Positions 1-61,649 of a DNA stretch of 61,649 nucleotides are shown one piece after another. The notes under the pieces were generated by a model, which was not told the DNA's origin, made no database searches, and worked only from the letters and a program-made list of their open reading frames with translations. Where the stretch lies: positions 1-61,649 of the forward strand of contig JAFXDK010000007.1 in assembly GCA_017521805.1 (NCBI GenBank), written 5' to 3'. Both the position numbers and the translations under genes were made by a program. This stretch comes from Ruminococcus sp. GTDB lineage: Bacteria; Bacillota; Clostridia; Oscillospirales; Ruminococcaceae. Position 1 is the stretch's first letter, and each line of letters opens with the position of its first letter.

Positions 1-86
1 CGCCGCTGACATTTTGGGCTTTGGAAAATGCACATTAGCACGATAATTTTTATTCTGATGAAAAATTTGTATAGAACAAATTGCCT

Positions 87-101
87 GCGGACGCTGTCCG
101 C
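87..101. repeat. GCT-loop hairpin module
   Basis: GCGGAC and GTCCGC form a perfect 6-bp stem around the loop GCT. The same loop with other stems recurs in the cassettes at 14.1, 17.3, 17.6 and 24.5 kb, so this looks like a solitary module of that family. Confidence 0.6.
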
Positions 102-256
102 CCGACTTTTGTACCAGTTTTGTTTTTCCCTCCCTTTTGCCACCGTAGGTTGTCCTCTCTGGTGATAAATTACCCTTTTGTATTTATTATAAATAGAAAA
201 AGTAAAGTTTAAGATGCTACAATGTACTACAAATTGGCTATTCTACATTATTCTGC

Positions 257-279
257 GTAGGGGCTGCCTTTGGCAGTCC
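257..279 (+). repeat. REP-like element with GTAG foot
   Basis: GTAG is followed by a small hairpin made from CTGCC, TTT and GGCAG. It shares the GTAG foot, but not the stem sequence, with the REP elements elsewhere in the window. Confidence 0.5.
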
Positions 280-319
280 ACAATTTCAGACCAAAATTCA
301 GATTTTTTCTATACGCCGA

Positions 320-349
320 AATATCAGGGGGCAACCCCTGATATTTTTG
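320..349 (+). terminator. Rho-independent terminator
   Basis: AATATCAGGGG pairs perfectly over 11 bp with CCCCTGATATT around a GCAA tetraloop and is followed by T residues. It probably ends a transcript that enters from the left of the window. Confidence 0.75.
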
Positions 350-430
350 TGCAAAACATCAATGAAATCGTATTTTTTTCAAATAGTGAGAATTTCTTTA
401 TAAAAATTTGCTGAAATGCTATTTCACCCC

Positions 431-459
431 TTGCATTTTTTTTCATTTTGTGGTATGAT
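431..459 (+). promoter_or_regulatory. carB promoter
   Basis: TTGCAT (431-436) and TATGAT (454-459) are separated by 17 bp. Transcription would start near 466, giving a leader of about 83 nt that includes a small CGTGCT/AGCACG hairpin (519-533) just before the ribosome binding site at 537-542. No pyrimidine attenuator with a T-run is visible. Confidence 0.65.
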
Positions 460-548
460 ATAGGGTAGAATATTAGGAGCTAATCAGCGTGAAAAACTGA
501 AACGCCCCTAAAATATAACGTGCTGCCAGCACGGGTCAGGAGAAAAAA

Positions 549-3500
549 ATGCCAAAGATTCAGGATATTAACAAAATCATGATTATCGGTTCAGGCCCAA
601 TCATTATCGGTCAGGCCTGTGAGTTCGACTATTCGGGAACTCAGGCTTGTAAGGCCCTCAAAAATCTGGGATACGAGATTGTTCTCGTAAACTCAAATCC
701 AGCAACAATTATGACAGACCCCGACGTTGCTGATACTACTTACATCGAGCCGCTCAACGTGGAAAGACTTACACAGATAATCGAAAAGGAACGCCCCGAC
801 GCTCTCCTCCCTAACCTTGGCGGTCAGTCCGGACTTAACCTCTGCTCAGAGCTGGATGAGGCAGGAGTTCTGGAAAAGTACGGCGTTCGTGTAATCGGTG
901 TTCAGGTTGACGCCATCGAAAGAGGCGAGGACCGTATCGAATTCAAGAATACCATGAATGCCCTCGGTATCGGCATGCCCAGAAGCGAGGTTGCCTATAC
1001 TGTTGATGAAGCTGTTAAAATCGCTGAAAATCTAAAATATCCCGTTGTTCTTCGTCCTGCATATACCATGGGCGGCGTAGGCGGCGGTATGGTATACAAT
1101 GTAGATGAGCTTAAAGTCGTTTGCGAAAGAGGCTTGCAGGCTTCTCTCGTTGGTCAGGTTCTCGTTGAGGAATGTATTTTCGGCTGGGAAGAACTCGAAC
1201 TTGAAGTTGTCCGTGATATCAACAACAACAAGATTACTGTATGCTTTATCGAAAATATCGACCCTGTCGGCGTTCATACAGGAGATTCCTTCTGCTCAGC
1301 ACCTATGCTTACAATTCCCGAGGATGTTCAGAAAGAACTCCAGGAAATGTCATACAAAATCATTGAGGCTATCGAGGTTATCGGCGGCTGTAACTGTCAG
1401 TTTGCCCGCGACCCCGAAACAGGACGTATTGCCGTTATCGAAATTAACCCCAGAACTTCACGTTCTTCCGCCCTTGCTTCCAAGGCAACAGGCTTCCCCA
1501 TTGCACTTGTTTCCGCAATGCTTGCCTGCGGTCTTACACTTGATGAAATCCCCTGCGGCAAATATGGCACACTTGATAAGTACGTTCCCGACGGCGATTA
1601 TATCGTAATCAAGTTTGCTCGCTGGGCATTTGAGAAATTCAAGGGCTCAGAGGATAAGCTCGGCACTCAGATGCGCGCTGTAGGCGAGGTTATGAGTATC
1701 GGCAAGACATACAAGGAAGCATTCCAGAAAGCAATCCGCAGCCTTGAAACAGGCAGATACGGCCTTGGATTCGCTAAAAACTTCAACAGCATGACAAAGG
1801 AAGAACTCCTTGACCTGCTGAAATATCCCACAAGCGAAAGACAGTTTATTATATACGAGGCACTCCGCAAGGGCGCTGAAATTGACGAAATCTTTGAGCT
1901 TACAAAAATCAAGAAGTACTTCTTAGAGCAGATGCTTGAACTTGTTGAGGAAGAAGAAATGCTCCTCACATTAAAGGGCGCTGTTCCCGAGGAGGACATT
2001 CTCAGACAGGCTAAACTTGACGGTTTCTCCGACCGTTACCTCAGCTCACTCCTTGAAGTTACAGAGGAAGAAGTAAGAAACGCACGTATCGGCTATGGTA
2101 TCTGCGAGGCATGGGAGGGAGTTCACGTAAGCTCCACAGAAAATGCTGCTTACTACTACTCAACATATCATCTTAAAGAAGATAAGAGCCCTGTAAGCAC
2201 AGAAAAGCCAAAGATTATGATTCTCGGCGGCGGACCTAACAGAATCGGTCAGGGTATCGAGTTCGACTATTGCTGTGTACACGCCGCACTTGCGCTGAAA
2301 AAACTTGGATTCGAGTCAATTATCGTAAACTGCAACCCTGAGACAGTATCAACAGACTATGACACTTCCGATAAGCTCTATTTCGAGCCTCTTACACTTG
2401 AAGATGTTCTTGCTATTCACGACAAGGAAAAGCCCGTAGGCGTTATTGCTCAGTTCGGCGGACAGACACCCCTTAACCTTGCTAACGACCTTAAAAAGTA
2501 CGGCGTAAACATCCTCGGTACAACTCCCGAGACTATTGACCTTGCAGAAGACAGAGACCACTTCCGCGCAATGATGGATAAGCTTGAAATCCCAATGCCT
2601 GAAGCTGGAATGGCTGTAAATGCAGACGAGGCAATTGAAATCGCAAACAGAATCGGCTATCCCGTAATGGTTCGTCCCTCTTACGTTCTCGGCGGACGCG
2701 GCATGGAAATCGTTCACGACGATGAAATGATGCGCGTATATATGAATGCAGCTGTAGGTGTAACTCCCGACAGACCTATCCTCATTGACCGTTTCCTCAA
2801 CCACGCAACAGAGTGCGAGGCTGACGCTATTTCCGACGGTACACATTGCTTTGTTCCCGCTGTTATGGAGCATATCGAGCTTGCAGGCGTACACTCAGGC
2901 GACTCTGCTTGCATTCTCCCCTCAAAGAATCTTTCACCTGAAATCGTTGAAACAATCAAGGATTACACAAGAAGAATTGCTGTAGAAATGAATGTACGCG
3001 GCCTTATGAATATGCAGTACGCTATCGAGGGCGATACAGTATATGTTCTTGAAGCAAACCCCAGAGCATCCAGAACAGTTCCCCTTGTTTCAAAGGTATG
3101 CAATATCAACATGGTAAAGATTGCAACAGAGATTATCACATCTTCTATCACAGGCAATCCCTCACCTGTTCCCGAGCTGAAAGACCGTCAGATTGACCAC
3201 TACGGCGTAAAGGAAGCTGTATTCCCATTCAATATGTTCCCCGAGGTTGACCCGGTTCTCGGACCTGAGATGCGTTCAACAGGTGAAGTTCTCGGTATCT
3301 CTGACAGTTTCGGAGAGGCTTACTACAAGGCTCAGGAGGCTACAAAGAACTATCTCCCCGAAAGCGGAACAGTTCTTCTCAGTATCTGTGACAGAGATAA
3401 GCCTGAGCTTATCGACATTGCAAAGGGCTTCCACGAGCTTGGCTTCAAGCTTCTTGCAACTCACAAATGCTACAAGCTTATTGTTGAGGCTGGAATTCCC

Positions 3501-3773
3501 TGCGAGAGAATCTTCAAGATTTATGAGGGCAGACGACCTAACATTGCAGATGAAATTGCAAACGGAGAGATTCAGCTTATTATCAATACTCCCGCAGGCA
3601 AGACAAGTATTCATGATGACAGCTATATCCGTAAGTCTGCTATCAAGCACCGCATAACATATATCACAACTATGGCAGCAGCCAAGGCAAGTCTTGAGGG
3701 TATCAAGTATATGAAATCCAACAAGGAAATCAGCGTGAAGTCCTTACAGGCACATCACGAAGATATCAAGTAA
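549..3773 (+). CDS. carB: Carbamoyl-phosphate synthase large subunit
   Basis: This is the synthetase subunit that makes carbamoyl phosphate from bicarbonate, ATP and glutamine-derived ammonia for pyrimidine and arginine synthesis. At 1074 residues it has the full family length. The two homologous halves are visible as repeated segments (SGPIIIGQACEFDYSG near residue 14 and GGGPNRIGQGIEFDYCC near residue 560), each with an ATP-grasp fold, followed by a C-terminal allosteric MGS-like domain. The start has a good AGGAG site 7 bp upstream. The small subunit carA is not adjacent, so the enzyme must pair with a subunit encoded elsewhere. A terminator follows directly, so the gene appears to be transcribed alone. 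Confidence 0.97.
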   Translation: MPKIQDINKIMIIGSGPIIIGQACEFDYSGTQACKALKNLGYEIVLVNSNPATIMTDPDVADTTYIEPLNVERLTQIIEKERPDALLPNLGGQSGLNLCSELDEAGVLEKYGVRVIGVQVDAIERGEDRIEFKNTMNALGIGMPRSEVAYTVDEAVKIAENLKYPVVLRPAYTMGGVGGGMVYNVDELKVVCERGLQASLVGQVLVEECIFGWEELELEVVRDINNNKITVCFIENIDPVGVHTGDSFCSAPMLTIPEDVQKELQEMSYKIIEAIEVIGGCNCQFARDPETGRIAVIEINPRTSRSSALASKATGFPIALVSAMLACGLTLDEIPCGKYGTLDKYVPDGDYIVIKFARWAFEKFKGSEDKLGTQMRAVGEVMSIGKTYKEAFQKAIRSLETGRYGLGFAKNFNSMTKEELLDLLKYPTSERQFIIYEALRKGAEIDEIFELTKIKKYFLEQMLELVEEEEMLLTLKGAVPEEDILRQAKLDGFSDRYLSSLLEVTEEEVRNARIGYGICEAWEGVHVSSTENAAYYYSTYHLKEDKSPVSTEKPKIMILGGGPNRIGQGIEFDYCCVHAALALKKLGFESIIVNCNPETVSTDYDTSDKLYFEPLTLEDVLAIHDKEKPVGVIAQFGGQTPLNLANDLKKYGVNILGTTPETIDLAEDRDHFRAMMDKLEIPMPEAGMAVNADEAIEIANRIGYPVMVRPSYVLGGRGMEIVHDDEMMRVYMNAAVGVTPDRPILIDRFLNHATECEADAISDGTHCFVPAVMEHIELAGVHSGDSACILPSKNLSPEIVETIKDYTRRIAVEMNVRGLMNMQYAIEGDTVYVLEANPRASRTVPLVSKVCNINMVKIATEIITSSITGNPSPVPELKDRQIDHYGVKEAVFPFNMFPEVDPVLGPEMRSTGEVLGISDSFGEAYYKAQEATKNYLPESGTVLLSICDRDKPELIDIAKGFHELGFKLLATHKCYKLIVEAGIPCERIFKIYEGRRPNIADEIANGEIQLIINTPAGKTSIHDDSYIRKSAIKHRITYITTMAAAKASLEGIKYMKSNKEISVKSLQAHHEDIK

Positions 3774-3782
3774 TATTTCAAG

Positions 3783-3807
3783 GGACGCTTTTCGGAGCGT
3801 CCTTTTT
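3783..3807 (+). terminator. Terminator of carB
   Basis: GGACGCT and AGCGTCC form a 7-bp stem with a TTTCGG loop, followed by five T residues 10 bp after the carB stop codon. Confidence 0.85.
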
Positions 3808-3822
3808 GTTTGTCAAAAAAAC

Positions 3823-3916
3823 TGAATTTCGTTCCGAAATTGCGGGCGGATAATATCCGCCCCTACACGAAATGACGTAAAATAGCCGTTTTGTAGGGAC
3901 AGGTTGTGCCGTGTCC
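3823..3916. repeat. Composite REP cluster
   Basis: Three palindromic modules sit together. The first is AATTTCG/CGAAATT at 3823-3839. The second is the 19-nt palindrome GGGCGGATAATATCCGCCC with its GTAG foot on the minus strand (3844-3866). The third is a degraded plus-strand GTAG copy with stems GGACA and TGTCC (3893-3916). The first module recurs beside the REP pair at 23.1 kb. The rest of the carB-GH95 gap, up to the promoter at 4168, holds nothing else I recognise. Confidence 0.8.
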
Positions 3917-4167
3917 GATATTTTTAAAAAATTCAGATAAAACAACAAATTTCACGACTTCATTTTAATAATATATAACTATTTATTGCAAAAGATATAA
4001 CTGTAAATTCTGTTGCTAATACACAAATTTGCCTGTTGATAATTAGTGAAAAAGCAGAAAATAAAAATTATTTTTCATTTTGCAACGTTTTTCCGTTGCA
4101 AAAAGGCTCATTTCAGCCCATTAGTGAGAGGGGTTGTTTCAAATTAAGATTCGATTTTCTGTGACAG

Positions 4168-4196
4168 TTGCATTTTATTCGAATCTGTGTTATAAT
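4168..4196 (+). promoter_or_regulatory. Promoter of the GH95-GH26 operon
   Basis: TTGCAT (4168-4173) and TATAAT (4191-4196) are 17 bp apart, about 50 bp before the GH95 start codon. No clear operator or cre site is visible. Confidence 0.7.
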
Positions 4197-4246
4197 TATG
4201 GTGTATATCTGTATCCACCCGATGAACTACGGTTCAGGAGAAATTT

Positions 4247-6562
4247 ATGTCAGAAACTTTAATCAAATACAAATCACCTGCTTCGGATTTCGGCGAGGCA
4301 CTTCCCGTAGGAAACGGCAGAATCGGCGGTATGGTCTACGGCAGGGCGGCTGATGAGCTTATCCGCATCAACGAGGATTCCGTCTGGTCAGGCGGTCTGC
4401 GCCACCGTATCAATCCCAATGCAAAAGAGGGATTGGCAGAAGTCCGTGAGCTTCTGCGGCAAGGAGATATTCCCGCCGCTGAAAAGAAAGCTTTTGAAAA
4501 GCTGCAGGGAGTTCCCGAGAATATGCGCAGGTATATGCCCCTCTGCGACCTGACTATATCCATGGATATCGGAGGCAAGGCAAGGGATTATTCCCGTATT
4601 CTTGATATCTCCACCGCTGTAACAGGTGTAAGCTTTACCGCTAATGGCGTGATGTATACCCGAAATGTTTTCTGCTCTGCGCCCGATCAGGTTATGGTAA
4701 TTGATATCCACAGCGATACCCTCAACAGCATTAATCTGACCTGCGGTCTCGGCGGACGTGACGACTACTACGACGAAAACCGCCCATGCGCTGATAATAT
4801 GCTGATTTTCACGGGAGGAACAGGCAGCTCTGACGGAATATTCTTTGCGGCTTGTCTCGGTGCAAAGGCTGAGGGCGGAGAAGTGCGCACTATCGGCAAT
4901 AAAATTTCAATTAAAAACGCAAATTCAGTTATGCTTGTACTCTCTGCGAGAACAAGTTTTTATACTGATAATTATGTGGAATCCGCAGAAGTTGATGCAG
5001 AAATGGCTCTTGACTGCTCCTATGATGAGCTTTACTACCGCCATGTTTCCGATTATAAAGAGCTTTTCGACCGTGTAGAGCTTACACTCAACGACAACAG
5101 CGGCGAAAATCTCAGCGGATTTTCCACAGACCGCCGTCTTAACCGCCTTAAAGGCGATATCATGGACAGCACCGATTGTGAGCGTCTTATCCACGATAAC
5201 AAGCTGATTGAGCTGTATTTCAACTACGGCAGATATCTCATGATATCCGCAAGCCGTGCAGGTACACAGCCTGCCAATATGCAGGGTATCTGGAATGAGG
5301 ATATGCAGGCATTTCTGGGAAGCCGCTATGCACTTAATATCGACACGGAAATGAATTACTGGTGCGCTGAAAGCTGTAATCTCTCCGAATGTCACCTCCC
5401 TTTGTTCGATTTGCTTGAGCGCGTCTGCGAAAACGGACGTATCACCGCAAGAGAAATGTACGGCATTGAAAAGGGCTTTGTATGTCATCACAACACTGAT
5501 ATATGGGGCGATACAGCGCCGCAGGATATGTGGATTCCCTCAACTATATGGGTAACGGGAGGCGCATGGCTTGCACTCCATATCTTCGAGCATTACGAGT
5601 ACACCCTTGACCGTGAATTCCTCGAAGAAAAGTACCACATCATGAAAGAAGCAGCAGAATTCTTCACGGAATTTCTCATTGAGGACAGCGAGGGCAGACT
5701 GGTAACATCACCCTCAGTTTCCCCCGAAAATACGTACCGCACCGACAAGGGCGTTATGGGCTCTCTTTGCATGGGACCCTCTATGGATTCCCAGATAATC
5801 ACCGTGCTTTTCAGCAATGTTATAAAAGCGGCTGAAATTCTCGGCAGAGACAGCGCATTTTCAGATAAGCTGAAAGCTCTCCTTGAACGTCTGCCGAAGC
5901 CTGAAACCGGAAGATACGGACAGATTAAGGAATGGGCAGTTGACTACGACGAGGTTGAGGCAGGTCATCGCCATGTATCTCAGCTTTTCGCCCTGCATCC
6001 TGCTGACCTTATAACTCCCTCAAAAACTCCTAAGCTCGCCGATGCCGCAAGAGCAACTCTCGTCCGCCGACTTGTACACGGCGGCGGTCATACAGGCTGG
6101 AGCTGTGCATGGATAACGAATATGTGGGCGCGTCTTTACGACGGAAATATGGTATACGAAAATATCAAAAAGCTTATTACACATTCAACATATCCCAACC
6201 TGCTCAACAAGCAGCCACATTTCCGCATTGACGGAAACTTAGGCGGTACTGCCGCAATTACCGAGGCTTTGCTCCAGTGCACAGACGGAGTTATCACACT
6301 TCTTCCTGCTCTCCCTGACGAATGGAGCGAGGGCAGTATACGGGGAATCAAGGCAAAGGGCGGATTTGAAATCAGCATATTCTGGGAGAAAAACAAGCTG
6401 AAAACTGCTGAAATTATGTCCCTCAACGGCTCTGAATGCCGTATCAGAACAAACTGCACCGCCAGCGTTGTATGCGGCGAAAATACCGTAAATTCGCGCA
6501 TTGAGGACGGCATTATCGTATTTGATACGACAGAGGGCGAAAAATACACAATCATAACCTGA
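4247..6562 (+). CDS. GH95 family glycosidase (alpha-L-fucosidase or alpha-L-galactosidase)
   Basis: The protein (771 residues) opens with the GH95 N-terminal signature ALPVGNGRIGGMVYG and LIRINEDSVWSGG. It continues with the (alpha/alpha)6 barrel motifs NIDTEMNYW (364-372) and the EW-D-E-GHRHVS segment near residue 565. The family removes alpha-1,2-linked L-fucose or L-galactose from xyloglucan, pectin or host glycans. No signal peptide is present, so it probably works in the cytoplasm on imported oligosaccharides. Only 20 bp separate it from the downstream GH26 gene, which implies co-transcription. The second position of the usual NIN motif, as I recall it, is Asp366 here. The exact sugar preference cannot be told from sequence. 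Confidence 0.9.
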   Translation: MSETLIKYKSPASDFGEALPVGNGRIGGMVYGRAADELIRINEDSVWSGGLRHRINPNAKEGLAEVRELLRQGDIPAAEKKAFEKLQGVPENMRRYMPLCDLTISMDIGGKARDYSRILDISTAVTGVSFTANGVMYTRNVFCSAPDQVMVIDIHSDTLNSINLTCGLGGRDDYYDENRPCADNMLIFTGGTGSSDGIFFAACLGAKAEGGEVRTIGNKISIKNANSVMLVLSARTSFYTDNYVESAEVDAEMALDCSYDELYYRHVSDYKELFDRVELTLNDNSGENLSGFSTDRRLNRLKGDIMDSTDCERLIHDNKLIELYFNYGRYLMISASRAGTQPANMQGIWNEDMQAFLGSRYALNIDTEMNYWCAESCNLSECHLPLFDLLERVCENGRITAREMYGIEKGFVCHHNTDIWGDTAPQDMWIPSTIWVTGGAWLALHIFEHYEYTLDREFLEEKYHIMKEAAEFFTEFLIEDSEGRLVTSPSVSPENTYRTDKGVMGSLCMGPSMDSQIITVLFSNVIKAAEILGRDSAFSDKLKALLERLPKPETGRYGQIKEWAVDYDEVEAGHRHVSQLFALHPADLITPSKTPKLADAARATLVRRLVHGGGHTGWSCAWITNMWARLYDGNMVYENIKKLITHSTYPNLLNKQPHFRIDGNLGGTAAITEALLQCTDGVITLLPALPDEWSEGSIRGIKAKGGFEISIFWEKNKLKTAEIMSLNGSECRIRTNCTASVVCGENTVNSRIEDGIIVFDTTEGEKYTIIT

Positions 6563-6582
6563 ACAGCGGAGGATAAACTGAC

Positions 6583-8373
6583 ATGATAATAAAAAAAGCA
6601 CTGTCATTCTGCATGGCGGCGGCTGTTGCGACGGCTGCTCTTGCCGCCTGCGACAGCAAGAATAAAAAAGTTCCCGGCGGAGAAATATCCGTAGTTGATG
6701 CCGAAACTACTGCTGAGGCAACTGAAACAGCTCTTACTACCGTGCCTGTTGAGACTTATCCCGACTATCCCGTTACATATCCCGTAATCGAGAAAAAAAG
6801 AATGGGAAATGTCTACGAGGCAGAGGACGCTCTCATGACAGAGGGACTTGTATTCGATGATACTATTCCCGAGAAAAAACAGGATACAACAGAGGAAAGC
6901 GACGATATCGCCATAAGCGGCAAGCACTACAGCGGCGACGGCTATGTCAGAGGCTTTAAAAAAGACGGAAGTTCGTACGTTATCTTTGAAGTTGACGCGC
7001 CAAGCAATCAGCACTACGACATCTCGTTCAGTATTGCTTCGGATAAGGCGGTAAACTGCCGCGTATCTGTAAACGACAAGGAAACGGCTACATTCAAGAC
7101 CGTCAAGGACAGCGAATTCACTCTCATTACCCTTTACGGCGTATTTCTCACAAAGGGTAAAACTTCCATTGAGCTTCGTTCACTTGACGGCGATATGAAG
7201 CTTGACTACCTTAAATTGTCCAATAACACCTCCCTCAGCGCAATAAAATACGACGCTGACAGCAATCTCTCCAACAAAGAGGCTGAAGAATCGGCAAAGG
7301 AGCTTATGGGCTTTCTCACCGAAAACTACGGAAAATACACCATTACGGGACAGTATGCCTCAGATGAGACAAACAAGGAGCTTGACCTGATTTATCAGAC
7401 TACAGGAAAATATCCTGTTATACGCTTTTCCGCTATGCATAACTCAGGCAGCAGCTTCGACAGCACATTCAAGGATATCGACGCTTGTGCAGACTGGTAT
7501 TTCCGCGGCGGTATAGTCGGTCTTATGTGGTACTGGGAAGCTCCCTCCAAAAAGCCCTCGGTATACGCAAAGGAAACGGATTTCAAGCTCTCCGAGGCTG
7601 TTACGGATATTGACATTGCAAAGCTTTCTCAGGAGGAAATACGCGGACTTTACGGCGAGGGTAAAATTTCCGAGCAGTGTTACGGCATAATCCTTGACCT
7701 CGACAATATGGCAGGTCAGCTTATGTCCCTTAAAAATAAAGGTGTGCCTGTTCTCTGGAGACCTCTCCACGAGGCTTCGGGAGACTGGTTCTGGTGGGGT
7801 GCAGGCTCCGTCAGGGATTACAAATGGCTTTGGAATCTGATGTATACCCGTTATACCGAATATTTCCAGCTGGATAATCTCATCTGGGTATGGAACGGTC
7901 AGAGCGAAAAAACTCTTGTGGATAAGGATACTTTCGATATTGCTTCCCTTGATATTTACCTTTCACCAGAAAAGGAGTTCGGCAGCCGATACGAACAGTT
8001 CCTTGCACTGCAGAATATAGTAGGAAAAGAAAAGCTGATTGCTCTCAGCGAATGCAGTACCCTCCCCGATACTGATATGTCATTCCGCGACAATTCCGTG
8101 TGGTCATTCTTCGGCTTGTGGTATGGCAAGTATCTCCACGATGAAACAGGAGCTTTCTCTGAAACTTACACATCAAAGGATTCCTTTATCAAGAATTACA
8201 ATTCCGACGGAGTGCTTACCCTTGACGAGTATACTATACTCCGCGGCGGCGAAAAGCTTGTACCGCAATATGATGAAAGTGTAACTACAGCGGCGACTAC
8301 TGAGATTTCAACAGATTCCACAAATACATCTGATACTACAGCTTATACCGAAACTACTGCTGCTGTATGGTAA
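6583..8373 (+). CDS. GH26 beta-mannanase lipoprotein with CBM35
   Basis: A lipoprotein signal peptide ends in the lipobox LAAC at Cys23, followed by a Thr- and Pro-rich linker. A CBM35-like beta-sandwich begins near YEAEDA (about residues 77-214), and a GH26 (beta/alpha)8 domain follows. The acid/base Glu397 lies in WRPLHEASGDWFWWG, and the nucleophile is probably Glu490 in ALSECST. The enzyme should cut beta-1,4-mannan or glucomannan at the cell surface. A Thr/Ser-rich tail follows the catalytic domain, and there is no dockerin, so it appears membrane-anchored rather than cellulosomal. It lies in one operon with the GH95 gene and the HAD-like gene. Confidence 0.9.
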   Translation: MIIKKALSFCMAAAVATAALAACDSKNKKVPGGEISVVDAETTAEATETALTTVPVETYPDYPVTYPVIEKKRMGNVYEAEDALMTEGLVFDDTIPEKKQDTTEESDDIAISGKHYSGDGYVRGFKKDGSSYVIFEVDAPSNQHYDISFSIASDKAVNCRVSVNDKETATFKTVKDSEFTLITLYGVFLTKGKTSIELRSLDGDMKLDYLKLSNNTSLSAIKYDADSNLSNKEAEESAKELMGFLTENYGKYTITGQYASDETNKELDLIYQTTGKYPVIRFSAMHNSGSSFDSTFKDIDACADWYFRGGIVGLMWYWEAPSKKPSVYAKETDFKLSEAVTDIDIAKLSQEEIRGLYGEGKISEQCYGIILDLDNMAGQLMSLKNKGVPVLWRPLHEASGDWFWWGAGSVRDYKWLWNLMYTRYTEYFQLDNLIWVWNGQSEKTLVDKDTFDIASLDIYLSPEKEFGSRYEQFLALQNIVGKEKLIALSECSTLPDTDMSFRDNSVWSFFGLWYGKYLHDETGAFSETYTSKDSFIKNYNSDGVLTLDEYTILRGGEKLVPQYDESVTTAATTEISTDSTNTSDTTAYTETTAAVW

Positions 8374-8386
8374 AGGAGATGATATA

Positions 8387-9694
8387 TTGAACAACGATTT
8401 CAAAATAAATATCCCTATGTCGAGGGAACAGCGTGAGATTTTCGACAAAATGACCTCTGCTGTAAGCGATTCCGCCATTAAAACTGTAAGCTTCAAACTG
8501 TTTGATACTCTTGTTCTTCTCCCCTTTTCAGAAAATAGCGATATAATTTATACAATTTCGTCGGATTTTAATAATATAAGCACCCCGAAACACAGCTTTT
8601 CAGACCTGAGAATTGAGGCTGAGGCAGAGGCGAAACGACGTAATACAGGCAAATGCTCCGTTACAATAAGCGAAATATATACCATTCTGGCGAAAAAAGC
8701 TAAAATCTCCGACGATGTTCGGGATTCCCTTATAAAACGCGAATGTGAGCTTGTGGAAAGTCTTGCATTTCCGAGGGCTTTCGGCAAAAAGCTCCTTGAT
8801 ACAGCTGCTGAAAAGGGTAAGAATATCGTCATTATCGCCGATACCATATATCCCCGTGAAACTGTTCTTGCTGTTATGGAAAAGTGCGGAATCAGCGGAA
8901 AATTGCTGATTTCCAATGAAATCGACAGCAGCGAAAACAGAAATGATTCGATTTTCAGCACAATTCTGAAAAAAGGCAAGGCTTCCCCCTCTGCGCATAT
9001 TCATATCGGCGGTGATATTGCCGCAGATGTGGAAATTCCTATTATGAAAGGCGTAAAAGCTCTGCTTCTTGCAGATATCAGAGCAAATATGATAAAATCG
9101 GGCAGAATCCGCGGTTTTGTTCAGTCGGAACGTATTTTTGACTACGATTCGGCAGATTATCTGGGACTTCATATGGCGCTTGGTATTTATTCAGCCTATA
9201 TTTTTGATATTCCCCGAAATAAAGCAGTACAGAGCGATTTCTGCGGAAATGCCTATATACTGGGATTTATCGTGTACGGCTGCTGCAAAATAGCTGATAT
9301 TTCGCTATTGTCCGACAGGGAAAGAGACGTTTTAAATGCCATTGCCGAAAATGACGAAATGCGTCGGGGCGGAGAGGATTTCCTTGAACTATATCGCCGT
9401 CATTCCGCGGATATTGCAGGGAAACTCAACAACAAGGGCTTTGAATTGCCGCTGAAAATGCTCACGGCTCACGGCGGTGCAATGGATGTGGGACTGCTGA
9501 AAGGCAATATGGAAAAAAATGCCCATAATGCGTGGAAAGAATCCATTACCGACGCTCCTGCCGCACCTAAATTTGACCGTCCTACAGAACAGAACAGCCT
9601 TGAAAAGCTTGCGGATAAAATGTTCCCTCCGGGTACAAGAGTACGTAATATAGCTGACGGTATGCTGTTTAAAATGAAACGGAAAAAGAAATAG
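8387..9694 (+). CDS. HAD-superfamily-like protein without the catalytic nucleophile
   Basis: The start is TTG with GGAGATG upstream, 13 bp after the GH26 gene. Near residue 33 the segment TVSFKLFDTL aligns with HAD motif I (SFDxFDTL) of the COG5610-type proteins, but the nucleophilic Asp is Lys37. Weaker copies of later motifs follow: IADTIYPRE in place of SDMYLP, and HIGGDIAADVE in place of HIGDNxxSDV. The C-terminal 200 residues match nothing I know and end in a basic tail. There is no signal peptide or membrane segment. A non-catalytic or repurposed HAD scaffold linked to the glycan operon is the most I can infer. Confidence 0.6.
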   Translation: MNNDFKINIPMSREQREIFDKMTSAVSDSAIKTVSFKLFDTLVLLPFSENSDIIYTISSDFNNISTPKHSFSDLRIEAEAEAKRRNTGKCSVTISEIYTILAKKAKISDDVRDSLIKRECELVESLAFPRAFGKKLLDTAAEKGKNIVIIADTIYPRETVLAVMEKCGISGKLLISNEIDSSENRNDSIFSTILKKGKASPSAHIHIGGDIAADVEIPIMKGVKALLLADIRANMIKSGRIRGFVQSERIFDYDSADYLGLHMALGIYSAYIFDIPRNKAVQSDFCGNAYILGFIVYGCCKIADISLLSDRERDVLNAIAENDEMRRGGEDFLELYRRHSADIAGKLNNKGFELPLKMLTAHGGAMDVGLLKGNMEKNAHNAWKESITDAPAAPKFDRPTEQNSLEKLADKMFPPGTRVRNIADGMLFKMKRKKK

Positions 9695-10032
9695 ACATTA
9701 CCAGACAAATCCGACGAAAAATACAGATTTCCCTACAAGAAAAACAGCTATATATAGTCATTTGTTCATGTATTGACGGCAGATTTCAGCTCTAAAAAAA
9801 GGTCGTATTTTTCGATTAATCATTCTAAAAAAACAAAAATTATATCGTTGGTAGTTTGCCTCTTTTTGTGATAAAATTTACTTGTTGAATTAATGGTTTT
9901 TCGATTTAAAGTGACACGTTGAATAACTTATAGATTATGTTTGCCATAATAATCCTTATAAGATTCACAGTGTTCTTTAACGATTACAGAAAATTCGACG
10001 CAATAATATTTTTCACTACGGAGGAAAAAGCA
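9695..10032. other. Intergenic stretch upstream of spo0A
   Basis: This AT-rich gap has no gene or strong hairpin. Two GTTGAAT-like sequences (near 9888 and 9921) resemble sigma-H minus-10 elements, but no matching minus-35 AGGA box was found. A weak 0A-box-like GCGTCGAAT lies on the minus strand near 9990. Confidence 0.4.
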
Positions 10033-10788
10033 ATGAATAACAAAATAAAGGTGTTAATCGGCGACGACCAAGCGAACACAGGTGTAAGCATGGCAAACAA
10101 GCTCAGAGAAAAGGGGATGTATGCTTACACCAGAAAAAAGGACTTCAACGTGATTGTTGAGTCTATCCGAAATGATCCCCCTGATGTTGCTGTTCTTGAT
10201 GTTACGGCGCAGAACGGTGATGCTGTTTCTATTATGAAAAAAGTCAGAGAGCTTGGAGTTAAATTCCCTGCATTCATCGTAACATCAGAGTTTGACAACG
10301 AATTTATTGAACGTCAGGTTATGGAAAACGGCTGTTCTAAATTCCTTTTAAAACCCTGCGATGCAGATGACCTTTTCAGTGCCATATCTTCTGCTCTTGG
10401 CGACAGAGCCAACAGCGTAAGCGACGATATGGAAATCGTTATAACCGATATCATTCATCAGCTTGGTGTTCCTGCTCATATAAAGGGCTATCACTATCTG
10501 AGATCGGCTATACTCTACTCAATCGAAGACAAGGCGCTTCTTGAAAGCGTCACGAAAATGCTTTATCCAACAGTTGCCAATACATACGATACTACCTCCT
10601 CACGAGTCGAGAGAGCAATACGTCATGCTATTGAAATCGCGTGGGACAGAGGAAATGTTGATACTCTCAACTCGTTCTTTGGCTACACCGTAGACACCTG
10701 TAAGGGCAAACCTACAAATTCGGAGTTTATTGCTCTTATCACGGACAAATTACGATTGCGTTATAAATCGGTATTAAGAAACCATTAA
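10033..10788 (+). CDS. spo0A: Sporulation master regulator Spo0A
   Basis: The ATG at 10033 is chosen because GGAGG lies 8 bp upstream; the frame is open further up without a ribosome site. The 251-residue product has a receiver domain with the acidic pair Asp11-Asp12, phospho-acceptor Asp56, Thr84 and Lys107. It ends in the highly conserved Spo0A DNA-binding domain ([34 protein letters not shown]). The loop after Asp56 reads VTAQNGD rather than the usual IIMP-hxDG. Spo0A controls entry into sporulation and other post-exponential programmes. The gene is not next to spoIVB, its usual neighbour. Confidence 0.95.
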
Positions 10789-10799
10789 GGAGAATTATT

Positions 10800-11306
10800 A
10801 TGTCTTTCAGAAAAATTGAATTATCGGAACTTTCATTCAACCCCTTTGAAAAAATCGGCAAGGAGTGGATGCTCCTCACAGGCGGTACAATGGACAGCTT
10901 CAACACTATGACTGCTTCATGGGGACAGCTTGGCGTTCTCTGGGGCAAGAACGTGCTTACCTGCTATATCCGCCCCAATCGCTACACCTACGATTTTGTG
11001 GAAAAGGGCGAGCTGTTTACAGCCTCTTTCTTAGGTGAGGAATACCGCAAGGCTTTAGCTTTCTGCGGCTCTCACTCCGGTCGCGACTGCGATAAAATGG
11101 CTGAAACAGGGCTTTCCCCTGCTGATTTACAGGGTGCTGTAGGCATTGAACAGGCTGACCTCGTTCTTGTTTGCCGTAAGCTATATTCATACGATATGCA
11201 GGAAAGCGGATTCCTTACTGATGACGGTATCCCTGCACAGTTTTTCGGTAAAGACCCTTATCACCGCGCTTATATTGCGGAAATTGTAGGAGTTTATGTT
11301 AAATAA
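10800..11306 (+). CDS. Flavin reductase-like FMN-binding protein
   Basis: This 168-residue protein has the split-barrel flavin reductase/flavoredoxin pattern. MLLTGGTMDSFNTMTASWGQLGVLW marks the FMN-binding entry, followed by CYIRPNRYTYDFVE and FTASFL. Such proteins reduce or carry FMN and often pass electrons in anaerobes; the partner is unknown. It begins 11 bp after spo0A with AAGGAG upstream and may share its transcript. A bidirectional terminator follows. Confidence 0.85.
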   Translation: MSFRKIELSELSFNPFEKIGKEWMLLTGGTMDSFNTMTASWGQLGVLWGKNVLTCYIRPNRYTYDFVEKGELFTASFLGEEYRKALAFCGSHSGRDCDKMAETGLSPADLQGAVGIEQADLVLVCRKLYSYDMQESGFLTDDGIPAQFFGKDPYHRAYIAEIVGVYVK

Positions 11307-11340
11307 ATGCTGTTAGCCTTTATCTAAGGAATATGAAAAA

Positions 11341-11374
11341 AACCGCCGTATCATTTTTGACACGGCGGTTTTGT
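11341..11374. terminator. Bidirectional terminator
   Basis: AACCGCCGT and ACGGCGGTT form a 9-bp stem with a 12-nt loop. T-runs lie on both sides, so it can end both the flavin reductase transcript and the convergent ppk transcript. Confidence 0.85.
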
Positions 11375-11376
11375 TA

Positions 11377-13509
11377 TTATTTTGGATTCCTTTTGGTTTT
11401 TCTGACAGCAGGCTTTTTTGCTTTCTTTTTTGCGCGGACTTCTTTCATGCGCTCCTGCTTCTTCGCCTTTTCTTCAAGTCTGCGATATGCTTCCTCATAG
11501 AAATATTCCTGCGAATTCAACGGCTCTTCGCCCTCCTGACACTCTACACGGACATATCTGCCGTCCTTTTGCAGTTCCCTTGCTTTTACATTATCTGCAA
11601 GCATAACCGCAAACATACTGCGGATACGCTTTTTCAGCTTTTCGTCCTCAATGGGTGCGGCTACTTCTACGCGGCGGATTGTGTTTCTGCTCATGAAATC
11701 CGCTGAGCCGATGTAAATTTTCTGCTCTGTGCCCTCTTTGCCGAAAATGAATATACGGCTGTGCTCGAGGAATCTTCCCACGATACTGCGGACGGTGATA
11801 TTCTCGGTATAGCCCTCAACTCCGGGGATAATACAGCAGATTCCTCTTACAATAAGTTCGATTTTTACACCTGCCTGTGAAGCCTCCACAAGTTTTTCAA
11901 TTATGGCATTATCGTTGAGAGAATTCACCTTTGCGGCTACATATCCCTTTCCGCCGTTTTTCGCAATTTCAATCTGCTCATCAATCATGACGAGTACCTG
12001 CGGCAACAAGGCATAGGGCGATACAAGAAGCTTGTTTGTATTTTCTACAAAGGTGCCATTAAGGAGGCAGTCAAATACCTGTTCTGCATCCTCGGCGATG
12101 GCTCTGTCTGCGGTGAGTATCATCATATCAGTATACAGAGACGATGTTTTTTCGTTGTAATTTCCCGTTCCTATCTGTGTAACGTAGTCAAATTTATCTC
12201 CCGTATTCTTTCTCTTGATGAGAAGCAGTTTGGAGTGTGCTTTGAATTCCTTTGGTCCGTAAATTACCTTTACTCCTGCTTTCTGGAGTATCTTTGACCA
12301 TTCAATATTGTTTGCCTCGTCAAATCTTGCACGGAGCTCAATCATAACGAGGACTTCCTTGCCATTTTCTGCGGCGGTGCAAAGTGCGCTGATAACCTTG
12401 CTGTTGCGCGCAAGGCGGTACAAAGTTATCTTGATTGATGTTACTTTCGGGTCAACGGCTGATTCCTCTAAAAGTCGTATAAACGACGTTGTCATTGATT
12501 CAAAAGGATAGCTGAGAAGTATATCCTTTGCTTTCACCTGTGAAAATACAGAGCGATTATCTGCAAGCATTGCCGTTTTTCGCGGCAGGCGGCTTTCAAA
12601 ATGAAGCTCGGGTGATAAGTCAAGCTCCTGAAGTCTGTACAGGTATGACAAATCAAGAGGTATATTCGAATTGAAAACGCGGACATTCTTGATTTTCAGC
12701 TTCTTGCAGATATAATCCAATGCCTCGCGGTTGAATTCGTTTGTGATTTCAAGTCGGACTGCGGCAAGCTTGGTGCGCTTTACTACAAGCTCCTCCATGC
12801 GTTCACGGAAGTCTGCGCCCTTGTTATTTACCATAATATCGGCGTTTCTTGTAACTCTTATTATGGCTCTGTCCTGTATTTTACAGCCTTTGAACATGAG
12901 GTGTGCGAAATGCAGGACAACTTCTTCGTGGAGGATAAATCTCTTTCCGTCCCTGCCAAGAGGTATGATTCTGTCTGCGTGCTCATGGGCTACTGGGATA
13001 ATTCCCACTACTGCGCCTTTTTTAGAGGCGATATGAACTGCGGCATAAAGCTCCTTGTTTTTCAGAAACGGGAAAGGCAAAGCGTCATTGACGAGGATTC
13101 CCGTAATAAACGGCTTTATTTCGCGTTTGAAATAAAGCTCCAAAAATGCCTTTTCCTCATCGGTTGCTGTATCAAATGATACGTGCTCGAAGCCGTAAGG
13201 CGCAAGCTCCTCCATATTTTTTCTGAATGCGTCCTCAACTCTTGGCTGGAGACGGCGGACAGCGGTGAATATGGAATCCAGCTGCTGAGAGGGCGTCATG
13301 CCTGATTTGCTGTCCTTTTTCTTGTTATTTTCCTTTTCTTCATCGGTGAGGGAGCCTACTCTCACCATAAAGAATTCGTCAAGATTACTCTGATATATGG
13401 CTGAAAATGACAGTCTTTCAAGGAGAGGATTGTTGATATCCACAGCCTCTCCAATAACACGTTTATTGAATTTAAGCCATGAAAGTTCACGGTTTTCAAG
13501 GTAGTCCAT
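11377..13509 (-). CDS. ppk1: Polyphosphate kinase
   Basis: The 710-residue protein carries the PPK1 order of domains: an N-terminal helical domain starting YLENRELSWLKFNKRV, a middle domain, and two phospholipase-D-like catalytic domains. The autophosphorylated histidine lies in FKAHSKLLLIKR and the second histidine in FLEHSRIFIFG. SADFMSRN and GTGNYNEKT are also present. It polymerises ATP gamma-phosphate into polyphosphate. A lysine-rich tail extends the C-terminus. It is monocistronic, with its own promoter at 13543-13571. Confidence 0.96.
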   Translation of the reverse strand: MDYLENRELSWLKFNKRVIGEAVDINNPLLERLSFSAIYQSNLDEFFMVRVGSLTDEEKENNKKKDSKSGMTPSQQLDSIFTAVRRLQPRVEDAFRKNMEELAPYGFEHVSFDTATDEEKAFLELYFKREIKPFITGILVNDALPFPFLKNKELYAAVHIASKKGAVVGIIPVAHEHADRIIPLGRDGKRFILHEEVVLHFAHLMFKGCKIQDRAIIRVTRNADIMVNNKGADFRERMEELVVKRTKLAAVRLEITNEFNREALDYICKKLKIKNVRVFNSNIPLDLSYLYRLQELDLSPELHFESRLPRKTAMLADNRSVFSQVKAKDILLSYPFESMTTSFIRLLEESAVDPKVTSIKITLYRLARNSKVISALCTAAENGKEVLVMIELRARFDEANNIEWSKILQKAGVKVIYGPKEFKAHSKLLLIKRKNTGDKFDYVTQIGTGNYNEKTSSLYTDMMILTADRAIAEDAEQVFDCLLNGTFVENTNKLLVSPYALLPQVLVMIDEQIEIAKNGGKGYVAAKVNSLNDNAIIEKLVEASQAGVKIELIVRGICCIIPGVEGYTENITVRSIVGRFLEHSRIFIFGKEGTEQKIYIGSADFMSRNTIRRVEVAAPIEDEKLKKRIRSMFAVMLADNVKARELQKDGRYVRVECQEGEEPLNSQEYFYEEAYRRLEEKAKKQERMKEVRAKKKAKKPAVRKTKRNPK

Positions 13510-13542
13510 AATAATGCTCCTTTTTTAGTATTTATTATTATA

Positions 13543-13571
13543 ATTATATAACATTTTCAGCTATATGTCAA
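13543..13571 (-). promoter_or_regulatory. ppk1 promoter
   Basis: On the minus strand TTGACA (13566-13571) and TATAAT (13543-13548) are separated by 17 bp, a perfect vegetative promoter about 35 bp before the ppk1 start. Confidence 0.85.
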
Positions 13572-13692
13572 GAGATATGTTGCAGAATAGATAAAAACCT
13601 GTTGTAAAAGCTATCACTTTTTGAATTTTCTCCGATATGCACAAATAGAATGTCTATATTTTAACAATTATTACAAACTTATTTCATTTCCA

Positions 13693-13721
13693 TTGATTTA
13701 TTATTTCCTGTATGATATAAT
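13693..13721 (+). promoter_or_regulatory. Promoter of the 74-residue protein gene
   Basis: TTGATT (13693-13698) and TATAAT (13716-13721) are separated by 17 bp. Confidence 0.75.
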
Positions 13722-13757
13722 GATTATACCATACTATTAATAAAGGAGTAATTTATT

Positions 13758-13982
13758 ATGGATATCAAAGAAAAAATTGAGGAATTAGTCAACAAGGTTA
13801 AGAATGATAAGAACTTTGGTGACGAGTTCAAGAAAAATCCCGTTAAGGCTGTTGAGGGAGTTCTCGGAATCGATCTTCCCAATGAGCAGATTGAGAAAAT
13901 CGCTGACGGTGTTAAGGCAAAGGTAAAGTTTGACGATATCGGCGATAAAATCGGTGACCTTTTCGATAAGTTCAAGAAATAA
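13758..13982 (+). CDS. Small charged protein resembling an NHLP/Nif11-type leader
   Basis: The 74-residue product has AAAGGAG upstream, its own promoter and its own terminator, so it is a real single-gene unit. The middle section (DKNFGDEFKKNPVKAVE, then LGIDLP) has the pattern of the leader domain of Nif11 and nitrile-hydratase-like peptides: a short helix, an F-K-NP-K-A motif and a closing LGxxLP. After it comes a Lys/Asp-rich helical tail (VKAKVKFDDIGDKIGDLF) rather than a Cys-rich core. No modification enzyme is nearby. The resemblance is from memory, and a plain cytoplasmic helical protein is equally possible. Confidence 0.6.
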   Translation: MDIKEKIEELVNKVKNDKNFGDEFKKNPVKAVEGVLGIDLPNEQIEKIADGVKAKVKFDDIGDKIGDLFDKFKK

Positions 13983-13989
13983 TGTATAA

Positions 13990-14027
13990 TTTAAGGGTAT
14001 CGGCACAAGGCTGATACCCTTAAATCA
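13990..14027 (+). terminator. Terminator after the 74-residue protein gene
   Basis: TTTAAGGGTATC pairs over 12 bp with GATACCCTTAAA around an 11-nt loop, 8 bp after the stop codon. Confidence 0.8.
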
Positions 14028-14167
14028 ATTTAGTGACTAAATTAAGGGGACGCTGTCTCTTGCAGAGCGCTTAAACGCATCGCAGAGCTTTGCTCTGCGT
14101 GGGACCCTGTCCCACACCATGCATGATGCCCGCGGAGGCTCTCCGCCTAAAGGGTTTCACCCTTTAG
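14027..14167. repeat. GCT-loop hairpin cassette, copy 1
   Basis: A 17-nt palindrome (14027-14043) precedes a string of hairpins: GCAGAGC/GCTCTGC, GTGGGAC-CCT-GTCCCAC (14099-14115), GCATGATGC, GCGGAG-GCT-CTCCGC (14132-14146) and CTAAAGGGT/ACCCTTTAG (14147-14167). It fills the gap down to the deoD stop. Further copies occur at 17.2, 17.5, 24.5 and 61.4 kb. Confidence 0.85.
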
Positions 14168-14177
14168 AATCCCATTA

Positions 14178-14888
14178 TTATTTAATTTTCACAGCCGTTT
14201 CAAGCGCTATTTCCATCATGTCACGGAATGATGTCTGGCGCTCCTCTGCTGTTGTAGAAAGATTTCTCAGCGGACAATCGGAAACTGTGAGGATACAAAG
14301 TGCATTCTTTCCTGCCCTTGCCGCGTTCATGTAAAGCGCCGCCGATTCCATTTCAACCGCCATAACTCCCATTTTATTCCACTCCGCAAGGCTGTTTGCA
14401 TCGTCGTAAAATGTATCAGATGAAAGAATATTTCCTGCATGGAATATACAGCTCTTTTCCTCAGCTGATTTTACTGCCGCGGATATAAGCTTCCATGAGG
14501 CTGTTGGGGCATATGTGCCCGGAAGTCTGTACTGTGCGGCATAGTTGGAATTTGTACTTGCACTTACTGCTATAAGTACCTCGCGGAGATTTATATTATC
14601 CGCAATTGCGCCTGCTGTGCCGATACGTATAATGTTTTCTACGTCGTATTCAGTGTAAAGCTCATGGGAGTATATGCCCATTGATGGCATTCCCATGCCG
14701 CTGCCTTGTACAGAAACGGGTACTCCCTTGTATGTGCCTGTGAATCCAAGCATACCGCGAACCTCGTTGTAGCACACTGGATTTTCAAGATAAGTTTCAG
14801 CAATGAATTTTGCTCTCAGGGGGTCGCCGGGCATAAGCACCGTTTTTGCGATTTCTCCTTTTTTTGCATTGTTGTGGGGTGTTGGCAT
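14178..14888 (-). CDS. deoD: Purine nucleoside phosphorylase, DeoD type
   Basis: The 236-residue protein matches the trimeric/hexameric DeoD family. MPTPHNNAKKGEIAKTVLMPGDPLRAKFIAE is a typical N-terminus, with GSGMGMPSMGIYSHEL, GTAGAI, the ribose-binding EMESAALY and the catalytic-loop SDCPLRN. It cleaves purine nucleosides with phosphate to release the base and ribose-1-phosphate. AAGGAGG precedes the start. It is the last gene of a birA-flippase-deoD operon, 16 bp behind the flippase. Confidence 0.95.
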   Translation of the reverse strand: MPTPHNNAKKGEIAKTVLMPGDPLRAKFIAETYLENPVCYNEVRGMLGFTGTYKGVPVSVQGSGMGMPSMGIYSHELYTEYDVENIIRIGTAGAIADNINLREVLIAVSASTNSNYAAQYRLPGTYAPTASWKLISAAVKSAEEKSCIFHAGNILSSDTFYDDANSLAEWNKMGVMAVEMESAALYMNAARAGKNALCILTVSDCPLRNLSTTAEERQTSFRDMMEIALETAVKIK

Positions 14889-14904
14889 AATTTTTTCCTC
14901 CTTT

Positions 14905-16332
14905 TTATCGGTTTAAAACCTTTTTTACTGTTGTCATCATAGGCTTGAAATTGTATACAGCTACAACAACAAATATCATAATCAGCCATAATGCCCAGAG
15001 CGGCGGGCTTTTTATAACTATGATACTCATTATTGTGAGAAGTCCTGTATTTGCAAGGCATCTCACTCCGTCAAACTTAAAGGGTACGTAATATCTTGCA
15101 TCAATGATTCTTGCCCAGAAACAGAGATAATAGCTGAGCAGAGTTGCAAGTGCCGCACCGTGTATGCCGATAACGGGTATCATAATATAATTCAGGAAAA
15201 GATTTACAGAACAAGCGGCAAAGCTTGTCCAGAAGCTGTTCTGCGTGTGCTTTGTGGCAGAGTATATACCGCCAAGAAACTGATTCAGCGCGGTGAATAT
15301 TGCCGCTATTATCAGAAGCGGAGTGTAGATAAATACTGTTCCGTATTCTGAATATGTGGAAGATGTTGCAAGGAATGAGGTTACAGGCTTTGTCAGCATT
15401 ATAAGTCCTGCTGCCGCTACGAAAAGCATGGATTCGTATGCGGAATACACTCTTTCATAAAATTTGCTTCGGTCGGCAGAATCATTCTCGGTAATTGCTG
15501 ACATATTCCATGCCTGAAAGAATATAGTCGATACCATTGAAATAAGATTCGGTATCTTGTTGGCAAGTCCGTATATTCCTGCCGCGGATTCTCCCAGTGA
15601 TACCTTGCTGCTGTGCATATATGTCAGGAAAATTCTGTCGGAAAGGCTTGTGATTGTCCACATTACAATTGTGGGAATAAGGGGAATTGAAAACTTCATC
15701 ATCTCCCCTGCAAGCTTTATGCTGAAATATCTTTTGTTAAAGAATTTATTAAGCTGAGCTGTAACATACAGAAATACCGCGGATAAGAGGTCAGAGCAGA
15801 TTACGGAAAGCAGGAAACCCTTAACTCCCATTTTCATGCCGACGATGAATATAAATGTGAATATCAGCAGAGTGCCTGTTGCTAATATTCCGTCAACGGC
15901 ATAAAGCTTTACCATATCCCTTGAACGAACAAACTGAGCGCATAACATTCGCAATGCCGATGTGCAGGTGTATATGGCAAGCAGCAGTGAATATCCCGTT
16001 ATAAAATCCAGAAACGGTATAAACCGCAATCCCGGGACTATAAGTATAACTGCCGCCATTCCCGTAAAGGTCAGACAGGCTGATGTGGTAAATACGGCTT
16101 TTTTATCGTAATTTTTGTCAAGTCCGAAGCGTATCAGGTATTCCTGCAATGCAAAGGTGAAAATCGGCTGTAAAAACAGCGCCATGGTTTCCAGCAGTTC
16201 CTTTGTGCCCATATCCGCAGGGTTGATATGCTTTGTGTAAAGTCGGGTTAAAAGTATTACAAGAATTTTTGCACCGAAGTTTCCCACGGCAAAAATCATC
16301 GTATTTGATGCAAGCTTTTTATATTTATTCAT
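14905..16332 (-). CDS. Wzx-type polysaccharide flippase (MOP superfamily)
   Basis: This 475-residue protein has about twelve to fourteen hydrophobic segments starting with NTMIFAVGNFGAKILVILLTRL, as in O-antigen and teichuronic acid flippases. Such proteins move lipid-linked glycan units across the membrane. I place the start at the ATG at 16332 because AAGGAGAG lies 5 bp upstream and the ATG overlaps the birA stop codon as ATGA, a translational-coupling arrangement; a start 7 codons earlier is possible. No glycosyltransferases are adjacent, so the substrate is unknown. Confidence 0.85.
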   Translation of the reverse strand: MNKYKKLASNTMIFAVGNFGAKILVILLTRLYTKHINPADMGTKELLETMALFLQPIFTFALQEYLIRFGLDKNYDKKAVFTTSACLTFTGMAAVILIVPGLRFIPFLDFITGYSLLLAIYTCTSALRMLCAQFVRSRDMVKLYAVDGILATGTLLIFTFIFIVGMKMGVKGFLLSVICSDLLSAVFLYVTAQLNKFFNKRYFSIKLAGEMMKFSIPLIPTIVMWTITSLSDRIFLTYMHSSKVSLGESAAGIYGLANKIPNLISMVSTIFFQAWNMSAITENDSADRSKFYERVYSAYESMLFVAAAGLIMLTKPVTSFLATSSTYSEYGTVFIYTPLLIIAAIFTALNQFLGGIYSATKHTQNSFWTSFAACSVNLFLNYIMIPVIGIHGAALATLLSYYLCFWARIIDARYYVPFKFDGVRCLANTGLLTIMSIIVIKSPPLWALWLIMIFVVVAVYNFKPMMTTVKKVLNR

Positions 16333-17135
16333 TTCGCTCTCCTTATACGGCATAAATTAGCTTCTCCCGAGGTCAGCTTTTTTTCGCTTCCGTCGGGAAG
16401 TTTTAAAATCAGATTTGCGTTGTCGTCAATTCCCACAGCAAATCCTTCGATTTTTTCATTGCCCATATTTGCTGTTATATGATTTCCCGTGAGAAACTCA
16501 CGGCGGCGATATTCGCCAAGATGTTCTTTTTTTTCAATATTATCAAGGTAATATTCAAGGCGGCTGAAAATTTCGCCGCATAATATATTCCTGTCAATTA
16601 TTTTTCCCGTTTCAGCCTCTATTGATGTGGCAATATTTCTGATTTCTTCGGGAAATATGCTCTTTCTGACATTTATACCGATACCGATAACGGCATAGGC
16701 AAGCTTATTTGATTCGAGGGCGGCTTCTGTAAGTATTCCGCAGATTTTCCGTCCGTTGAGGTATAAGTCGTTTACCCATTTTATGCGGATGTCCTCGCCG
16801 CACAGCTTTTCCACTGCTTCTGCAGCGGCTACCGCGGCGGCTGAGGTTATCAACGGCGCGCTGGAAATATCAAATTCAGGTCTGACAATAACGCTCATGT
16901 AAAGTCCTGTTCCCGACGGGGATTCGAAGCGTCTGCCAAGTCTGCCTTTGCCATTGGTCTGGGATTCAGCAAGAATCACAGTTCCGTGAGCCGCGCCTTT
17001 TGCCGCGAGCTCCTTTGCGTAGGTATTTGTGGAGGCTGTTTCAGGCAGGATTATTATATTTTTCCCGATTTTTCGGGATTTGTTTTCAGCTGATATCTTT
17101 TCTGCTGAAAGATTGTTTTTATTATCTGTATTCAT
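16329..17135 (-). CDS. birA: Biotin-[acetyl-CoA-carboxylase] ligase, monofunctional
   Basis: The 268-residue ligase activates biotin to biotinyl-AMP and attaches it to carrier proteins. The core motif GKGRLGRRFESP (biotinyl-AMP binding loop), SVIVRP and KWVNDLYLNGRKICGIL are present. A short C-terminal SH3-like domain ends in LTSGEANLCRIR. The N-terminal winged helix of bifunctional BirA repressors is missing, so it should not act as a DNA-binding repressor. It is the first gene of the operon with the flippase and deoD. Confidence 0.93.
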   Translation of the reverse strand: MNTDNKNNLSAEKISAENKSRKIGKNIIILPETASTNTYAKELAAKGAAHGTVILAESQTNGKGRLGRRFESPSGTGLYMSVIVRPEFDISSAPLITSAAAVAAAEAVEKLCGEDIRIKWVNDLYLNGRKICGILTEAALESNKLAYAVIGIGINVRKSIFPEEIRNIATSIEAETGKIIDRNILCGEIFSRLEYYLDNIEKKEHLGEYRRREFLTGNHITANMGNEKIEGFAVGIDDNANLILKLPDGSEKKLTSGEANLCRIRRAK

Positions 17136-17199
17136 GTGAAAATCCTATGATTATTGATTGTAATTATTCAGTCTGTCAGAAAAGTTACAATAAAAGTTT

Positions 17200-17383
17200 T
17201 TTTAAGGGGACGCTCTCTCTTGCAGAGCGTCCCCTCTTTCCAAACAGTCCTGTGGACTGTTTGGAAATTCACCCCTTGCAGAGCGCTTAAACGCATCGCA
17301 GAGCTTTGCTCTGCATGGGACGCTGTCCCATACCCTGCAAGAGACGCTGTCTCTTGGCTCTGCTAAAGGGTTTCACCCTTTAG
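17200..17383. repeat. GCT-loop hairpin cassette, copy 2
   Basis: Six hairpins follow one another: AGGGGACGCTCT/AGAGCGTCCCCT (17205-17236), TTCCAAACAGTCC/GGACTGTTTGGAA (17238-17266), GCAGAGC/GCTCTGC, ATGGGAC-GCT-GTCCCAT (17315-17331), CAAGAGAC-GCT-GTCTCTTG (17338-17356) and CTAAAGGGT/ACCCTTTAG (17363-17383). It lies in the 626-bp gap between birA and the TtcA-like gene, which otherwise holds only copy 3 and a promoter. Confidence 0.85.
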
Positions 17384-17538
17384 AATCCTATTTTATTTAC
17401 AGTTTTTCGACAATCTCAATAATTATTTATAATTATTATAACACAGAAATATTAAAAATTCAAGAGAATCTTGACAAATGTATGTGTAAAATAAATTTAG
17501 GCAATGTTTGGGAGAAAAGGTAAAATCAGACATTCTTT

Positions 17539-17646
17539 CAAGGGGACGCTCTCTCTTGCAGAGCGCTTGAACGCTATGTGGGACGCTGTCCCACACCCTG
17601 CCAGAGACGCTGTCTCTGGACTCTGCTAAAGGGCTTCGCCCTTTAG
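17539..17646. repeat. GCT-loop hairpin cassette, copy 3
   Basis: A shorter version of the same cassette in the same orientation. It contains GTGGGAC-GCT-GTCCCAC (17578-17594), CCAGAGAC-GCT-GTCTCTGG (17601-17619) and CTAAAGGGC/GCCCTTTAG (17626-17646). Compared with copy 2, stem substitutions are matched on both arms. Confidence 0.85.
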
Positions 17647-17714
17647 AATCCCATTATATTTATAATTTTTCTACAACTACATATTTTATTTACTTACGAA
17701 ATTTTTACACATAC

Positions 17715-17744
17715 TTGACAAATTCACCTGTTTAATACTATAAT
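17715..17744 (+). promoter_or_regulatory. Promoter of the TtcA-like gene
   Basis: TTGACA (17715-17720) and TATAAT (17739-17744) are 18 bp apart. The predicted start of transcription leaves only about 10 nt before the ATG at 17762. Confidence 0.75.
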
Positions 17745-17761
17745 TATTGTGGGTGATATTT

Positions 17762-18610
17762 ATGTTTAATCAGGCTGAAAATTCAATCTGCCATGAGTTC
17801 GGCAGAAAAATATGGACGAAGTTCCGTCGCGGTGTTCGGGATTACAAACTCATAAACAACGGTGACAAAATTGCTGTATGTATCTCCGGCGGTAAGGATT
17901 CTATCCTTATGGCTCTCTGTATCAGACGGCTTCAGCGCAATGGCGAGATCCCCTTTGATGCGGAATATATCGTCATGGACCCCGGTTATAGTCCCGAAAA
18001 TGCCGAAAAAATAAAGGAAAATTGCAGTGCCCTCGACCTGCCTGTTTCCTTTTATAAAACAAATATATTCGATTCTGCGGAAAAATCCCCGAAAAATCCC
18101 TGCTTTCTCTGCTCCCGTCTGAGACGTGGCTGGCTGTACAAAAAGGCGCAGGAGCTCGGCTGTAATAAAATCGCGCTGGGACATCATTTCGATGATGTCA
18201 TTGAAACGATTCTCATGGGTATGCTTTACGGCTCGCAGATGCAGACTATGATGCCTAAACTTCATTCTGAAAATTACAGCGGAATGGAGCTTATCCGCCC
18301 TCTGTATCTCGTCCGCGAGGCTGATATTGTGGAATGGACAGGGTTCAATAATCTGTCATTTATCCGCTGTGCCTGCTCGATGTCGGAAAAAACTGAACAG
18401 GGCTCTAAACGGGCGGAAATTAAAGCTCTCCTTGTACAGCTGAGAAAAACTAATCCTGCTGTTGATATGAATATTTTCAGAAGTGCGGAAAATGTAAATC
18501 TGCAAACACTGATTTCCTATCATATCGGGGAAAATCGTCACCATTTCCTCGACAATTACGACGAGGGGTTGACCATACGTGGAAATAAGAACTCCGCCTG
18601 CAAGCTGTAA
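17762..18610 (+). CDS. TtcA/TilS-type PP-loop ATPase, probable tRNA thiolation enzyme
   Basis: The 282-residue protein has the PP-loop SGGKDS at residues 42-47, the CFLC pair (CxxC), GHHFDDVIET and a further Cys pair in RCACS, the pattern of TtcA-like enzymes that bind an iron-sulfur cluster through three cysteines. These enzymes adenylate a tRNA base, classically C32, and thiolate it. The ATG start is preferred over a TTG 15 bp upstream. The ribosome site is weak (GGTGAT) and the leader very short. The exact tRNA position modified cannot be told from sequence. Confidence 0.85.
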   Translation: MFNQAENSICHEFGRKIWTKFRRGVRDYKLINNGDKIAVCISGGKDSILMALCIRRLQRNGEIPFDAEYIVMDPGYSPENAEKIKENCSALDLPVSFYKTNIFDSAEKSPKNPCFLCSRLRRGWLYKKAQELGCNKIALGHHFDDVIETILMGMLYGSQMQTMMPKLHSENYSGMELIRPLYLVREADIVEWTGFNNLSFIRCACSMSEKTEQGSKRAEIKALLVQLRKTNPAVDMNIFRSAENVNLQTLISYHIGENRHHFLDNYDEGLTIRGNKNSACKL

Positions 18611-18634
18611 TGCCTGCATGGCGGAGTTTTCTTT
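18590..18634. terminator. Terminator overlapping the TtcA-like stop codon
   Basis: AACTCCGCC (inside the last codons) pairs with GGCGGAGTT (18620-18628), followed by TTTTCTTTT. It separates the gene from the convergent zinc-ribbon gene. Confidence 0.8.
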
Positions 18635-19026
18635 TATGCAATGCTTCTAATAAGACTGAATATCAATGCCGAAAATAAAGCAAATATTATTAACGCAATG
18701 ACAATTGCCACAAGTGACAGGATAAGTCTTGCTTTTGCATAGTTCTTTACAGATTCATCTTCTGAAAAAATAAGCATTATTAAAAGTCCTATTAATGGTA
18801 TCATTTCCAACAGCTGCCAGCCTATCCAGCTAAGCGTTGAAACCGGCTTTTCACTGTTGGTTATCGGTGTATATGAATAATTCTTATTTTCAGTATTTCC
18901 ACTCATAAAATCTGTGTTGTACTGAGGTGTTCCGCTGTAATTCCGTGTTCTTGCGGTGGAAGTCGCTCCGCAGTATTCGCAGTAGTCACCCTTATATTCT
19001 GCGCCGCAATTGTGACATTTTGCCAT
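18634..19026 (-). CDS. Zinc-ribbon membrane protein
   Basis: The ATG at 19026 is chosen for its AAGGAG site; the frame remains open upstream. The 130-residue product begins with a zinc ribbon (CHNCGAEYKGDYCEYC), followed by a polar linker and two hydrophobic segments (LSWIGWQLLEMIPLIGLLIMLIF and LILSLVAIVIALIIFALFSALIF). No enzymatic motif is seen. Proteins of this build are common in Clostridia and unassigned. Its promoter lies at 19075-19103, and a large inverted repeat lies upstream of that. Confidence 0.8.
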   Translation of the reverse strand: MAKCHNCGAEYKGDYCEYCGATSTARTRNYSGTPQYNTDFMSGNTENKNYSYTPITNSEKPVSTLSWIGWQLLEMIPLIGLLIMLIFSEDESVKNYAKARLILSLVAIVIALIIFALFSALIFSLIRSIA

Positions 19027-19074
19027 AAATTTTTTTCTCCTTATATCATTTATTATTTGGTTCCCCATTCTCAC

Positions 19075-19103
19075 ATTATAGCATATATTGTCGTATTTTG
19101 CAA
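19075..19103 (-). promoter_or_regulatory. Promoter of the zinc-ribbon gene
   Basis: On the minus strand TTGCAA (19098-19103) and TATAAT (19075-19080) are separated by 17 bp. Confidence 0.75.
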
Positions 19104-19154
19104 TAGCTGATTTGAGAATTTTATGAAATTTATTTTGTGCCTTTATAACTTTAT

Positions 19155-19281
19155 GCACAGTAAACTTGTCATTTTCTGCCAAGTTTATTGTGCAAAATAT
19201 AGATTTGCAAAGTTTTGTTGGCAAAACCGTTGACAAGTTTACTTGGCTATGGTATACTAATCTTGTCAAGAAAACTTGGCA
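19155..19281 (+). promoter_or_regulatory. Promoter with multiple AAACTTGKCA operator half-sites
   Basis: TTGACA (19230-19235) and TATACT (19253-19258), 17 bp apart, form a strong promoter. The motif AAACTTGKCA or its complement occurs at 19162-19171, 19177-19186, 19231-19240 (over the minus-35) and 19272-19281 (just after the start). A CTTGTCAAG sits at 19262-19270. The first two copies lie in a large inverted repeat (arms 19155-19168 and 19180-19193, 13 of 14 matched). This looks like the operator of the XRE regulator encoded downstream. The rest of the 309-bp gap between the zinc-ribbon gene and 19336 holds only the divergent promoter. Confidence 0.8.
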
Positions 19282-19335
19282 CGATGTTCGGACATATGAA
19301 ATTATAAATCAAAAAATGATATGGAGGAAAACACT

Positions 19336-19659
19336 ATGGAAAAAGAAAAAATTCTTGAAATGAGCAGACAGGAAAACAAGGACAAGGATTTATACGAGCT
19401 TGAAATAAAAAATAAAGCAAGTAAAATCGGAATAAATACACTCCTTATTTTTTGCATTCTACTTTTTGTTTTGAATATTATTGCAGGAAATGGTTATAAA
19501 ATTGAATTATACGCACCTGTACTTATTCTTAATGCTGTTTACTCATCAACTAAATATAAGATGTCGGAAGAAAACAAAAAGCAAAACAAAATTGCTATGA
19601 TTTGCTGGACTATTTCCGCTGTAATTGCTGCTATGAGTTCTATTTTAGCAATATTTTAA
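19336..19659 (+). CDS. Small membrane protein, DUF6442-like
   Basis: The start at 19336 has GGAGG 8 bp upstream. The 107-residue protein has a charged N-terminal half (EKILEMSRQENKDKDLYELE) and three hydrophobic segments (GINTLLIFCILLFVLNII, LYAPVLILNAVY and IAMICWTISAVIAAMSSILAIF). The N-terminal pattern is that of small membrane proteins that sit beside XRE regulators in Firmicutes; the DUF number is from memory. It shares a transcript with the XRE gene 12 bp downstream. Its role is unknown. Confidence 0.75.
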   Translation: MEKEKILEMSRQENKDKDLYELEIKNKASKIGINTLLIFCILLFVLNIIAGNGYKIELYAPVLILNAVYSSTKYKMSEENKKQNKIAMICWTISAVIAAMSSILAIF

Positions 19660-19671
19660 ATCTTAGGAATA

Positions 19672-19878
19672 ATGGAAGACAGCTTAATTCTGAAAAACCG
19701 CCTGAAAGAAATACGCTCCGAGAAAAAAATATCTCAGGCGGAGCTTGCGAAAATGGTGGGCGTATCACGAAATACTATAAGCTCCATTGAAACAGGTCAG
19801 TTCAGCCCTACTGCTAAATTAGCGCTTATTCTTTGCATTGCTCTTGATAAAAAATTTGAGGATATATTTTATTTTTAA
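19672..19878 (+). CDS. XRE-family helix-turn-helix regulator
   Basis: The 68-residue protein is a minimal Cro/C1-type HTH: LKEIRSEKKISQAELAKMVGVSRNTISSIETGQFSPTAKLAL, ending in the KKFEDIFYF tail typical of stand-alone regulators. It probably binds the repeated AAACTTGKCA sites over the operon promoter as a dimer, giving autoregulation. That target is an inference from position. An AGGA site lies just upstream, and a terminator follows. Confidence 0.9.
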   Translation: MEDSLILKNRLKEIRSEKKISQAELAKMVGVSRNTISSIETGQFSPTAKLALILCIALDKKFEDIFYF

Positions 19879-19911
19879 GGCTTTAGCCATTAGCAATAAT
19901 AAACGACATTT

Positions 19912-19945
19912 ATTCGGGTGGATTATTCACCCGAATATTTTTATT
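19912..19945 (+). terminator. Terminator of the DUF6442-XRE operon
   Basis: ATTCGGGTG and CACCCGAAT form a 9-bp stem with a 7-nt loop, followed by ATTTTTATT. Confidence 0.8.
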
Positions 19946-20021
19946 CCCATTGCAAACTCTTTTAGCTAACGACTAACAGCTCAAAATAGATATTTTTGTT
20001 ATATTTGTCGTTTAATTCCGC

Positions 20022-20050
20022 TTTACTTTTTTTATAAAATAGTGTATAAT
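20022..20050 (+). promoter_or_regulatory. Promoter of the dehydratase activase gene
   Basis: TTTACT (20022-20027) and TATAAT (20045-20050) are 17 bp apart, about 75 bp before the start codon. Confidence 0.6.
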
Positions 20051-20125
20051 AATTATGTATACGATTTTACGGATTTAATATATCCGTGAATTCACCAAAT
20101 CTGATTTTAAGAGGCATTGCATATT

Positions 20126-23056
20126 ATGGCGAAAAATTATTCTCTCGGTATTGACGTAGGCTCTACAACCGTTAAAACCGTCATTACCGATACGGCAAAA
20201 AATATCATATATTCCCGCTATCAGCGGCATTTTTCCAAGGTCAAGGAAACTGTCACGGAGCAGCTTGCTCTTATCCGTGAAGCTTATCCCGACGACGATT
20301 TCACTGTCTGCATTACAGGCTCGGCAGGTCTGGGACTGGCAAATTCAGCAAATCTCCCCTTTGTGCAGGAGGTTCACGCGGCTTTCCTTGCTGTAAAGGA
20401 AAAAGCGCCCGATGCTGACGCTGTTATTGAACTTGGCGGCGAGGACGCTAAAATCATTTTCCTTACAGGCGGAGTTGAACAGCGTATGAACGGCTCTTGT
20501 GCAGGCGGTACAGGCGCTTTCATCGACCAGATGGCAACTCTCCTCGGTATTACCGCAGATGAGCTTGACGCTCTTTCTCTCAATGCTCAGAAAGTATACC
20601 CCATAGCTTCACGATGCGGAGTTTTTGCAAAATCTGATATTCAGCCCCTGCTCAATCAGGGCGCGCTCCGTGAGGATATTGCCGCAAGTATCTTTCAGGC
20701 TGTGGTTGACCAGACTGTTTCAGGTCTTGCTCAGGGACGTACTATCGAGGGAAAAGTCCTTTTCCTCGGCGGCCCTCTCCACTTCCTGCAGGGATTGAAA
20801 AATGCCTTTGTTAAAACTCTTGGACTTGATGATGAACACGCTGTATTTCCAGAGGACGGTCCTGTTTTCGTGGCTTACGGCTGTTCTCTCCATGGCGCTC
20901 AGCTTGAAGAACGCTATACTGTTGATGAAATGATTGATATGGTCAGAAATGCAAAAGCTTCAGACGATATCATTACAGGTGACCCCCTCTTTGCTTCGCA
21001 GGCTGAATATGAGGAGTTCATCGACCGCCATAAAAAATGCGACTTGGGATATGCTGATATTCGTACATACAAGGGTGATGCTTACCTCGGAATCGACGCA
21101 GGTTCTACCACTACAAAGCTTGTGCTGATTACCGACGATTGCCGTATTCTCTATCACCATTATTCCTCAAATATGGGGCAGCCTCTTGACAAAATCGCCG
21201 CGCAGGTAAAGGCTATCCATGAGGCAATGAATCCCGATATTACCATAAAGGGCTCGGCTGTTACAGGCTACGGCGAGGATTTGATAAAGGCTGGTCTTTC
21301 CGTTGACCACGGCATTGTTGAAACTGTTGCTCACTTCAAGGCGGCGGCTTATTTCTGCCCTGATGTTGACTTTATCATTGACATAGGCGGTCAGGATATA
21401 AAATGCTTCCGCATAAAAAATCACAGTATTGACAGCATTATGCTCAACGAGGCTTGTTCTTCCGGATGCGGCTCGTTTATACAGACCTTTGCTATGGCTC
21501 TTGGCTACGATATTTCTGAATTTTCTCAGCTGGGACTTTTCGCTCAGCACCCCGTTGACCTCGGCTCACGCTGTACAGTATTCATGAACAGCTCCGTTAA
21601 ACAGGCGCAAAAGGACGGCGCTACTGTTGAGGATATTTCCGCAGGCTTGTCCTCGTCTATTATCAAAAATGCCATATACAAGGTTATTCGTGCAAATTCT
21701 CCCGATGAACTGGGAAAAAATATTGTCGTTCAGGGCGGTACTTTCCTAAATGACGCTGTTTTGCGCTCCTTTGAAAAGGAACTGGGAAGAAATGTTATTC
21801 GTCCTGCTGTTTCGGGACTTATGGGAGCTCTTGGCTGTGCGCTGTACGCTAAGGAGCGCACGGAGGGAGTTTCAACTCTTATTTCTGCTGAGGAACTGGA
21901 GAATTTCAGTTACACTTCAAAATCCGCAAGCTGCGGCGGCTGTACTGCAAACTGCCGTCTTAACATAATCAATTTCGGCAAGGGACGTAATTTCATATCG
22001 GGTAATCGCTGTGAAAAGGGCAGCGGCAAGGCGAAAAAGAATAATATCCCCAATCTTTATGAATACAAATATAACAGCATTCTCGCTCTGAAAACTGCTG
22101 AACAGCCGAAAAATCCCGTTGCTAAAGTCGGTCTGCCTATGACTTTAAGTTTCTATGAGCAGATGAAGTTCTGGCATACTTTCTTTAATGAGTTGGGATT
22201 TGAAACTGTGATAAGCGACGAAAGTTCCCGTGAAGTTTACTATCTCGGTCAGCATACTATCCCCTCGGATACTGTTTGCTATCCCGCAAAGCTTGCTCAC
22301 GGACATATCGAATATCTGCTGGATAAGGGCGTGGACTTCATTTTCTACCCTTGTATGAGTTACAACATTGACGAGGGCGGCAGTGATAACCATTTCAACT
22401 GCCCTGTTGTTGCCTATTATCCCGAACTTCTTGCGGCTAATAATCTAAGGCTCAACGACAAGAATTTCTTCCGTCCATACATGGATATGAACAATAAGAA
22501 AAATATCGTCCGCGTTATGAAGCAGACCTTGAAACGATACAACATCAGCGGAAAAATTGCCGCAGCTGTGGATAAGGCTTTTGAGGCATACAACAAGCAG
22601 CAATCTGATATTTCCAGAAAAGCTGAGGAAATAATCGCGCAGGCAAGAGCTGAAAAGCGAAATATAATCGTTCTTGCAGGCAGACCGTATCACATTGACC
22701 GCGAAATAAATCACGGCATACACAAGCTTATTACAAGTCTTGGTATGGCTGTTGTAACTGAGGACAGCGTTGCGGCTCTGGCTGAAACTCCCGAGCTTGG
22801 AGTTCTGAATCAGTGGACTTATCATTCAAGACTTTACCGCGCCGCACAGTATGTCACAACTCAGCCTGATATGCAGCTTATTCAGCTTGTATCATTCGGC
22901 TGTGGAATTGACGCTGTAACAGGCGACGAGGTCCGCAATATACTTGAAAGCGGCGGAAAGCTGTATACACAGCTGAAAATTGATGAGATAAATAATTTAG
23001 GTGCGGCAAGAATACGTTTGAGAAGCCTTGTTGCCGCTATGGAACAAACTAATTAA
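20126..23056 (+). CDS. 2-hydroxyacyl-CoA dehydratase activase-like protein (BadF/BcrA type, two ASKHA domains)
   Basis: The protein (976 residues from the ATG; a TTG lies 9 bp earlier) has two tandem ASKHA ATPase domains. The first begins GIDVGSTTVKTVI with CAGGTGAFIDQMA and SRCGVFAKSD. The second begins GIDAGSTTTKLV with ACSSGCGSFIQT and SRCTVFMNSS. The cysteines in these segments are the family's 4Fe-4S ligands. A Cys-rich stretch (CGGCTANCR) and a DUF2229-like region follow. The family uses ATP to drive an electron onto a 2-hydroxyacyl-CoA dehydratase or related enzyme. In many Firmicutes, as I recall, this protein is fused to the next gene. The substrate is unknown. Confidence 0.85.
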   Translation: MAKNYSLGIDVGSTTVKTVITDTAKNIIYSRYQRHFSKVKETVTEQLALIREAYPDDDFTVCITGSAGLGLANSANLPFVQEVHAAFLAVKEKAPDADAVIELGGEDAKIIFLTGGVEQRMNGSCAGGTGAFIDQMATLLGITADELDALSLNAQKVYPIASRCGVFAKSDIQPLLNQGALREDIAASIFQAVVDQTVSGLAQGRTIEGKVLFLGGPLHFLQGLKNAFVKTLGLDDEHAVFPEDGPVFVAYGCSLHGAQLEERYTVDEMIDMVRNAKASDDIITGDPLFASQAEYEEFIDRHKKCDLGYADIRTYKGDAYLGIDAGSTTTKLVLITDDCRILYHHYSSNMGQPLDKIAAQVKAIHEAMNPDITIKGSAVTGYGEDLIKAGLSVDHGIVETVAHFKAAAYFCPDVDFIIDIGGQDIKCFRIKNHSIDSIMLNEACSSGCGSFIQTFAMALGYDISEFSQLGLFAQHPVDLGSRCTVFMNSSVKQAQKDGATVEDISAGLSSSIIKNAIYKVIRANSPDELGKNIVVQGGTFLNDAVLRSFEKELGRNVIRPAVSGLMGALGCALYAKERTEGVSTLISAEELENFSYTSKSASCGGCTANCRLNIINFGKGRNFISGNRCEKGSGKAKKNNIPNLYEYKYNSILALKTAEQPKNPVAKVGLPMTLSFYEQMKFWHTFFNELGFETVISDESSREVYYLGQHTIPSDTVCYPAKLAHGHIEYLLDKGVDFIFYPCMSYNIDEGGSDNHFNCPVVAYYPELLAANNLRLNDKNFFRPYMDMNNKKNIVRVMKQTLKRYNISGKIAAAVDKAFEAYNKQQSDISRKAEEIIAQARAEKRNIIVLAGRPYHIDREINHGIHKLITSLGMAVVTEDSVAALAETPELGVLNQWTYHSRLYRAAQYVTTQPDMQLIQLVSFGCGIDAVTGDEVRNILESGGKLYTQLKIDEINNLGAARIRLRSLVAAMEQTN

Positions 23057-23209
23057 GAATGAAGAATTGTAGGGGCGGATATTATCCGCCCGAACATTGC
23101 TTGGAAATATGTATATTGTATAACGGACACGGCACGCCGTGACCGCAATTTCGGAACGAAATTCAAATTTTTGATAATTTTGAAATTATTCTATTCAGAG
23201 GAGATCTAT
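23057..23209. repeat. REP pair between the two halves of the activase system
   Basis: A perfect plus-strand REP, the GTAG foot plus GGGCGGATATTATCCGCCC, lies at 23069-23091. A second palindrome, GGACACGGC-AC-GCCGTGaCC, lies at 23125-23144, and AATTTCG/CGAAATT at 23147-23163. The last module also abuts the REP at 3.8 kb. Confidence 0.85.
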
Positions 23210-24436
23210 ATGCCTGAATATGCAAAATTTACTGAGGATATGATAAAAACCCATACTATCCTCGTTCCCGATATGCTGCCGATTCATTTCAAGCTGCTTA
23301 TCGCTATTTTTGAAAGCAAGGGCTACCACATGGAGCTTTTGCAGAACGATTCCCGTGCTGTCGTTGATGAGGGATTGAAAAACGTTCACAATGACGCTTG
23401 TTACCCTGCACTGCTTGTTATCGGTCAGTTTATGGACGCTCTCAAAAGCGGAAAATACGACCTCGACAAAACGGCTCTGCTTATAACTCAAACGGGAGGC
23501 GGCTGTCGTGCTTCCAACTATATTCACCTGCTGAGAAAGGCTGTTGACAAGAATTTTCCGCAGGTGCCTGTTGTGTCCCTCAATTTCAGCGGACTTGAAA
23601 AGGACAGCGGTTTCAAAATCACTGCGCCAATGTTCTTCAAGTTCCTCTATGCTGTTCTCTATGGCGATTTGCTTATGACTTGCTACAACAAGTGCCGTAC
23701 ATACGAGGTAAACAAGGGCGATGCTCAAGCTACTCTTGAAAAATGGCAGGACGCTCTTGGCGAAATGTTCCGTCAGGGTAAGGGATACACCAAAACTAAA
23801 AAGCTTTACCGCGATATCCTTGATGATTTCGGAGCTATAAAGCTCAGCGGTGAAAATAAAATCAAAGTCGGCATTGTGGGTGAGATTTACGTTAAATATT
23901 CACCTCTTGCCAACAATCACCTTGAAGATTTCCTCATATCCGAGGGCTGTGAGCCTGTTGTACCGTCGCTTCTGGAATTTGTAATGTACTGTGCTGTCAG
24001 CAACTTTAACAATGCGGCGCTTTACGACAGCAAAAATATGAAATCCATGGTGTTCAAGCTTGGATATAAGCTGATTTATGCTAAACAAAAAGAGCTTATC
24101 AACATCATGAAACAGCATGGAAAATTTGAGCCTCTCCACGACTTCGAGCATCTCCGCAAATTAGCTGATAAATATATAAATCAGGGCGTTGTTATGGGCG
24201 AGGGCTGGCTTATTCCTGCGGAAATGGCGGCTCTGGCAAAATCGGGTGTTGAAAATATTATCTGTGCTCAGCCTTTCGGATGTTTGCCAAATCATATCGT
24301 TGCAAAGGGAATGTCACGGGCTATCAAGGACGATAATCCAAATGCAAATATTGTTGCTATCGACTATGACCCAGGCGCAACGAGAGTTAATCAGGAGAAC
24401 CGCATAAAGCTTATGCTGGTTAATGCAAAAAGATAA
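23210..24436 (+). CDS. 2-hydroxyacyl-CoA dehydratase-like subunit (HgdB-like)
   Basis: The 408-residue protein starts at the ATG at 23210 (GAGGAG upstream). It resembles the C-terminal third of the fused activase-dehydratase proteins: FTEDMIKTHTILVPDMLPIHFKLL, NDACYPALLVIGQ, TQTGGGCRASNY and QPFGCLPNH, with conserved cysteines suited to an iron-sulfur cluster. It should act together with the 976-residue protein before it. The 153-bp gap between them is filled by REP palindromes. The biochemical role of this family is unsettled. Confidence 0.8.
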   Translation: MPEYAKFTEDMIKTHTILVPDMLPIHFKLLIAIFESKGYHMELLQNDSRAVVDEGLKNVHNDACYPALLVIGQFMDALKSGKYDLDKTALLITQTGGGCRASNYIHLLRKAVDKNFPQVPVVSLNFSGLEKDSGFKITAPMFFKFLYAVLYGDLLMTCYNKCRTYEVNKGDAQATLEKWQDALGEMFRQGKGYTKTKKLYRDILDDFGAIKLSGENKIKVGIVGEIYVKYSPLANNHLEDFLISEGCEPVVPSLLEFVMYCAVSNFNNAALYDSKNMKSMVFKLGYKLIYAKQKELINIMKQHGKFEPLHDFEHLRKLADKYINQGVVMGEGWLIPAEMAALAKSGVENIICAQPFGCLPNHIVAKGMSRAIKDDNPNANIVAIDYDPGATRVNQENRIKLMLVNAKR

Positions 24437-24455
24437 AATCAAAGACGAAAAAGGG

Positions 24456-24704
24456 TGGGATTCTAAAGGGCGAAGCCATTTAGCAGAGTCCAGAGACAGC
24501 GTCTCTGGCAGGGTATGGGACAGCGGCGGGGAGCCCCCGCTGGCATCAATGCAGAGCAAAGCTCTGCGATGCCTTTAAGCGCTCTGCAAGGGGTTGCCCG
24601 AACGTGAGGCAGGATGCTGTTTGAACGTGAGGGTATATCGCACTTGGATTTGACTGCGATTGAATTGAAAAGAGGGGACGCTCTGCAAGTGAGAGCGTCC
24701 CCTT
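24456..24704. repeat. GCT-loop hairpin cassette, long copy 4 (inverted)
   Basis: Read on the plus strand, this copy is inverted relative to copies 1-3. It holds CTAAAGGGC/GCCATTTAG (one arm degraded), CCAGAGAC-AGC-GTCTCTGG (24490-24508), GCGGGG-AGC-CCCCGC and GCAGAGC/GCTCTGC. About 90 bp of unique-looking sequence with a repeated GAACGTGAGG follows, and it closes with AGGGGACGCTCT/AGAGCGTCCCCT (24673-24703). The tail is nearly identical to the copy at 61.5 kb. Confidence 0.9.
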
Positions 24705-24741
24705 AATAAATTTTCTTGTTACGGCTTTTTCGACAAACTCA

Positions 24742-24780
24742 GGCGGTCATTTCAAATCGTGAATGACCGCCCGTTTATTT
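24742..24780. terminator. Convergent terminator
   Basis: GGCGGTCATT and AATGACCGCC form a 10-bp stem with a 10-nt loop between the HgdB-like gene and the convergent permease gene. The remainder of this gap is the hairpin cassette. Confidence 0.75.
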
Positions 24781-24788
24781 GTGAAAAT

Positions 24789-25895
24789 TCAGCTTAATAT
24801 TGCCTGAAAAATCAGCAGTACTCCCAATAATCCGAAATTTACTGCGGAAAATACTGCCATATATCTCCCCGTTTTTGCGCCTTCTGCCGCTCTGTAATAC
24901 TGAAACGATATCAGACTTGCCAAGGAAGCTATTAGCATTCCCAATCCTCCTGTATTAACGCCAAGCAAAAGCGCTTTGCCGTTCTCTGTGAATCCTGAAA
25001 GCATTACTGCCGCAGGAACATTGCTTATTATCTGCGATAATACTACGGATACTATAACTTCTCTGTTCTGTAAAATTTCAGAAACAAATCCGCTTATCGC
25101 TTCAATCCGCGCTATATTTCCTACGAATATGAAAAAACATACAAATGTTGCAAGAAGTCCGTAATCCGCTTTTAATAATAGTCTCCTGTCGCATATCAGC
25201 GCTACTGCAACAGCAATTATAAGGCATACCCAATCGGGAACTACTCTGAATACCGACAGCAGACATACCGCAAATAATCCAAAATATACTGCGGATTTTC
25301 CCTTTGAAATCTCCTGCACTGCCGCTGATTCTGCTTTACATTCCGTTTTCGGCAGGAATAAGCACAATATCAGCAATGCCCCAAGACTTACTGCCGCAGA
25401 GGGAAGCATCGTTGCGAAAAAATCCCCTAATGTCAATTTATATTTGTCATATATGAAAAGATTCTGCGGATTTCCGAATGGTGTTACCATGCTTCCCAGA
25501 TTCGCCGCTGCTGTTTCAAGTACTATTGTCAGTATGCGGCTTTTTTCGTCCCTGATCTTTTCGTATACCATAAGCGTCAGCGGCACAAAGGTGATAAGTG
25601 CCACATCATTTGTTACAAGCATTGACGAAAAATAACATATCAGCGTGAAAATTATGCCAAGTCTGCGGATATTTCCTGCTTTTTTCAGCAACATCGATGT
25701 TGCTTTTTCAAATATTCCGATGCTTCTGAATCCGCCAACTGCTGTCATAAGGCAAAAAAGCTGTATCAGTACGGCTCGGTTTATGTACCCTCCGTATGCG
25801 CTGTCAGGGGGAATTATAAATACCGTTGCCAATGCCGCTATAAAAGATATAACAAGAACAGGCTGTTCTTTTACGAATTTTTTTACTCTTTCCAA
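24789..25895 (-). CDS. SLC13/ArsB-NhaD-type anion permease
   Basis: The 368-residue membrane protein has about ten hydrophobic segments and the paired hairpin motifs of the ion transporter superfamily: TNDVALITFVPLTLMVYE and NLGSMVTPFGNPQNLFIYDKY in the first half, and SNVPAAVMLSGFTE in the second. It is likely to move an organic acid or inorganic anion across the membrane; the substrate cannot be told. Its start overlaps the end of the guanylate-kinase-like gene by 13 bp, so the two are translationally linked. Confidence 0.85.
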   Translation of the reverse strand: MERVKKFVKEQPVLVISFIAALATVFIIPPDSAYGGYINRAVLIQLFCLMTAVGGFRSIGIFEKATSMLLKKAGNIRRLGIIFTLICYFSSMLVTNDVALITFVPLTLMVYEKIRDEKSRILTIVLETAAANLGSMVTPFGNPQNLFIYDKYKLTLGDFFATMLPSAAVSLGALLILCLFLPKTECKAESAAVQEISKGKSAVYFGLFAVCLLSVFRVVPDWVCLIIAVAVALICDRRLLLKADYGLLATFVCFFIFVGNIARIEAISGFVSEILQNREVIVSVVLSQIISNVPAAVMLSGFTENGKALLLGVNTGGLGMLIASLASLISFQYYRAAEGAKTGRYMAVFSAVNFGLLGVLLIFQAILS

Positions 25896-26464
25896 GTTTT
25901 CATCTCCGATTTTATTTCACTTATGCAATCCTCAATAGCTCCGTTATTTGAAAATCGCTTTTTTATGCCTGCGGATTTTAGTTTTTCATCTGAGAAATCT
26001 TCGGAATCTGCCAAAAATCTTCTGCATAACTCTGCATATCGCGGTGACGGTTCAAGCTGTTCACGCTGTATTGCGCGCATAAGCCTAAGTCCGTCCTCAA
26101 CTTCAATATATATGGGTACAACTGCCTCGCCTAAAGTCGCCTTGATTTCCACGTAGCTTTCAAGCGTGCCGATTCCGAGACAATTTCCATTTTCAAGGTC
26201 TATGCTGTCACGGGAGGTAAAATAAATCCATTCTCCGTGAACAGTGTTATATATCCGAGACTCCACAACCTTGCCTGCCGATTTCATTTCTTCATAGCAT
26301 TGACGGTCAACAAAGTGATACTCTCTGCCCTGCTTTTCATTTTCTCTCATTGGTCTGGTTGTATGCAGAACAATTGGAGTAAGCTCCATATCATTCAGCA
26401 GGCGTTTATAAATGGTGTCCTTGCCGCTGGAGCTCTTACCCATGATGTAAAAAATGCGATTCAT
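25883..26464 (-). CDS. Guanylate kinase-like protein
   Basis: The start at 26464 follows AGAGGTGAG. The 193-residue protein has a P-loop-like GKSSSGKDT near residue 9 and the GMP-binding TTRPMRENEKQGREYHFVD, both typical of guanylate kinases. The second half, with CLGIGTLESYVEI and RQ-rich segments, deviates from housekeeping Gmk, so it may be a paralogue with another nucleotide substrate. It is the first gene of a pair with the permease. The Gly-Lys-Asp ending of the P-loop instead of GKST resembles some atypical nucleotide kinases. Confidence 0.75.
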   Translation of the reverse strand: MNRIFYIMGKSSSGKDTIYKRLLNDMELTPIVLHTTRPMRENEKQGREYHFVDRQCYEEMKSAGKVVESRIYNTVHGEWIYFTSRDSIDLENGNCLGIGTLESYVEIKATLGEAVVPIYIEVEDGLRLMRAIQREQLEPSPRYAELCRRFLADSEDFSDEKLKSAGIKKRFSNNGAIEDCISEIKSEMKTWKE

Positions 26465-26498
26465 ACTCTCACCTCTTTTATTCTCATTTGCCTTTATA

Positions 26499-26527
26499 AT
26501 TTTATCATAGTACAAGGCTTATGTCAA
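26499..26527 (-). promoter_or_regulatory. Promoter of the guanylate-kinase-like gene
   Basis: On the minus strand TTGACA (26522-26527) and TAAAAT (26499-26504) are 17 bp apart. Confidence 0.7.
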
Positions 26528-26548
26528 GAAAATTTCTTCTCCCCAAAA

Positions 26549-26564
26549 AGTTTCACGTGGAACA
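26549..26564. promoter_or_regulatory. parS site (one mismatch)
   Basis: AGTTTCACGTGGAACA matches the parS palindrome except at its first base. It is the outermost of seven parS-like sites, about 4 kb from parB. The gap from 26565 to the promoter at 26749 shows nothing else I recognise. Confidence 0.8.
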
Positions 26565-26748
26565 TTTACAAGGCATCACCCACTGCAATATAATCCGATT
26601 CACCCCCTCTCCCCCAGTCTCTCAAAACGTAATAGCGTCATTTTGCACATGAGCAATATAATTCAAGGGGAGTACTAAAATCACGTCAGGGGAGGAAATT
26701 AATTTTTGTAAATTGTTGCATTTGTCACTTTTATTTTTCTGTAGAATA

Positions 26749-26757
26749 TGTTATAAT
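26749..26757 (+). promoter_or_regulatory. Extended minus-10 promoter of the flavodiiron operon
   Basis: TG one base before TATAAT (26752-26757) makes an extended minus-10 element; no good minus-35 is seen at 17 bp. It lies about 70 bp before the start codon. Confidence 0.55.
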
Positions 26758-26827
26758 TATAGTGTCATAAAACTGAATACATAAAAGTTAAAGATATATA
26801 AATAATAAAAAAGTGAGGTAATTTAAA

Positions 26828-27985
26828 TTGAAAAACGTCAAAAATAATATTTTCTATGTGGGTGTAAATGACCACGAAATCGACCTGTTCGAAGGACAGT
26901 ACATTGTACCTAATGGTATGGCATATAATTCTTATGTCATCGCTGATGAGAAAATTGCTGTTCTGGATTCCGTTGATGTTAAATTCGGTGACAAGTGGCT
27001 GGAAAATATCAATGAGCTTCTTGGCGATAAATCTCCCGACTATCTTATTATTCAGCATATGGAGCCTGACCACTCTGCTTGCATTGACAAGTTTCTCGAC
27101 AAATACCCCGATGTCGTCGTTGTTGGCAATGCTAAAACCTTTGATATGCTCCGCGCATTCTTCCCGAATCTTGAACTCTCCAACACACTTATCGTCAAGG
27201 ACGGCGAAAAACTCTCCCTCGGCAGCCATGAACTGATATTCGTTACTGCTCCCATGGTTCACTGGCCTGAGGTTATGCTGACATACGACAGCGCGGAAAA
27301 GGTTCTTTTCTCCGCTGACGCGTTCGGAAAATTCGGTGCTCTTGATGTTGATGAGGATTGGGCTTGTGAGGCTCGCCGCTACTATTTCGGCATCGTCGGA
27401 AAATACGGCGTACAGGTGCAGGCTCTTCTGAAAAAAGCTTCTGCATTGGATATTGAGACTATCTGTCCCCTCCATGGTCCGATTCTTAAAGAAAATCTCG
27501 GCTATTATCTCAACCTCTATAACACATGGTCAAGTTATGGCGTTGAATCTGAGGGCATTTTCATCGCTTATACTTCCGTTTACGGCAACACTAAAAAAGC
27601 GGCTGAACTGCTCCGCGATAAGCTAATCGAAAAGGGTTGTCCTAAAGTAGCTATTGCTGACCTTGCCCGTGAAGATATGGCTGAATGTGTAGAGGACGGC
27701 TTCCGTTATGGAAAAATTGTACTTGCAACTACAACATACAATGCTGAAATCTTCCCATTTATGAATCAGTTTATTGATTCATTAGTTGAAAGAAATTACC
27801 AAAATCGTACAATTGGAATTATCGAAAATGGTTCATGGGCTCCTATGGCTGCTAAAGTTATCAAATCTAAATTCGAAAAATCAAAAAATATAACTTTTGC
27901 AAATACAATCGTTTCTATTAAATCAGCTTTAAAACTTGAAAATATTGCTCAGATTGAGGCTATGGCTGACGAACTTCTGAAATAA
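26828..27985 (+). CDS. Flavodiiron protein (A-type flavoprotein)
   Basis: The 385-residue protein starts at TTG, with GTGAGG 9 bp upstream and no nearby ATG. An N-terminal beta-lactamase-like domain carries the di-iron ligands in HMEPDHSACID and further ligands in VTAPMVHWPEV and SADAFG. A C-terminal flavodoxin domain starts at YTSVYGNTKKAAELL. The family reduces oxygen or nitric oxide to water or nitrous oxide and protects anaerobes. No rubredoxin domain is fused. It leads an apparent operon with an FTR-like protein and thioredoxin. Confidence 0.95.
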   Translation: MKNVKNNIFYVGVNDHEIDLFEGQYIVPNGMAYNSYVIADEKIAVLDSVDVKFGDKWLENINELLGDKSPDYLIIQHMEPDHSACIDKFLDKYPDVVVVGNAKTFDMLRAFFPNLELSNTLIVKDGEKLSLGSHELIFVTAPMVHWPEVMLTYDSAEKVLFSADAFGKFGALDVDEDWACEARRYYFGIVGKYGVQVQALLKKASALDIETICPLHGPILKENLGYYLNLYNTWSSYGVESEGIFIAYTSVYGNTKKAAELLRDKLIEKGCPKVAIADLAREDMAECVEDGFRYGKIVLATTTYNAEIFPFMNQFIDSLVERNYQNRTIGIIENGSWAPMAAKVIKSKFEKSKNITFANTIVSIKSALKLENIAQIEAMADELLK

Positions 27986-27994
27986 GGTGACATT

Positions 27995-28192
27995 ATGAAA
28001 GTAAAAATAAATCCCGATGAGGCTGTTGTTGCAAGAATAAAAGAGGGACTTGAAAAAAAGGACGGCTATTGTCCATGCAGGCTTGCTAAAACACCCGAAA
28101 ATAAATGTATGTGCAAAGAATTCCGCGACCAGATTGCCGACCCTGATTTCGAGGGATTCTGCCACTGTATGCTTTACTATAAGGAGAAATGA
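27995..28192 (+). CDS. Ferredoxin-thioredoxin reductase catalytic-like small protein
   Basis: This 65-residue protein carries three C-x-C pairs: CPC at 26-28, CMC at 38-40 and CHC at 56-58. This is the arrangement of the ferredoxin-thioredoxin reductase catalytic chain, which couples a 4Fe-4S cluster to a redox disulfide. The spacings (9 and 15 residues between pairs) differ from the plant-type pattern I recall (16 and 8). AAGGTGA precedes the start. It sits 9 bp after the flavodiiron gene and 1 bp before thioredoxin, which suggests that it reduces that thioredoxin with ferredoxin electrons. Confidence 0.8.
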   Translation: MKVKINPDEAVVARIKEGLEKKDGYCPCRLAKTPENKCMCKEFRDQIADPDFEGFCHCMLYYKEK

Positions 28193-28193
28193 T

Positions 28194-28508
28194 ATGGCTG
28201 AAATTACGATTACTAAAGAAAATTTTGACGATGAAGTACGCAACTATAGAGGAGTTGTGCTCCTTGACCTGTGGGCAAGCTGGTGCGGTCCTTGCATGAT
28301 GATTGCCCCTACTGTTGCTGAAATTGCAGAGGAAATGGCTGGAAAAATCAAGGTAGGCAAGATAAACGTTGATGAGCAGCCTGAACTTGCTGCTGCTTTC
28401 CGCTGTGAAAGTATTCCTATGCTTGTTGCTGTAAAGGACGGCGCGATTCATAATATATCTGTAGGCTACAAGGAAAAAGACGATATTCTTAAAATGTTGA
28501 ATATCTAA
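28194..28508 (+). CDS. trxA: Thioredoxin
   Basis: The 104-residue protein has the active site WASWCGPCMM and the cis-proline in SIPMLV, with a usual thioredoxin length. AAGGAG lies inside the end of the FTR-like gene, so the two are tightly coupled. Together with the flavodiiron and FTR-like genes it forms a compact redox and oxygen-defence operon. No NADPH-dependent thioredoxin reductase is nearby. Confidence 0.95.
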   Translation: MAEITITKENFDDEVRNYRGVVLLDLWASWCGPCMMIAPTVAEIAEEMAGKIKVGKINVDEQPELAAAFRCESIPMLVAVKDGAIHNISVGYKEKDDILKMLNI

Positions 28509-28519
28509 AAAAATGATTA

Positions 28520-28563
28520 CACCTCCCTAAATGGTGCATACTATAAGGGGAGGTGATTTTTTT
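28520..28563 (+). terminator. Hairpin that ends trxA and contains the next gene's ribosome site
   Basis: CACCTCCC (28520-28527) pairs perfectly with GGGAGGTG (28548-28555) and is followed by seven T residues. The 3-prime arm is also the very strong Shine-Dalgarno of the TTG-started microprotein at 28562. Confidence 0.75.
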
Positions 28564-28657
28564 GATTAGTTTTATTGTTGGAAGTGTGGTAGGCGGAACA
28601 ATCGGCGCTTTTGCCATGTGTATGTGTGCCGCTTCTAAACTCAGTGAAAAAGAATAG
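28562..28657 (+). CDS. 31-residue membrane microprotein (DUF3789-like)
   Basis: TTG at 28562 follows GGGGAGGTGA at ideal spacing. The 31-residue product is a single hydrophobic helix (ISFIVGSVVGGTIGAFAMCMC) followed by a short charged tail SKLSEKE. This is the build of DUF3789 microproteins found in Firmicutes; the assignment is from memory. The ribosome site is buried in the preceding terminator hairpin, so translation may need read-through and unfolding. The function is unknown. Confidence 0.65.
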   Translation: MISFIVGSVVGGTIGAFAMCMCAASKLSEKE

Positions 28658-28690
28658 TGCGAAATAACCATATATAGCCATTTCGCACTA
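28655..28690. terminator. Convergent terminator
   Basis: TAGTGCGAAAT and ATTTCGCACTA form an 11-bp stem that includes the microprotein stop codon. It serves this transcript and the convergent serS transcript. Confidence 0.75.
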
Positions 28691-28705
28691 TTTATCACAT
28701 TTTTT

Positions 28706-29995
28706 TTACTTTTCAGGCACTGCAATTACGTCCTTGCGCATATAAGGTCTTAATGCCTCGGGAATTCTGATGCTTCCGTCCTCGTTGAGATTATTTTCAA
28801 GGAATGCAATCAACATTCTGGGAGGAGCTACAACTGTATTGTTGAGGGTGTGGGCAAAATATTTGTTTCCGTCCTCACCCTTAACGCGAATTTTCAGACG
28901 GCGCGCCTGTGCATCGCCAAGATTTGAACAGCTTCCAACCTCGAAATACTTCTTCTGACGGGGTGACCATGCCTCAACGTCGATACTCTTAACTTTAAGG
29001 TCTGCAAGGTCTCCTGAACAGCACTCGAGAGTACGTACGGGGATATCAAGTGTACGGAAGAATTCAACAGTATAGCTGTAAAGCTTGTGGAACCAATCCA
29101 TTGACTCCTCAGGCTTGCATACAACAATCATTTCCTGCTTTTCAAACTGGTGAATACGGTATACACCGCGCTCCTCAATACCGTGAGCTCCAACTTCCTT
29201 ACGGAAACATGGTGAATAGCTTGTCAAAGTCTTAGGAAGTTCAGCTTCGGGAACGATTGTGTCGATAAATTTACCAATCATTGAGTGCTCAGATGTACCG
29301 ATAAGGTATAAATCCTCACCCTCAATCTTGTACATCATGCCTTCCATTTCAGCAAAGCTCATAACGCCTGTAACAACATCGCTTCTTATCATAAATGGAG
29401 GGATATAATATGTGAATCCCTTGTCAATCATGAAATCGCGGGCATAGGAAAGAATACAGCTCTGAAGCTGTGCAATATCGCCGCAGAGGTAATAGAAACC
29501 GTTTCCGCTTGTCTTTCTTGCGCTGTCAAGATCGATTCCGTTGACTTTTTCCATGATATCAACGTGATAAGGCACCTCAAACTCAGGAACAAAAGGATCG
29601 CCAAAACGCTCAACCTCAACGTTTTCACTGTCATCCTTGCCTATCGGCACTGATTCGTCGATTATATTAGGGATAACAAGCATAATTTCACGGATATCTG
29701 CTTCAAGCTTAACTTCAAGCTCTTCCATCTCTGTAAGCTTTGCACCAAGCTCAGCAACCTCAGCCTTTGCAGCCTCAGCCTCATCTTTCATACCCTTAGC
29801 CATGAAACCGCCAATTTCCTTGCTCTTAACCTTACGCTGATTGCGGAGATTATCACATTCAACCTTAGTTTTACGATACTGCTCGTCCAGCTCAATTACC
29901 TTATCAACCAGGTCAATCTTTGAATCCTGAAACTTTTTCTTGATATTTTCCTTTACAACGTCAGGATTTGCTCTTAAAAATTTAATATCTATCAT
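28706..29995 (-). CDS. serS: Seryl-tRNA synthetase
   Basis: The 429-residue class II synthetase starts MIDIKFLRANPDVVKENIKKK. Residues 30-100 form the long antiparallel coiled coil that holds the tRNA-Ser variable arm. The catalytic core shows motif 2 in SPCFRKEVGAHGIEERGVYRIHQFEKQE and motif 3 in NNTVVAPPRMLIAFLENN. It charges tRNA-Ser and also provides Ser-tRNA for selenocysteine if that pathway exists. It lies 11 bp downstream of parB and no T-box leader is seen, so it is probably the last gene of the parA-parB operon. Confidence 0.97.
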   Translation of the reverse strand: MIDIKFLRANPDVVKENIKKKFQDSKIDLVDKVIELDEQYRKTKVECDNLRNQRKVKSKEIGGFMAKGMKDEAEAAKAEVAELGAKLTEMEELEVKLEADIREIMLVIPNIIDESVPIGKDDSENVEVERFGDPFVPEFEVPYHVDIMEKVNGIDLDSARKTSGNGFYYLCGDIAQLQSCILSYARDFMIDKGFTYYIPPFMIRSDVVTGVMSFAEMEGMMYKIEGEDLYLIGTSEHSMIGKFIDTIVPEAELPKTLTSYSPCFRKEVGAHGIEERGVYRIHQFEKQEMIVVCKPEESMDWFHKLYSYTVEFFRTLDIPVRTLECCSGDLADLKVKSIDVEAWSPRQKKYFEVGSCSNLGDAQARRLKIRVKGEDGNKYFAHTLNNTVVAPPRMLIAFLENNLNEDGSIRIPEALRPYMRKDVIAVPEK

Positions 29996-30006
29996 TTTTT
30001 TACTCC

Positions 30007-30855
30007 TTACTCCTCGTCAACAAGTTTTTCTGCAATTGCTGCGAGGTCATCTTTATCATAAAATTCGAGAATCAGCACGCCTTTATTCTTGCCGTAATCC
30101 ACTTTAACTTTTCGTCCGAGACGCTCTTTCAGTGATATTTCCATTTCGGTAAAATAGTTATCTGTTTTCTTATCCTCTGTAGGAGGTGTAAGAATCTCAG
30201 TTGTTGCTTTCTGTGCAAGCTTTTCAACCTGACGGACAGTCATTCCGCCGTCTGCTGCTCTGTTAGCAATAGCAAGCATCATTTCTTCATCTTCAAATCC
30301 CAAGAGTGCTTTCGCGTGACCTGCCGATAATTCGCCATTTTCAAGCATTTTCAACACTCTCTGCGGAAGTGAAAGCAAACGTACTGCATTTGCAACTGCT
30401 GAACGGGATTTTCCAACCATTTTTCCAACCTGATCCTGCGTCATGCCGTAATTTTCAATAAGCTCATTGTATCCTGCCGCTTCTTCCACGGGATTAAGAT
30501 TTTCACGCTGGAGATTCTCGATAATAGCAATCTGCATAGTCTCAGCATCGGAAAGTTCCTTGATATTTACAGGAACTTCGTCAAGTCCAAGCATACGAGC
30601 TGCTCGCCACCTGCGCTCACCGGCAACAATCTGATATCCGCCTGATTCCAGTGGTCGTACAAGGATTGGCTGTAAAATTCCGTGCTCACGAATAGAATCC
30701 GCAAGTGTTGAAATGGATTCTGTAGAAAAGTGTTTACGCGGCTGGTCACGATTCGGCTCAATTTCAGAAGTACGCAAAGTCGCTTTAATCTGCACATCAC
30801 TTGCATTTTCGCTGAAAAGGGAATCAAGACCTGCGCCTAATCCGCCAATTGCCAT
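30007..30855 (-). CDS. parB: Chromosome partitioning protein ParB (Spo0J)
   Basis: I chose the ATG at 30855 because MAIGGLGAGLDSLF is the usual ParB beginning; a GTG 9 bp upstream overlaps the parA stop. The 282-residue protein has intact CTP-binding motifs (GILQPILVR, GERRWRAAR and ENLQRENLNPVEEA), the central HTH (MTQDQVGKMVGKSRSAVANAVRLLSL) and a C-terminal dimer domain. It loads on the parS sites nearby, slides as a CTP clamp and recruits condensin. It is encoded just after parA. Confidence 0.96.
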   Translation of the reverse strand: MAIGGLGAGLDSLFSENASDVQIKATLRTSEIEPNRDQPRKHFSTESISTLADSIREHGILQPILVRPLESGGYQIVAGERRWRAARMLGLDEVPVNIKELSDAETMQIAIIENLQRENLNPVEEAAGYNELIENYGMTQDQVGKMVGKSRSAVANAVRLLSLPQRVLKMLENGELSAGHAKALLGFEDEEMMLAIANRAADGGMTVRQVEKLAQKATTEILTPPTEDKKTDNYFTEMEISLKERLGRKVKVDYGKNKGVLILEFYDKDDLAAIAEKLVDEE

Positions 30856-30860
30856 AAAAA

Positions 30861-31679
30861 TCACTGCCTTTCCTTTTTAAAATTGAAGATTCCTCGTCTT
30901 TTTTTCTGCGGCAGTTCCATTGGCTCGCCCAATAATTCCAGACCTAAAAGGGTATATGAATCTGTACCCTTTGAGGATTTATCATAATACATAACAGGCT
31001 TACCATGGCTTGGAGCCTCAGAAATTCGTACATTTCTGGGGATTTTTGTCTCAAAGACTTTGTTAGGGAAGTATTTTTCCACCTCAGCAACAACATCATT
31101 AGCAACATTTAGTCTGCCGTCAAACATTGTAAAGAGGATTCCTTCAATATCAAGAGAGGGATTATAGTTGCTTTTTACAATTTTTATTGTATTTACAAGC
31201 TGCGACAGACCCTCTAGTGCGTAAAATTCAGCAAGCATCGGCACAATTATACTGTCACTTGCAACAAGTGCATTAATTGTAAGTGAACCAAGGGCAGGAG
31301 GACAGTCAATAAGAATGAAATCATAGTCATCTTTAATTGACAAAAGCTGCATTTTAAGCCTATTAACGCGATTTTCCATATTTATAAGCTCAAATTCAGC
31401 ACCTGCAAGACTTTCAGTTGCAGGAATAACGGATACATTTTCAAATTCAGTATGAATTACAGCATCCTGAATCCGATTTTTTCCGATAATCACGTTATAG
31501 GATGTAACTTCTGCACCACGTTTTTTTATTCCGAAGCCTGTAGTTGCATTCCCCTGTGGGTCAAAATCAATACAAAGCACTTTTTTTCCACGGGAACCGA
31601 GAAAAGCAGCAAGATTCACAACAGTAGTGGACTTACCAACGCCGCCCTTTTGATTGGCAACGGCAATTATTTTGCCCAT
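30861..31679 (-). CDS. parA: Chromosome partitioning ATPase ParA (Soj)
   Basis: The 272-residue ATPase has the deviant Walker A KGGVGKSTT, FDPQGNATTGFG, and DYDFILIDCPPALGSLT as Walker B. It binds DNA as an ATP dimer, works with ParB in origin segregation and influences DnaA activity. A C-terminal basic tail (PQKKRRGIFNFKKE) is unusual but short. Its promoter and four parS-like sites lie directly upstream. Confidence 0.97.
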   Translation of the reverse strand: MGKIIAVANQKGGVGKSTTVVNLAAFLGSRGKKVLCIDFDPQGNATTGFGIKKRGAEVTSYNVIIGKNRIQDAVIHTEFENVSVIPATESLAGAEFELINMENRVNRLKMQLLSIKDDYDFILIDCPPALGSLTINALVASDSIIVPMLAEFYALEGLSQLVNTIKIVKSNYNPSLDIEGILFTMFDGRLNVANDVVAEVEKYFPNKVFETKIPRNVRISEAPSHGKPVMYYDKSSKGTDSYTLLGLELLGEPMELPQKKRRGIFNFKKERQ

Positions 31680-31733
31680 AGAATCATCCTTTCTTTTGGG
31701 ATATCCGCAAATAATCGCGAAACTTCTTACAAT

Positions 31734-31762
31734 ATTATACCATATTATAATAAAAAAGTAAA
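31734..31762 (-). promoter_or_regulatory. parA promoter
   Basis: On the minus strand TTTACT (31757-31762) and TATAAT (31734-31739) are 17 bp apart. parS sites begin 39 bp upstream of the minus-35. Confidence 0.65.
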
Positions 31763-31800
31763 TACGAAAACGTTATAATTTTAAGATTTTTTTAAAAAAA

Positions 31801-31919
31801 TGTTCCACATGAAACATTTTTCAGTGTTTCACGTGGAACATTTTAGTATGGAGGATTACTTAAAATTGAATTGTTTCACGTGGAACACTTTAAAGATGTA
31901 TAATGTTCCACGTGAAACA
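31801..31919. promoter_or_regulatory. Cluster of four parS sites
   Basis: Four 16-bp sites lie within 119 bp: 31801-31816 (TGTTCCACATGAAACA, one central mismatch), 31825-31840 and 31872-31887 (both TGTTTCACGTGGAACA) and 31904-31919 (TGTTCCACGTGAAACA). They fill the gap between the noc-like stop codon and parA and are the likely main ParB nucleation zone. Confidence 0.95.
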
Positions 31920-32735
31920 TTAAAATTTATTCATAGGAATTCTTACCCTGTACTCAACATATTCCTCCATTTGAATTTTTTTAGACTCAGCCTTGATTCC
32001 TGATGTACGCATTGATTCAACTGCTTTATTAATCGTAGACAAAAACATAGAAACGTTATGTATTCTTTGAGTTTCTTTCTGAATATTTTTTCCATTTTTT
32101 CGTTTTCCAATGTAATTTTCAATAAAAATTTCAGTATTTTCAACATTTAAATTATTATCGATTACTTTATTGAGTACATAAATTCTGTCTTCCACACTGC
32201 CAAGTCGTAATAATGCACGTGCATGACGTTCTGTAAGCTTATTATTTGTAATCAATTCTCTTTCAGAACCGCTTAACCGAAGTAGTCTGAGTTTATTTGC
32301 AATTGTACTCTGTGCCTTTCCAAGCTTAGCAGCTGCTTCCTCTTGAGTAAATCCGTAGTCCTTGAGAAGATTTTCAATTGCACAAGCTTCTTCAAAAAAA
32401 GATAAATTGTGATTACTAATGTGTTCAACTAATGCTTCAATTACGGAGTCCCTGTCGTTAATATCATATATAACACATGGAATCGATTGCAATTCACACA
32501 TTTTAGCTGCAAAAAACTGTTTTTCTCCGGCAATCAGCTCAAAATTAGTCCCGATTTTCTTAACGGGTATAGGCTGAATACTGCCATTTTCAAAATATGA
32601 TTGTGCAAGATTTGCTACATCAATTTGATTAAAATCGACGTTTCGATGTGTAGAGTTGAAATATATTTTTCCAATCTCTACATCAACAACATTTTTCTTC
32701 TGTTTCTCCATTGTAAAATTCATGATACCTGCCAT
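31920..32735 (-). CDS. noc: Noc-like ParB paralogue with degenerate CTP-binding motifs
   Basis: The 271-residue protein matches Noc across the HTH (LGKAQSTIANKLRLLRL), LTERHARALL and the C-terminal end EEYVEYRVRIP. Noc coordinates division with the nucleoid. The segment that should read GERRxxA is GEKQFFA (70-76), and ENLQR is EHISN (104-108), so the arginines that contact CTP in ParB-type clamps are gone. The N-terminal membrane-targeting helix of Bacillus Noc is not obvious either. GAGG precedes the start. It lies after rsmG and before the parS cluster. Confidence 0.85.
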   Translation of the reverse strand: MAGIMNFTMEKQKKNVVDVEIGKIYFNSTHRNVDFNQIDVANLAQSYFENGSIQPIPVKKIGTNFELIAGEKQFFAAKMCELQSIPCVIYDINDRDSVIEALVEHISNHNLSFFEEACAIENLLKDYGFTQEEAAAKLGKAQSTIANKLRLLRLSGSERELITNNKLTERHARALLRLGSVEDRIYVLNKVIDNNLNVENTEIFIENYIGKRKNGKNIQKETQRIHNVSMFLSTINKAVESMRTSGIKAESKKIQMEEYVEYRVRIPMNKF

Positions 32736-32871
32736 TTTATTGTCCTCACATTTCTTTATTTACACCTTTATGGTGCTAAAGTAATTTTAACACATGCGGG
32801 AAATAAAATCTATAAAAAAATTCCGCTAATTTTCGACAAATCAACGGAATAAACGATAAAATTAATTATAT

Positions 32872-33576
32872 TTAAAGTCTTTTTTTCTTAATCTGACTGC
32901 TATTTCTGGGATACTTTGTCGGTGTATGCGATATTTTTTTTATTTCGACAATTATTCTTGCATCATTTTCCAGAGAATAGCTGTGAACTGCTTCAATATT
33001 ACCACCAAGAAGCTCAATAGCATTGTTTGAATCGGTTGGAGATTCATTAGGTCCTTTCATGGATATAAAACTACCTCCAACTTTCACGAACGGAATACAA
33101 TACTCAGAAAGTATAGAAAGATTTGCTACAGCTCTGGCGCAGGAAAAGTCAAAATTTTCCCTGTATTCATACATCTTTGCAATATCCTCAGCTCTCCCGT
33201 GAATACATTCAGCATCAATCTCAATTATATCGCAAAGCTTTTCGAGAAAAGTAATTCTCTTTGCTAAACTATCAAGAAGCGTAAGTTTTATATCAGGACG
33301 CATAATTTTAATCGGAATTGAAGGGAATCCTGCCCCTGTTCCTACGTCAATAATCGACGAATTTTGCGGAATCCCGATATAATTTAGGATAGAACAACTA
33401 TCAATAAAGTGTTTTATCAGTATTTCTGTCGGCTCAGTTATAGCTGTAAGATTAACATTTTCATTGTACTTCACAAGAAAATCAGCATATTTATCAAACT
33501 TGTCGTATTGCTCAGATGACAAATCCAGAGAATATTTCTTGAATTCAGAGCAACATAGTTCAAAACTCGGAAGCAT
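32872..33576 (-). CDS. rsmG: 16S rRNA (guanine-527-N7) methyltransferase RsmG
   Basis: The 234-residue methyltransferase has the SAM-binding segment IIDVGTGAGFPSIPIKI and the usual RsmG N-terminus LDLSSEQYDKFDKYADFLVKYNENVNLTAITEP. It methylates G527 of 16S rRNA. A basic C-terminal tail ends in SSQIKKKRL. Its start lies 4 bp after the mnmG stop, and the ribosome site GGGGTGAT overlaps that stop. Confidence 0.96.
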   Translation of the reverse strand: MLPSFELCCSEFKKYSLDLSSEQYDKFDKYADFLVKYNENVNLTAITEPTEILIKHFIDSCSILNYIGIPQNSSIIDVGTGAGFPSIPIKIMRPDIKLTLLDSLAKRITFLEKLCDIIEIDAECIHGRAEDIAKMYEYRENFDFSCARAVANLSILSEYCIPFVKVGGSFISMKGPNESPTDSNNAIELLGGNIEAVHSYSLENDARIIVEIKKISHTPTKYPRNSSQIKKKRL

Positions 33577-33580
33577 ATTA

Positions 33581-35455
33581 TCACCCCTGTTCCTTTTTCA
33601 ACCATACAATCAACATTGAAACATCAGCAGGAGAAACACCTGATATTCTTGATGCTTGTCCAATAGATACAGGCTGTACCTTGTTAAGTTTCTCAGCTGC
33701 TTCAAGTCTGAGCCCGTGAATTTGGCTAAAATCTGTATTTTCAGGTAAGATTTTCTTTTCAAGTTTTTGCGCCTGTTCAATCTGCATCAACTGCTTTTCA
33801 ATGTATCCCTTATACTTAATCTGCAACTCAACTTGTTCGCACACATCATACGGAAGCTGCGGACGGTTCAAATCAAAAATAGCAAGATCGTTATATTTTA
33901 GCTGTGGACGACGAATCAAATCAATAATTTTACAACCATTTTTAATTGGTGCAGTTCCTTTTTCTTCAAGCATAGCATTTAACTCATCAGTAGGTTTAAT
34001 TGTTTCACGTGAAACACGCTGAATTTCCTGCTCTGTAAGTTTGATTTTTTCATTAAGTCGATTAAAACGCTCCTGAGATACAAGTCCAATTTTGTAGCCA
34101 AGGGGCATTAATCGCTGATCAGCATTATCCTGTCGTAAAATTAAACGATATTCACTTCGCGAGGTCATCATACGGTATGGATCAGAGCATCCTTTTGTAA
34201 CAAGGTCATCAACAAGAGTTCCGATATAAGAGCCTGACCTCTCTAAAATCATAGGCTCTCTGCCGAGAATTGACATTGCGGCATTTACACCTGCAACAAG
34301 TCCTTGTGCAGCAGCCTCCTCATATCCTGAACTTCCATTGAATTGACCAGCACCATACAATCCACGTAATTTTTTAAATTCAAGTGTCGGCAATAACTGT
34401 AATGGATCACAACAATCATACTCGATAGCATATGCAGGTCGCATAATCTCTACATTTTCCAATCCCTTAATTGTACGTAAAAATGCAAGCTGTACATCTT
34501 CGGGCAATGATGATGACATTCCCTGTAAATAAAACTCATCTGTTGATAATCCCATTGGTTCAACAAAAAGCTGATGTCGTGGCTTGTCTGAAAATCTCAC
34601 AATTTTGTCCTCGATAGACGGACAGTATCGAGGTCCTACACCCTCAATTCTACCGCTGTACAACGGAGATCTGTTAAGGTTCGAAAGTATAACTTCATGG
34701 GTATTACAATTCGTATAAGTAATGTAACAACTAACCTGATTCTTTAAGTTTTCAACAGGAGTTTCAAAAGATAGTGGAACAATTTCCTCATCTCCGTCCT
34801 GCTTTTCCATTACTGAAAAATCAATACTTCTTCTGTGAACACGGCATGGCGTACCTGTTTTGAAACGTCGCAATTCAATTCCATTATCAATCAAGCTTTG
34901 AGAAAGACCAATGCTTGGCAATGCGGCATCAGGACCACTTTCATATGAAGATTCGCCGATATGAATCTTGCCTTTAAGATAAGTTCCTGTTGCAATAATA
35001 ACACATTTTGCGGAGTATTCAGCCCCAAGAGATGTTACAATTCCCGTAATACAACCATTTTCGGTCAAAATCTCTGATACTTCACCCTGTTTCACAAAAA
35101 GATTTTCCTGATTTTCGCAGACCTGTTTCATATAATTATGATACAGAACTCTGTCCGCTTGTACTCTCAAACTGTGCACAGCAGGGCCTTTTCCGCGATT
35201 AAGCATACGGCTCTGAATAAAGCATTTATCCGCAGCCTTACCCATTTCACCACCGAGAGCATCGATTTCCCTTACAAGATGCCCTTTCGCCGTACCGCCA
35301 ATTGACGGATTACAGGGCATATTTGCAATCTGATCAAGGGATATTGTAAACATTGCAGTTTTTACACCAAGTCGCGCGGAAGCAAGAGCCGCTTCAACAC
35401 CTGCGTGACCGCCGCCTACAACTATAACATCAAATTCACCCATTTTATATGACAT
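33581..35455 (-). CDS. mnmG: tRNA uridine-34 carboxymethylaminomethyl modification enzyme MnmG
   Basis: The 624-residue FAD protein starts with the dinucleotide-binding [17 protein letters not shown], followed by [23 protein letters not shown] and [10 protein letters not shown]. With MnmE it modifies the wobble uridine of certain tRNAs. A perfect parS site lies inside its coding region at 34001-34016, encoding VSRET. It is flanked by mnmE upstream and rsmG downstream, the standard order. Confidence 0.97.
34001..34016. promoter_or_regulatory. parS site inside mnmG
   Basis: TGTTTCACGTGAAACA, a perfect palindromic parS sequence read through as codons of mnmG. Confidence 0.95.
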
Positions 35456-35472
35456 AAAACTACCTCTTTAGA

Positions 35473-35488
35473 TGTTCCACGTGAAACA
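35473..35488. promoter_or_regulatory. parS site between mnmE and mnmG
   Basis: TGTTCCACGTGAAACA is a perfect parS match. It starts 17 bp upstream of the mnmG start codon and ends 2 bp short of the mnmE stop codon. Confidence 0.95.
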
Positions 35489-35490
35489 TC

Positions 35491-36852
35491 TTATTTTCCA
35501 ACACAGAATCGAGAGAAAACCTCGTCTACAACTGCGTCGGTAATCCGTTCTCCTGTAAGCTCCAATAAATTCTGTTCTGCTTCGTCAACTAAAACATTGA
35601 CAGCATCAAGCATTTCTCCAAAATTAATTGCTTCTATGGCGTTTTCAATAGATTCCACCGCTTTTTCAATGCATAACTTCTGTCTTTCATTAGCAGCAGT
35701 TACTGATGAAAAACTATCGGAATTAATTTCAAAAATACACTTGACAGCATGTTCAAGGTCATCAATTCCCTGATTTTCCTTAGCGGAAATATATACAATA
35801 TGTAAAAAATATTCTTTCAAGCATTGTTCATCGATAACCAATTTTTCGTCGGATTTATTGACAACAGCAATGCATTTTTTATGTTTAATTTTATTAATCA
35901 ATTCAAAATCGTCCGCAGTCAGTGGACAGCTACCGTCAAATACAGCCAGCACAAGCTCAGAGGAATCAACTGTTTTCCATGCGATGTCCACACCGATTCC
36001 CTCGATAATATCATCTGTCTCACGGATGCCCGCCGTATCTGAAAGACGCAGAGTAATATCACCAAGCCGCACTGATTCTTCAACAACATCTCGTGTCGTA
36101 CCTGCAATATCTGTAACAATGCTTCTTTCACATCCGCTGAGGCAATTGAAAAGCGTAGATTTTCCAACGTTTGGTCTGCCAACGATTGCTGTAGCAACAC
36201 CCTCACGGACAATTCTTCCTCGGTCATAGTCAGCAGTAAGAGCTGATAAATCATTGCGTACCGCTTCAAGCTCCGATAAAATAGCCTCAGGCTCGACTTC
36301 GGGAATATCCTCATCGGGATAATCAGTCCATGCCGCAAGTCCGCTGAGAAGCTTCAAAAGGCGATTGGAACACTTTTTTGCAGCCTTGAAAACAGCTCCC
36401 TCACGAAGATTTTCAGCCATTTTCAACTCCAATTCACCCTTAGCGGAAATAACATCCATAACCGCTTCTGCCTGCGTTAAATCAAGCTTACCGTTGAGAA
36501 ATGCACGTTTTGTAAACTCACCCGCATCCGCAGTAACAGCGCCATTTTTTAAAGCGGCACGAAGAATTTTCCTTGAAACAAAAAGTCCGCCGTGACAAGA
36601 AATCTCCACGGTATCCTCACCTGTATAGCTGTGAGGAGCACGAAAAACCGTAAGTATACAATCATCAATCCGCTGTCCATTGTCATGAGCAATACCATAA
36701 GCACAGGTATACCCAGCCATATTATCAATATTTTTATCTCCGAAAGGATTGAAAATCTCCTTTGCAACAGAAAGGGCATTTTCACCGGAAATACGAATTA
36801 CAGCGATTCCTCCCACTGCATTGGGAGTTGAAATAGCAGCAATAGTAGACAT
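35491..36852 (-). CDS. mnmE: tRNA modification GTPase MnmE
   Basis: The ATG at 36852 is preferred because GGAG lies 6 bp upstream. The 453-residue GTPase has the N-terminal folate-binding domain (TIAAISTPNAVGGIAVIRISG), the G1 loop GRPNVGKSTLFN, SDTAGIRET as G3 and the C-terminal CVGK motif (FCVGK at the end). It works with MnmG on U34 of tRNA. A hairpin lies just upstream, between jag and this gene. Confidence 0.97.
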   Translation of the reverse strand: MSTIAAISTPNAVGGIAVIRISGENALSVAKEIFNPFGDKNIDNMAGYTCAYGIAHDNGQRIDDCILTVFRAPHSYTGEDTVEISCHGGLFVSRKILRAALKNGAVTADAGEFTKRAFLNGKLDLTQAEAVMDVISAKGELELKMAENLREGAVFKAAKKCSNRLLKLLSGLAAWTDYPDEDIPEVEPEAILSELEAVRNDLSALTADYDRGRIVREGVATAIVGRPNVGKSTLFNCLSGCERSIVTDIAGTTRDVVEESVRLGDITLRLSDTAGIRETDDIIEGIGVDIAWKTVDSSELVLAVFDGSCPLTADDFELINKIKHKKCIAVVNKSDEKLVIDEQCLKEYFLHIVYISAKENQGIDDLEHAVKCIFEINSDSFSSVTAANERQKLCIEKAVESIENAIEAINFGEMLDAVNVLVDEAEQNLLELTGERITDAVVDEVFSRFCVGK

Positions 36853-36864
36853 AATTTTCTCCAT

Positions 36865-36901
36865 AAAGGGCTGTCACAAGTCAACCTGCAACAGCCCTTT
36901 T
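36865..36901 (-). terminator. Hairpin between jag and mnmE
   Basis: AAAGGGCTGT and ACAGCCCTTT form a 10-bp stem with a 16-nt loop. On the minus strand only a short TTTAT follows, so it may attenuate rather than fully stop transcription from jag into mnmE. Confidence 0.55.
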
Positions 36902-36906
36902 CTTAA

Positions 36907-38013
36907 TTAAAATTCAATTTTTCCGTAAAGTCCGCCTTCCATGGAATCCTCGGGCTTTGGCTTTTTGTAATCCTTTTCAAAAGATGTTGAAAGGTCAATT
37001 GCCTTTGCCTCGAAATTCTCACGACGGCGATCACGTCCGCCCTGTCTGCCGCGTCTGTCATCACGGCGAGGACCTCTGCCTCTGCCGTTGTTGCGGTTAT
37101 TTCTGGGATTTGTAGAAGAAATAATAATCCTTCTGTAAGGCTCTTCACCAACAGAACGTGAAGCAACACCCTCAATATTTGCAACAGCAGAGTGAATAAC
37201 GCGTCTTTCATATGGATTCATAGGCTCAAGCTGCTGTGAACGACCTGTTCTGATTACAGACTTTGCAACCTTAGCGGCAAGCTGTTCGAGAGTTTCCTTT
37301 CTCTTGCTTCTGTATCCGAGACAATCAATTGTAATGCGGAAATAATCCTTATCGCCTTTGTTAGCAATAATTGAGCAGAGGTACTGAATGGAATCAAGAG
37401 TTTCTCCACGTCTGCCGATGATTGTACCGTTGTTATCACTTTCAATATTGATAACAGCACCTGTTTCGTTCTGGTATACAACAAAGTTTGCATCGATATC
37501 CATAGCCTTAAAAATGCTGATGATGTAATCTCTTGCAATTTTAACCTTAGGATTCATAAGAGCCTCGTCCTCGATGAGAGTAAAGTCATCAAGGGAGAAT
37601 TCCATATCATCTTCCTTAGTTTCAGGAGCTTTTTCCTCAGCAACAGACTCCTCAACGGGAGCAGCTTCAACTACAGGAGCAGTTTCAACAACTTCATCAG
37701 GAACAACAACAGGCTCTTCTTCAACAACAGCCTCGGGAACTTCTACAATTTCAGGTGTTTTCACAGGCGCAGGTGCTTCTACAACTTTAGGAGCTTCAAC
37801 GGGCTTTGCAGGTGCGGCAGCCTTAGCCTCGGGCTTTTTTACCTCATCAGCGCAAGTAGCTTTAACTTTTGCATCAACAGCACCAAGTCCTAAAAATCCT
37901 TTTTTACCTTCGCTGATTACTTCAAATTTAATTTCGCTTTCTTTTTTTCCGAATTTCTTAACCGCCATAGCCTTAGCTTCTTCTACGGTTTTCGCGGTAA
38001 ACATCTCTGTCAT
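36907..38013 (-). CDS. jag: RNA-binding protein Jag/KhpB
   Basis: The 368-residue protein has a Jag-N domain (residues 1-52, with GKKGFLGLGAVDAKVKA) and a long Ala/Pro/Glu/Val-rich linker (about 55-150). A KH domain containing NNGTIIGRRGETLDSIQYL, an R3H domain (YERRVIHSAV) and an Arg/Gly-rich tail follow. It is longer than usual because of the linker and the tail. The family binds RNA with KhpA and is encoded next to the membrane insertase. AAGGAGG precedes the start. Confidence 0.93.
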   Translation of the reverse strand: MTEMFTAKTVEEAKAMAVKKFGKKESEIKFEVISEGKKGFLGLGAVDAKVKATCADEVKKPEAKAAAPAKPVEAPKVVEAPAPVKTPEIVEVPEAVVEEEPVVVPDEVVETAPVVEAAPVEESVAEEKAPETKEDDMEFSLDDFTLIEDEALMNPKVKIARDYIISIFKAMDIDANFVVYQNETGAVINIESDNNGTIIGRRGETLDSIQYLCSIIANKGDKDYFRITIDCLGYRSKRKETLEQLAAKVAKSVIRTGRSQQLEPMNPYERRVIHSAVANIEGVASRSVGEEPYRRIIISSTNPRNNRNNGRGRGPRRDDRRGRQGGRDRRRENFEAKAIDLSTSFEKDYKKPKPEDSMEGGLYGKIEF

Positions 38014-38031
38014 TTCAATACCTCCTTAAAA

Positions 38032-39198
38032 TTAATCTTCATTATCATTTGAATCATCATATAAATCGCCATATTTGTCAGCCATTCTGCGTCTTGCGTC
38101 TTTTATGGCATCACGATTTATTTTATTCTGCTCTGAACGTGAAAGCTTTTCATGTGATGAATTGCCTGTTCCTCCGTTTTGAGCTTCAAGAGCAGCCTGC
38201 TGCTCTAACATTCTCTGCATAAAAGTTTTCTTTTCTGGGTGCTTTTCAGCGTAGATACGTGCTTTTTCCTTTTCCTTTTCATTAATAGCCACAACTTTGT
38301 CATGTGTGAAGTATAGATTAAGACCAAAAGTTACAAGGAAAGAGAAAAGAGCTGACCAAATCCAATAGAAACCGATACCTGCGGGGAGCTCAAATGCAAA
38401 CCAGATCGACATAAGAGGAGAAAGAAGCATCATAGCTGTCATACATCCGCCGCCTGCCTGAGCAGTGGGATTAGTCTTTTTCTGGTGATACATTGAATAA
38501 AAACTTGTGAGCAACTGTGCAAGACCTGCAAGGAAAGGAATAGCACAGAGAACAACAGCCTCAAAGTTCCATTCGTCTGGTTTAAGTGTAGGAACTTTAC
38601 CAAGATTTGCACCGAAAATAGTGAAATTCTCTGTAAACTCAGTTACAACTTGTCTGAAATTCTCGCCTATACTTGAAAAATCAGCAGAATGCTTATCAAG
38701 AGCCTCCATTGTGAGAAGCTCATTTCTCAGGTTATTTGACTGAATAGGATTACCGCCGTTTACATCCTTGAACTGTACAGCAAGCTCGGAAGCTTTTTCA
38801 ATAGCAGCCTTTCTTACAGGCTTGGATATATGAAGGATATGAGTTATAGGCTTATATACAACGTCAATGACGCCGAAAAGCAGAAACATCTGGATAAAAG
38901 CAGGGAGACATGAACCCATAGGGTTGAGTCCCTCCTCCTGATAAAGCTTCTGCTGTTCCTCCTGCAAACGTGTGGGATTATTTGAAAAGCTTTTCTGCAG
39001 CTTCTGGAGTTTAGGCTGGAGAAGCTGCATTCTTGCAGCACTCTTCTGAGTTTTATAATTCATTGGGAAGAGTAAAATCTTTGTTACAAGAGTAAACACA
39101 ATAATAGCAATAGCATAATTAGGTATGAGCTTATAAATTCCGCTCATAAGATATCCAAGAGGGATACCAATAAGATCATAAAGTGCGTTCAATTTCAA
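38032..39198 (-). CDS. yidC: Membrane protein insertase YidC
   Basis: The 388-residue protein has about five membrane segments and the YidC core with FPMNYKTQKSAARMQLLQPKLQKLQKSF and GSCLPAFIQMFLLFGVIDVVY. It inserts membrane proteins with or without Sec. The large central loop between the early segments (residues about 120-200) and the basic C-terminal tail look ordinary for Clostridia. It stands 18 bp before jag and 5 bp after yidD. Confidence 0.95.
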   Translation of the reverse strand: MKLNALYDLIGIPLGYLMSGIYKLIPNYAIAIIVFTLVTKILLFPMNYKTQKSAARMQLLQPKLQKLQKSFSNNPTRLQEEQQKLYQEEGLNPMGSCLPAFIQMFLLFGVIDVVYKPITHILHISKPVRKAAIEKASELAVQFKDVNGGNPIQSNNLRNELLTMEALDKHSADFSSIGENFRQVVTEFTENFTIFGANLGKVPTLKPDEWNFEAVVLCAIPFLAGLAQLLTSFYSMYHQKKTNPTAQAGGGCMTAMMLLSPLMSIWFAFELPAGIGFYWIWSALFSFLVTFGLNLYFTHDKVVAINEKEKEKARIYAEKHPEKKTFMQRMLEQQAALEAQNGGTGNSSHEKLSRSEQNKINRDAIKDARRRMADKYGDLYDDSNDNED

Positions 39199-39203
39199 TT
39201 CTC

Positions 39204-39524
39204 CTATATCAGTACATCTTCGGAGCTATCCTCCGTACCGTTCTTTTCTTCTGCTGTGTCAGCTTCACTGTGAAGCTTGGAATAATCAATTTTTTTCACT
39301 TTAAAAGTGAACTTTTCAGGGACATAGTCAATACCGCCCAAAGACCATGGATTACAGCGCAGAATTCTCCATACAGCCAGAGCCGAACCTCTTACAGCGC
39401 CGAATTTTTTTACAGCAGTGAGAGCATAGCAGCTGCATGTAGGATAATACTTGCATTTAGGCGGAAAAAGGGGCGAAATACATTTCTGATAGAACTTTAT
39501 CAGAGCAATAACAATAAATTTCAT
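39204..39524 (-). CDS. yidD: Membrane protein insertion efficiency factor YidD
   Basis: The 106-residue protein has the conserved [58 protein letters not shown] core of YidD, which helps YidC. The last 30 residues are an acidic tail absent from most relatives. It starts 4 bp after rnpA. Confidence 0.95.
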
Positions 39525-39527
39525 AGC

Positions 39528-39884
39528 TTAATGATTTACGAGCTTTTTCACAGCCTTGTTGATTTCCATAACGCCGTATTTATCGAAATATCCGCAGTAT
39601 TCGTCAGATTTTATACCAAGAATACCGCTTCTTGCCACAATTACAATATCAATGCCTATAGGCAGTTTAACCTCTGAATTTCGATATGCAAGACGAATAA
39701 GGCGTTTAGCGCGGTTACGTGCAACAGCATTTCCGATTTTTTTTCCTGCTGTAATGCCGAAACGGTTATAAGGTCGGTTATTTGGTTTTATGTATATCAC
39801 GGAATATTTTGAAGTGATATATCTGCCTTTTTTATACAACGTGAGGAAATCTTTATTTTCCCTCATAATGACGGTATAAAGCAT
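39528..39884 (-). CDS. rnpA: Ribonuclease P protein component
   Basis: The start at 39884 has GGGAGG 6 bp upstream; an earlier in-frame start at 39920 would lie in the terminator region. The 118-residue basic protein has the RNR motif in ARNRAKRLIRLAYR and the N-terminal FLTLYKKGRYITSKYSVIYIKPN. It binds the RNase P RNA and matures tRNA 5-prime ends. It follows rpmH, as in nearly all bacteria. Confidence 0.95.
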   Translation of the reverse strand: MLYTVIMRENKDFLTLYKKGRYITSKYSVIYIKPNNRPYNRFGITAGKKIGNAVARNRAKRLIRLAYRNSEVKLPIGIDIVIVARSGILGIKSDEYCGYFDKYGVMEINKAVKKLVNH

Positions 39885-39905
39885 AACAACCTCCCGAAAG
39901 CCCCT

Positions 39906-39940
39906 AATAAAAAAGACCACAAAAACGTATTTTTGTGGTC
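39906..39940 (-). terminator. Terminator or attenuator between rpmH and rnpA
   Basis: On the minus strand GACCACAAAAA pairs with TTTTTGTGGTC over 11 bp with a TACG loop, followed by TTTTTT. It can lower rnpA output relative to the ribosomal protein gene. Confidence 0.8.
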
Positions 39941-39947
39941 AGCGTCG

Positions 39948-40082
39948 TCAGTGAGTTAATCTTGCTCTGCCCTTAGATCTTCTACGAGCTAAAACCTTTC
40001 TGCCGTTCTTTGTAGCCATTCTCTTCATGAAGCCATGCTCCTTCTTTCTATGGAGCTTCTTAGGCTGATATGTTCTTTTCAT
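39948..40082 (-). CDS. rpmH: Large ribosomal subunit protein bL34
   Basis: This 44-residue basic protein begins [18 protein letters not shown] and continues [17 protein letters not shown], the standard L34 sequence. GGAGG precedes the start. It is the first gene leftward of oriC, with a perfect promoter at 40152-40180. Confidence 0.98.
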
Positions 40083-40151
40083 TTTATAATCCTCCTCTCG
40101 ATTTGTACTATAAAAGAGCGTTTTGCCCTTATTTACATATTACACTTAAGA

Positions 40152-40180
40152 ATTATACCTCAAAAGCCGCAATATGTCAA
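40152..40180 (-). promoter_or_regulatory. rpmH promoter
   Basis: On the minus strand TTGACA (40175-40180) and TATAAT (40152-40157) are 17 bp apart, a consensus promoter. Confidence 0.9.
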
Positions 40181-40793
40181 GAGGTTTTAGAATTTTTTTT
40201 GAAAATGATGAATTTTGATAAAATTCAACAGTTGTATCACAGGCTTTTTGGCACATTTTTTTAAAAAAGTTTTGGTATGTAAAAAAATGATGTATACATC
40301 CTTTGGCGTTCCGAAATTTTCGAAAAACCTGAGGCAATACCGCACAAAGCTCGTGAGAAAGATGCAAAGTCAGATTTTTCGTCAGATTGTATAGGGCATC
40401 TATAAAAACCGGAACACGAGCAGGATTTCGTAAATAACAAATATCAGTTACAAGGCGAAAAACACAGTAATACTTTGTGTATTGCATGGTTTGGCAATGC
40501 TATAAATGATATTTGTTATAGAAAGACTGCCGTGAGTGGCGTTTTTAGAGGTTTCCATAAATACTTTTCCACACCACCAACTCCTGACAACTGTTGAAAA
40601 GTTAAAAAAATATGTGGAAAGACTGTCAGAAATGTGTCGAATTTTTGAATTTCAACAGCTTTTATATCGTTTCTGTAAGCCGATACCACCATTTTTCAAC
40701 AAAACACAGTTGTTTCAACACTCTTTTCAACAATGTGTCAAAAGAGATGTGGAAATCTCTCTTTTTTTCTCTCTTTTTTTTATCCTTTATCCC

Positions 40794-40822
40794 TTGCAAT
40801 TTCAATGGGAGTATGTTATAAT
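40794..40822 (+). promoter_or_regulatory. dnaA promoter
   Basis: TTGCAA (40794-40799) and TATAAT (40817-40822) are 17 bp apart with a TG extended minus-10. It lies just after the DnaA-box cluster, which fits DnaA autoregulation. Confidence 0.85.
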
Positions 40823-40917
40823 GGTATTATATTAATATAGGAGAGTATCGTTATTTTGCAAATTTCCGCCACACACGCGGTATGTTCCTTTCAAATTTCA
40901 ATTAATGGAGGTTAAAA

Positions 40918-42291
40918 ATGAATTCATTTACAGAATTATTTGATAGCGTGAAGAATTACTGTCTTGAACATGAAAAAATGCCTGATGTTGCCATAAAAAC
41001 ATGGCTCAATACTATGACACCAGTCAGCTTTGACGGTGAAAATGCTATTTTCAGTGTTCTTACAGGATTTCAGAAAGATATCGTTATGAACAAGTATGCT
41101 GAAACCCTCAAAGAAGCTTTCACTGAAATGCTGGGTCTTAATGTAAATATTATAATCAATGTTAATTCCACTGACAACGAGCCTACAGCTCCCATTCCGA
41201 CTGAAGAGGAGCTTGAAAAGAAGAACGCAGAGCTTGAACAGTCCTATAAATTCGCAAATTATGACTATACTTTTGATACATTTATCGAAGGTCCTTCAAA
41301 CAGTTTCGCTCTTGCCTGCAGTAAATCCGTTGCAAAAAACTGCGGTGAAAGCGACGTTTCAGGCTATAATCCGCTGTTTATTTATGGTCCGTCAGGTATG
41401 GGAAAAACTCACCTTATCACAGCTATTGCAAATGAAGTGAGAATTACACGACCTGAATACAATATCGTCTATATTACCAGCGAAACTTTCGGAAACGATC
41501 TTATTGCAGCTATTCAGAAAAACCAGATTTCAGATTTCCATGAAAAATACAGAAATGCTGATATGCTCCTCATTGACGACATTCAGTTCTTTGCAGGAAA
41601 AGAGCGTATGCAAGAGGAATTTTTCCACACATTCTACAAGCTTCACCAGGAGGGAAAACAGATTGTTATCACCTCAGATAAGCCACCCAAGGAGCTTATC
41701 ACCCTTGAAGCAAGACTGAGAACCCGTTTTGAGGGCGGACTTATTGCAGATATTTCCGCACCTGATTTTGAAACAAGACTTGCAATTATAACAAGAAAAA
41801 GTGAACTTCTTGAACTTAAAATGCCTGCTGAGGTTTCAGAATTCATGGCAAATCGCCTGAAATCCAATATTCGTCAGCTTGAGGGTGCTGTTCTTCGACT
41901 TAAAGCGCTGAATCATTTTGCAGGCAGCCCCATCACAATTTCCATGGCGCAGAGTGTTATCCGCGATGTTCTCACTGATGAACAGCCTATCCCGATTACT
42001 GTTGAAAAAATTATCAACGAGGTTTCTACGGTATATGGCGTATCTCCCGATGACCTCCGTTCAAACAAGCGTTCACAACAGATTTCTATTGCACGTAAGG
42101 TAGCTATTTACGTTGTCCGTGAGATTACAGATATGCCGCTTGCATCAATCGGTACTGAATTTGGCGGCCGTGACCATTCTACAATTGTTTATTCCGTAAA
42201 CAGCGTAGTTGCAGCAATTCAGAAAGATTCAAACCTGAATAATCTTGTTAATGATATTATCAAGAATATTCGCGATAAGAGCAAGGGTTAA
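40918..42291 (+). CDS. dnaA: Replication initiator DnaA
   Basis: The 457-residue initiator has the N-terminal domain I, a linker (residues about 90-115), AAA+ domain III with Walker A GPSGMGKTHL, Walker B DMLLIDDIQF and sensor segments, and the C-terminal DNA-binding domain with GGRDHSTIVYS. It binds the boxes on both sides of its own gene and opens oriC. GGAGG precedes the start. Confidence 0.98.
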   Translation: MNSFTELFDSVKNYCLEHEKMPDVAIKTWLNTMTPVSFDGENAIFSVLTGFQKDIVMNKYAETLKEAFTEMLGLNVNIIINVNSTDNEPTAPIPTEEELEKKNAELEQSYKFANYDYTFDTFIEGPSNSFALACSKSVAKNCGESDVSGYNPLFIYGPSGMGKTHLITAIANEVRITRPEYNIVYITSETFGNDLIAAIQKNQISDFHEKYRNADMLLIDDIQFFAGKERMQEEFFHTFYKLHQEGKQIVITSDKPPKELITLEARLRTRFEGGLIADISAPDFETRLAIITRKSELLELKMPAEVSEFMANRLKSNIRQLEGAVLRLKALNHFAGSPITISMAQSVIRDVLTDEQPIPITVEKIINEVSTVYGVSPDDLRSNKRSQQISIARKVAIYVVREITDMPLASIGTEFGGRDHSTIVYSVNSVVAAIQKDSNLNNLVNDIIKNIRDKSKG

Positions 42292-42706
42292 TTAATCAGG
42301 AAATAAACATTTTTCCCACACAGTTTTTACAGTTGAAAATGTTGGTAAACAAACTTTCAACCAAGTTTTCAACAGAGTGTTTAAAACTTAGTTGAAAACA
42401 AAACTCATTTCTGTTACGCAATATTAGGCGGTAAAATTTACATGTTGAAAATATAGCTTTTCGTCTTTTCAACGTGATGCACTTTTCAACATTTAACAGA
42501 CTGTCAGGGGAATTGTAAAACATAAAAACTAAAATCCCCTATTCCACAGACTTTTCCACTTTTCATCAACTTCAACTCCACAACTCTCAACGCTGTAAAC
42601 AATGAAACAGAGTGAAAAATAAAAATCCAACACATCAAACAATTTCACAACAGCCTGTTGTGGACGAGCTTTCGGCTGTATATTGAGAAAAAAAGGACAT
42701 ACTGAC

Positions 42707-42765
42707 TTTTCAACACCCCCTACTACTACTACTAAATTTATTATACTTATTTTATCTTTTCTTAC
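42707..42765 (+). other. DnaA box, GC cluster, DnaA-trio and unwinding element
   Basis: TTTTCAACA (42707-42715) is followed by CCCCC (42716-42720), then TACTACTACTACTAA (42721-42735) and an A/T-only-like stretch. This is the order box, GC cluster, trio and unwinding region described for Bacillus subtilis oriC. Confidence 0.85.
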
Positions 42766-42820
42766 TTTAATTTTAGTCTTTCTTATCTTAATCATATTTT
42801 TGATGAAACACTGTGGATTG

Positions 42821-42860
42821 ATATCAGCTTAGATACTGATATATCAGCTTAGATACTGAT
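42821..42860 (+). repeat. Perfect tandem 20-bp repeat before dnaN
   Basis: The same 20 bases occur twice without spacing (42821-42840 and 42841-42860). Each unit contains ATCAG and CTGAT as an inverted pair. It lies about 35 bp upstream of the dnaN start, between the unwinding region and the ribosome site. Confidence 0.9.
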
Positions 42861-42893
42861 TAAATTAAGCTTAACAGGAGGGCTTTTATATAA

Positions 42894-43997
42894 ATGAAAT
42901 TCATATGCAAGAAAATCGAATTAAGTGAAGCTATCAGCAACGTTTCAAGAGCCGTACCTCAGAAATCAACAATACAGGCTCTTGAGGGTATAAAAGTAAA
43001 AATCACACCCGGTTGTGTTGAGCTTACTGCATACAATCTTGAAATGGGTATCAGAACAACAATTGATGCAGATACAAATGATAACGGTGAATTTGTTGTC
43101 AATACACGACTTTTCAACGAATTTACAAAGAAAATGGCTGGAGATGAAGTAGTTTTCACAATTGATGAAAATAACATTATCAATATCACGTCGGAAGCTT
43201 CAGATTGTACATTTTCAGCTATGTCAGCAGAGGAATATCCCGATTTGCCTGTAGTTGATTCCAACCGCAGCTTTGAAGTTCCGCAGAATATCCTCCGTTC
43301 TATGATAAATATGACAGGCTATGCCGTTTCCCAGAATGAGAATAAGCCTATTTTTACAGGAGAACTTTTTGATATTGAGGGACAAAGCTTCACAATGGTA
43401 GCTATTGACGGATTCCGCCTTGCTATCAGAAATGAATCTATTGACAACAGCGAAAAATTCAATTTTGTTGTGCCGAAAAAGGCATTGCAGGAGGTTTCAA
43501 CCCTTATTCGTGAGGATTGTGCAGATAACTGTTTTATCAGCGTAAATGACAGACATATTATTTTCAAAATCAATAAATTCTACGTTATATCCCGACTTTT
43601 AGAGGGTGCTTTCCATAACTACAAAATGAGTATTCCAAACAGCTACAAGACAGAAGTTTTTGTCAGCAAAAAGGATTTCACAGCTTGTCTGGAAAGATGC
43701 TCGCTTATTGTAGATGAAAAAAATAAATGCCCTATTCGCTGTGAAATTGGCGGAGGCGTTATGAAAATCAACTGCAAGACGGCAATCGGTAAAGTAAATG
43801 ACGCAATTTCTGCCGATATTTCGGGAGAAGCTGTTACTATCGGTTTCAATAACAGACTTATGTTGGAGGCTCTTAAAGCAGCCGAGGGTGATAAGGTGAG
43901 AATCCGTCTTAACGGCGCAATGAAAGTTATTGAGCTTCTTCCGCCAATGGGAGAAAGTTATATTTTCCTTGTTATGCCTATTCAGTTGAAAAATTGA
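42894..43997 (+). CDS. dnaN: DNA polymerase III beta sliding clamp
   Basis: The 367-residue clamp subunit begins MKFICKKIELSEAISNVSRAVPQKSTIQALEGIKVK and shows the three repeated clamp domains, ending VIELLPPMGESYIFLVMPIQLKN, a typical C-terminus. It forms the ring that tethers polymerase. AGGAGGG precedes the start. A pair of REP palindromes separates it from the S4 gene. Confidence 0.98.
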   Translation: MKFICKKIELSEAISNVSRAVPQKSTIQALEGIKVKITPGCVELTAYNLEMGIRTTIDADTNDNGEFVVNTRLFNEFTKKMAGDEVVFTIDENNIINITSEASDCTFSAMSAEEYPDLPVVDSNRSFEVPQNILRSMINMTGYAVSQNENKPIFTGELFDIEGQSFTMVAIDGFRLAIRNESIDNSEKFNFVVPKKALQEVSTLIREDCADNCFISVNDRHIIFKINKFYVISRLLEGAFHNYKMSIPNSYKTEVFVSKKDFTACLERCSLIVDEKNKCPIRCEIGGGVMKINCKTAIGKVNDAISADISGEAVTIGFNNRLMLEALKAAEGDKVRIRLNGAMKVIELLPPMGESYIFLVMPIQLKN

Positions 43998-44019
43998 TTT
44001 GATTGTAATTCATCTTTAT

Positions 44020-44095
44020 GTAGGGACACGGTGTGCCGTGTCCGTGTAGCATAAATTGAACATTGGCAGGCGGACACGGCACGCCGTGTCCCTAC
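44020..44095. repeat. Converging REP pair
   Basis: A plus-strand GTAG copy (44020-44043, stems GGACACGG and CCGTGTCC) faces a minus-strand copy (44072-44095, GGACACGGC-AC-GCCGTGTCC then CTAC) across a 28-bp spacer, a BIME-like arrangement. It sits between dnaN and the S4 gene. Confidence 0.9.
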
Positions 44096-44124
44096 AATTG
44101 ATAACGTTAAAGCGAGGTATAAAA

Positions 44125-44334
44125 ATGCCTGAAATTAAAATCACAACAGAATTTATAAAGCTTGACGCTCTCCTGAAATTCGCCTCTATGGTTGGTTCAG
44201 GCGGAGAAGCAAAAATGCTCATACAGGACGGTCAGGTTCTCGTAAACGACGAGGTCTGCACTATGCGCGGAAAAAAAATCCGTCCGGGAGATACTGTTAA
44301 AATTATCGGCGGAGATGAGGTAACTGTGTGCTGA
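44125..44334 (+). CDS. S4-domain RNA-binding protein (YaaA/RlbA-like)
   Basis: The 69-residue protein from the ATG at 44125 (GAGG upstream) is a single S4 domain: [50 protein letters not shown]. It is always found between dnaN and recF in Firmicutes and probably binds RNA. Its end overlaps the GTG start of recF by 7 bp, so recF is translationally coupled. Confidence 0.93.
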
Positions 44335-45461
44335 TAACTCACGTAGACATCGACGGTTTCAGAAATCTGTCGAATATCTCTTTTGTTCCCGATACCCGCT
44401 ATAACATCATAGTGGGTGCAAATGCGCAGGGAAAAACAAATCTCCTTGAAGCGCTGTGGATTATGTCAGGCTGTAAAAGCTTCCGCGGCTCTAAGGAAAG
44501 GGATTATATCGCCCTTGATAAAAGCAGATTTACCTCTGAAATGAAAATCAGGGATATAGTCCGTGAGCAGAAAATCACCTTTGAAATGACAAAAGGTGCA
44601 AATATAACGAAAAATATAACAATTAACGGAGTAAAGCAGAAGGGCACGCGGAATCTTTTCGACGTTTTCAAGTGTATCGCCTTTATCCCTGATGATGTGG
44701 AGATTATAAAAGGCGCGCCTGAAAAGCGACGGAATTTCATCGATATGGCGGCATCTCAGCTGAATCCCGTTTTTGTGGCTCATATAACAAAAAATAACGC
44801 TGTGATGAATCAGCGTAATGCTCTGCTGAAATCAATTATGCAGGGCGGCTCAGATTCGTCAATTCTTGAAATATGGGATAAACAGGCGGCTCACGAGGGG
44901 GCGTTGATATCCTATATGCGCGACGGATACGTAAAAAAAATAAACGAGATTTGCGGCGAGCTCTACTACGCCATTTCGGGTGGCAGTGAAAAGCTTGAAT
45001 TGGAATACAGGTCAAATGTCTATAAGCCCGAGGATTTCAGCGAACCCTGCGGCGAGGCGGCTTTTGAAAAATACTACAGAAAGCTTCGTGAATCCGCAGA
45101 ATACGATATCCGCACGGGTATAACCCATTCGGGAGTAAACCGCGATGAGCTTATAATAAAAATCAACGGTATAAGCGCCAAGGAGTATGGCTCACAGGGG
45201 CAGATAAAGTCCGCGGCACTTGTTATAAAGCTTGCTCAGGCTGAAATTTTCATGAAGCGGAGCAAGGAAGCTCCTGTAATATTTCTTGACGACGTTATGG
45301 GAGAGCTTGACGAAAATCGTCAGCGTTTCATTTTTGATATTATCAAGGATATGCAGGTATTTATCACAACTCCAAATGAAAGCGCGCTTCTTCCAGATAT
45401 AAAGGGAAAAATCCTGCGTATCAGCGGCGGCAGGCTCACAGAGGAAAAAGCAGATGAATAA
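44328..45461 (+). CDS. recF: DNA repair protein RecF
   Basis: The 377-residue ATPase starts at GTG with GAGG upstream. It has the Walker [16 protein letters not shown], the signature segment around [19 protein letters not shown] and Walker [18 protein letters not shown]. It loads RecA at gaps and stalled forks. It overlaps the S4 gene before it and the remB start by 8 bp after it. Confidence 0.97.
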
Positions 45462-45717
45462 AACAATTTATCTCCATATCGGCAATAATTATTCCGTAGA
45501 TGTCCGTGAAATCGTTGGCATTTTCGATATGGACAATACAACAGTAACAAGCTGTACAAAAACGCTGCTTGACAAGGCTCAGAAAGAAAAACGGCTGTTT
45601 TTAGCCACATATGAACTGCCGAAAACATATATTATCACAAAAAAGCGTGTATATATCTCACAGCTTGCGGCAAGTACGCTGAAAAAGCGCCTTGAAAGCG
45701 GCGGAGGGTTTATTTAA
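45454..45717 (+). CDS. remB: RemB-like regulator (DUF370)
   Basis: The 87-residue protein matches the extracellular matrix regulator family beside recF: YLHIGNNYSVDVREIVGIFDMDNTTVTSCTKTLL and KTYIITKKRVYISQLAASTLKKR. Such proteins bind DNA or shape expression of matrix genes in Bacillus; here the role is unknown. Its start overlaps the end of recF. Confidence 0.85.
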   Translation: MNKTIYLHIGNNYSVDVREIVGIFDMDNTTVTSCTKTLLDKAQKEKRLFLATYELPKTYIITKKRVYISQLAASTLKKRLESGGGFI

Positions 45718-45749
45718 TTCGTAATTCATAATGCGTAATTCGTAATTAA

Positions 45750-45772
45750 GTAGGGGCGGATATTATCCGCCC
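45750..45772 (+). repeat. REP element at the 5-prime edge of the RAYT remnant
   Basis: Exact copy: GTAG, then GGGCGGATATTATCCGCCC. It is read in frame as GADIIRP upstream of the transposase, directly after an in-frame TAA. Confidence 0.95.
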
Positions 45773-45929
45773 GATTACAGAATTGACAGATATAGGAAAA
45801 ATTATAGATTATTCATTACATCAGATAGAAAAAATATATAATGATGTTTATGTAATGAAATACTGTATAATGCCAGACCATATACATCTGATTATTTCAA
45901 TTAATCGCGATTATGAAATAATATCAGAC

Positions 45930-45952
45930 GGGCGGATATTATCCGCCCCTAC
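45930..45952 (-). repeat. REP element inside the RAYT coding sequence
   Basis: The inverted copy, GGGCGGATATTATCCGCCC then CTAC, is read through as GRILSAPT. It faces the copy at 45750-45772 in a converging pair that brackets the HUH-motif segment. Confidence 0.95.
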
Positions 45953-46143
45953 AATCCCTACTATTATTGGTTCATTTAAAAGATTTGTTTCAAAGAAATC
46001 AGGTTTTTCTATATGGCAGAAATCATATTATGATAGAATTATACGTAATAACGACGAATTAGTTGAGATGTGGGATTATATAGAAAACAATCCTTTGAAT
46101 TGGGTTAATAATAAATTCAACCAGAATAAATGGAGGTAAATTC

Positions 46144-48069
46144 ATGAGTCATCAGAATAATAATTACGACGAAAATGACATACAAATTCTGGAAGGACTT
46201 GAAGCTGTAAGAAAAAGACCGGGTATGTACATCGGTTCTACAGGACCAAGCGGTCTGCACCACCTTGTATATGAAATCGTCGATAACTCTATTGACGAGG
46301 CACTTGCAGGCTACTGCACCGAAATAAAAGTTGATATACTTCCAGATGATATTATTAGGGTATCTGATAACGGTCGTGGTATCCCTGTTGGTATTCACCC
46401 AAAAGAGGGTATTTCTGCGGCTACCGTTGTTTATACAATCCTCCACGCAGGCGGAAAATTCGGCGGCGGCGGATATAAGGTGTCAGGAGGACTTCATGGT
46501 GTTGGTGCGTCTGTTGTTAATGCCCTTTCGGAATGGCTTGAACTGACTGTCAAGGACGGCGAAAATGTATGGTTCCAGCGTTTTGAGCGCGGTCATTATG
46601 ATGAACAGCTCAAAGCTATCGACAAAACCTCTGAAACAGGTACAAGCGTTATGTTCAAGGCTGATGCTGAAATCTTTGAACAGACAGTATACGACTACAA
46701 TATCCTGCTGAAAAGACTTCGTGAACAGGCTTTCCTTAACGCAGGTATAAAAATAACTTTCTCAGATTTGCGTGACGAGACTGAAATAAAATCCGAAACA
46801 CTTCACTACGAGGGCGGTATCCGTCAGTTTGTGGAGCATATCCACGAGACAAGAGGTCATGTTCCTCTAAGTGATGAAGTTATATACGTTTCGGGTACGC
46901 AGGGTGATTCCTTTGCTGAAATCGCTCTCCAGTACAACGACAGCTACAATGAGGTTATACTTTCATTTGCAAATAATATCCACACAAAAGACGGCGGATA
47001 TCATGAAACAGCCTTTAAAAATTCAATTCAGAAAGTTATCAACGACTACGGCAAGAAAATGGGACTTCTCAAAGATAAGGAGAAGCTCAGCGGTGACGAT
47101 GTCCGTGAGGGAATTACAGCAATTATTTCTGTAAAGCTTACCGAGTGTGAATTTGAGGGACAGACAAAGGGACGACTGGGAAATCCCGAAGTCAAGCCAT
47201 TTATTGAAAAGCTTGTACAGGAAAAGCTGATGAATTACCTTGAAGAAAATCCTGATGTTGCAAAGGTTATTTTCGATAAGGCACTTTCAGCCCTGAAAGC
47301 TCGTGAAGCCGCAAAACGTGCAAGAGATGCAGAGCGTAAGAAAAACGCATTCGGAAATGCTTCAATGCCCGAAAAACTGGCAGATTGCTCCGAGCGTGAT
47401 GCAAGATATACTGAAATTTACATCGTAGAGGGAGATTCTGCGGGCGGTTCTGCAAAGCAGGGACGTGACAGAAAATATCAGGCAATTCTCTCTCTATGGG
47501 GAAAAATGCTCAACGTAGAAAAGGCACGTATCGATAAGATTTATGGAAATGACAAGCTTTCTCCCGTTGTAACGGCTCTTGGTACAGGTATCGGCGAGGA
47601 TTTCGACATTGAAAAACTCCGTTACGGAAAAGTTATCATCATGGCGGATGCCGACGTTGACGGTATGCACATCAGAACACTGCTTCTGACATTCTTCTTC
47701 CGTTATATGCGTCCCCTTATTTCAAACGGAAATGTATATATCGCACAGCCGCCGCTTTTCAAGGTATGGCGCGGAAAAAAGGAGAGATACGCTTTTTCTG
47801 ACGAGGAACGCGATACTTTCATAGCTGAGCTTTCCGAGGAAGGAAAATACAAGGTTGACGTTCAGCGTTATAAAGGTCTTGGTGAAATGGACCCCGAACA
47901 GCTCTGGGAGACAACTATGGACCCCGAGCGCCGTACTATAGTTAAAATCGGCATGGAGGACGCTTTAAAGGCTGACGAGACATTCTCAATTCTTATGGGC
48001 GACAAGGTTGAACCGAGAAGAAAATTCATCGAAGAAAACGCGAAATTCGTCCAGAATCTCGACATATAA
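46144..48069 (+). CDS. gyrB: DNA gyrase subunit B
   Basis: The 641-residue protein has the GHKL ATPase ([49 protein letters not shown]) and the TOPRIM domain ([36 protein letters not shown]). With GyrA it introduces negative supercoils. Its ribosome site GGAGG (46132-46136) is made of the last codons of the RAYT remnant. Confidence 0.98.
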
Positions 48070-48078
48070 GGACATGAT

Positions 48079-48651
48079 ATGGAAGAAAATATAAAGCTTG
48101 TAAAGGAATTCAGCCATACACCTGAAATCCTCCGAAACGGTGTAAAAGCGTATCAGAAAAAATACGTTTATTCTGATATGTCAATAAAAATAATAATATT
48201 TCTGTTGATTTCGGCAATTTTTGTATGCGGAATCGTCATGGATTTTTTTAAGAGCGATAAACTTGAATTACTGGCATTTCTGATGTCAGCGGCTTGCTTA
48301 GCCTTTGCTATTATGGAATGGTTCAAGCCGAAAAAGCTCAGAGATAGTATAGTTCAAAGCTTTATTGACGAGGGAAATTCTCCAGTATATCGCCTTACTG
48401 TAAAGGAAAAGGAAATCGAAATTGCCATAGTTTCTGAAATAGTTCAGGAAAAAAGCAGCGAAGAAAGTGAAAATGACGAGTATTCTGATGAAATTCCCGA
48501 ACCGTCGATTATTTCTATTGACAATAATCTGTCTATAATTGAAGAAGATAAGTTGTTTATTATTGCATACGGAAAAACGGTTTATTATATAATTCCCAAA
48601 AAGGATTTTTCCCAAAAAGAATTGGAAATAATGCGCAGTATTGCAAAATAA
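48079..48651 (+). CDS. YcxB-like membrane protein
   Basis: The 190-residue protein has two hydrophobic segments near residues 35-75 (IIIFLLISAIFVCGIVMDFF and LLAFLMSAACLAFAIMEWF). A C-terminal part with YYIIPKKDFSQKELEIMRSIAK resembles YcxB-type proteins. An acidic insert (SEESENDEYSDEIPE) is unusual. It lies 9 bp after gyrB, with a REP between it and gyrA, and probably shares the gyrB transcript. Its function is unknown. Confidence 0.65.
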   Translation: MEENIKLVKEFSHTPEILRNGVKAYQKKYVYSDMSIKIIIFLLISAIFVCGIVMDFFKSDKLELLAFLMSAACLAFAIMEWFKPKKLRDSIVQSFIDEGNSPVYRLTVKEKEIEIAIVSEIVQEKSSEESENDEYSDEIPEPSIISIDNNLSIIEEDKLFIIAYGKTVYYIIPKKDFSQKELEIMRSIAK

Positions 48652-48655
48652 ATCT

Positions 48656-48678
48656 GTAGAGGCGGATATTATCCGCCC
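48656..48678 (+). repeat. REP element between the YcxB-like gene and gyrA
   Basis: GTAG-A then GGCGGATATTATCCGCC, with one base different from the common copy (A for G after the foot). Confidence 0.9.
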
Positions 48679-48726
48679 GCATTTAAAAACGTTGAAAAAA
48701 TCTGAATAATAACAAGGAGGTTCAGC

Positions 48727-51360
48727 GTGTTATATAACGATAATTCAAAAATTATACATTCCGACCTTGTGAATGAAATGGAAAATTCCATGCTGCAATA
48801 CGCAATGTCGGTTATTGTTTCAAGAGCCCTGCCTGATGTAAGGGACGGCTTAAAGCCTGTTCACAGACGTATACTCTATACGCTCCATGAAAACGGACTT
48901 ACTCCCGATAAGGCTTACCGTAAGTGCGCCGATACTGTTGGTGCTGTTCTGGGTAGATATCACCCACACGGTGACGCTTCTGTATACGACGCTCTTGTAA
49001 GACTTGCACAGGATTTCTCTCTCCGTTACCCTCTTGTTGACGGTCATGGTAACTTCGGTTCAATCGACGGCGATAAGGCTGCCGCTTACCGTTATACCGA
49101 AGCGAAGATGAAAAAGCTTACCCTTGAAATGTTACAGGACATTAACAAGGAAACTGTTGATTATATGCCCAACTACGACGACCGTCTGAAAGAGCCTGTT
49201 GTTCTGCCCTCCAGATTCCCGAATCTGCTTGTAAACGGCTCTACAGGTATCGCTGTAGGTATGGCTACAAATATTCCTCCCCATAACTTAGGCGAGGTTA
49301 TAGATGCTTTACAGCTGCTTATAGACGACCCTGACTGCACTCTTGAACAGCTTATGGAGCATATCAAGGGACCTGATTTCCCAACAGGCGGTATAGTTAT
49401 GGGTAAGGCTGGTATTCGTGCTGCTTACGGCACAGGACGAGGAAAAATAATCCTCCGCAGCCGCACTCACTTTGAGGAAATAAACGGCAGAAACTGTATC
49501 ATAGTTGACGAAATACCATATATGGTCAATAAGACTCTGATATTGAAAAATATCAGTCAGCTCTGCAAGGATAAGCGTTTGGAGGGTATATATTTCCTCC
49601 GTGACGAATCCGATAAGGACGGTATGCGTATCGTTATCGAGCTGAAAAAGGACGCTATACCAGAAATCGTGCTGAATAAGCTGTTTGCCCTGACAAAATT
49701 GCAGGATACAGTGGGCATTATTATGCTTGCCCTTGTAAACGGCGAGCCTAAGGTGCTTACACTGAAAGAGATGCTCAGCCATTATCTCGATTTTCAGGTT
49801 GATGTTATACAGCGCCGTACACGTTTTGATCTCCGCAAGGCTTTGGAGCGTGCTCATCTTTTACAGGGCTTTATTCTTGCCGCCGATTATATCGACGAGG
49901 TAGTTGCTATTCTCCGCAGCAGCAAGACTATTCCAGAGGCTAAGGAGCGCATGATTGAGCGTTTCAAAGATGTTGATATGAGCGCACTTCTTGACCGCGC
50001 ACAGTATGATATGTCAAATATTCATATTCTTGAACATCAAATGGGGCTTTCCGAAGATCAGGCAGAGGCTATTGTTCAGATGCGTCTCGGTGCTCTCACA
50101 GGTCTTGAGCGTCAGAAGATAACCGACGAATTGTACGGTCTGTTGACTAAGATAACCGATCTTGAAGATATTCTCGCTAATATAAGCCGTGTTTACGAGA
50201 TTATTATGAATGACCTCAATGAAATCCGCAGAAAATTCAACGACAAGCGCCGCACAGATATCGAATCTGTAAGCGGTGAAGTTGATATCGAGGATTTGAT
50301 TCCCGTTGAGGATTGCGTTGTAACCCTCACAAATAACGGATATATCAAGCGTATGCCAGTTGCAGAGTATAAGACACAGCGACGCGGCGGACGTGGTATA
50401 ACAGGCATGAAACAGCGCGAGGAGGACTTCGTAGAGGAAATGTTCATCTGCGGAACTCATGATAATATCCTCTTTATCACCAACAAGGGTATTATGTACA
50501 AGCTGAAATGCTATGAGATTCCCGACGGTTCAAAGGCTTCACGAGGCTTCAATCTTATAAATCTGCTGCCTCTTACCGAAAATGAAAAGGTAACGGCTAT
50601 GATTAAGACTGCCGATTTCGGTGACGACAGATTTATCACAATCGTTACGAAAAACGGAAAAATTAAGCGTACAAATCTTTCATTCTACAAGAATGTCCGC
50701 AAAAATGGACTTATTGCAATCGGTCTTGACGAGGGCGATGAAATTGCAGGCTGCCGCATGACAAATGGAAATGAGCAGATTTTCGTGGCTACACGCAACG
50801 GTATGGCTATACGAATTGAGGAAGAAAAGGGCAGAGCGTTGTCACGTTCAGCTCACGGCGTAAAGGCTATAAAGCTTCGTGAGGGCGATTACGTTGTAGG
50901 AATGGCAAGAGTGCGCGAGGGTGCTTCGCTGCTTACAGTTACCGAAAACGGCTACGGAAAACGTACTGAGATAGACAGCTACAGAATTCAGAACAGAGGC
51001 GGATACGGTCTTACCAACTACAAGGTTGATGATATCCGCGGTCATGTCTGCGGAATCAAGATAGTTGACGATACAGACGATGTAATTCTCGTTTCAAGCG
51101 ACGGTGTAATTATCCGTATTCACGCCGAAGATGTGCGAATCATGGGCAGAATTGCCAAGGGTGTGCGTGTAATGCGTGTAGGCGAGGGCGCAAAGGTCGT
51201 TGCATTTACCCGTACTGAACGTGATGATTCCGTTGAAACCGAAAAGGTTGAACAGCTCACCGAGGAGCAGATAAGAGCCGCAGAGGCTGAGGCTGCCGAG
51301 GAGGAGAAAAACGAGGTAATCATTGAGGCTGACCCTGACGATACCGAAGATGAGGAATAA
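48727..51360 (+). CDS. gyrA: DNA gyrase subunit A
   Basis: The 877-residue protein starts at GTG with AAGGAGG. The breakage-reunion domain has YHPHGDASVYDALVRL and the catalytic tyrosine in AAYRYTEAKM. The C-terminal beta-pinwheel carries the GyrA box as QRRGGRG, which marks it as gyrase rather than topoisomerase IV. The end is an acidic tail (EEEKNEVIIEADPDDTEDEE). It closes the rightward origin run. Confidence 0.98.
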   Translation: MLYNDNSKIIHSDLVNEMENSMLQYAMSVIVSRALPDVRDGLKPVHRRILYTLHENGLTPDKAYRKCADTVGAVLGRYHPHGDASVYDALVRLAQDFSLRYPLVDGHGNFGSIDGDKAAAYRYTEAKMKKLTLEMLQDINKETVDYMPNYDDRLKEPVVLPSRFPNLLVNGSTGIAVGMATNIPPHNLGEVIDALQLLIDDPDCTLEQLMEHIKGPDFPTGGIVMGKAGIRAAYGTGRGKIILRSRTHFEEINGRNCIIVDEIPYMVNKTLILKNISQLCKDKRLEGIYFLRDESDKDGMRIVIELKKDAIPEIVLNKLFALTKLQDTVGIIMLALVNGEPKVLTLKEMLSHYLDFQVDVIQRRTRFDLRKALERAHLLQGFILAADYIDEVVAILRSSKTIPEAKERMIERFKDVDMSALLDRAQYDMSNIHILEHQMGLSEDQAEAIVQMRLGALTGLERQKITDELYGLLTKITDLEDILANISRVYEIIMNDLNEIRRKFNDKRRTDIESVSGEVDIEDLIPVEDCVVTLTNNGYIKRMPVAEYKTQRRGGRGITGMKQREEDFVEEMFICGTHDNILFITNKGIMYKLKCYEIPDGSKASRGFNLINLLPLTENEKVTAMIKTADFGDDRFITIVTKNGKIKRTNLSFYKNVRKNGLIAIGLDEGDEIAGCRMTNGNEQIFVATRNGMAIRIEEEKGRALSRSAHGVKAIKLREGDYVVGMARVREGASLLTVTENGYGKRTEIDSYRIQNRGGYGLTNYKVDDIRGHVCGIKIVDDTDDVILVSSDGVIIRIHAEDVRIMGRIAKGVRVMRVGEGAKVVAFTRTERDDSVETEKVEQLTEEQIRAAEAEAAEEEKNEVIIEADPDDTEDEE

Positions 51361-51370
51361 AAAGCTGTAA

Positions 51371-52177
51371 ATGAAATTTATACTTTTGGCATTGATTTTA
51401 ATGTTCATCGCCGCTATTTATTCAATCATTGAAAGCAGGATTTTTCTTGTTACACGACGTAAAGATTTCGGCGGTAATGTGAAAATTCTACACATTTCAG
51501 ATTGCCACAAGAGAAATAATCCCGATTTCAACAAGCGGATATCAGCTGTTGCAGAGCGTGAAAAGCCTGATATAATACTGATAACAGGGGATTTTGTATC
51601 ACGTACAGAAACGGATTTCAAGCCCTCTGAGGAGCTTTTGAAAAGGCTTTGTGCCATATCTCCTGTGTATATGTGCATGGGTAATCATGAGCAGAGCTTT
51701 ATTAATGATAATCAGTGTGAATTTCTCGATGCCGTTGAGCGTACCAATGCAAAAATGCTTATAAACAGCGGTGAATACGCGGAAATCAAAGGCAGAAGAT
51801 TTTATATCTGCGGAGTTATGCAGAATTATTCTGTGTATAAAAAAGGCGACAGCTACAAAAATCTCGATGATTTCACTATATCGGAGATGAAAGAGCTTAT
51901 AGGAGAAAGTCCAAAAGAAAAAGTACTTCTCCTTGCTCATAATCCTCTATTTGCCGAGGTATATGCGGAATGGGGTGCAGATTACACATTCAGCGGACAT
52001 ATTCACGGCGGAATTGTGCGGCTTTTCGGAATAGGTATACTCTCACCCGAACGAAAATTTTTCCCTAAATATTCCAAGGGAATTTACGATATATCGGGGA
52101 AAAAGCTGCTTGTATCCGCAGGATTGGGCAAATTGAGATTATTCAATCCACCCGAAATTGTGGTGTACAGAATATAA
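51371..52177 (+). CDS. Membrane-anchored metallophosphoesterase
   Basis: The 268-residue protein has one N-terminal hydrophobic segment (FILLALILMFIAAIYSI) and the five metal-binding motifs: ISDCHKR, GDFV, GNHEQ, LLAHNP and SGHIHGG. It resembles YkuE-type enzymes of the calcineurin-like family, which hydrolyse phosphodiesters or lipid-linked phosphates; the substrate is unknown. It starts 10 bp after gyrA and ends at a terminator hairpin. Confidence 0.85.
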   Translation: MKFILLALILMFIAAIYSIIESRIFLVTRRKDFGGNVKILHISDCHKRNNPDFNKRISAVAEREKPDIILITGDFVSRTETDFKPSEELLKRLCAISPVYMCMGNHEQSFINDNQCEFLDAVERTNAKMLINSGEYAEIKGRRFYICGVMQNYSVYKKGDSYKNLDDFTISEMKELIGESPKEKVLLLAHNPLFAEVYAEWGADYTFSGHIHGGIVRLFGIGILSPERKFFPKYSKGIYDISGKKLLVSAGLGKLRLFNPPEIVVYRI

Positions 52178-52181
52178 AACA

Positions 52182-52213
52182 AAAACGGGACATGTTATTA
52201 CGTGTCCCGTTTT
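52182..52213 (+). terminator. Terminator between the phosphoesterase and the dockerin gene
   Basis: AAAACGGGACA pairs with TGTCCCGTTTT over 11 bp with a 10-nt loop. Only a short T-run follows, and the next gene's AAGGAG begins 3 bp later. Confidence 0.7.
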
Positions 52214-52226
52214 CAAGGAGAGCAAT

Positions 52227-53735
52227 ATGTTAAAAAAATTTTTCTCAGCAGTTACAGCAGTAATTACTGCGGCTGTTATTGCAGTAAATCCCATATGTCA
52301 AACAATTGCATTTGATGCTTACGAAGATCCTGTGCGGAAAACGCTCTTCCTGAAGCAGGGAAATTTTGCAGAGTTTATCTTTATGGACGAAACCGGACAG
52401 GAACTGTACAATTACGAAATTGTGATGAAAAATTCCGCAGGTGTTGAAGTAGGGCGATTTGTTGATGATTACGGAAATGAATTCACTGCGCTTAATTCAT
52501 CGGGAATCAGAAAAGCGGATAAATGGCAGATAACAGAAAAATATCTGGCTGATCTTGTTGCACCACTTGTTCCGAGATATGTTTCTCAGTCATACTATGA
52601 CGAGATAGGCGGGGAACCAGTAAAAATGTTGTATAAATTACATGATTATTCGGCAAATAACCCTATAGAAATTGATTATACTGATGAGGATGAAGATTAT
52701 TACAATCATTATCGTGTATTTTCATATCCGCAGGGTGAAACGACTGCATTCACAATTCCGGCGAATAAAATGGGAATTTTCGTAGATAAAAAGTGGGAGA
52801 ATTTCAATTCCAGAGGATACTATAAAATGGGTTCAGACGGTTCGAAGAAATATTTTGACAATAATGAAATGTTCGGAAGCCTTAAAGTATGGGCGCCCAA
52901 AAAAGATCCAAGTCAGCTGAGAATTGGAGTTTCGGAGGTCATAAATTCTTATAATCTGATATATCCGCCAAAATTGCAAAGCAAAAAAACAGAGTATATC
53001 AAATGCAAGATGAATGTTTCGGAGTTGTTTTGCCTTGATGATCAGCTGCAGATAATGGTTGGCGATGATGGAAAATTTCTTTACGATGATATAACGTTTA
53101 ATCTCAGAAAAAGAACATCTGATAAATTTGCGATGATTGTTATAACGAGTGGTGCCTGTACGACGGTATCAATGCCCGGTTCAGCCGGAAATGTCGAGTT
53201 CTATGTGGAAAAAGGTTCACGACAAATGTCGGCGGAAATCTATGTTTGCTACACCAATGGCGAAGGAGTAACAAAAGTCGGAGGATTCCGCAACAAATGT
53301 TATTACGGAAAGGTGCACGAATTCAGAATCGAAACTCCGCAGACACACGACGAAGGCGGTATTCTGGTTGATAATCTACCGGCAGGAAAGTACACTCTTG
53401 AGTTGAAATCATATATGGGCAACAAGCTTTTTTCTCAGATTCGCACTGTAGATATCGTCAATAGTAATTATCAGCAGCTGATTGCTGAAGATTTCGACAC
53501 AAATTTTACACTTAAAAACGGCGATACCGACGGAAATAATGTTATTGACGCTTCCGACGCAAGCAATATTCTTGCGGAATACGCGGCATTATCCACGGGA
53601 AAATCAACAACATTAATGCTGAATCAGCAAGCCGCCGCAGATGTAAACTACGACGGAGTTATTGATTCCTCCGATGCCAGCAAGGTTCTGGAGCACTACG
53701 CAAGCATTTCAACAGGCGGAAGTGGAACTATTTAA
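52227..53735 (+). CDS. Secreted dockerin-containing protein of unknown function
   Basis: The start at 52227 has AAGGAG upstream. The 502-residue protein has a signal peptide (KKFFSAVTAVITAAVIAVNPICQ), and the region up to about residue 430 matches no family I know. A C-terminal type I dockerin contains two calcium-binding repeats, GDTDGNNVIDASDASNIL (from about 432) and ADVNYDGVIDSSDASKVL. The dockerin should attach it to a cohesin of a cellulosome or similar complex. The beta-rich middle could be an adhesin or glycan-binding domain. No promoter is obvious between the hairpin and the start. Confidence 0.85.
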   Translation: MLKKFFSAVTAVITAAVIAVNPICQTIAFDAYEDPVRKTLFLKQGNFAEFIFMDETGQELYNYEIVMKNSAGVEVGRFVDDYGNEFTALNSSGIRKADKWQITEKYLADLVAPLVPRYVSQSYYDEIGGEPVKMLYKLHDYSANNPIEIDYTDEDEDYYNHYRVFSYPQGETTAFTIPANKMGIFVDKKWENFNSRGYYKMGSDGSKKYFDNNEMFGSLKVWAPKKDPSQLRIGVSEVINSYNLIYPPKLQSKKTEYIKCKMNVSELFCLDDQLQIMVGDDGKFLYDDITFNLRKRTSDKFAMIVITSGACTTVSMPGSAGNVEFYVEKGSRQMSAEIYVCYTNGEGVTKVGGFRNKCYYGKVHEFRIETPQTHDEGGILVDNLPAGKYTLELKSYMGNKLFSQIRTVDIVNSNYQQLIAEDFDTNFTLKNGDTDGNNVIDASDASNILAEYAALSTGKSTTLMLNQQAAADVNYDGVIDSSDASKVLEHYASISTGGSGTI

Positions 53736-54345
53736 TAAATTCCCAGATACCGAAAATTATCAGTGCCGCACCGCCAATCCACGATAAATCACAGTTCAGA
53801 CTGGATATTTTCCGTCCTGCAAGACTGCCAAACAGTATAGCAACAGCTCCCGCAATAAAGGCGCAAATTGCCGATATTGCGGGGTTTATTTCATATCCCG
53901 CACCAAGTCCAATTGAAATTGAATCAAGAGATGCCGCAATTGCCAGTGCTGCCGCTTCTTTTGGAGAAAGAATTTTTGAACTGTCAAAGTCAGCAGCAGT
54001 ATCGTCAAGATATAGTTTTACCACAATTCCGCTGTTTCCTGTGGGCAGAGAAAGCTCACCGCGCTCAGATAGGCGGCGTACAAGATTGCGTATCAGGCTT
54101 TTAAAAATGGTAGTAATTCCCATTGCTGTGAGAATTACAAAGCCGCATATTCCGCATAATTTTTCGGGAATAATATTACCCATAAGACGTGAAAGAACAA
54201 GAGAGATTCCAAGAAAAAACGCTCCGATTGCATTAATTACAACAGCGGACGAAACAGGAATTTTTATTCCGCAGGAGCGATATGCGGCAGCCACAAGGAA
54301 TATGTCAATACTTATGATAACGGATAGTATAATTTCACGGAGCAC
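53728..54345 (-). CDS. MntP/YtaF-type membrane protein
   Basis: I place the start at GTG 54345 because GAGGTG lies just upstream; the frame runs further up through the DnaA-box region without a ribosome site. The 205-residue protein has about six hydrophobic segments in two homologous halves, each with an Asp near the start of a helix (ISIDIFLVAAAYRSCG and ASLDSISIGLGAGYEINPA). MntP exports manganese; YtaF is a sporulation-related relative of this length and the better guess. Its stop overlaps the dockerin gene by 8 bp from the opposite strand. Confidence 0.8.
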   Translation of the reverse strand: MLREIILSVIISIDIFLVAAAYRSCGIKIPVSSAVVINAIGAFFLGISLVLSRLMGNIIPEKLCGICGFVILTAMGITTIFKSLIRNLVRRLSERGELSLPTGNSGIVVKLYLDDTAADFDSSKILSPKEAAALAIAASLDSISIGLGAGYEINPAISAICAFIAGAVAILFGSLAGRKISSLNCDLSWIGGAALIIFGIWEFIK

Positions 54346-54652
54346 AAAAATCACCTCGTAAATATGATATGCCGTGTAAAATAATAGTGACACATGTCGA
54401 AAAAGCAAGAAAGTGCAATTTTTTTCCACAGAAATTGTCAGGAAACTTTCAACACACTGTTGAAATAGCCGTTGAAAATCATTGCGACTGTTGAAAACTC
54501 TGTGGAGAGTGTGGAAAAGTGACGTAAAATCCCAATTCTGCGATATCAAAAATCTTGAAAACTTGTTGGATAATCGGTGAAAGGGTGGAAACAATAAAAA
54601 TGTATTGTGGAAAACTCTCCGCAATAACATCAAAAAAAGGACTTGATTTTGT
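54346..54652. other. DnaA-box cluster outside oriC
   Basis: Exact TTTTCCACA or its complement occurs at 54422-54430, 54510-54518 and 54606-54614, and exact TTTTCAACA at 54489-54497. Near-matches lie at 54446, 54458 and 54470. This is as dense as oriC itself, but no trio or AT-rich unwinding element is seen. The cluster sits directly upstream of the small lipoprotein gene. No promoter could be assigned with confidence. Confidence 0.75.
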
Positions 54653-55012
54653 ATGAAAAAAATTTTATCAACTACAGCACTTTTTTTAACCCTGCCTATG
54701 CTTCTCACAGGATGTGGTGAGGGTAGAGATGATATGTCCTCTGAAAGTGGACATTTTGAAGAATATGACTACGGCAATCACGCTGATGGCAGTGCATACG
54801 ATGATGACAAGCACGACAGTGATGTAGAGGATTTTGCTCATGATGCAATTGACGGTGCAGAATCCGCAGCTGATGACGTAATCGACGGTGCAGGCGATGC
54901 TGCAAACGATATCGTTGACGGACTTGACGGAGAGCGTGAAACTGACGTAACATCGACAAAAAACGACGATTCAACAACTACAACTGTAACAGTAGAAAAG
55001 CGCGGTAGATAA
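54653..55012 (+). CDS. Small acidic lipoprotein
   Basis: The 119-residue protein has a lipoprotein signal peptide (KKILSTTALFLTLPMLLTGC) with the lipidated Cys21. The mature part is very acidic, with a repeated DxIDGAxxAADDxIDG pattern (FAHDAIDGAESAADDVIDGAGDAANDIVDGLDG) and a Thr-rich end. No domain is recognised. Being directly behind a DnaA-box cluster, it may respond to DnaA levels; that is inference only. Confidence 0.8.
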   Translation: MKKILSTTALFLTLPMLLTGCGEGRDDMSSESGHFEEYDYGNHADGSAYDDDKHDSDVEDFAHDAIDGAESAADDVIDGAGDAANDIVDGLDGERETDVTSTKNDDSTTTTVTVEKRGR

Positions 55013-55050
55013 GACTTTTCAACATCTCACTAAGCAAATGTTGAAAAGTC
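55013..55050. repeat. Inverted pair of TTTTCAACA boxes
   Basis: GACTTTTCAACA (55013-55024) and TGTTGAAAAGTC (55039-55050) are perfect 12-bp arms with a 14-nt loop, each containing one TTTTCAACA. No T-run follows, so this is not a normal terminator. It starts right after the lipoprotein stop codon. Confidence 0.85.
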
Positions 55051-55085
55051 AGTCGATTTAGACTACTATTAAAAAATAACAATGA

Positions 55086-55135
55086 AAAATCCCCTCTGAA
55101 TCTGAATTTTCAGAAACAGAGGGAATTTTATTTTA
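55086..55135. terminator. Convergent terminator
   Basis: CCCTCTG (55092-55098) and CAGAGGG (55117-55123) with flanking A/T pairs form a stem containing an inner TCTGAATTTTCAGA hairpin. T-runs on both sides serve the lipoprotein and dipeptidase transcripts. Confidence 0.75.
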
Positions 55136-55146
55136 TACATTGTGTA

Positions 55147-56415
55147 TTAACCACAAATTTCTTTTATAGCTTCAGCCATAATTTCTGCATTGAGCAGCAG
55201 GCTTTCCTCGGTGATGAACTCGTCAGGACCGTGCATATTTCCGCTTCCGCCCTCATATTCTGCGCCGAAAGCAACTCCGCCCTCGATATCGTGGACGTAT
55301 GTGCCGCCGCCGATAGTGATACAGCGTCCTTTTTTGCCAGTTACGCGCTCATATACGCGAAGCAAGGACTGTACAAAATCGCTGTTTTCGTCGGTATAAT
55401 GGGGATTTACACCCATGAGGGAATCAATAGTGATACCTGCGCTTTCAAGCTTTCCGCAGATAATCCCGCTGACTTCGTCCTTAGTTCTGCCAAAGGGGAA
55501 TCGAACGTCAATTCCACCCACAATGTATGTCTTTTTGGATTTTTCAACAGTTTTCAACAGAGATATTACACAGGTGAAATCTGCCGAATTTTCGCCGAAA
55601 ATTGATTTTCCCTCAACATCGCCGTGTTGAAAGATTTGTTTAAGACTGTTGAGAGCCGCAGAGCTTCCGTTATAGTCTGCAAGGAATTTTGTAATGGCAT
55701 TTTCACCCTTTTCGGGAGTTGAAGCATGAGCAGATTTGCCCTCGTAAAGTGTTGCGGATGTGGATGATTTCACAGAGCAAGACATGGGCACAGCATTAAT
55801 GACTTCCCCTGCTGTAATTTCCAGCTTTTCGCCGAGTTCAGCTGAAAAATAAATTCTCAGCATACCCTTTTCACCGTTTATAACTGGATATTCGCCGTCG
55901 GGAGTGAAAACCATAGGCGGCAGGGGGAATTTTTTTGAATACTGTTCAATATCATCACCGCCGTTTTCCTCATTTGTACCGAAAACAAGGCGCACGCCCT
56001 TTTTCAGCGGTATATTTAGTTCTCTTAGCGCCCTCATAGCGAACAGAGAGGCTACGGCAGGTCCCTTATCGTCAATAGTTCCTCTGCCCGTTAAAACGCC
56101 GTCCTCGCGCTTTAAAACGTAAGGGTCGCTGCTCCAGCCTATCCCCTCAGGTACTACGTCGAGATGTGAAAGAATAGCAAGAGCAGGTGCAAGATTATTG
56201 AAATCCGCAGAGCCAGCATAGTTTTCAACATTTTCCACGGAAAAACCGTACTCCTTGCATTTATCCAACATAATTTCAAGGGCTTTTGCGGAATTTCTGC
56301 CGAATGGGCAGTTTTCCACAGAGTCTTCCTGTACACTTCTAATAGAAATGAGCTCAGCAAGGAATTCAATCATTTCCTCCTTGTGATTTTCGAGATATTT
56401 TCTGATTTCAGTCAT
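55147..56415 (-). CDS. M20 family dipeptidase (PepV/Sapep-like)
   Basis: The 422-residue protein has the two-zinc M20 motifs: LSHLDVVPEGIGWSSDPYVL, GRGTIDDKGP and FGTNEENGG. It should cut dipeptides, probably in the cytoplasm, as Sapep and PepV do; some relatives need manganese. AAGGAG precedes the start. Several TTTTCAACA sequences lie within the gene (55541, 55551, 56222). It has no operon partner. Confidence 0.92.
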   Translation of the reverse strand: MTEIRKYLENHKEEMIEFLAELISIRSVQEDSVENCPFGRNSAKALEIMLDKCKEYGFSVENVENYAGSADFNNLAPALAILSHLDVVPEGIGWSSDPYVLKREDGVLTGRGTIDDKGPAVASLFAMRALRELNIPLKKGVRLVFGTNEENGGDDIEQYSKKFPLPPMVFTPDGEYPVINGEKGMLRIYFSAELGEKLEITAGEVINAVPMSCSVKSSTSATLYEGKSAHASTPEKGENAITKFLADYNGSSAALNSLKQIFQHGDVEGKSIFGENSADFTCVISLLKTVEKSKKTYIVGGIDVRFPFGRTKDEVSGIICGKLESAGITIDSLMGVNPHYTDENSDFVQSLLRVYERVTGKKGRCITIGGGTYVHDIEGGVAFGAEYEGGSGNMHGPDEFITEESLLLNAEIMAEAIKEICG

Positions 56416-56443
56416 AGCGTACTCCTTATAAATATTTATAATA

Positions 56444-56470
56444 GCAAAAAAACCGCAGTAAACTGCGGTT
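56444..56470 (-). terminator. Terminator of the sugar ABC ATPase gene
   Basis: On the minus strand AACCGCAGT pairs with ACTGCGGTT with a very short loop and is followed by TTTTTTT. Confidence 0.8.
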
Positions 56471-56532
56471 CCTTGCCTGATGTGTTAAACACAAACAGTA
56501 GAAAGAAAGGATAAATATGAAAAGTGAATATA

Positions 56533-57672
56533 TCAGTTTACAATAGCTCTCTCTGTTTCCTTGTCGAAAAGGTGAATTCTGTTAGGATCAATAGCAACTC
56601 TGATATCATCGCCTGACTTAGCAGTAGTTCTGGGGCTAACTCTTGCTGTAAGGCTGTTGCCCTCGCAAGTGAGGTAGAGATATGTTTCAGCACCCATCAT
56701 TTCAGTGATTTCAACATAAGCGTCGATAACGCCTGTAGTTGCATTTGAGAGATACATTTCTTCATCGTGGATAGACTCAGGACGAACACCGAGAGTAATC
56801 TCTCTGCCAACGTAGTTGGGGAGCTCATCATTTACCTTAGACTCAGGAACAATAATCTGATATCTCTTACCTGAAGACATTCTTGAATCCTTTGAGCCGA
56901 ATTCAACGATAAACTGACCGTACTCTTCCTTAAGAACAGCGTCGATGAAGTTCATCTGAGGAGATCCGAGGAATCCTGCAACGAACTTATTTACGGGGTT
57001 CTCATAGAGGTTCTGAGGAGTATCAACCTGCTGAACGAAACCGTCCTTCATACAAACGATTCTGTCACCCATTGTCATAGCCTCAGTCTGGTCATGAGTT
57101 ACGTAGATAAATGTAGTACCGAGCTTCTTGTGAATCTTTGCAATCTCGGTTCTCATCTGTGCACGAAGCTTAGCGTCGAGGTTTGAGAGAGGCTCGTCGA
57201 GAAGGAATACCTTAGGTGAACGAACGATACAACGACCGAGAGCAACTCTCTGACGCTGACCACCGGACATAGCCTTAGGCTTTCTGTCGAGGAGGTGTGT
57301 AAGGTCGAGAATCTTAGCAGCCTCGTTTACCTTTCTCTCAATTTCATCCTTGGGAACCTTACGGAGCTTAAGTCCGAAAGCCATGTTATCAAATACAGTC
57401 ATATGGGGATAGAGAGCGTAGTTCTGGAAAACCATTGCAATATCTCTGTCCTTAGGAGCAATATCATTTACGAGACGGTCGCCGATGTACAGCTCACCCT
57501 CTGAGATTTCCTCAAGACCTGCAATCATACGGAGAGTTGTGGACTTACCGCATCCGGAAGGTCCAACGAGAACGATAAACTCCTTATCTCTAATCTCTAA
57601 GTTGACGTCTGTAACAGCAACAACACCGCCGGGGTATTTCTTATAAATATTTTTAAGTGTTAAGCCTGCCAT
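56533..57672 (-). CDS. msmX: Sugar ABC transporter ATPase (MsmX/UgpC type)
   Basis: The 379-residue ATPase has Walker A GPSGCGKST, the signature MSGGQRQRVALGRCIVRSP, Walker B VFLLDEPLSNLDAKLRAQMR and a C-terminal TOBE domain. MsmX-type ATPases energise several oligosaccharide importers encoded elsewhere, which explains the solitary location. A fitting role is uptake of mannan or fucosylated fragments produced by the enzymes at 4-8 kb. It has its own promoter and terminator. Confidence 0.93.
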   Translation of the reverse strand: MAGLTLKNIYKKYPGGVVAVTDVNLEIRDKEFIVLVGPSGCGKSTTLRMIAGLEEISEGELYIGDRLVNDIAPKDRDIAMVFQNYALYPHMTVFDNMAFGLKLRKVPKDEIERKVNEAAKILDLTHLLDRKPKAMSGGQRQRVALGRCIVRSPKVFLLDEPLSNLDAKLRAQMRTEIAKIHKKLGTTFIYVTHDQTEAMTMGDRIVCMKDGFVQQVDTPQNLYENPVNKFVAGFLGSPQMNFIDAVLKEEYGQFIVEFGSKDSRMSSGKRYQIIVPESKVNDELPNYVGREITLGVRPESIHDEEMYLSNATTGVIDAYVEITEMMGAETYLYLTCEGNSLTARVSPRTTAKSGDDIRVAIDPNRIHLFDKETERAIVN

Positions 57673-57749
57673 TTATTCCTGTCCTCCAGTTCAATTTTTC
57701 TTTAATACCGATACCATTTTTATTTCAGCACAATATCAGCTATAATAAT

Positions 57750-57778
57750 ATAATACCACTTTTTAAGAAAAATTTCAA
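57750..57778 (-). promoter_or_regulatory. msmX promoter
   Basis: On the minus strand TTGAAA (57773-57778) and TATTAT (57750-57755) are 17 bp apart. Confidence 0.65.
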
Positions 57779-57802
57779 GATACTAAATTGACAAACTTAC
57801 AA

Positions 57803-58582
57803 TTAGTTGTTTAGCATAAATGCCGAAAAATAGCCAACGAAATTGGTGGAAAAATCGTAAAAATCGGGTGGTTCGAATAAGTTTTCAACATCTTTGTGCA
57901 ATAATTCCATACACTGTCCAAATCCCAAATTTTCGGGCAAAATCAGACCTCCAACAGTTAATCTCATTAACTTTTCAACATGGTTTTCAACAGCTGCAAA
58001 CATACGCTTAACCTGATGATATTTTCCCTCATGAAGTTCTATAAATGCCAGTTTATCGCAGTTTTCAACAGATTTCACCTTAGCAGGAAGACACTTTTCA
58101 CCATTGCCGAGAGTAATACCCTCAGTAAATATGTCAACATATTTACTTTCAAAACTTCTGGCAAGTTTCACAATATAAATTTTCGGCACATGACTTTTAG
58201 GTGAAAGCATACGATGAGCAAGTTCTCCGTCGTCGGTAATAAGCAATGCGCCGAGGGAATCCTTGTCAAGTCTGCCTGCGGGAAAAAGTCCTTTTTTTCG
58301 AAGTTCAGGTGGTATAAGCTCCATTACGCTTATGCCGTCATCATCTGTTGTGGAACTTACGTATCCGTCAGGCTTATTCAGCAGGATATAGCGGAATTTT
58401 GAAGCCGCAACAGCATTTCCGCAGACTGCAACTTCAGCGGTATCGGAATCGATTTTCGCGTCGGATTTTTTCACAACAGAGCCGTTTACGTTGATTTTTC
58501 CTGCGGCGGCAAGGTTTTTTATCTGACTTCGGGAATAGTCGGTGCGTTCCGAAATATATTTATCAAGTCGTATTTGAGGCAT
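57803..58582 (-). CDS. RsuA/RluB-family rRNA pseudouridine synthase
   Basis: The 259-residue enzyme has an N-terminal S4 domain (IRLDKYISERTDYSRSQIKNLAAAGKINVNG) and the catalytic segment AGRLDKDSLGALLITDDG with the catalytic Asp after RL. It isomerises a uridine in 16S or 23S rRNA. A C-terminal extension (about 35 residues after GQCMELLHK) is not part of the core. The gene body holds four TTTTCAACA sequences. Confidence 0.93.
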   Translation of the reverse strand: MPQIRLDKYISERTDYSRSQIKNLAAAGKINVNGSVVKKSDAKIDSDTAEVAVCGNAVAASKFRYILLNKPDGYVSSTTDDDGISVMELIPPELRKKGLFPAGRLDKDSLGALLITDDGELAHRMLSPKSHVPKIYIVKLARSFESKYVDIFTEGITLGNGEKCLPAKVKSVENCDKLAFIELHEGKYHQVKRMFAAVENHVEKLMRLTVGGLILPENLGFGQCMELLHKDVENLFEPPDFYDFSTNFVGYFSAFMLNN

Positions 58583-58599
58583 AGTTACTCCTTATAAAT

Positions 58600-58628
58600 G
58601 TAGGAGGCAATGCCTACATTGCCCCTAC
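58600..58628 (-). repeat. REP-like element with GTAG foot
   Basis: Read on the minus strand, GTAG precedes the hairpin GGCAATG-TAGG-CATTGCC and CTAC closes it. The stem differs from the other REP types. Confidence 0.7.
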
Positions 58629-58708
58629 AAATTTATTATTTGCAAATGGTATATTTTTACTTTTTTAAGACATACTATTTAATAGATTGAATTCATGGAG
58701 GTAAAAGC

Positions 58709-59140
58709 ATGTACAAAAAAGTTATAGCATTAGCCATAATTGCAGGTTCTCTTTTATGCGGATATATTTTAATGGACCCCGATTTCAAGGGTGAGCAGAA
58801 AATCCCGGATAATCCGCCTGTAGACGCATCAACAGCAGACAAACGAGCCGATTATTTCGCACTCCACGGCTGGGAAGTGGAAGAAATTTCGTCGAAAGAT
58901 ATAACAATCCCTTCTGATTTTTCCGAGGAGTATGAGCAGTACGCGGTTTTGCAGGATAAACAGGGTATGCCTTTGCGTGAATATGCAGGGGAATCAGGCA
59001 AGCTTTATGTTTACGAGGTGAAGAATTACAGCCCCTCTGACAATCAGATGTTCGCGGAATTGCTTGTCTGCGATGATACCGCCATTGCCTCCCTTGTGTA
59101 CAGCGACAACGGGGGAAGCCTCAGCTTCGCTGTAAGTTAA
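58709..59140 (+). CDS. DUF4830-like lipoprotein-size exported protein
   Basis: The 143-residue protein begins with one hydrophobic helix (KKVIALAIIAGSLLCGYILM). The mature region contains RADYFALHGWEVEEISSKDITIPSDFSEEYEQYAVLQDKQGMPLREYAGE, a pattern I associate with DUF4830. The function is unknown. GGAGG precedes the start. Its stop lies 1 bp before the stop of the convergent gene. Confidence 0.7.
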   Translation: MYKKVIALAIIAGSLLCGYILMDPDFKGEQKIPDNPPVDASTADKRADYFALHGWEVEEISSKDITIPSDFSEEYEQYAVLQDKQGMPLREYAGESGKLYVYEVKNYSPSDNQMFAELLVCDDTAIASLVYSDNGGSLSFAVS

Positions 59141-59141
59141 A

Positions 59142-59519
59142 TCAGAAAACTGAAATTTTATCGCCGATGAAAGGAAGTCTTACAGCGTAGCCTTTAAGAG
59201 CAGCAATAAAGAGAAGAATGCCAATAATCAGCATAACAAATCCCAGAATACCGTTTACAAGTGCTCCGATAAAAGGAATAATTTTGAGTATTGAACATAC
59301 TATGCCGAGAACAACGCAGACAATCAGCCAAGCAAGCTGCTGATTAGCGTGGAATCGGCAAAAAGCTGACTCCTTGTTAATGAGAATCGGCAAAAAGAAT
59401 ACGATAGGAGTTATGTAAGGAATTGAAGAAAAGAGTAATTTTAAATCCTTGTTCAGATCCTGTGAGGAGAATTCCTTCTGTGCCTCGATGTCGTTAAACT
59501 GTGTAAATAAATTTTCCAT
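59142..59519 (-). CDS. Small membrane protein (DUF4870/Tic20-like)
   Basis: The ATG at 59519 is chosen for its GGAGG site; the frame stays open upstream. The 125-residue protein has three hydrophobic segments (LLFSSIPYITPIVFFLPILI, QLAWLIVCVVLGIVCSILKIIPFIGALV and FVMLIIGILLFIAALKGYAV) with FCRFHANQQLAWL between the first two, a pattern of DUF4870-type proteins. It follows nrdR by 22 bp, so the two are likely co-transcribed. Confidence 0.75.
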   Translation of the reverse strand: MENLFTQFNDIEAQKEFSSQDLNKDLKLLFSSIPYITPIVFFLPILINKESAFCRFHANQQLAWLIVCVVLGIVCSILKIIPFIGALVNGILGFVMLIIGILLFIAALKGYAVRLPFIGDKISVF

Positions 59520-59541
59520 TTTGGATAACCTCCATAAAAGT

Positions 59542-60021
59542 TTATATATTTTCAGAAGCAGAACCTTCCGAATGTTCATTATTTTCGAATTTGCTGATAA
59601 TCGCCACAAAGCTCGTAACATCGGTAAAATCTTCGTATACGGAAGCAAATCTGATATAGGAAATAGGGTCAATTTCTTTCAGCTTAGCAAGTACAAGTTC
59701 GCCTATTTCTTTTGAGGGAGCGACATTTTTCAACTCATTTGCATAGTGATTTTCAATACTGTCAGCAATTTTTTCCACATCGTCAATGCTGACAGGACGC
59801 TTTTTTATAGCACTGAAAATGCCCTGTATAAGCTTATTGCGGTCAAAAGCTTCATAGCTTCCGCTTCTTTTTTCAACCATAAGCATAGGCTTTTCCATAA
59901 TTTCAAAGGTTGTGAATCTTGCACCGCATTTTATACATTCGCGGCGGCGTTTTATACGGTCATTTTTAGGTCTGGAATCTATAACTTTTGAATCGGGAAA
60001 GTTACAATATGGACAAATCAC
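59542..60021 (-). CDS. nrdR: Transcriptional repressor NrdR
   Basis: The 159-residue protein has the N-terminal zinc ribbon (MICPYCNFPDSKVIDSRPKNDRIKRRRECIKCGARFTTFE) and a C-terminal ATP-cone domain. NrdR senses the dNTP/ATP state and represses ribonucleotide reductase genes. No NrdR box pair was recognised in the window. It lies 13 bp after the sugar-phosphate isomerase-like gene. Confidence 0.96.
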   Translation of the reverse strand: MICPYCNFPDSKVIDSRPKNDRIKRRRECIKCGARFTTFEIMEKPMLMVEKRSGSYEAFDRNKLIQGIFSAIKKRPVSIDDVEKIADSIENHYANELKNVAPSKEIGELVLAKLKEIDPISYIRFASVYEDFTDVTSFVAIISKFENNEHSEGSASENI

Positions 60022-60034
60022 GGATATACTCCTT

Positions 60035-60820
60035 TCAGTTGTTGTATTGCTGTGTCATTTTATTCAGTATATTATAGCTTGAAATCAAATCAGAAATACT
60101 GCCGAAACCGCTGCGGTAGAGTTCAAGAATAACGCTTGCATGGGGATTCAGAATATTAAGCTTTTCAAAAAAGGGTTTGAATCGGAAATTTCCCTTGCCG
60201 ATTGGCAGGCAGTCTCCCAGCTCGCCTGAATCACTTATATGAACGTGAACGACGCTTTTGCCTGCCGCGTCGAGAAATGCAAAGGGCGTTTCACCTGCAC
60301 GGATAGCCTGTTTCGTATCGAGAACAAAGGCAAATTCACTGCCTAAAATCGACGATATATCGCGGATAAAGGCAGAAGAACGGCTCTGGCATCGGGTGAC
60401 ATTTTCCACAGCAACGGTAACTCCGAATTCCTTGCCGAGACGGTAAAGTCTGGAGTATCTTTCACAGTAAAATTCTTTGCCCTTGTCAGCCTTTCCGCCG
60501 TGAAAGACGAAGATATCAGCACCGACGATATTCATAAACTGAAAATACAGTTTGTAATATTCAAGGATATCATTCATTCGCCGTTCATACTCGGAAAAGA
60601 ACATAAGAGGTTCAATTTCGCAGGTAAAAGGGTGAACCGAAGGACAGCACATTTCAAATCTCTGTAGAAGCTTTGCCATATTGTGAGCAAAGCTTTTTTT
60701 CAGTTCTGAATGGGTATTCAGAAAAATTTCTGCACATCCCACACCATTTACAGCAAGCTCATAAAGGCTTTCCTCCACAGGCTTAGGGAAAAGGCAGGCA
60801 GTAGAAACACCAACTTTCAT
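60035..60820 (-). CDS. Sugar phosphate isomerase/epimerase-like TIM barrel
   Basis: The 261-residue protein has the AP-endonuclease-2/xylose-isomerase-like fold: VGVSTACLFPKPVEESLYELAVNGVGCAEIFLNT, FHGGKADKG, VAVENVTRCQSRSS, FVLDTKQAIRAGE, HVHISDS and VILELYRSG. His, Glu and Asp residues in these segments are the usual metal ligands. The substrate is unknown. It heads an apparent operon with nrdR and the small membrane protein. Confidence 0.85.
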   Translation of the reverse strand: MKVGVSTACLFPKPVEESLYELAVNGVGCAEIFLNTHSELKKSFAHNMAKLLQRFEMCCPSVHPFTCEIEPLMFFSEYERRMNDILEYYKLYFQFMNIVGADIFVFHGGKADKGKEFYCERYSRLYRLGKEFGVTVAVENVTRCQSRSSAFIRDISSILGSEFAFVLDTKQAIRAGETPFAFLDAAGKSVVHVHISDSGELGDCLPIGKGNFRFKPFFEKLNILNPHASVILELYRSGFGSISDLISSYNILNKMTQQYNN

Positions 60821-60866
60821 CGGTTCACGCTCCTTTCATGTTAGGGATTATTATATACTAATCGTA

Positions 60867-61355
60867 CTATTTTGCAATTTCGTTTTCATACAAAAGTATG
60901 GAGTAATTATCATAATATTCGTGAACAGCTTCGGGGAATTTATCGGCATAGGCGAAAATTTCTTTGGCAAGTCCTTCTTTGAGAAAAGCGCGTAATTTAT
61001 CATGTGATTGTCTGTGAACGCTTTCGCAGAGAGAGGAAACGGCGATTACACGACAGCCGTCGAAATACATAATACGGAAAGGCCATATGCGGCAGTCAAA
61101 AGGCTTGTTATCACCGAGAATACAGCCATTTTCCGCTAATGCAGGGCATGAGAAAAGCTCCTCGCCGGTAATTTTTCCGACATTAAGAACATAGCCGTTA
61201 CCTTTTTTCGCAAATTCAGCATCGGGGACGGCAGATTTCACGCGATTCATTGTAATTTCGTCAAAAAGCGGAGTTTCCCAGACATCATATCTGTCGAAGA
61301 TACAGCACATACGGCACTGAGCGCAAGTAGAATTTTCAAGCAATTTTTTAATCAT
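60867..61355 (-). CDS. YkgJ-type CxxCxxCC protein
   Basis: The start at 61355 is preferred (AGGAAAG further upstream and a typical MIKKLLENSTCAQC beginning). The 162-residue protein has CAQCRMCC near residue 11 and a later Cys pair (CILG..FDCRIWPFR), the pattern of the zinc/iron-chelating YkgJ family. The function is unknown. A long intergenic repeat begins at 61426. Confidence 0.85.
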   Translation of the reverse strand: MIKKLLENSTCAQCRMCCIFDRYDVWETPLFDEITMNRVKSAVPDAEFAKKGNGYVLNVGKITGEELFSCPALAENGCILGDNKPFDCRIWPFRIMYFDGCRVIAVSSLCESVHRQSHDKLRAFLKEGLAKEIFAYADKFPEAVHEYYDNYSILLYENEIAK

Positions 61356-61425
61356 GGTATACACCGCTTTCCTGTTTGATACTAAAATTATAGCATATAA
61401 AAAGGATAAAGTCAATTACTTAGAA

Positions 61426-61649
61426 TGGGATTCTAAAGGGCGAAACCCTTTAGCAGAGTCAAGAGACAGAGTCTCTGGCAGGGTGTGGGACTGGTCCCAC
61501 GCAGAGCGAAGCTCTGCGATGCGTTTAAGCGCTCTGCAAGGGGTTGCCCGAACGTGAGGCAGGATGCTGTTTGAACGTGAGGGTATATCGCACTTGGATT
61601 TGACTGCGATTGAATTGAAAAGAGGGGACGCTCTGCAAGAGAGAGCGTC
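61426..61649. repeat. GCT-loop hairpin cassette, long copy 5 (cut by the window end)
   Basis: It has the same order and orientation as copy 4: CTAAAGGGC/ACCCTTTAG (61433-61453), AGAGAC/GTCTCT, GTGGGAC-TG-GTCCCAC (61485-61500), GCAGAGC/GCTCTGC (61501-61517), then the GAACGTGAGG tail. Over roughly the last 115 bases I count one difference from copy 4. Confidence 0.9.

What the first reader, a model, noticed from the sequence alone, without database searches (positions are those of the whole stretch)
45750..46139. A RAYT remnant whose own codons are the REP palindromes it should act on
Directly seen: two REP copies with the GTAG foot, in converging orientation, lie inside the reading frame (as GADIIRP and GRILSAP) and bracket the HUH-motif segment. 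The frame is cut by a TAA immediately 5-prime of the first REP, where intact RAYTs continue. Known: RAYT proteins bind and cleave REP hairpins marked by GTAG. Inference: a transposase gene that carries its substrate as coding sequence could be both mobiliser and mobile unit, and may have been shortened by its own activity at the REP. It sits between remB and gyrB inside the most conserved cluster of the chromosome.
Basis: partly seen in the sequence, partly recalled or inferred. Interest (0 to 1): 0.75.

Follow-up and report, generated by a model that had tools for sequence, protein, structure and literature searches.

The report
Transposase gene that encodes its target
In a group of gut bacteria, a small DNA-cutting enzyme gene carries, inside its own protein-coding letters, two copies of the DNA hairpin it is thought to act on, so that enzyme and target are inherited and exchanged together; the copy in this window is a shortened, probably dead one.

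Summary
Confirmed and extended. Window 45750-46139 is a 5'-truncated RAYT (REP-associated tyrosine transposase) between remB and gyrB, with two convergent GTAG-tagged REPs in frame around the HUH motif. Many intact clostridial relatives have the same layout: anchored on a protein motif alone, 60 of 67 genes have a hairpin exactly at site B; 22 of 24 shifted controls have none.

At the same locus, 38 of 115 genomes of the genus keep a RAYT, 27 intact. In the 34 where both REPs were found, A and B are always one family, yet five families occur. REP codons are synonymously frozen (2-4% against 35-39%). REP family follows the RAYT body tree, not the gyrB tree. Near-identical neighbours differ by a swapped 320-400-bp gene body holding both REPs. 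Genome REP content is correlated with the in-gene family.

I read this as a RAYT variant carrying its cognate substrate inside its gene. What the in-gene REPs do (linkage and seeding, autoregulation, or hitchhiking) is open. Self-shortening of the window copy is unsupported. The searched open literature showed no description.

The parts
45750..45772 (+). REP A: GTAG + 8-bp stem + 3-nt loop (GTAGGGGCGGATATTATCCGCCC), read as VGADIIRP; also the 5' edge of the remnant
   Evidence: same REP at the orthologous site in L163, L233, L180
45930..45952 (-). REP B: the same family in convergent orientation, read as GRILSAPT
45750..46139 (+). Truncated RAYT frame (129 codons; the 130th is the stop), orthologue of intact RAYTs at the same locus; lacks the 46 residues that precede REP A in L163, including the YFVTICTK strand
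45879..45887 (+). HUH motif codons (His-Ile-His), between the two REPs
   Evidence: read; H90 and H92 invariant in A2
46077..46079 (+). Probable catalytic Tyr codon (in DYIENNP)
   Evidence: Y156 invariant in A2; aligns to the Tyr of 4er8 that I recall as Tyr115 of E. coli TnpAREP
46132..46136 (+). GGAGG, Shine-Dalgarno-like site for gyrB (ATG 46144) inside the last RAYT codons
   Evidence: TGGAGGTA or a near form at the RAYT ends in the last block
45718..45749 (+). AATTCGTAATTCATAATGCG-type filler (32 nt) between the remB stop and REP A; stands where the RAYT N-terminal codons would be
45454..45717 (+). remB, upstream neighbour used to find the syntenic gap
46144..48069 (+). gyrB, downstream neighbour used as anchor

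Best explanation
The window holds a decayed member of a clostridial RAYT lineage in which the gene contains an in-frame, convergent pair of its own REP. Shown: the pair sits at two recurrent protein loops (A between the first strand and first helix, B after the HUH strand). The DNA hairpin is conserved at that place, and the reading frame through it can vary. In the genus A and B match each other in 34 of 34 genes. REP family and protein core are one evolutionary unit, and that unit is exchanged between species at the remB-gyrB locus. Genomes tend to carry more REPs of the family their RAYT encodes. Inferred: the in-gene hairpins are functional single-stranded sites of the RAYT. Putting them inside the exchangeable gene body keeps enzyme specificity and substrate linked, so a transferred allele arrives with two seed copies from which a new REP family can spread. 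The window copy is a 5'-truncated relic; its 3' end may be kept partly because its last codons carry the gyrB ribosome-binding site.
For: Hairpin at site B at the protein anchor: 60 of 67 (13 of 80 genes had no anchor); shifts from -12 to +12 give 0 except 8 at -1 and 1 at +6. Strict scan: convergent GTAG pair in 36 of 80, any in 54 of 80; 16 other tags 0-4 of 80 any and no pair. A and B share the 9-nt arm in 29 of 36 against a same-length permuted mean of 5.5, max 14. Codon-usage-weighted synonymous shuffles keep GTAG plus stem in 44 of 18000, any stem in 390. Flanking REPs share the gene's arm in 20 of 114 against 3.0, max 17. In the genus: A and B same family in 34 of 34; 4 family changes on the body tree, the minimum, against 14 on the gyrB tree; gene-body swaps; coupling of own-family genome REP counts not reached in 20000 permutations; synonymous freeze in 96 of 96 pairs within F1-F3; dN/dS 0.10-0.17 outside the REPs. 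In G184 and G145 the only exact family-4 copies found in the genome are the two in the RAYT gene, as a seed state would look.
Against: No biochemistry: that this RAYT binds or cuts these hairpins is inferred from homologues. The seed idea has no direct copying event. F4 genomes could as well be a REP family in decline; own family is the commonest of four in only 20 of 33 genomes (F1 8 of 8, F2 6 of 13, F3 5 of 8, F4 1 of 4), and G150 has 41 F4 REPs but an F1 gene at this locus. The phylogeny-aware pairs point the right way but are too few for significance. Not all RAYTs of the class have the arrangement: 7 of 15 scored short-type frames have no in-gene REP, L293 has REPs only outside the gene, and 11 scored frames of the MSNH/MTNH type have none in or near the gene. 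Outside the genus A and B can differ (7 of 36 pairs; L319). RAYT assignment is below the NCBIfam equivalog cut-off for the two proteins and the member whose scores I saw.
Confidence: 0.62

Rival explanations
1. Neutral hitchhiking: REPs once inserted into two permissive loops of a RAYT and stay because the protein tolerates them; sequence identity is kept by gene conversion with the many genomic REPs or between A and B, without function in the gene.
For: Both sites are loops longer than in E. coli TnpAREP (alignment). Sites can be lost: some relatives have no strict hairpin in the gene (26 of 80). A hybrid A site shows recombination there (L200). REPs inside unrelated genes are known (PMC3733652 passages).
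Against: A and B match in 34 of 34, and the family follows the rest of the protein. In F4 genomes G184 and G145 no other exact F4 REP was found that could convert the gene. Several extragenic elements of this genome pair different cores (seen by eye), whereas the genes of the genus do not.
Confidence: 0.2
2. Autoregulation: the RAYT binds the hairpins in its own gene (single-stranded DNA) or mRNA and limits its own expression or copy number; linkage of enzyme and site is a by-product.
For: Two matched hairpins in most intact genes of the locus (26 of 27 intact have both), DNA-level conservation, specificity coupled to the protein core.
Against: Site A lies in most genes about 100-140 nt inside the frame, not at the start codon; the passages that I read show no RAYT binding RNA. 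It does not by itself predict the correlation with genome-wide REP counts.
Confidence: 0.13
3. One reading: REP A to REP B is itself a mobile REPIN-like unit moved by the RAYT, and the window copy was shortened by such activity.
For: GTAG tags point outward around the HUH segment; the window break is at the first base of GTAG.
Against: Swapped tracts start at the first RAYT codons, or about 27 nt before A if a near-identical 45-nt block in L197/L206 counts as unswapped, and end about 80 nt after B, as homologous exchange would; only two RAYT loci found in this genome; characterised enzymes cut at CT or CA (passages).
Confidence: 0.04

Closest known systems
RAYT / TnpAREP and REPtrons (E. coli, Stenotrophomonas, Marinomonas)
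   Same: HUH and Tyr transposase domain; PDB 4er8 (TnpAREP) is the best profile hit, E=9e-11; GTAG-tagged hairpins; the 23-nt REP with 8-bp perfect stem and 3-nt loop has the build reported for S. maltophilia (passages)
   Different: In the passages read, known REPtrons have REPs flanking the gene or overlapping its 5' or 3' end (PMC3733652); here a convergent pair is deep inside the frame and exchanged with the protein core
Intragenic REPs and Rickettsia palindromic elements (RPE)
   Same: Palindromic repeats read in frame as part of proteins (PMC3733652 passages)
   Different: Those lie in unrelated host genes at scattered sites; here the host gene is the presumed processing enzyme, and the sites are recurrent, paired and matched
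REPINs / BIMEs
   Same: Two inverted GTAG REPs around a spacer
   Different: The spacer here is about 155 nt or more of coding sequence with the HUH motif
IS200/IS605 transposons
   Same: Same transposase superfamily (weak PDB hits 2xm3, 2xma); hairpins with guide tetranucleotides (passages)
   Different: Those hairpins are subterminal to the whole element, not inside the transposase frame (recalled, and abstract start of PMC6006769)

Membership tests
RAYT (REP-associated tyrosine transposase) | Y1/HUH transposase domain | tested here: met
   PF01797 34.1 bits against cut-off 23 for the window frame, though 21.4 (below) for the L042 protein; HUH and Tyr columns invariant in the 47 proteins of A2
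RAYT (REP-associated tyrosine transposase) | NCBIfam equivalog NF047646 above its curated score | tested here: not met
   All 47 members of A2 match at E<=1e-5, but window 53, L042 74 and L163 60 bits against 80; so 'RAYT-like lineage', not the curated equivalog
RAYT (REP-associated tyrosine transposase) | Association with GTAG-tagged REPs | tested here: met
RAYT (REP-associated tyrosine transposase) | Cleaves its REP in vitro | not testable with these tools
RAYT (REP-associated tyrosine transposase) | Complete protein (window copy) | tested here: not met
   Window copy lacks everything before REP A; orthologues L163 and L233 are complete
GTAG REP family | GTAG tag plus short palindrome, many dispersed copies | tested here: met
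   33 copies in G000, reversed control 0; 2-173 per genome in 20 others, control 0 or 1 per genome
REPIN | Two inverted REPs with a short noncoding spacer, dispersed as a unit | tested here: not met
   Spacer is coding, and a protein search with the window frame found only the two RAYT loci in this genome

The most novel reading that the evidence does not exclude
One stretch of DNA is substrate and specificity determinant at once: the REP is the hairpin that the enzyme cuts, and the amino acids it encodes at loops A and B help the enzyme recognise that hairpin, so a change of the palindrome re-aims the protein towards the changed palindrome.
Probability: 0.1. Interest if true: 0.93.

Novelty: new variant of a known kind. 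Interest (0 to 1): 0.72.

Why it matters
How a RAYT and its REP family stay matched while both change, and how a REP family gets started in a new genome, are open questions. A gene that carries its own REPs in frame offers a concrete answer to both. The remB-gyrB locus supplies a natural experiment of five REP families in one orthologous gene, with gene-body swaps between near-identical neighbours, which makes REP specificity directly testable in a genus for which my searches showed no described REP system.

Tried and rejected
Chance palindromes: rejected by tag controls, anchor shifts and synonymous shuffles. Palindromy as a by-product of conserved peptides: rejected, because the same kind of DNA is read in two frames at A (phase 1 in 7 genes) and at B (phase 2 in 5 genes), and 3rd positions are frozen. 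A first version of the freeze test was circular, since its mask was a REP pattern; one search replaced it with column masks from the majority of each family (family 4, two intact genes, left out). Some 9-codon windows without REP columns scored as low; one search shows that they hold mostly columns filled in 1-2 genes. Stem sequences selected for pairing were not used as evidence; one search counts unselected sites. Vertical inheritance of REP family with the species: rejected by the gyrB tree. An internal cassette starting only at REP A: first read so, corrected, since divergence starts at the first RAYT codons. Literature: searches (11 papers listed; 25 of 279; 20 of 134; 18; 2; 4; 0) showed no description of in-frame REP pairs inside RAYTs. 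Papers were seen as passages (PMC3733652, PMC6006769, PMC8266576, PMC2817692) or as listings only; a survey of RAYT groups that I recall (doi 10.1093/gbe/evx146) is not held. Plasmid search: five distant hits, not followed. Rows dropped: G204 (contig start) and genomes with only a weak gyrB match were not fetched; six fetched gaps are cut by contig ends; L186, L214, L230 and L236 lack one REP and are outside the 34; an extra upstream REP of L242 (before its RAYT) was ignored when its family was set; G214 (family 5) is outside the count test.

Full report
WHAT IS THERE. In the remB-gyrB gap (45718-46143) an open frame of 129 codons runs from 45750 to a stop at 46137-46139. It contains two convergent copies of GTAGGGGCGGATATTATCCGCCC (B differs by one loop base when read on its own strand), at 45750-45772 and 45930-45952, read as VGADIIRP and GRILSAPT, around the H-I-H codons. 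Pfam Y1_Tnp and NCBIfam REP_Tyr_transpos match, the latter under its curated score. The palindrome is a genomic REP: 33 copies of GTAGGGGCGG-N7-CCGCCC in this assembly, none for the reversed pattern. The genome's only other RAYT-like locus at E<=0.001 (L002) is also broken near its N-terminus and also has two in-frame convergent REPs at the same protein positions, but with another core (GAGCATTGCTC) in both.

RELATIVES HAVE IT TOO. The query contained REP-coded residues, so this set leans towards carriers. Of these 80, 54 have at least one strict GTAG hairpin (stem of 7 bp or more) in the gene and 36 a convergent pair; 16 other tetranucleotide tags gave 0-4 genes and no pair. An unselected test anchored only on the protein motif P-T after HUH: 60 of 67 genes have a hairpin at exactly that place (13 of 80 had no anchor), against 0 at 22 of 24 shifted places (8 at -1, 1 at +6); the inner stem positions vary with compensation (A-T, G-C, C-G and T-A all occur). 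The palindromes are read in different frames in different genes (VGAxxxRP and RGxxCxP at A), which argues that DNA, not peptide, is kept. With a query free of my REP-bearing sequences (NF047646 in 293 genomes of the class, 131 with a match), I looked at the 30 loci returned plus 20 that I picked as short frames. Of 15 frames with an MP-type HUH motif that the script could score, 8 have in-gene REPs (L276, L309, L310, L312, L314, L315, L317, L319; five of them as a convergent pair) and 7 have none (L293, L305, L307, L311, L313, L316, L320). Of the rest, 11 frames of an MSNH/MTNH type have none in or near the gene, and 24 loci were not scored because my script did not recognise their frame.

ONE LOCUS, FIVE REP FAMILIES. 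Of 125 genomes of the genus 123 have a gyrB-like match; I fetched 114 gaps and added the window. 38 of 115 have a RAYT covered over at least 120 residues, 27 with an intact frame. R. flavefaciens YL228 (L106) is in this set, as G195: contig length and protein agree. Both REPs were found in 34; in all 34 A and B are of one family. The families are GGGCGGATANNATCCGCCC (F1), GGAACGCCG....CGGCGTTCC (F2), GGGACGGCGTCCTCGACGTCCC (F3), GGGAGGCCG....CGGCCTCCC (F4) and GGGACGCCG....CGGCGTCCC (F5, one gene). The encoded peptides differ accordingly (VGADIIRP, VGNAALGVP, VGDGVLDVP, VGEAALGLP). On a tree of the RAYT body with REPs removed the five families need 4 changes, the least possible; on a tree of the adjoining gyrB start they need 14 (shuffled mean 18.1). 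Close pairs show how. L197 (F2) and L206 (F3) are mostly 90-100% identical on both sides, but diverge from about the third RAYT codon to the CACGACCACAT codons near 1336, with one near-identical 45-nt block that ends about 27 nt before REP A; A starts at 1042 and B ends at 1254. L195/L196 and L191/L200 behave alike at the right end; L202/L206 too. The swapped tract, 320-400 bp, therefore holds both REPs and HUH and stops before the Tyr codon and the gyrB ribosome-binding site. L200 keeps a decaying F2 REP whose start lies 48 nt before that of its F3 REP, a hybrid left junction.

SELECTION AND COUPLING. Among intact orthologues of families 1-3, 3rd positions of same-residue codons differ in 2-4% of REP columns against 35-39% elsewhere, lower in 96 of 96 pairs; outside the REPs the median dN/dS is 0.10-0.17 (dS is near saturation). 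Synonymous shuffles keep GTAG plus stem in 44 of 18000. In the loci, flanking REPs share the gene's 9-nt arm in 20 of 114 (12 of 27 loci) against permuted means of 3.0 (max 17) and 1.5 (max 7); several of these lie right beside the gene. Whole-genome exact counts of F1-F4 in the 34 genomes (reversed controls 0), with the gene's own two copies removed: F1-type genomes have a median of 36 F1, F2-type 19 F2, F3-type 21.5 F3, F4-type 0 F4; none of 20000 permutations reached the observed coupling. Results against: the own family is the commonest of the four in only 20 of 33; G150 and G178 have many REPs of another family; independent pairs on supported branches are too few (2, 6 and 4) for a phylogeny-aware test, though they lean the same way. 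G184 and G145 have an F4 gene and no other exact F4 copy, which fits a newly arrived allele with only its internal copies, or a family in decline.

THE WINDOW COPY. From REP A onward it is close to L163 (mostly 90-100% per 30-nt bin), which, like L233, has the full N-terminus; before REP A nothing of the RAYT is left. The break is at the first base of GTAG. Between the window and L163 there are 10 synonymous and 8 nonsynonymous changes in 121 codons, against 6 and 3 between L163 and L233, which is compatible with relaxed constraint but too few to show it. I take it as a dead relic. Its last codons carry GGAGG for gyrB; in other genomes only the last 21-53 codons of the RAYT are matched (L169, L203, L212, L226), perhaps kept for that reason.

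MECHANISM. Shown: location, pairing, matching, synonymous freeze, linkage with the protein core, exchange as a block, correlation with genome REPs. Inferred: that these hairpins are the enzyme's substrate, and that carrying them in the gene keeps enzyme and substrate together and seeds new genomes. Autoregulation and neutral hitchhiking with conversion remain possible. Relative to 4er8 the two sites are loop insertions (alignment; site A lies before the aligned part and is judged by eye); whether they touch DNA could not be tested. That the Tyr of DYIENNP corresponds to Tyr115 of E. coli TnpAREP is recalled, not looked up.

NOVELTY. In passages of the papers read, REPs flank RAYT genes or overlap their ends (PMC3733652), and REPs inside unrelated genes are known; GTAG repeats are listed there for Proteobacteria, Cyanobacteria, Chloroflexi and the PVC group. 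I saw no report of a convergent in-frame pair inside RAYTs (listings, two of them capped), but subscription papers and one survey that I recall were not available. I therefore call it a new variant of a known kind.

Noticed in passing
L002 / G000:C64:5887-6246: Second RAYT relic of this genome: N-terminal frame break, in-frame REP pair with another core (GAGCATTGCTC) at the same two positions.
   Followed up: partly
L003-L032: Many extragenic REPs here sit in a mosaic: [inverted REP of variable core]CTAC - about 27 nt (such as aaatcggctattttacgttatttcgt) - GTAG[F1 REP] - caatttcggaacgaaatt. Cores look exchangeable within a fixed scaffold.
   Followed up: no
window 46132-46136; L169, L203, L212, L226: The gyrB Shine-Dalgarno lies in the last RAYT codons; several genomes keep only this RAYT tail before gyrB.
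   Followed up: partly
   Followed up: no
L054, L061, L107, L121, L125, L129 (534-562 nt from the match start); L051 (901): A further REP with the gene's core lies downstream of the RAYT, in six of these seven loci at nearly the same distance, shortly after the stop.
   Followed up: no
L293: A clostridial RAYT with many REPs on both sides but none inside: the classical REPtron layout in the same class.
   Followed up: no
   Followed up: no
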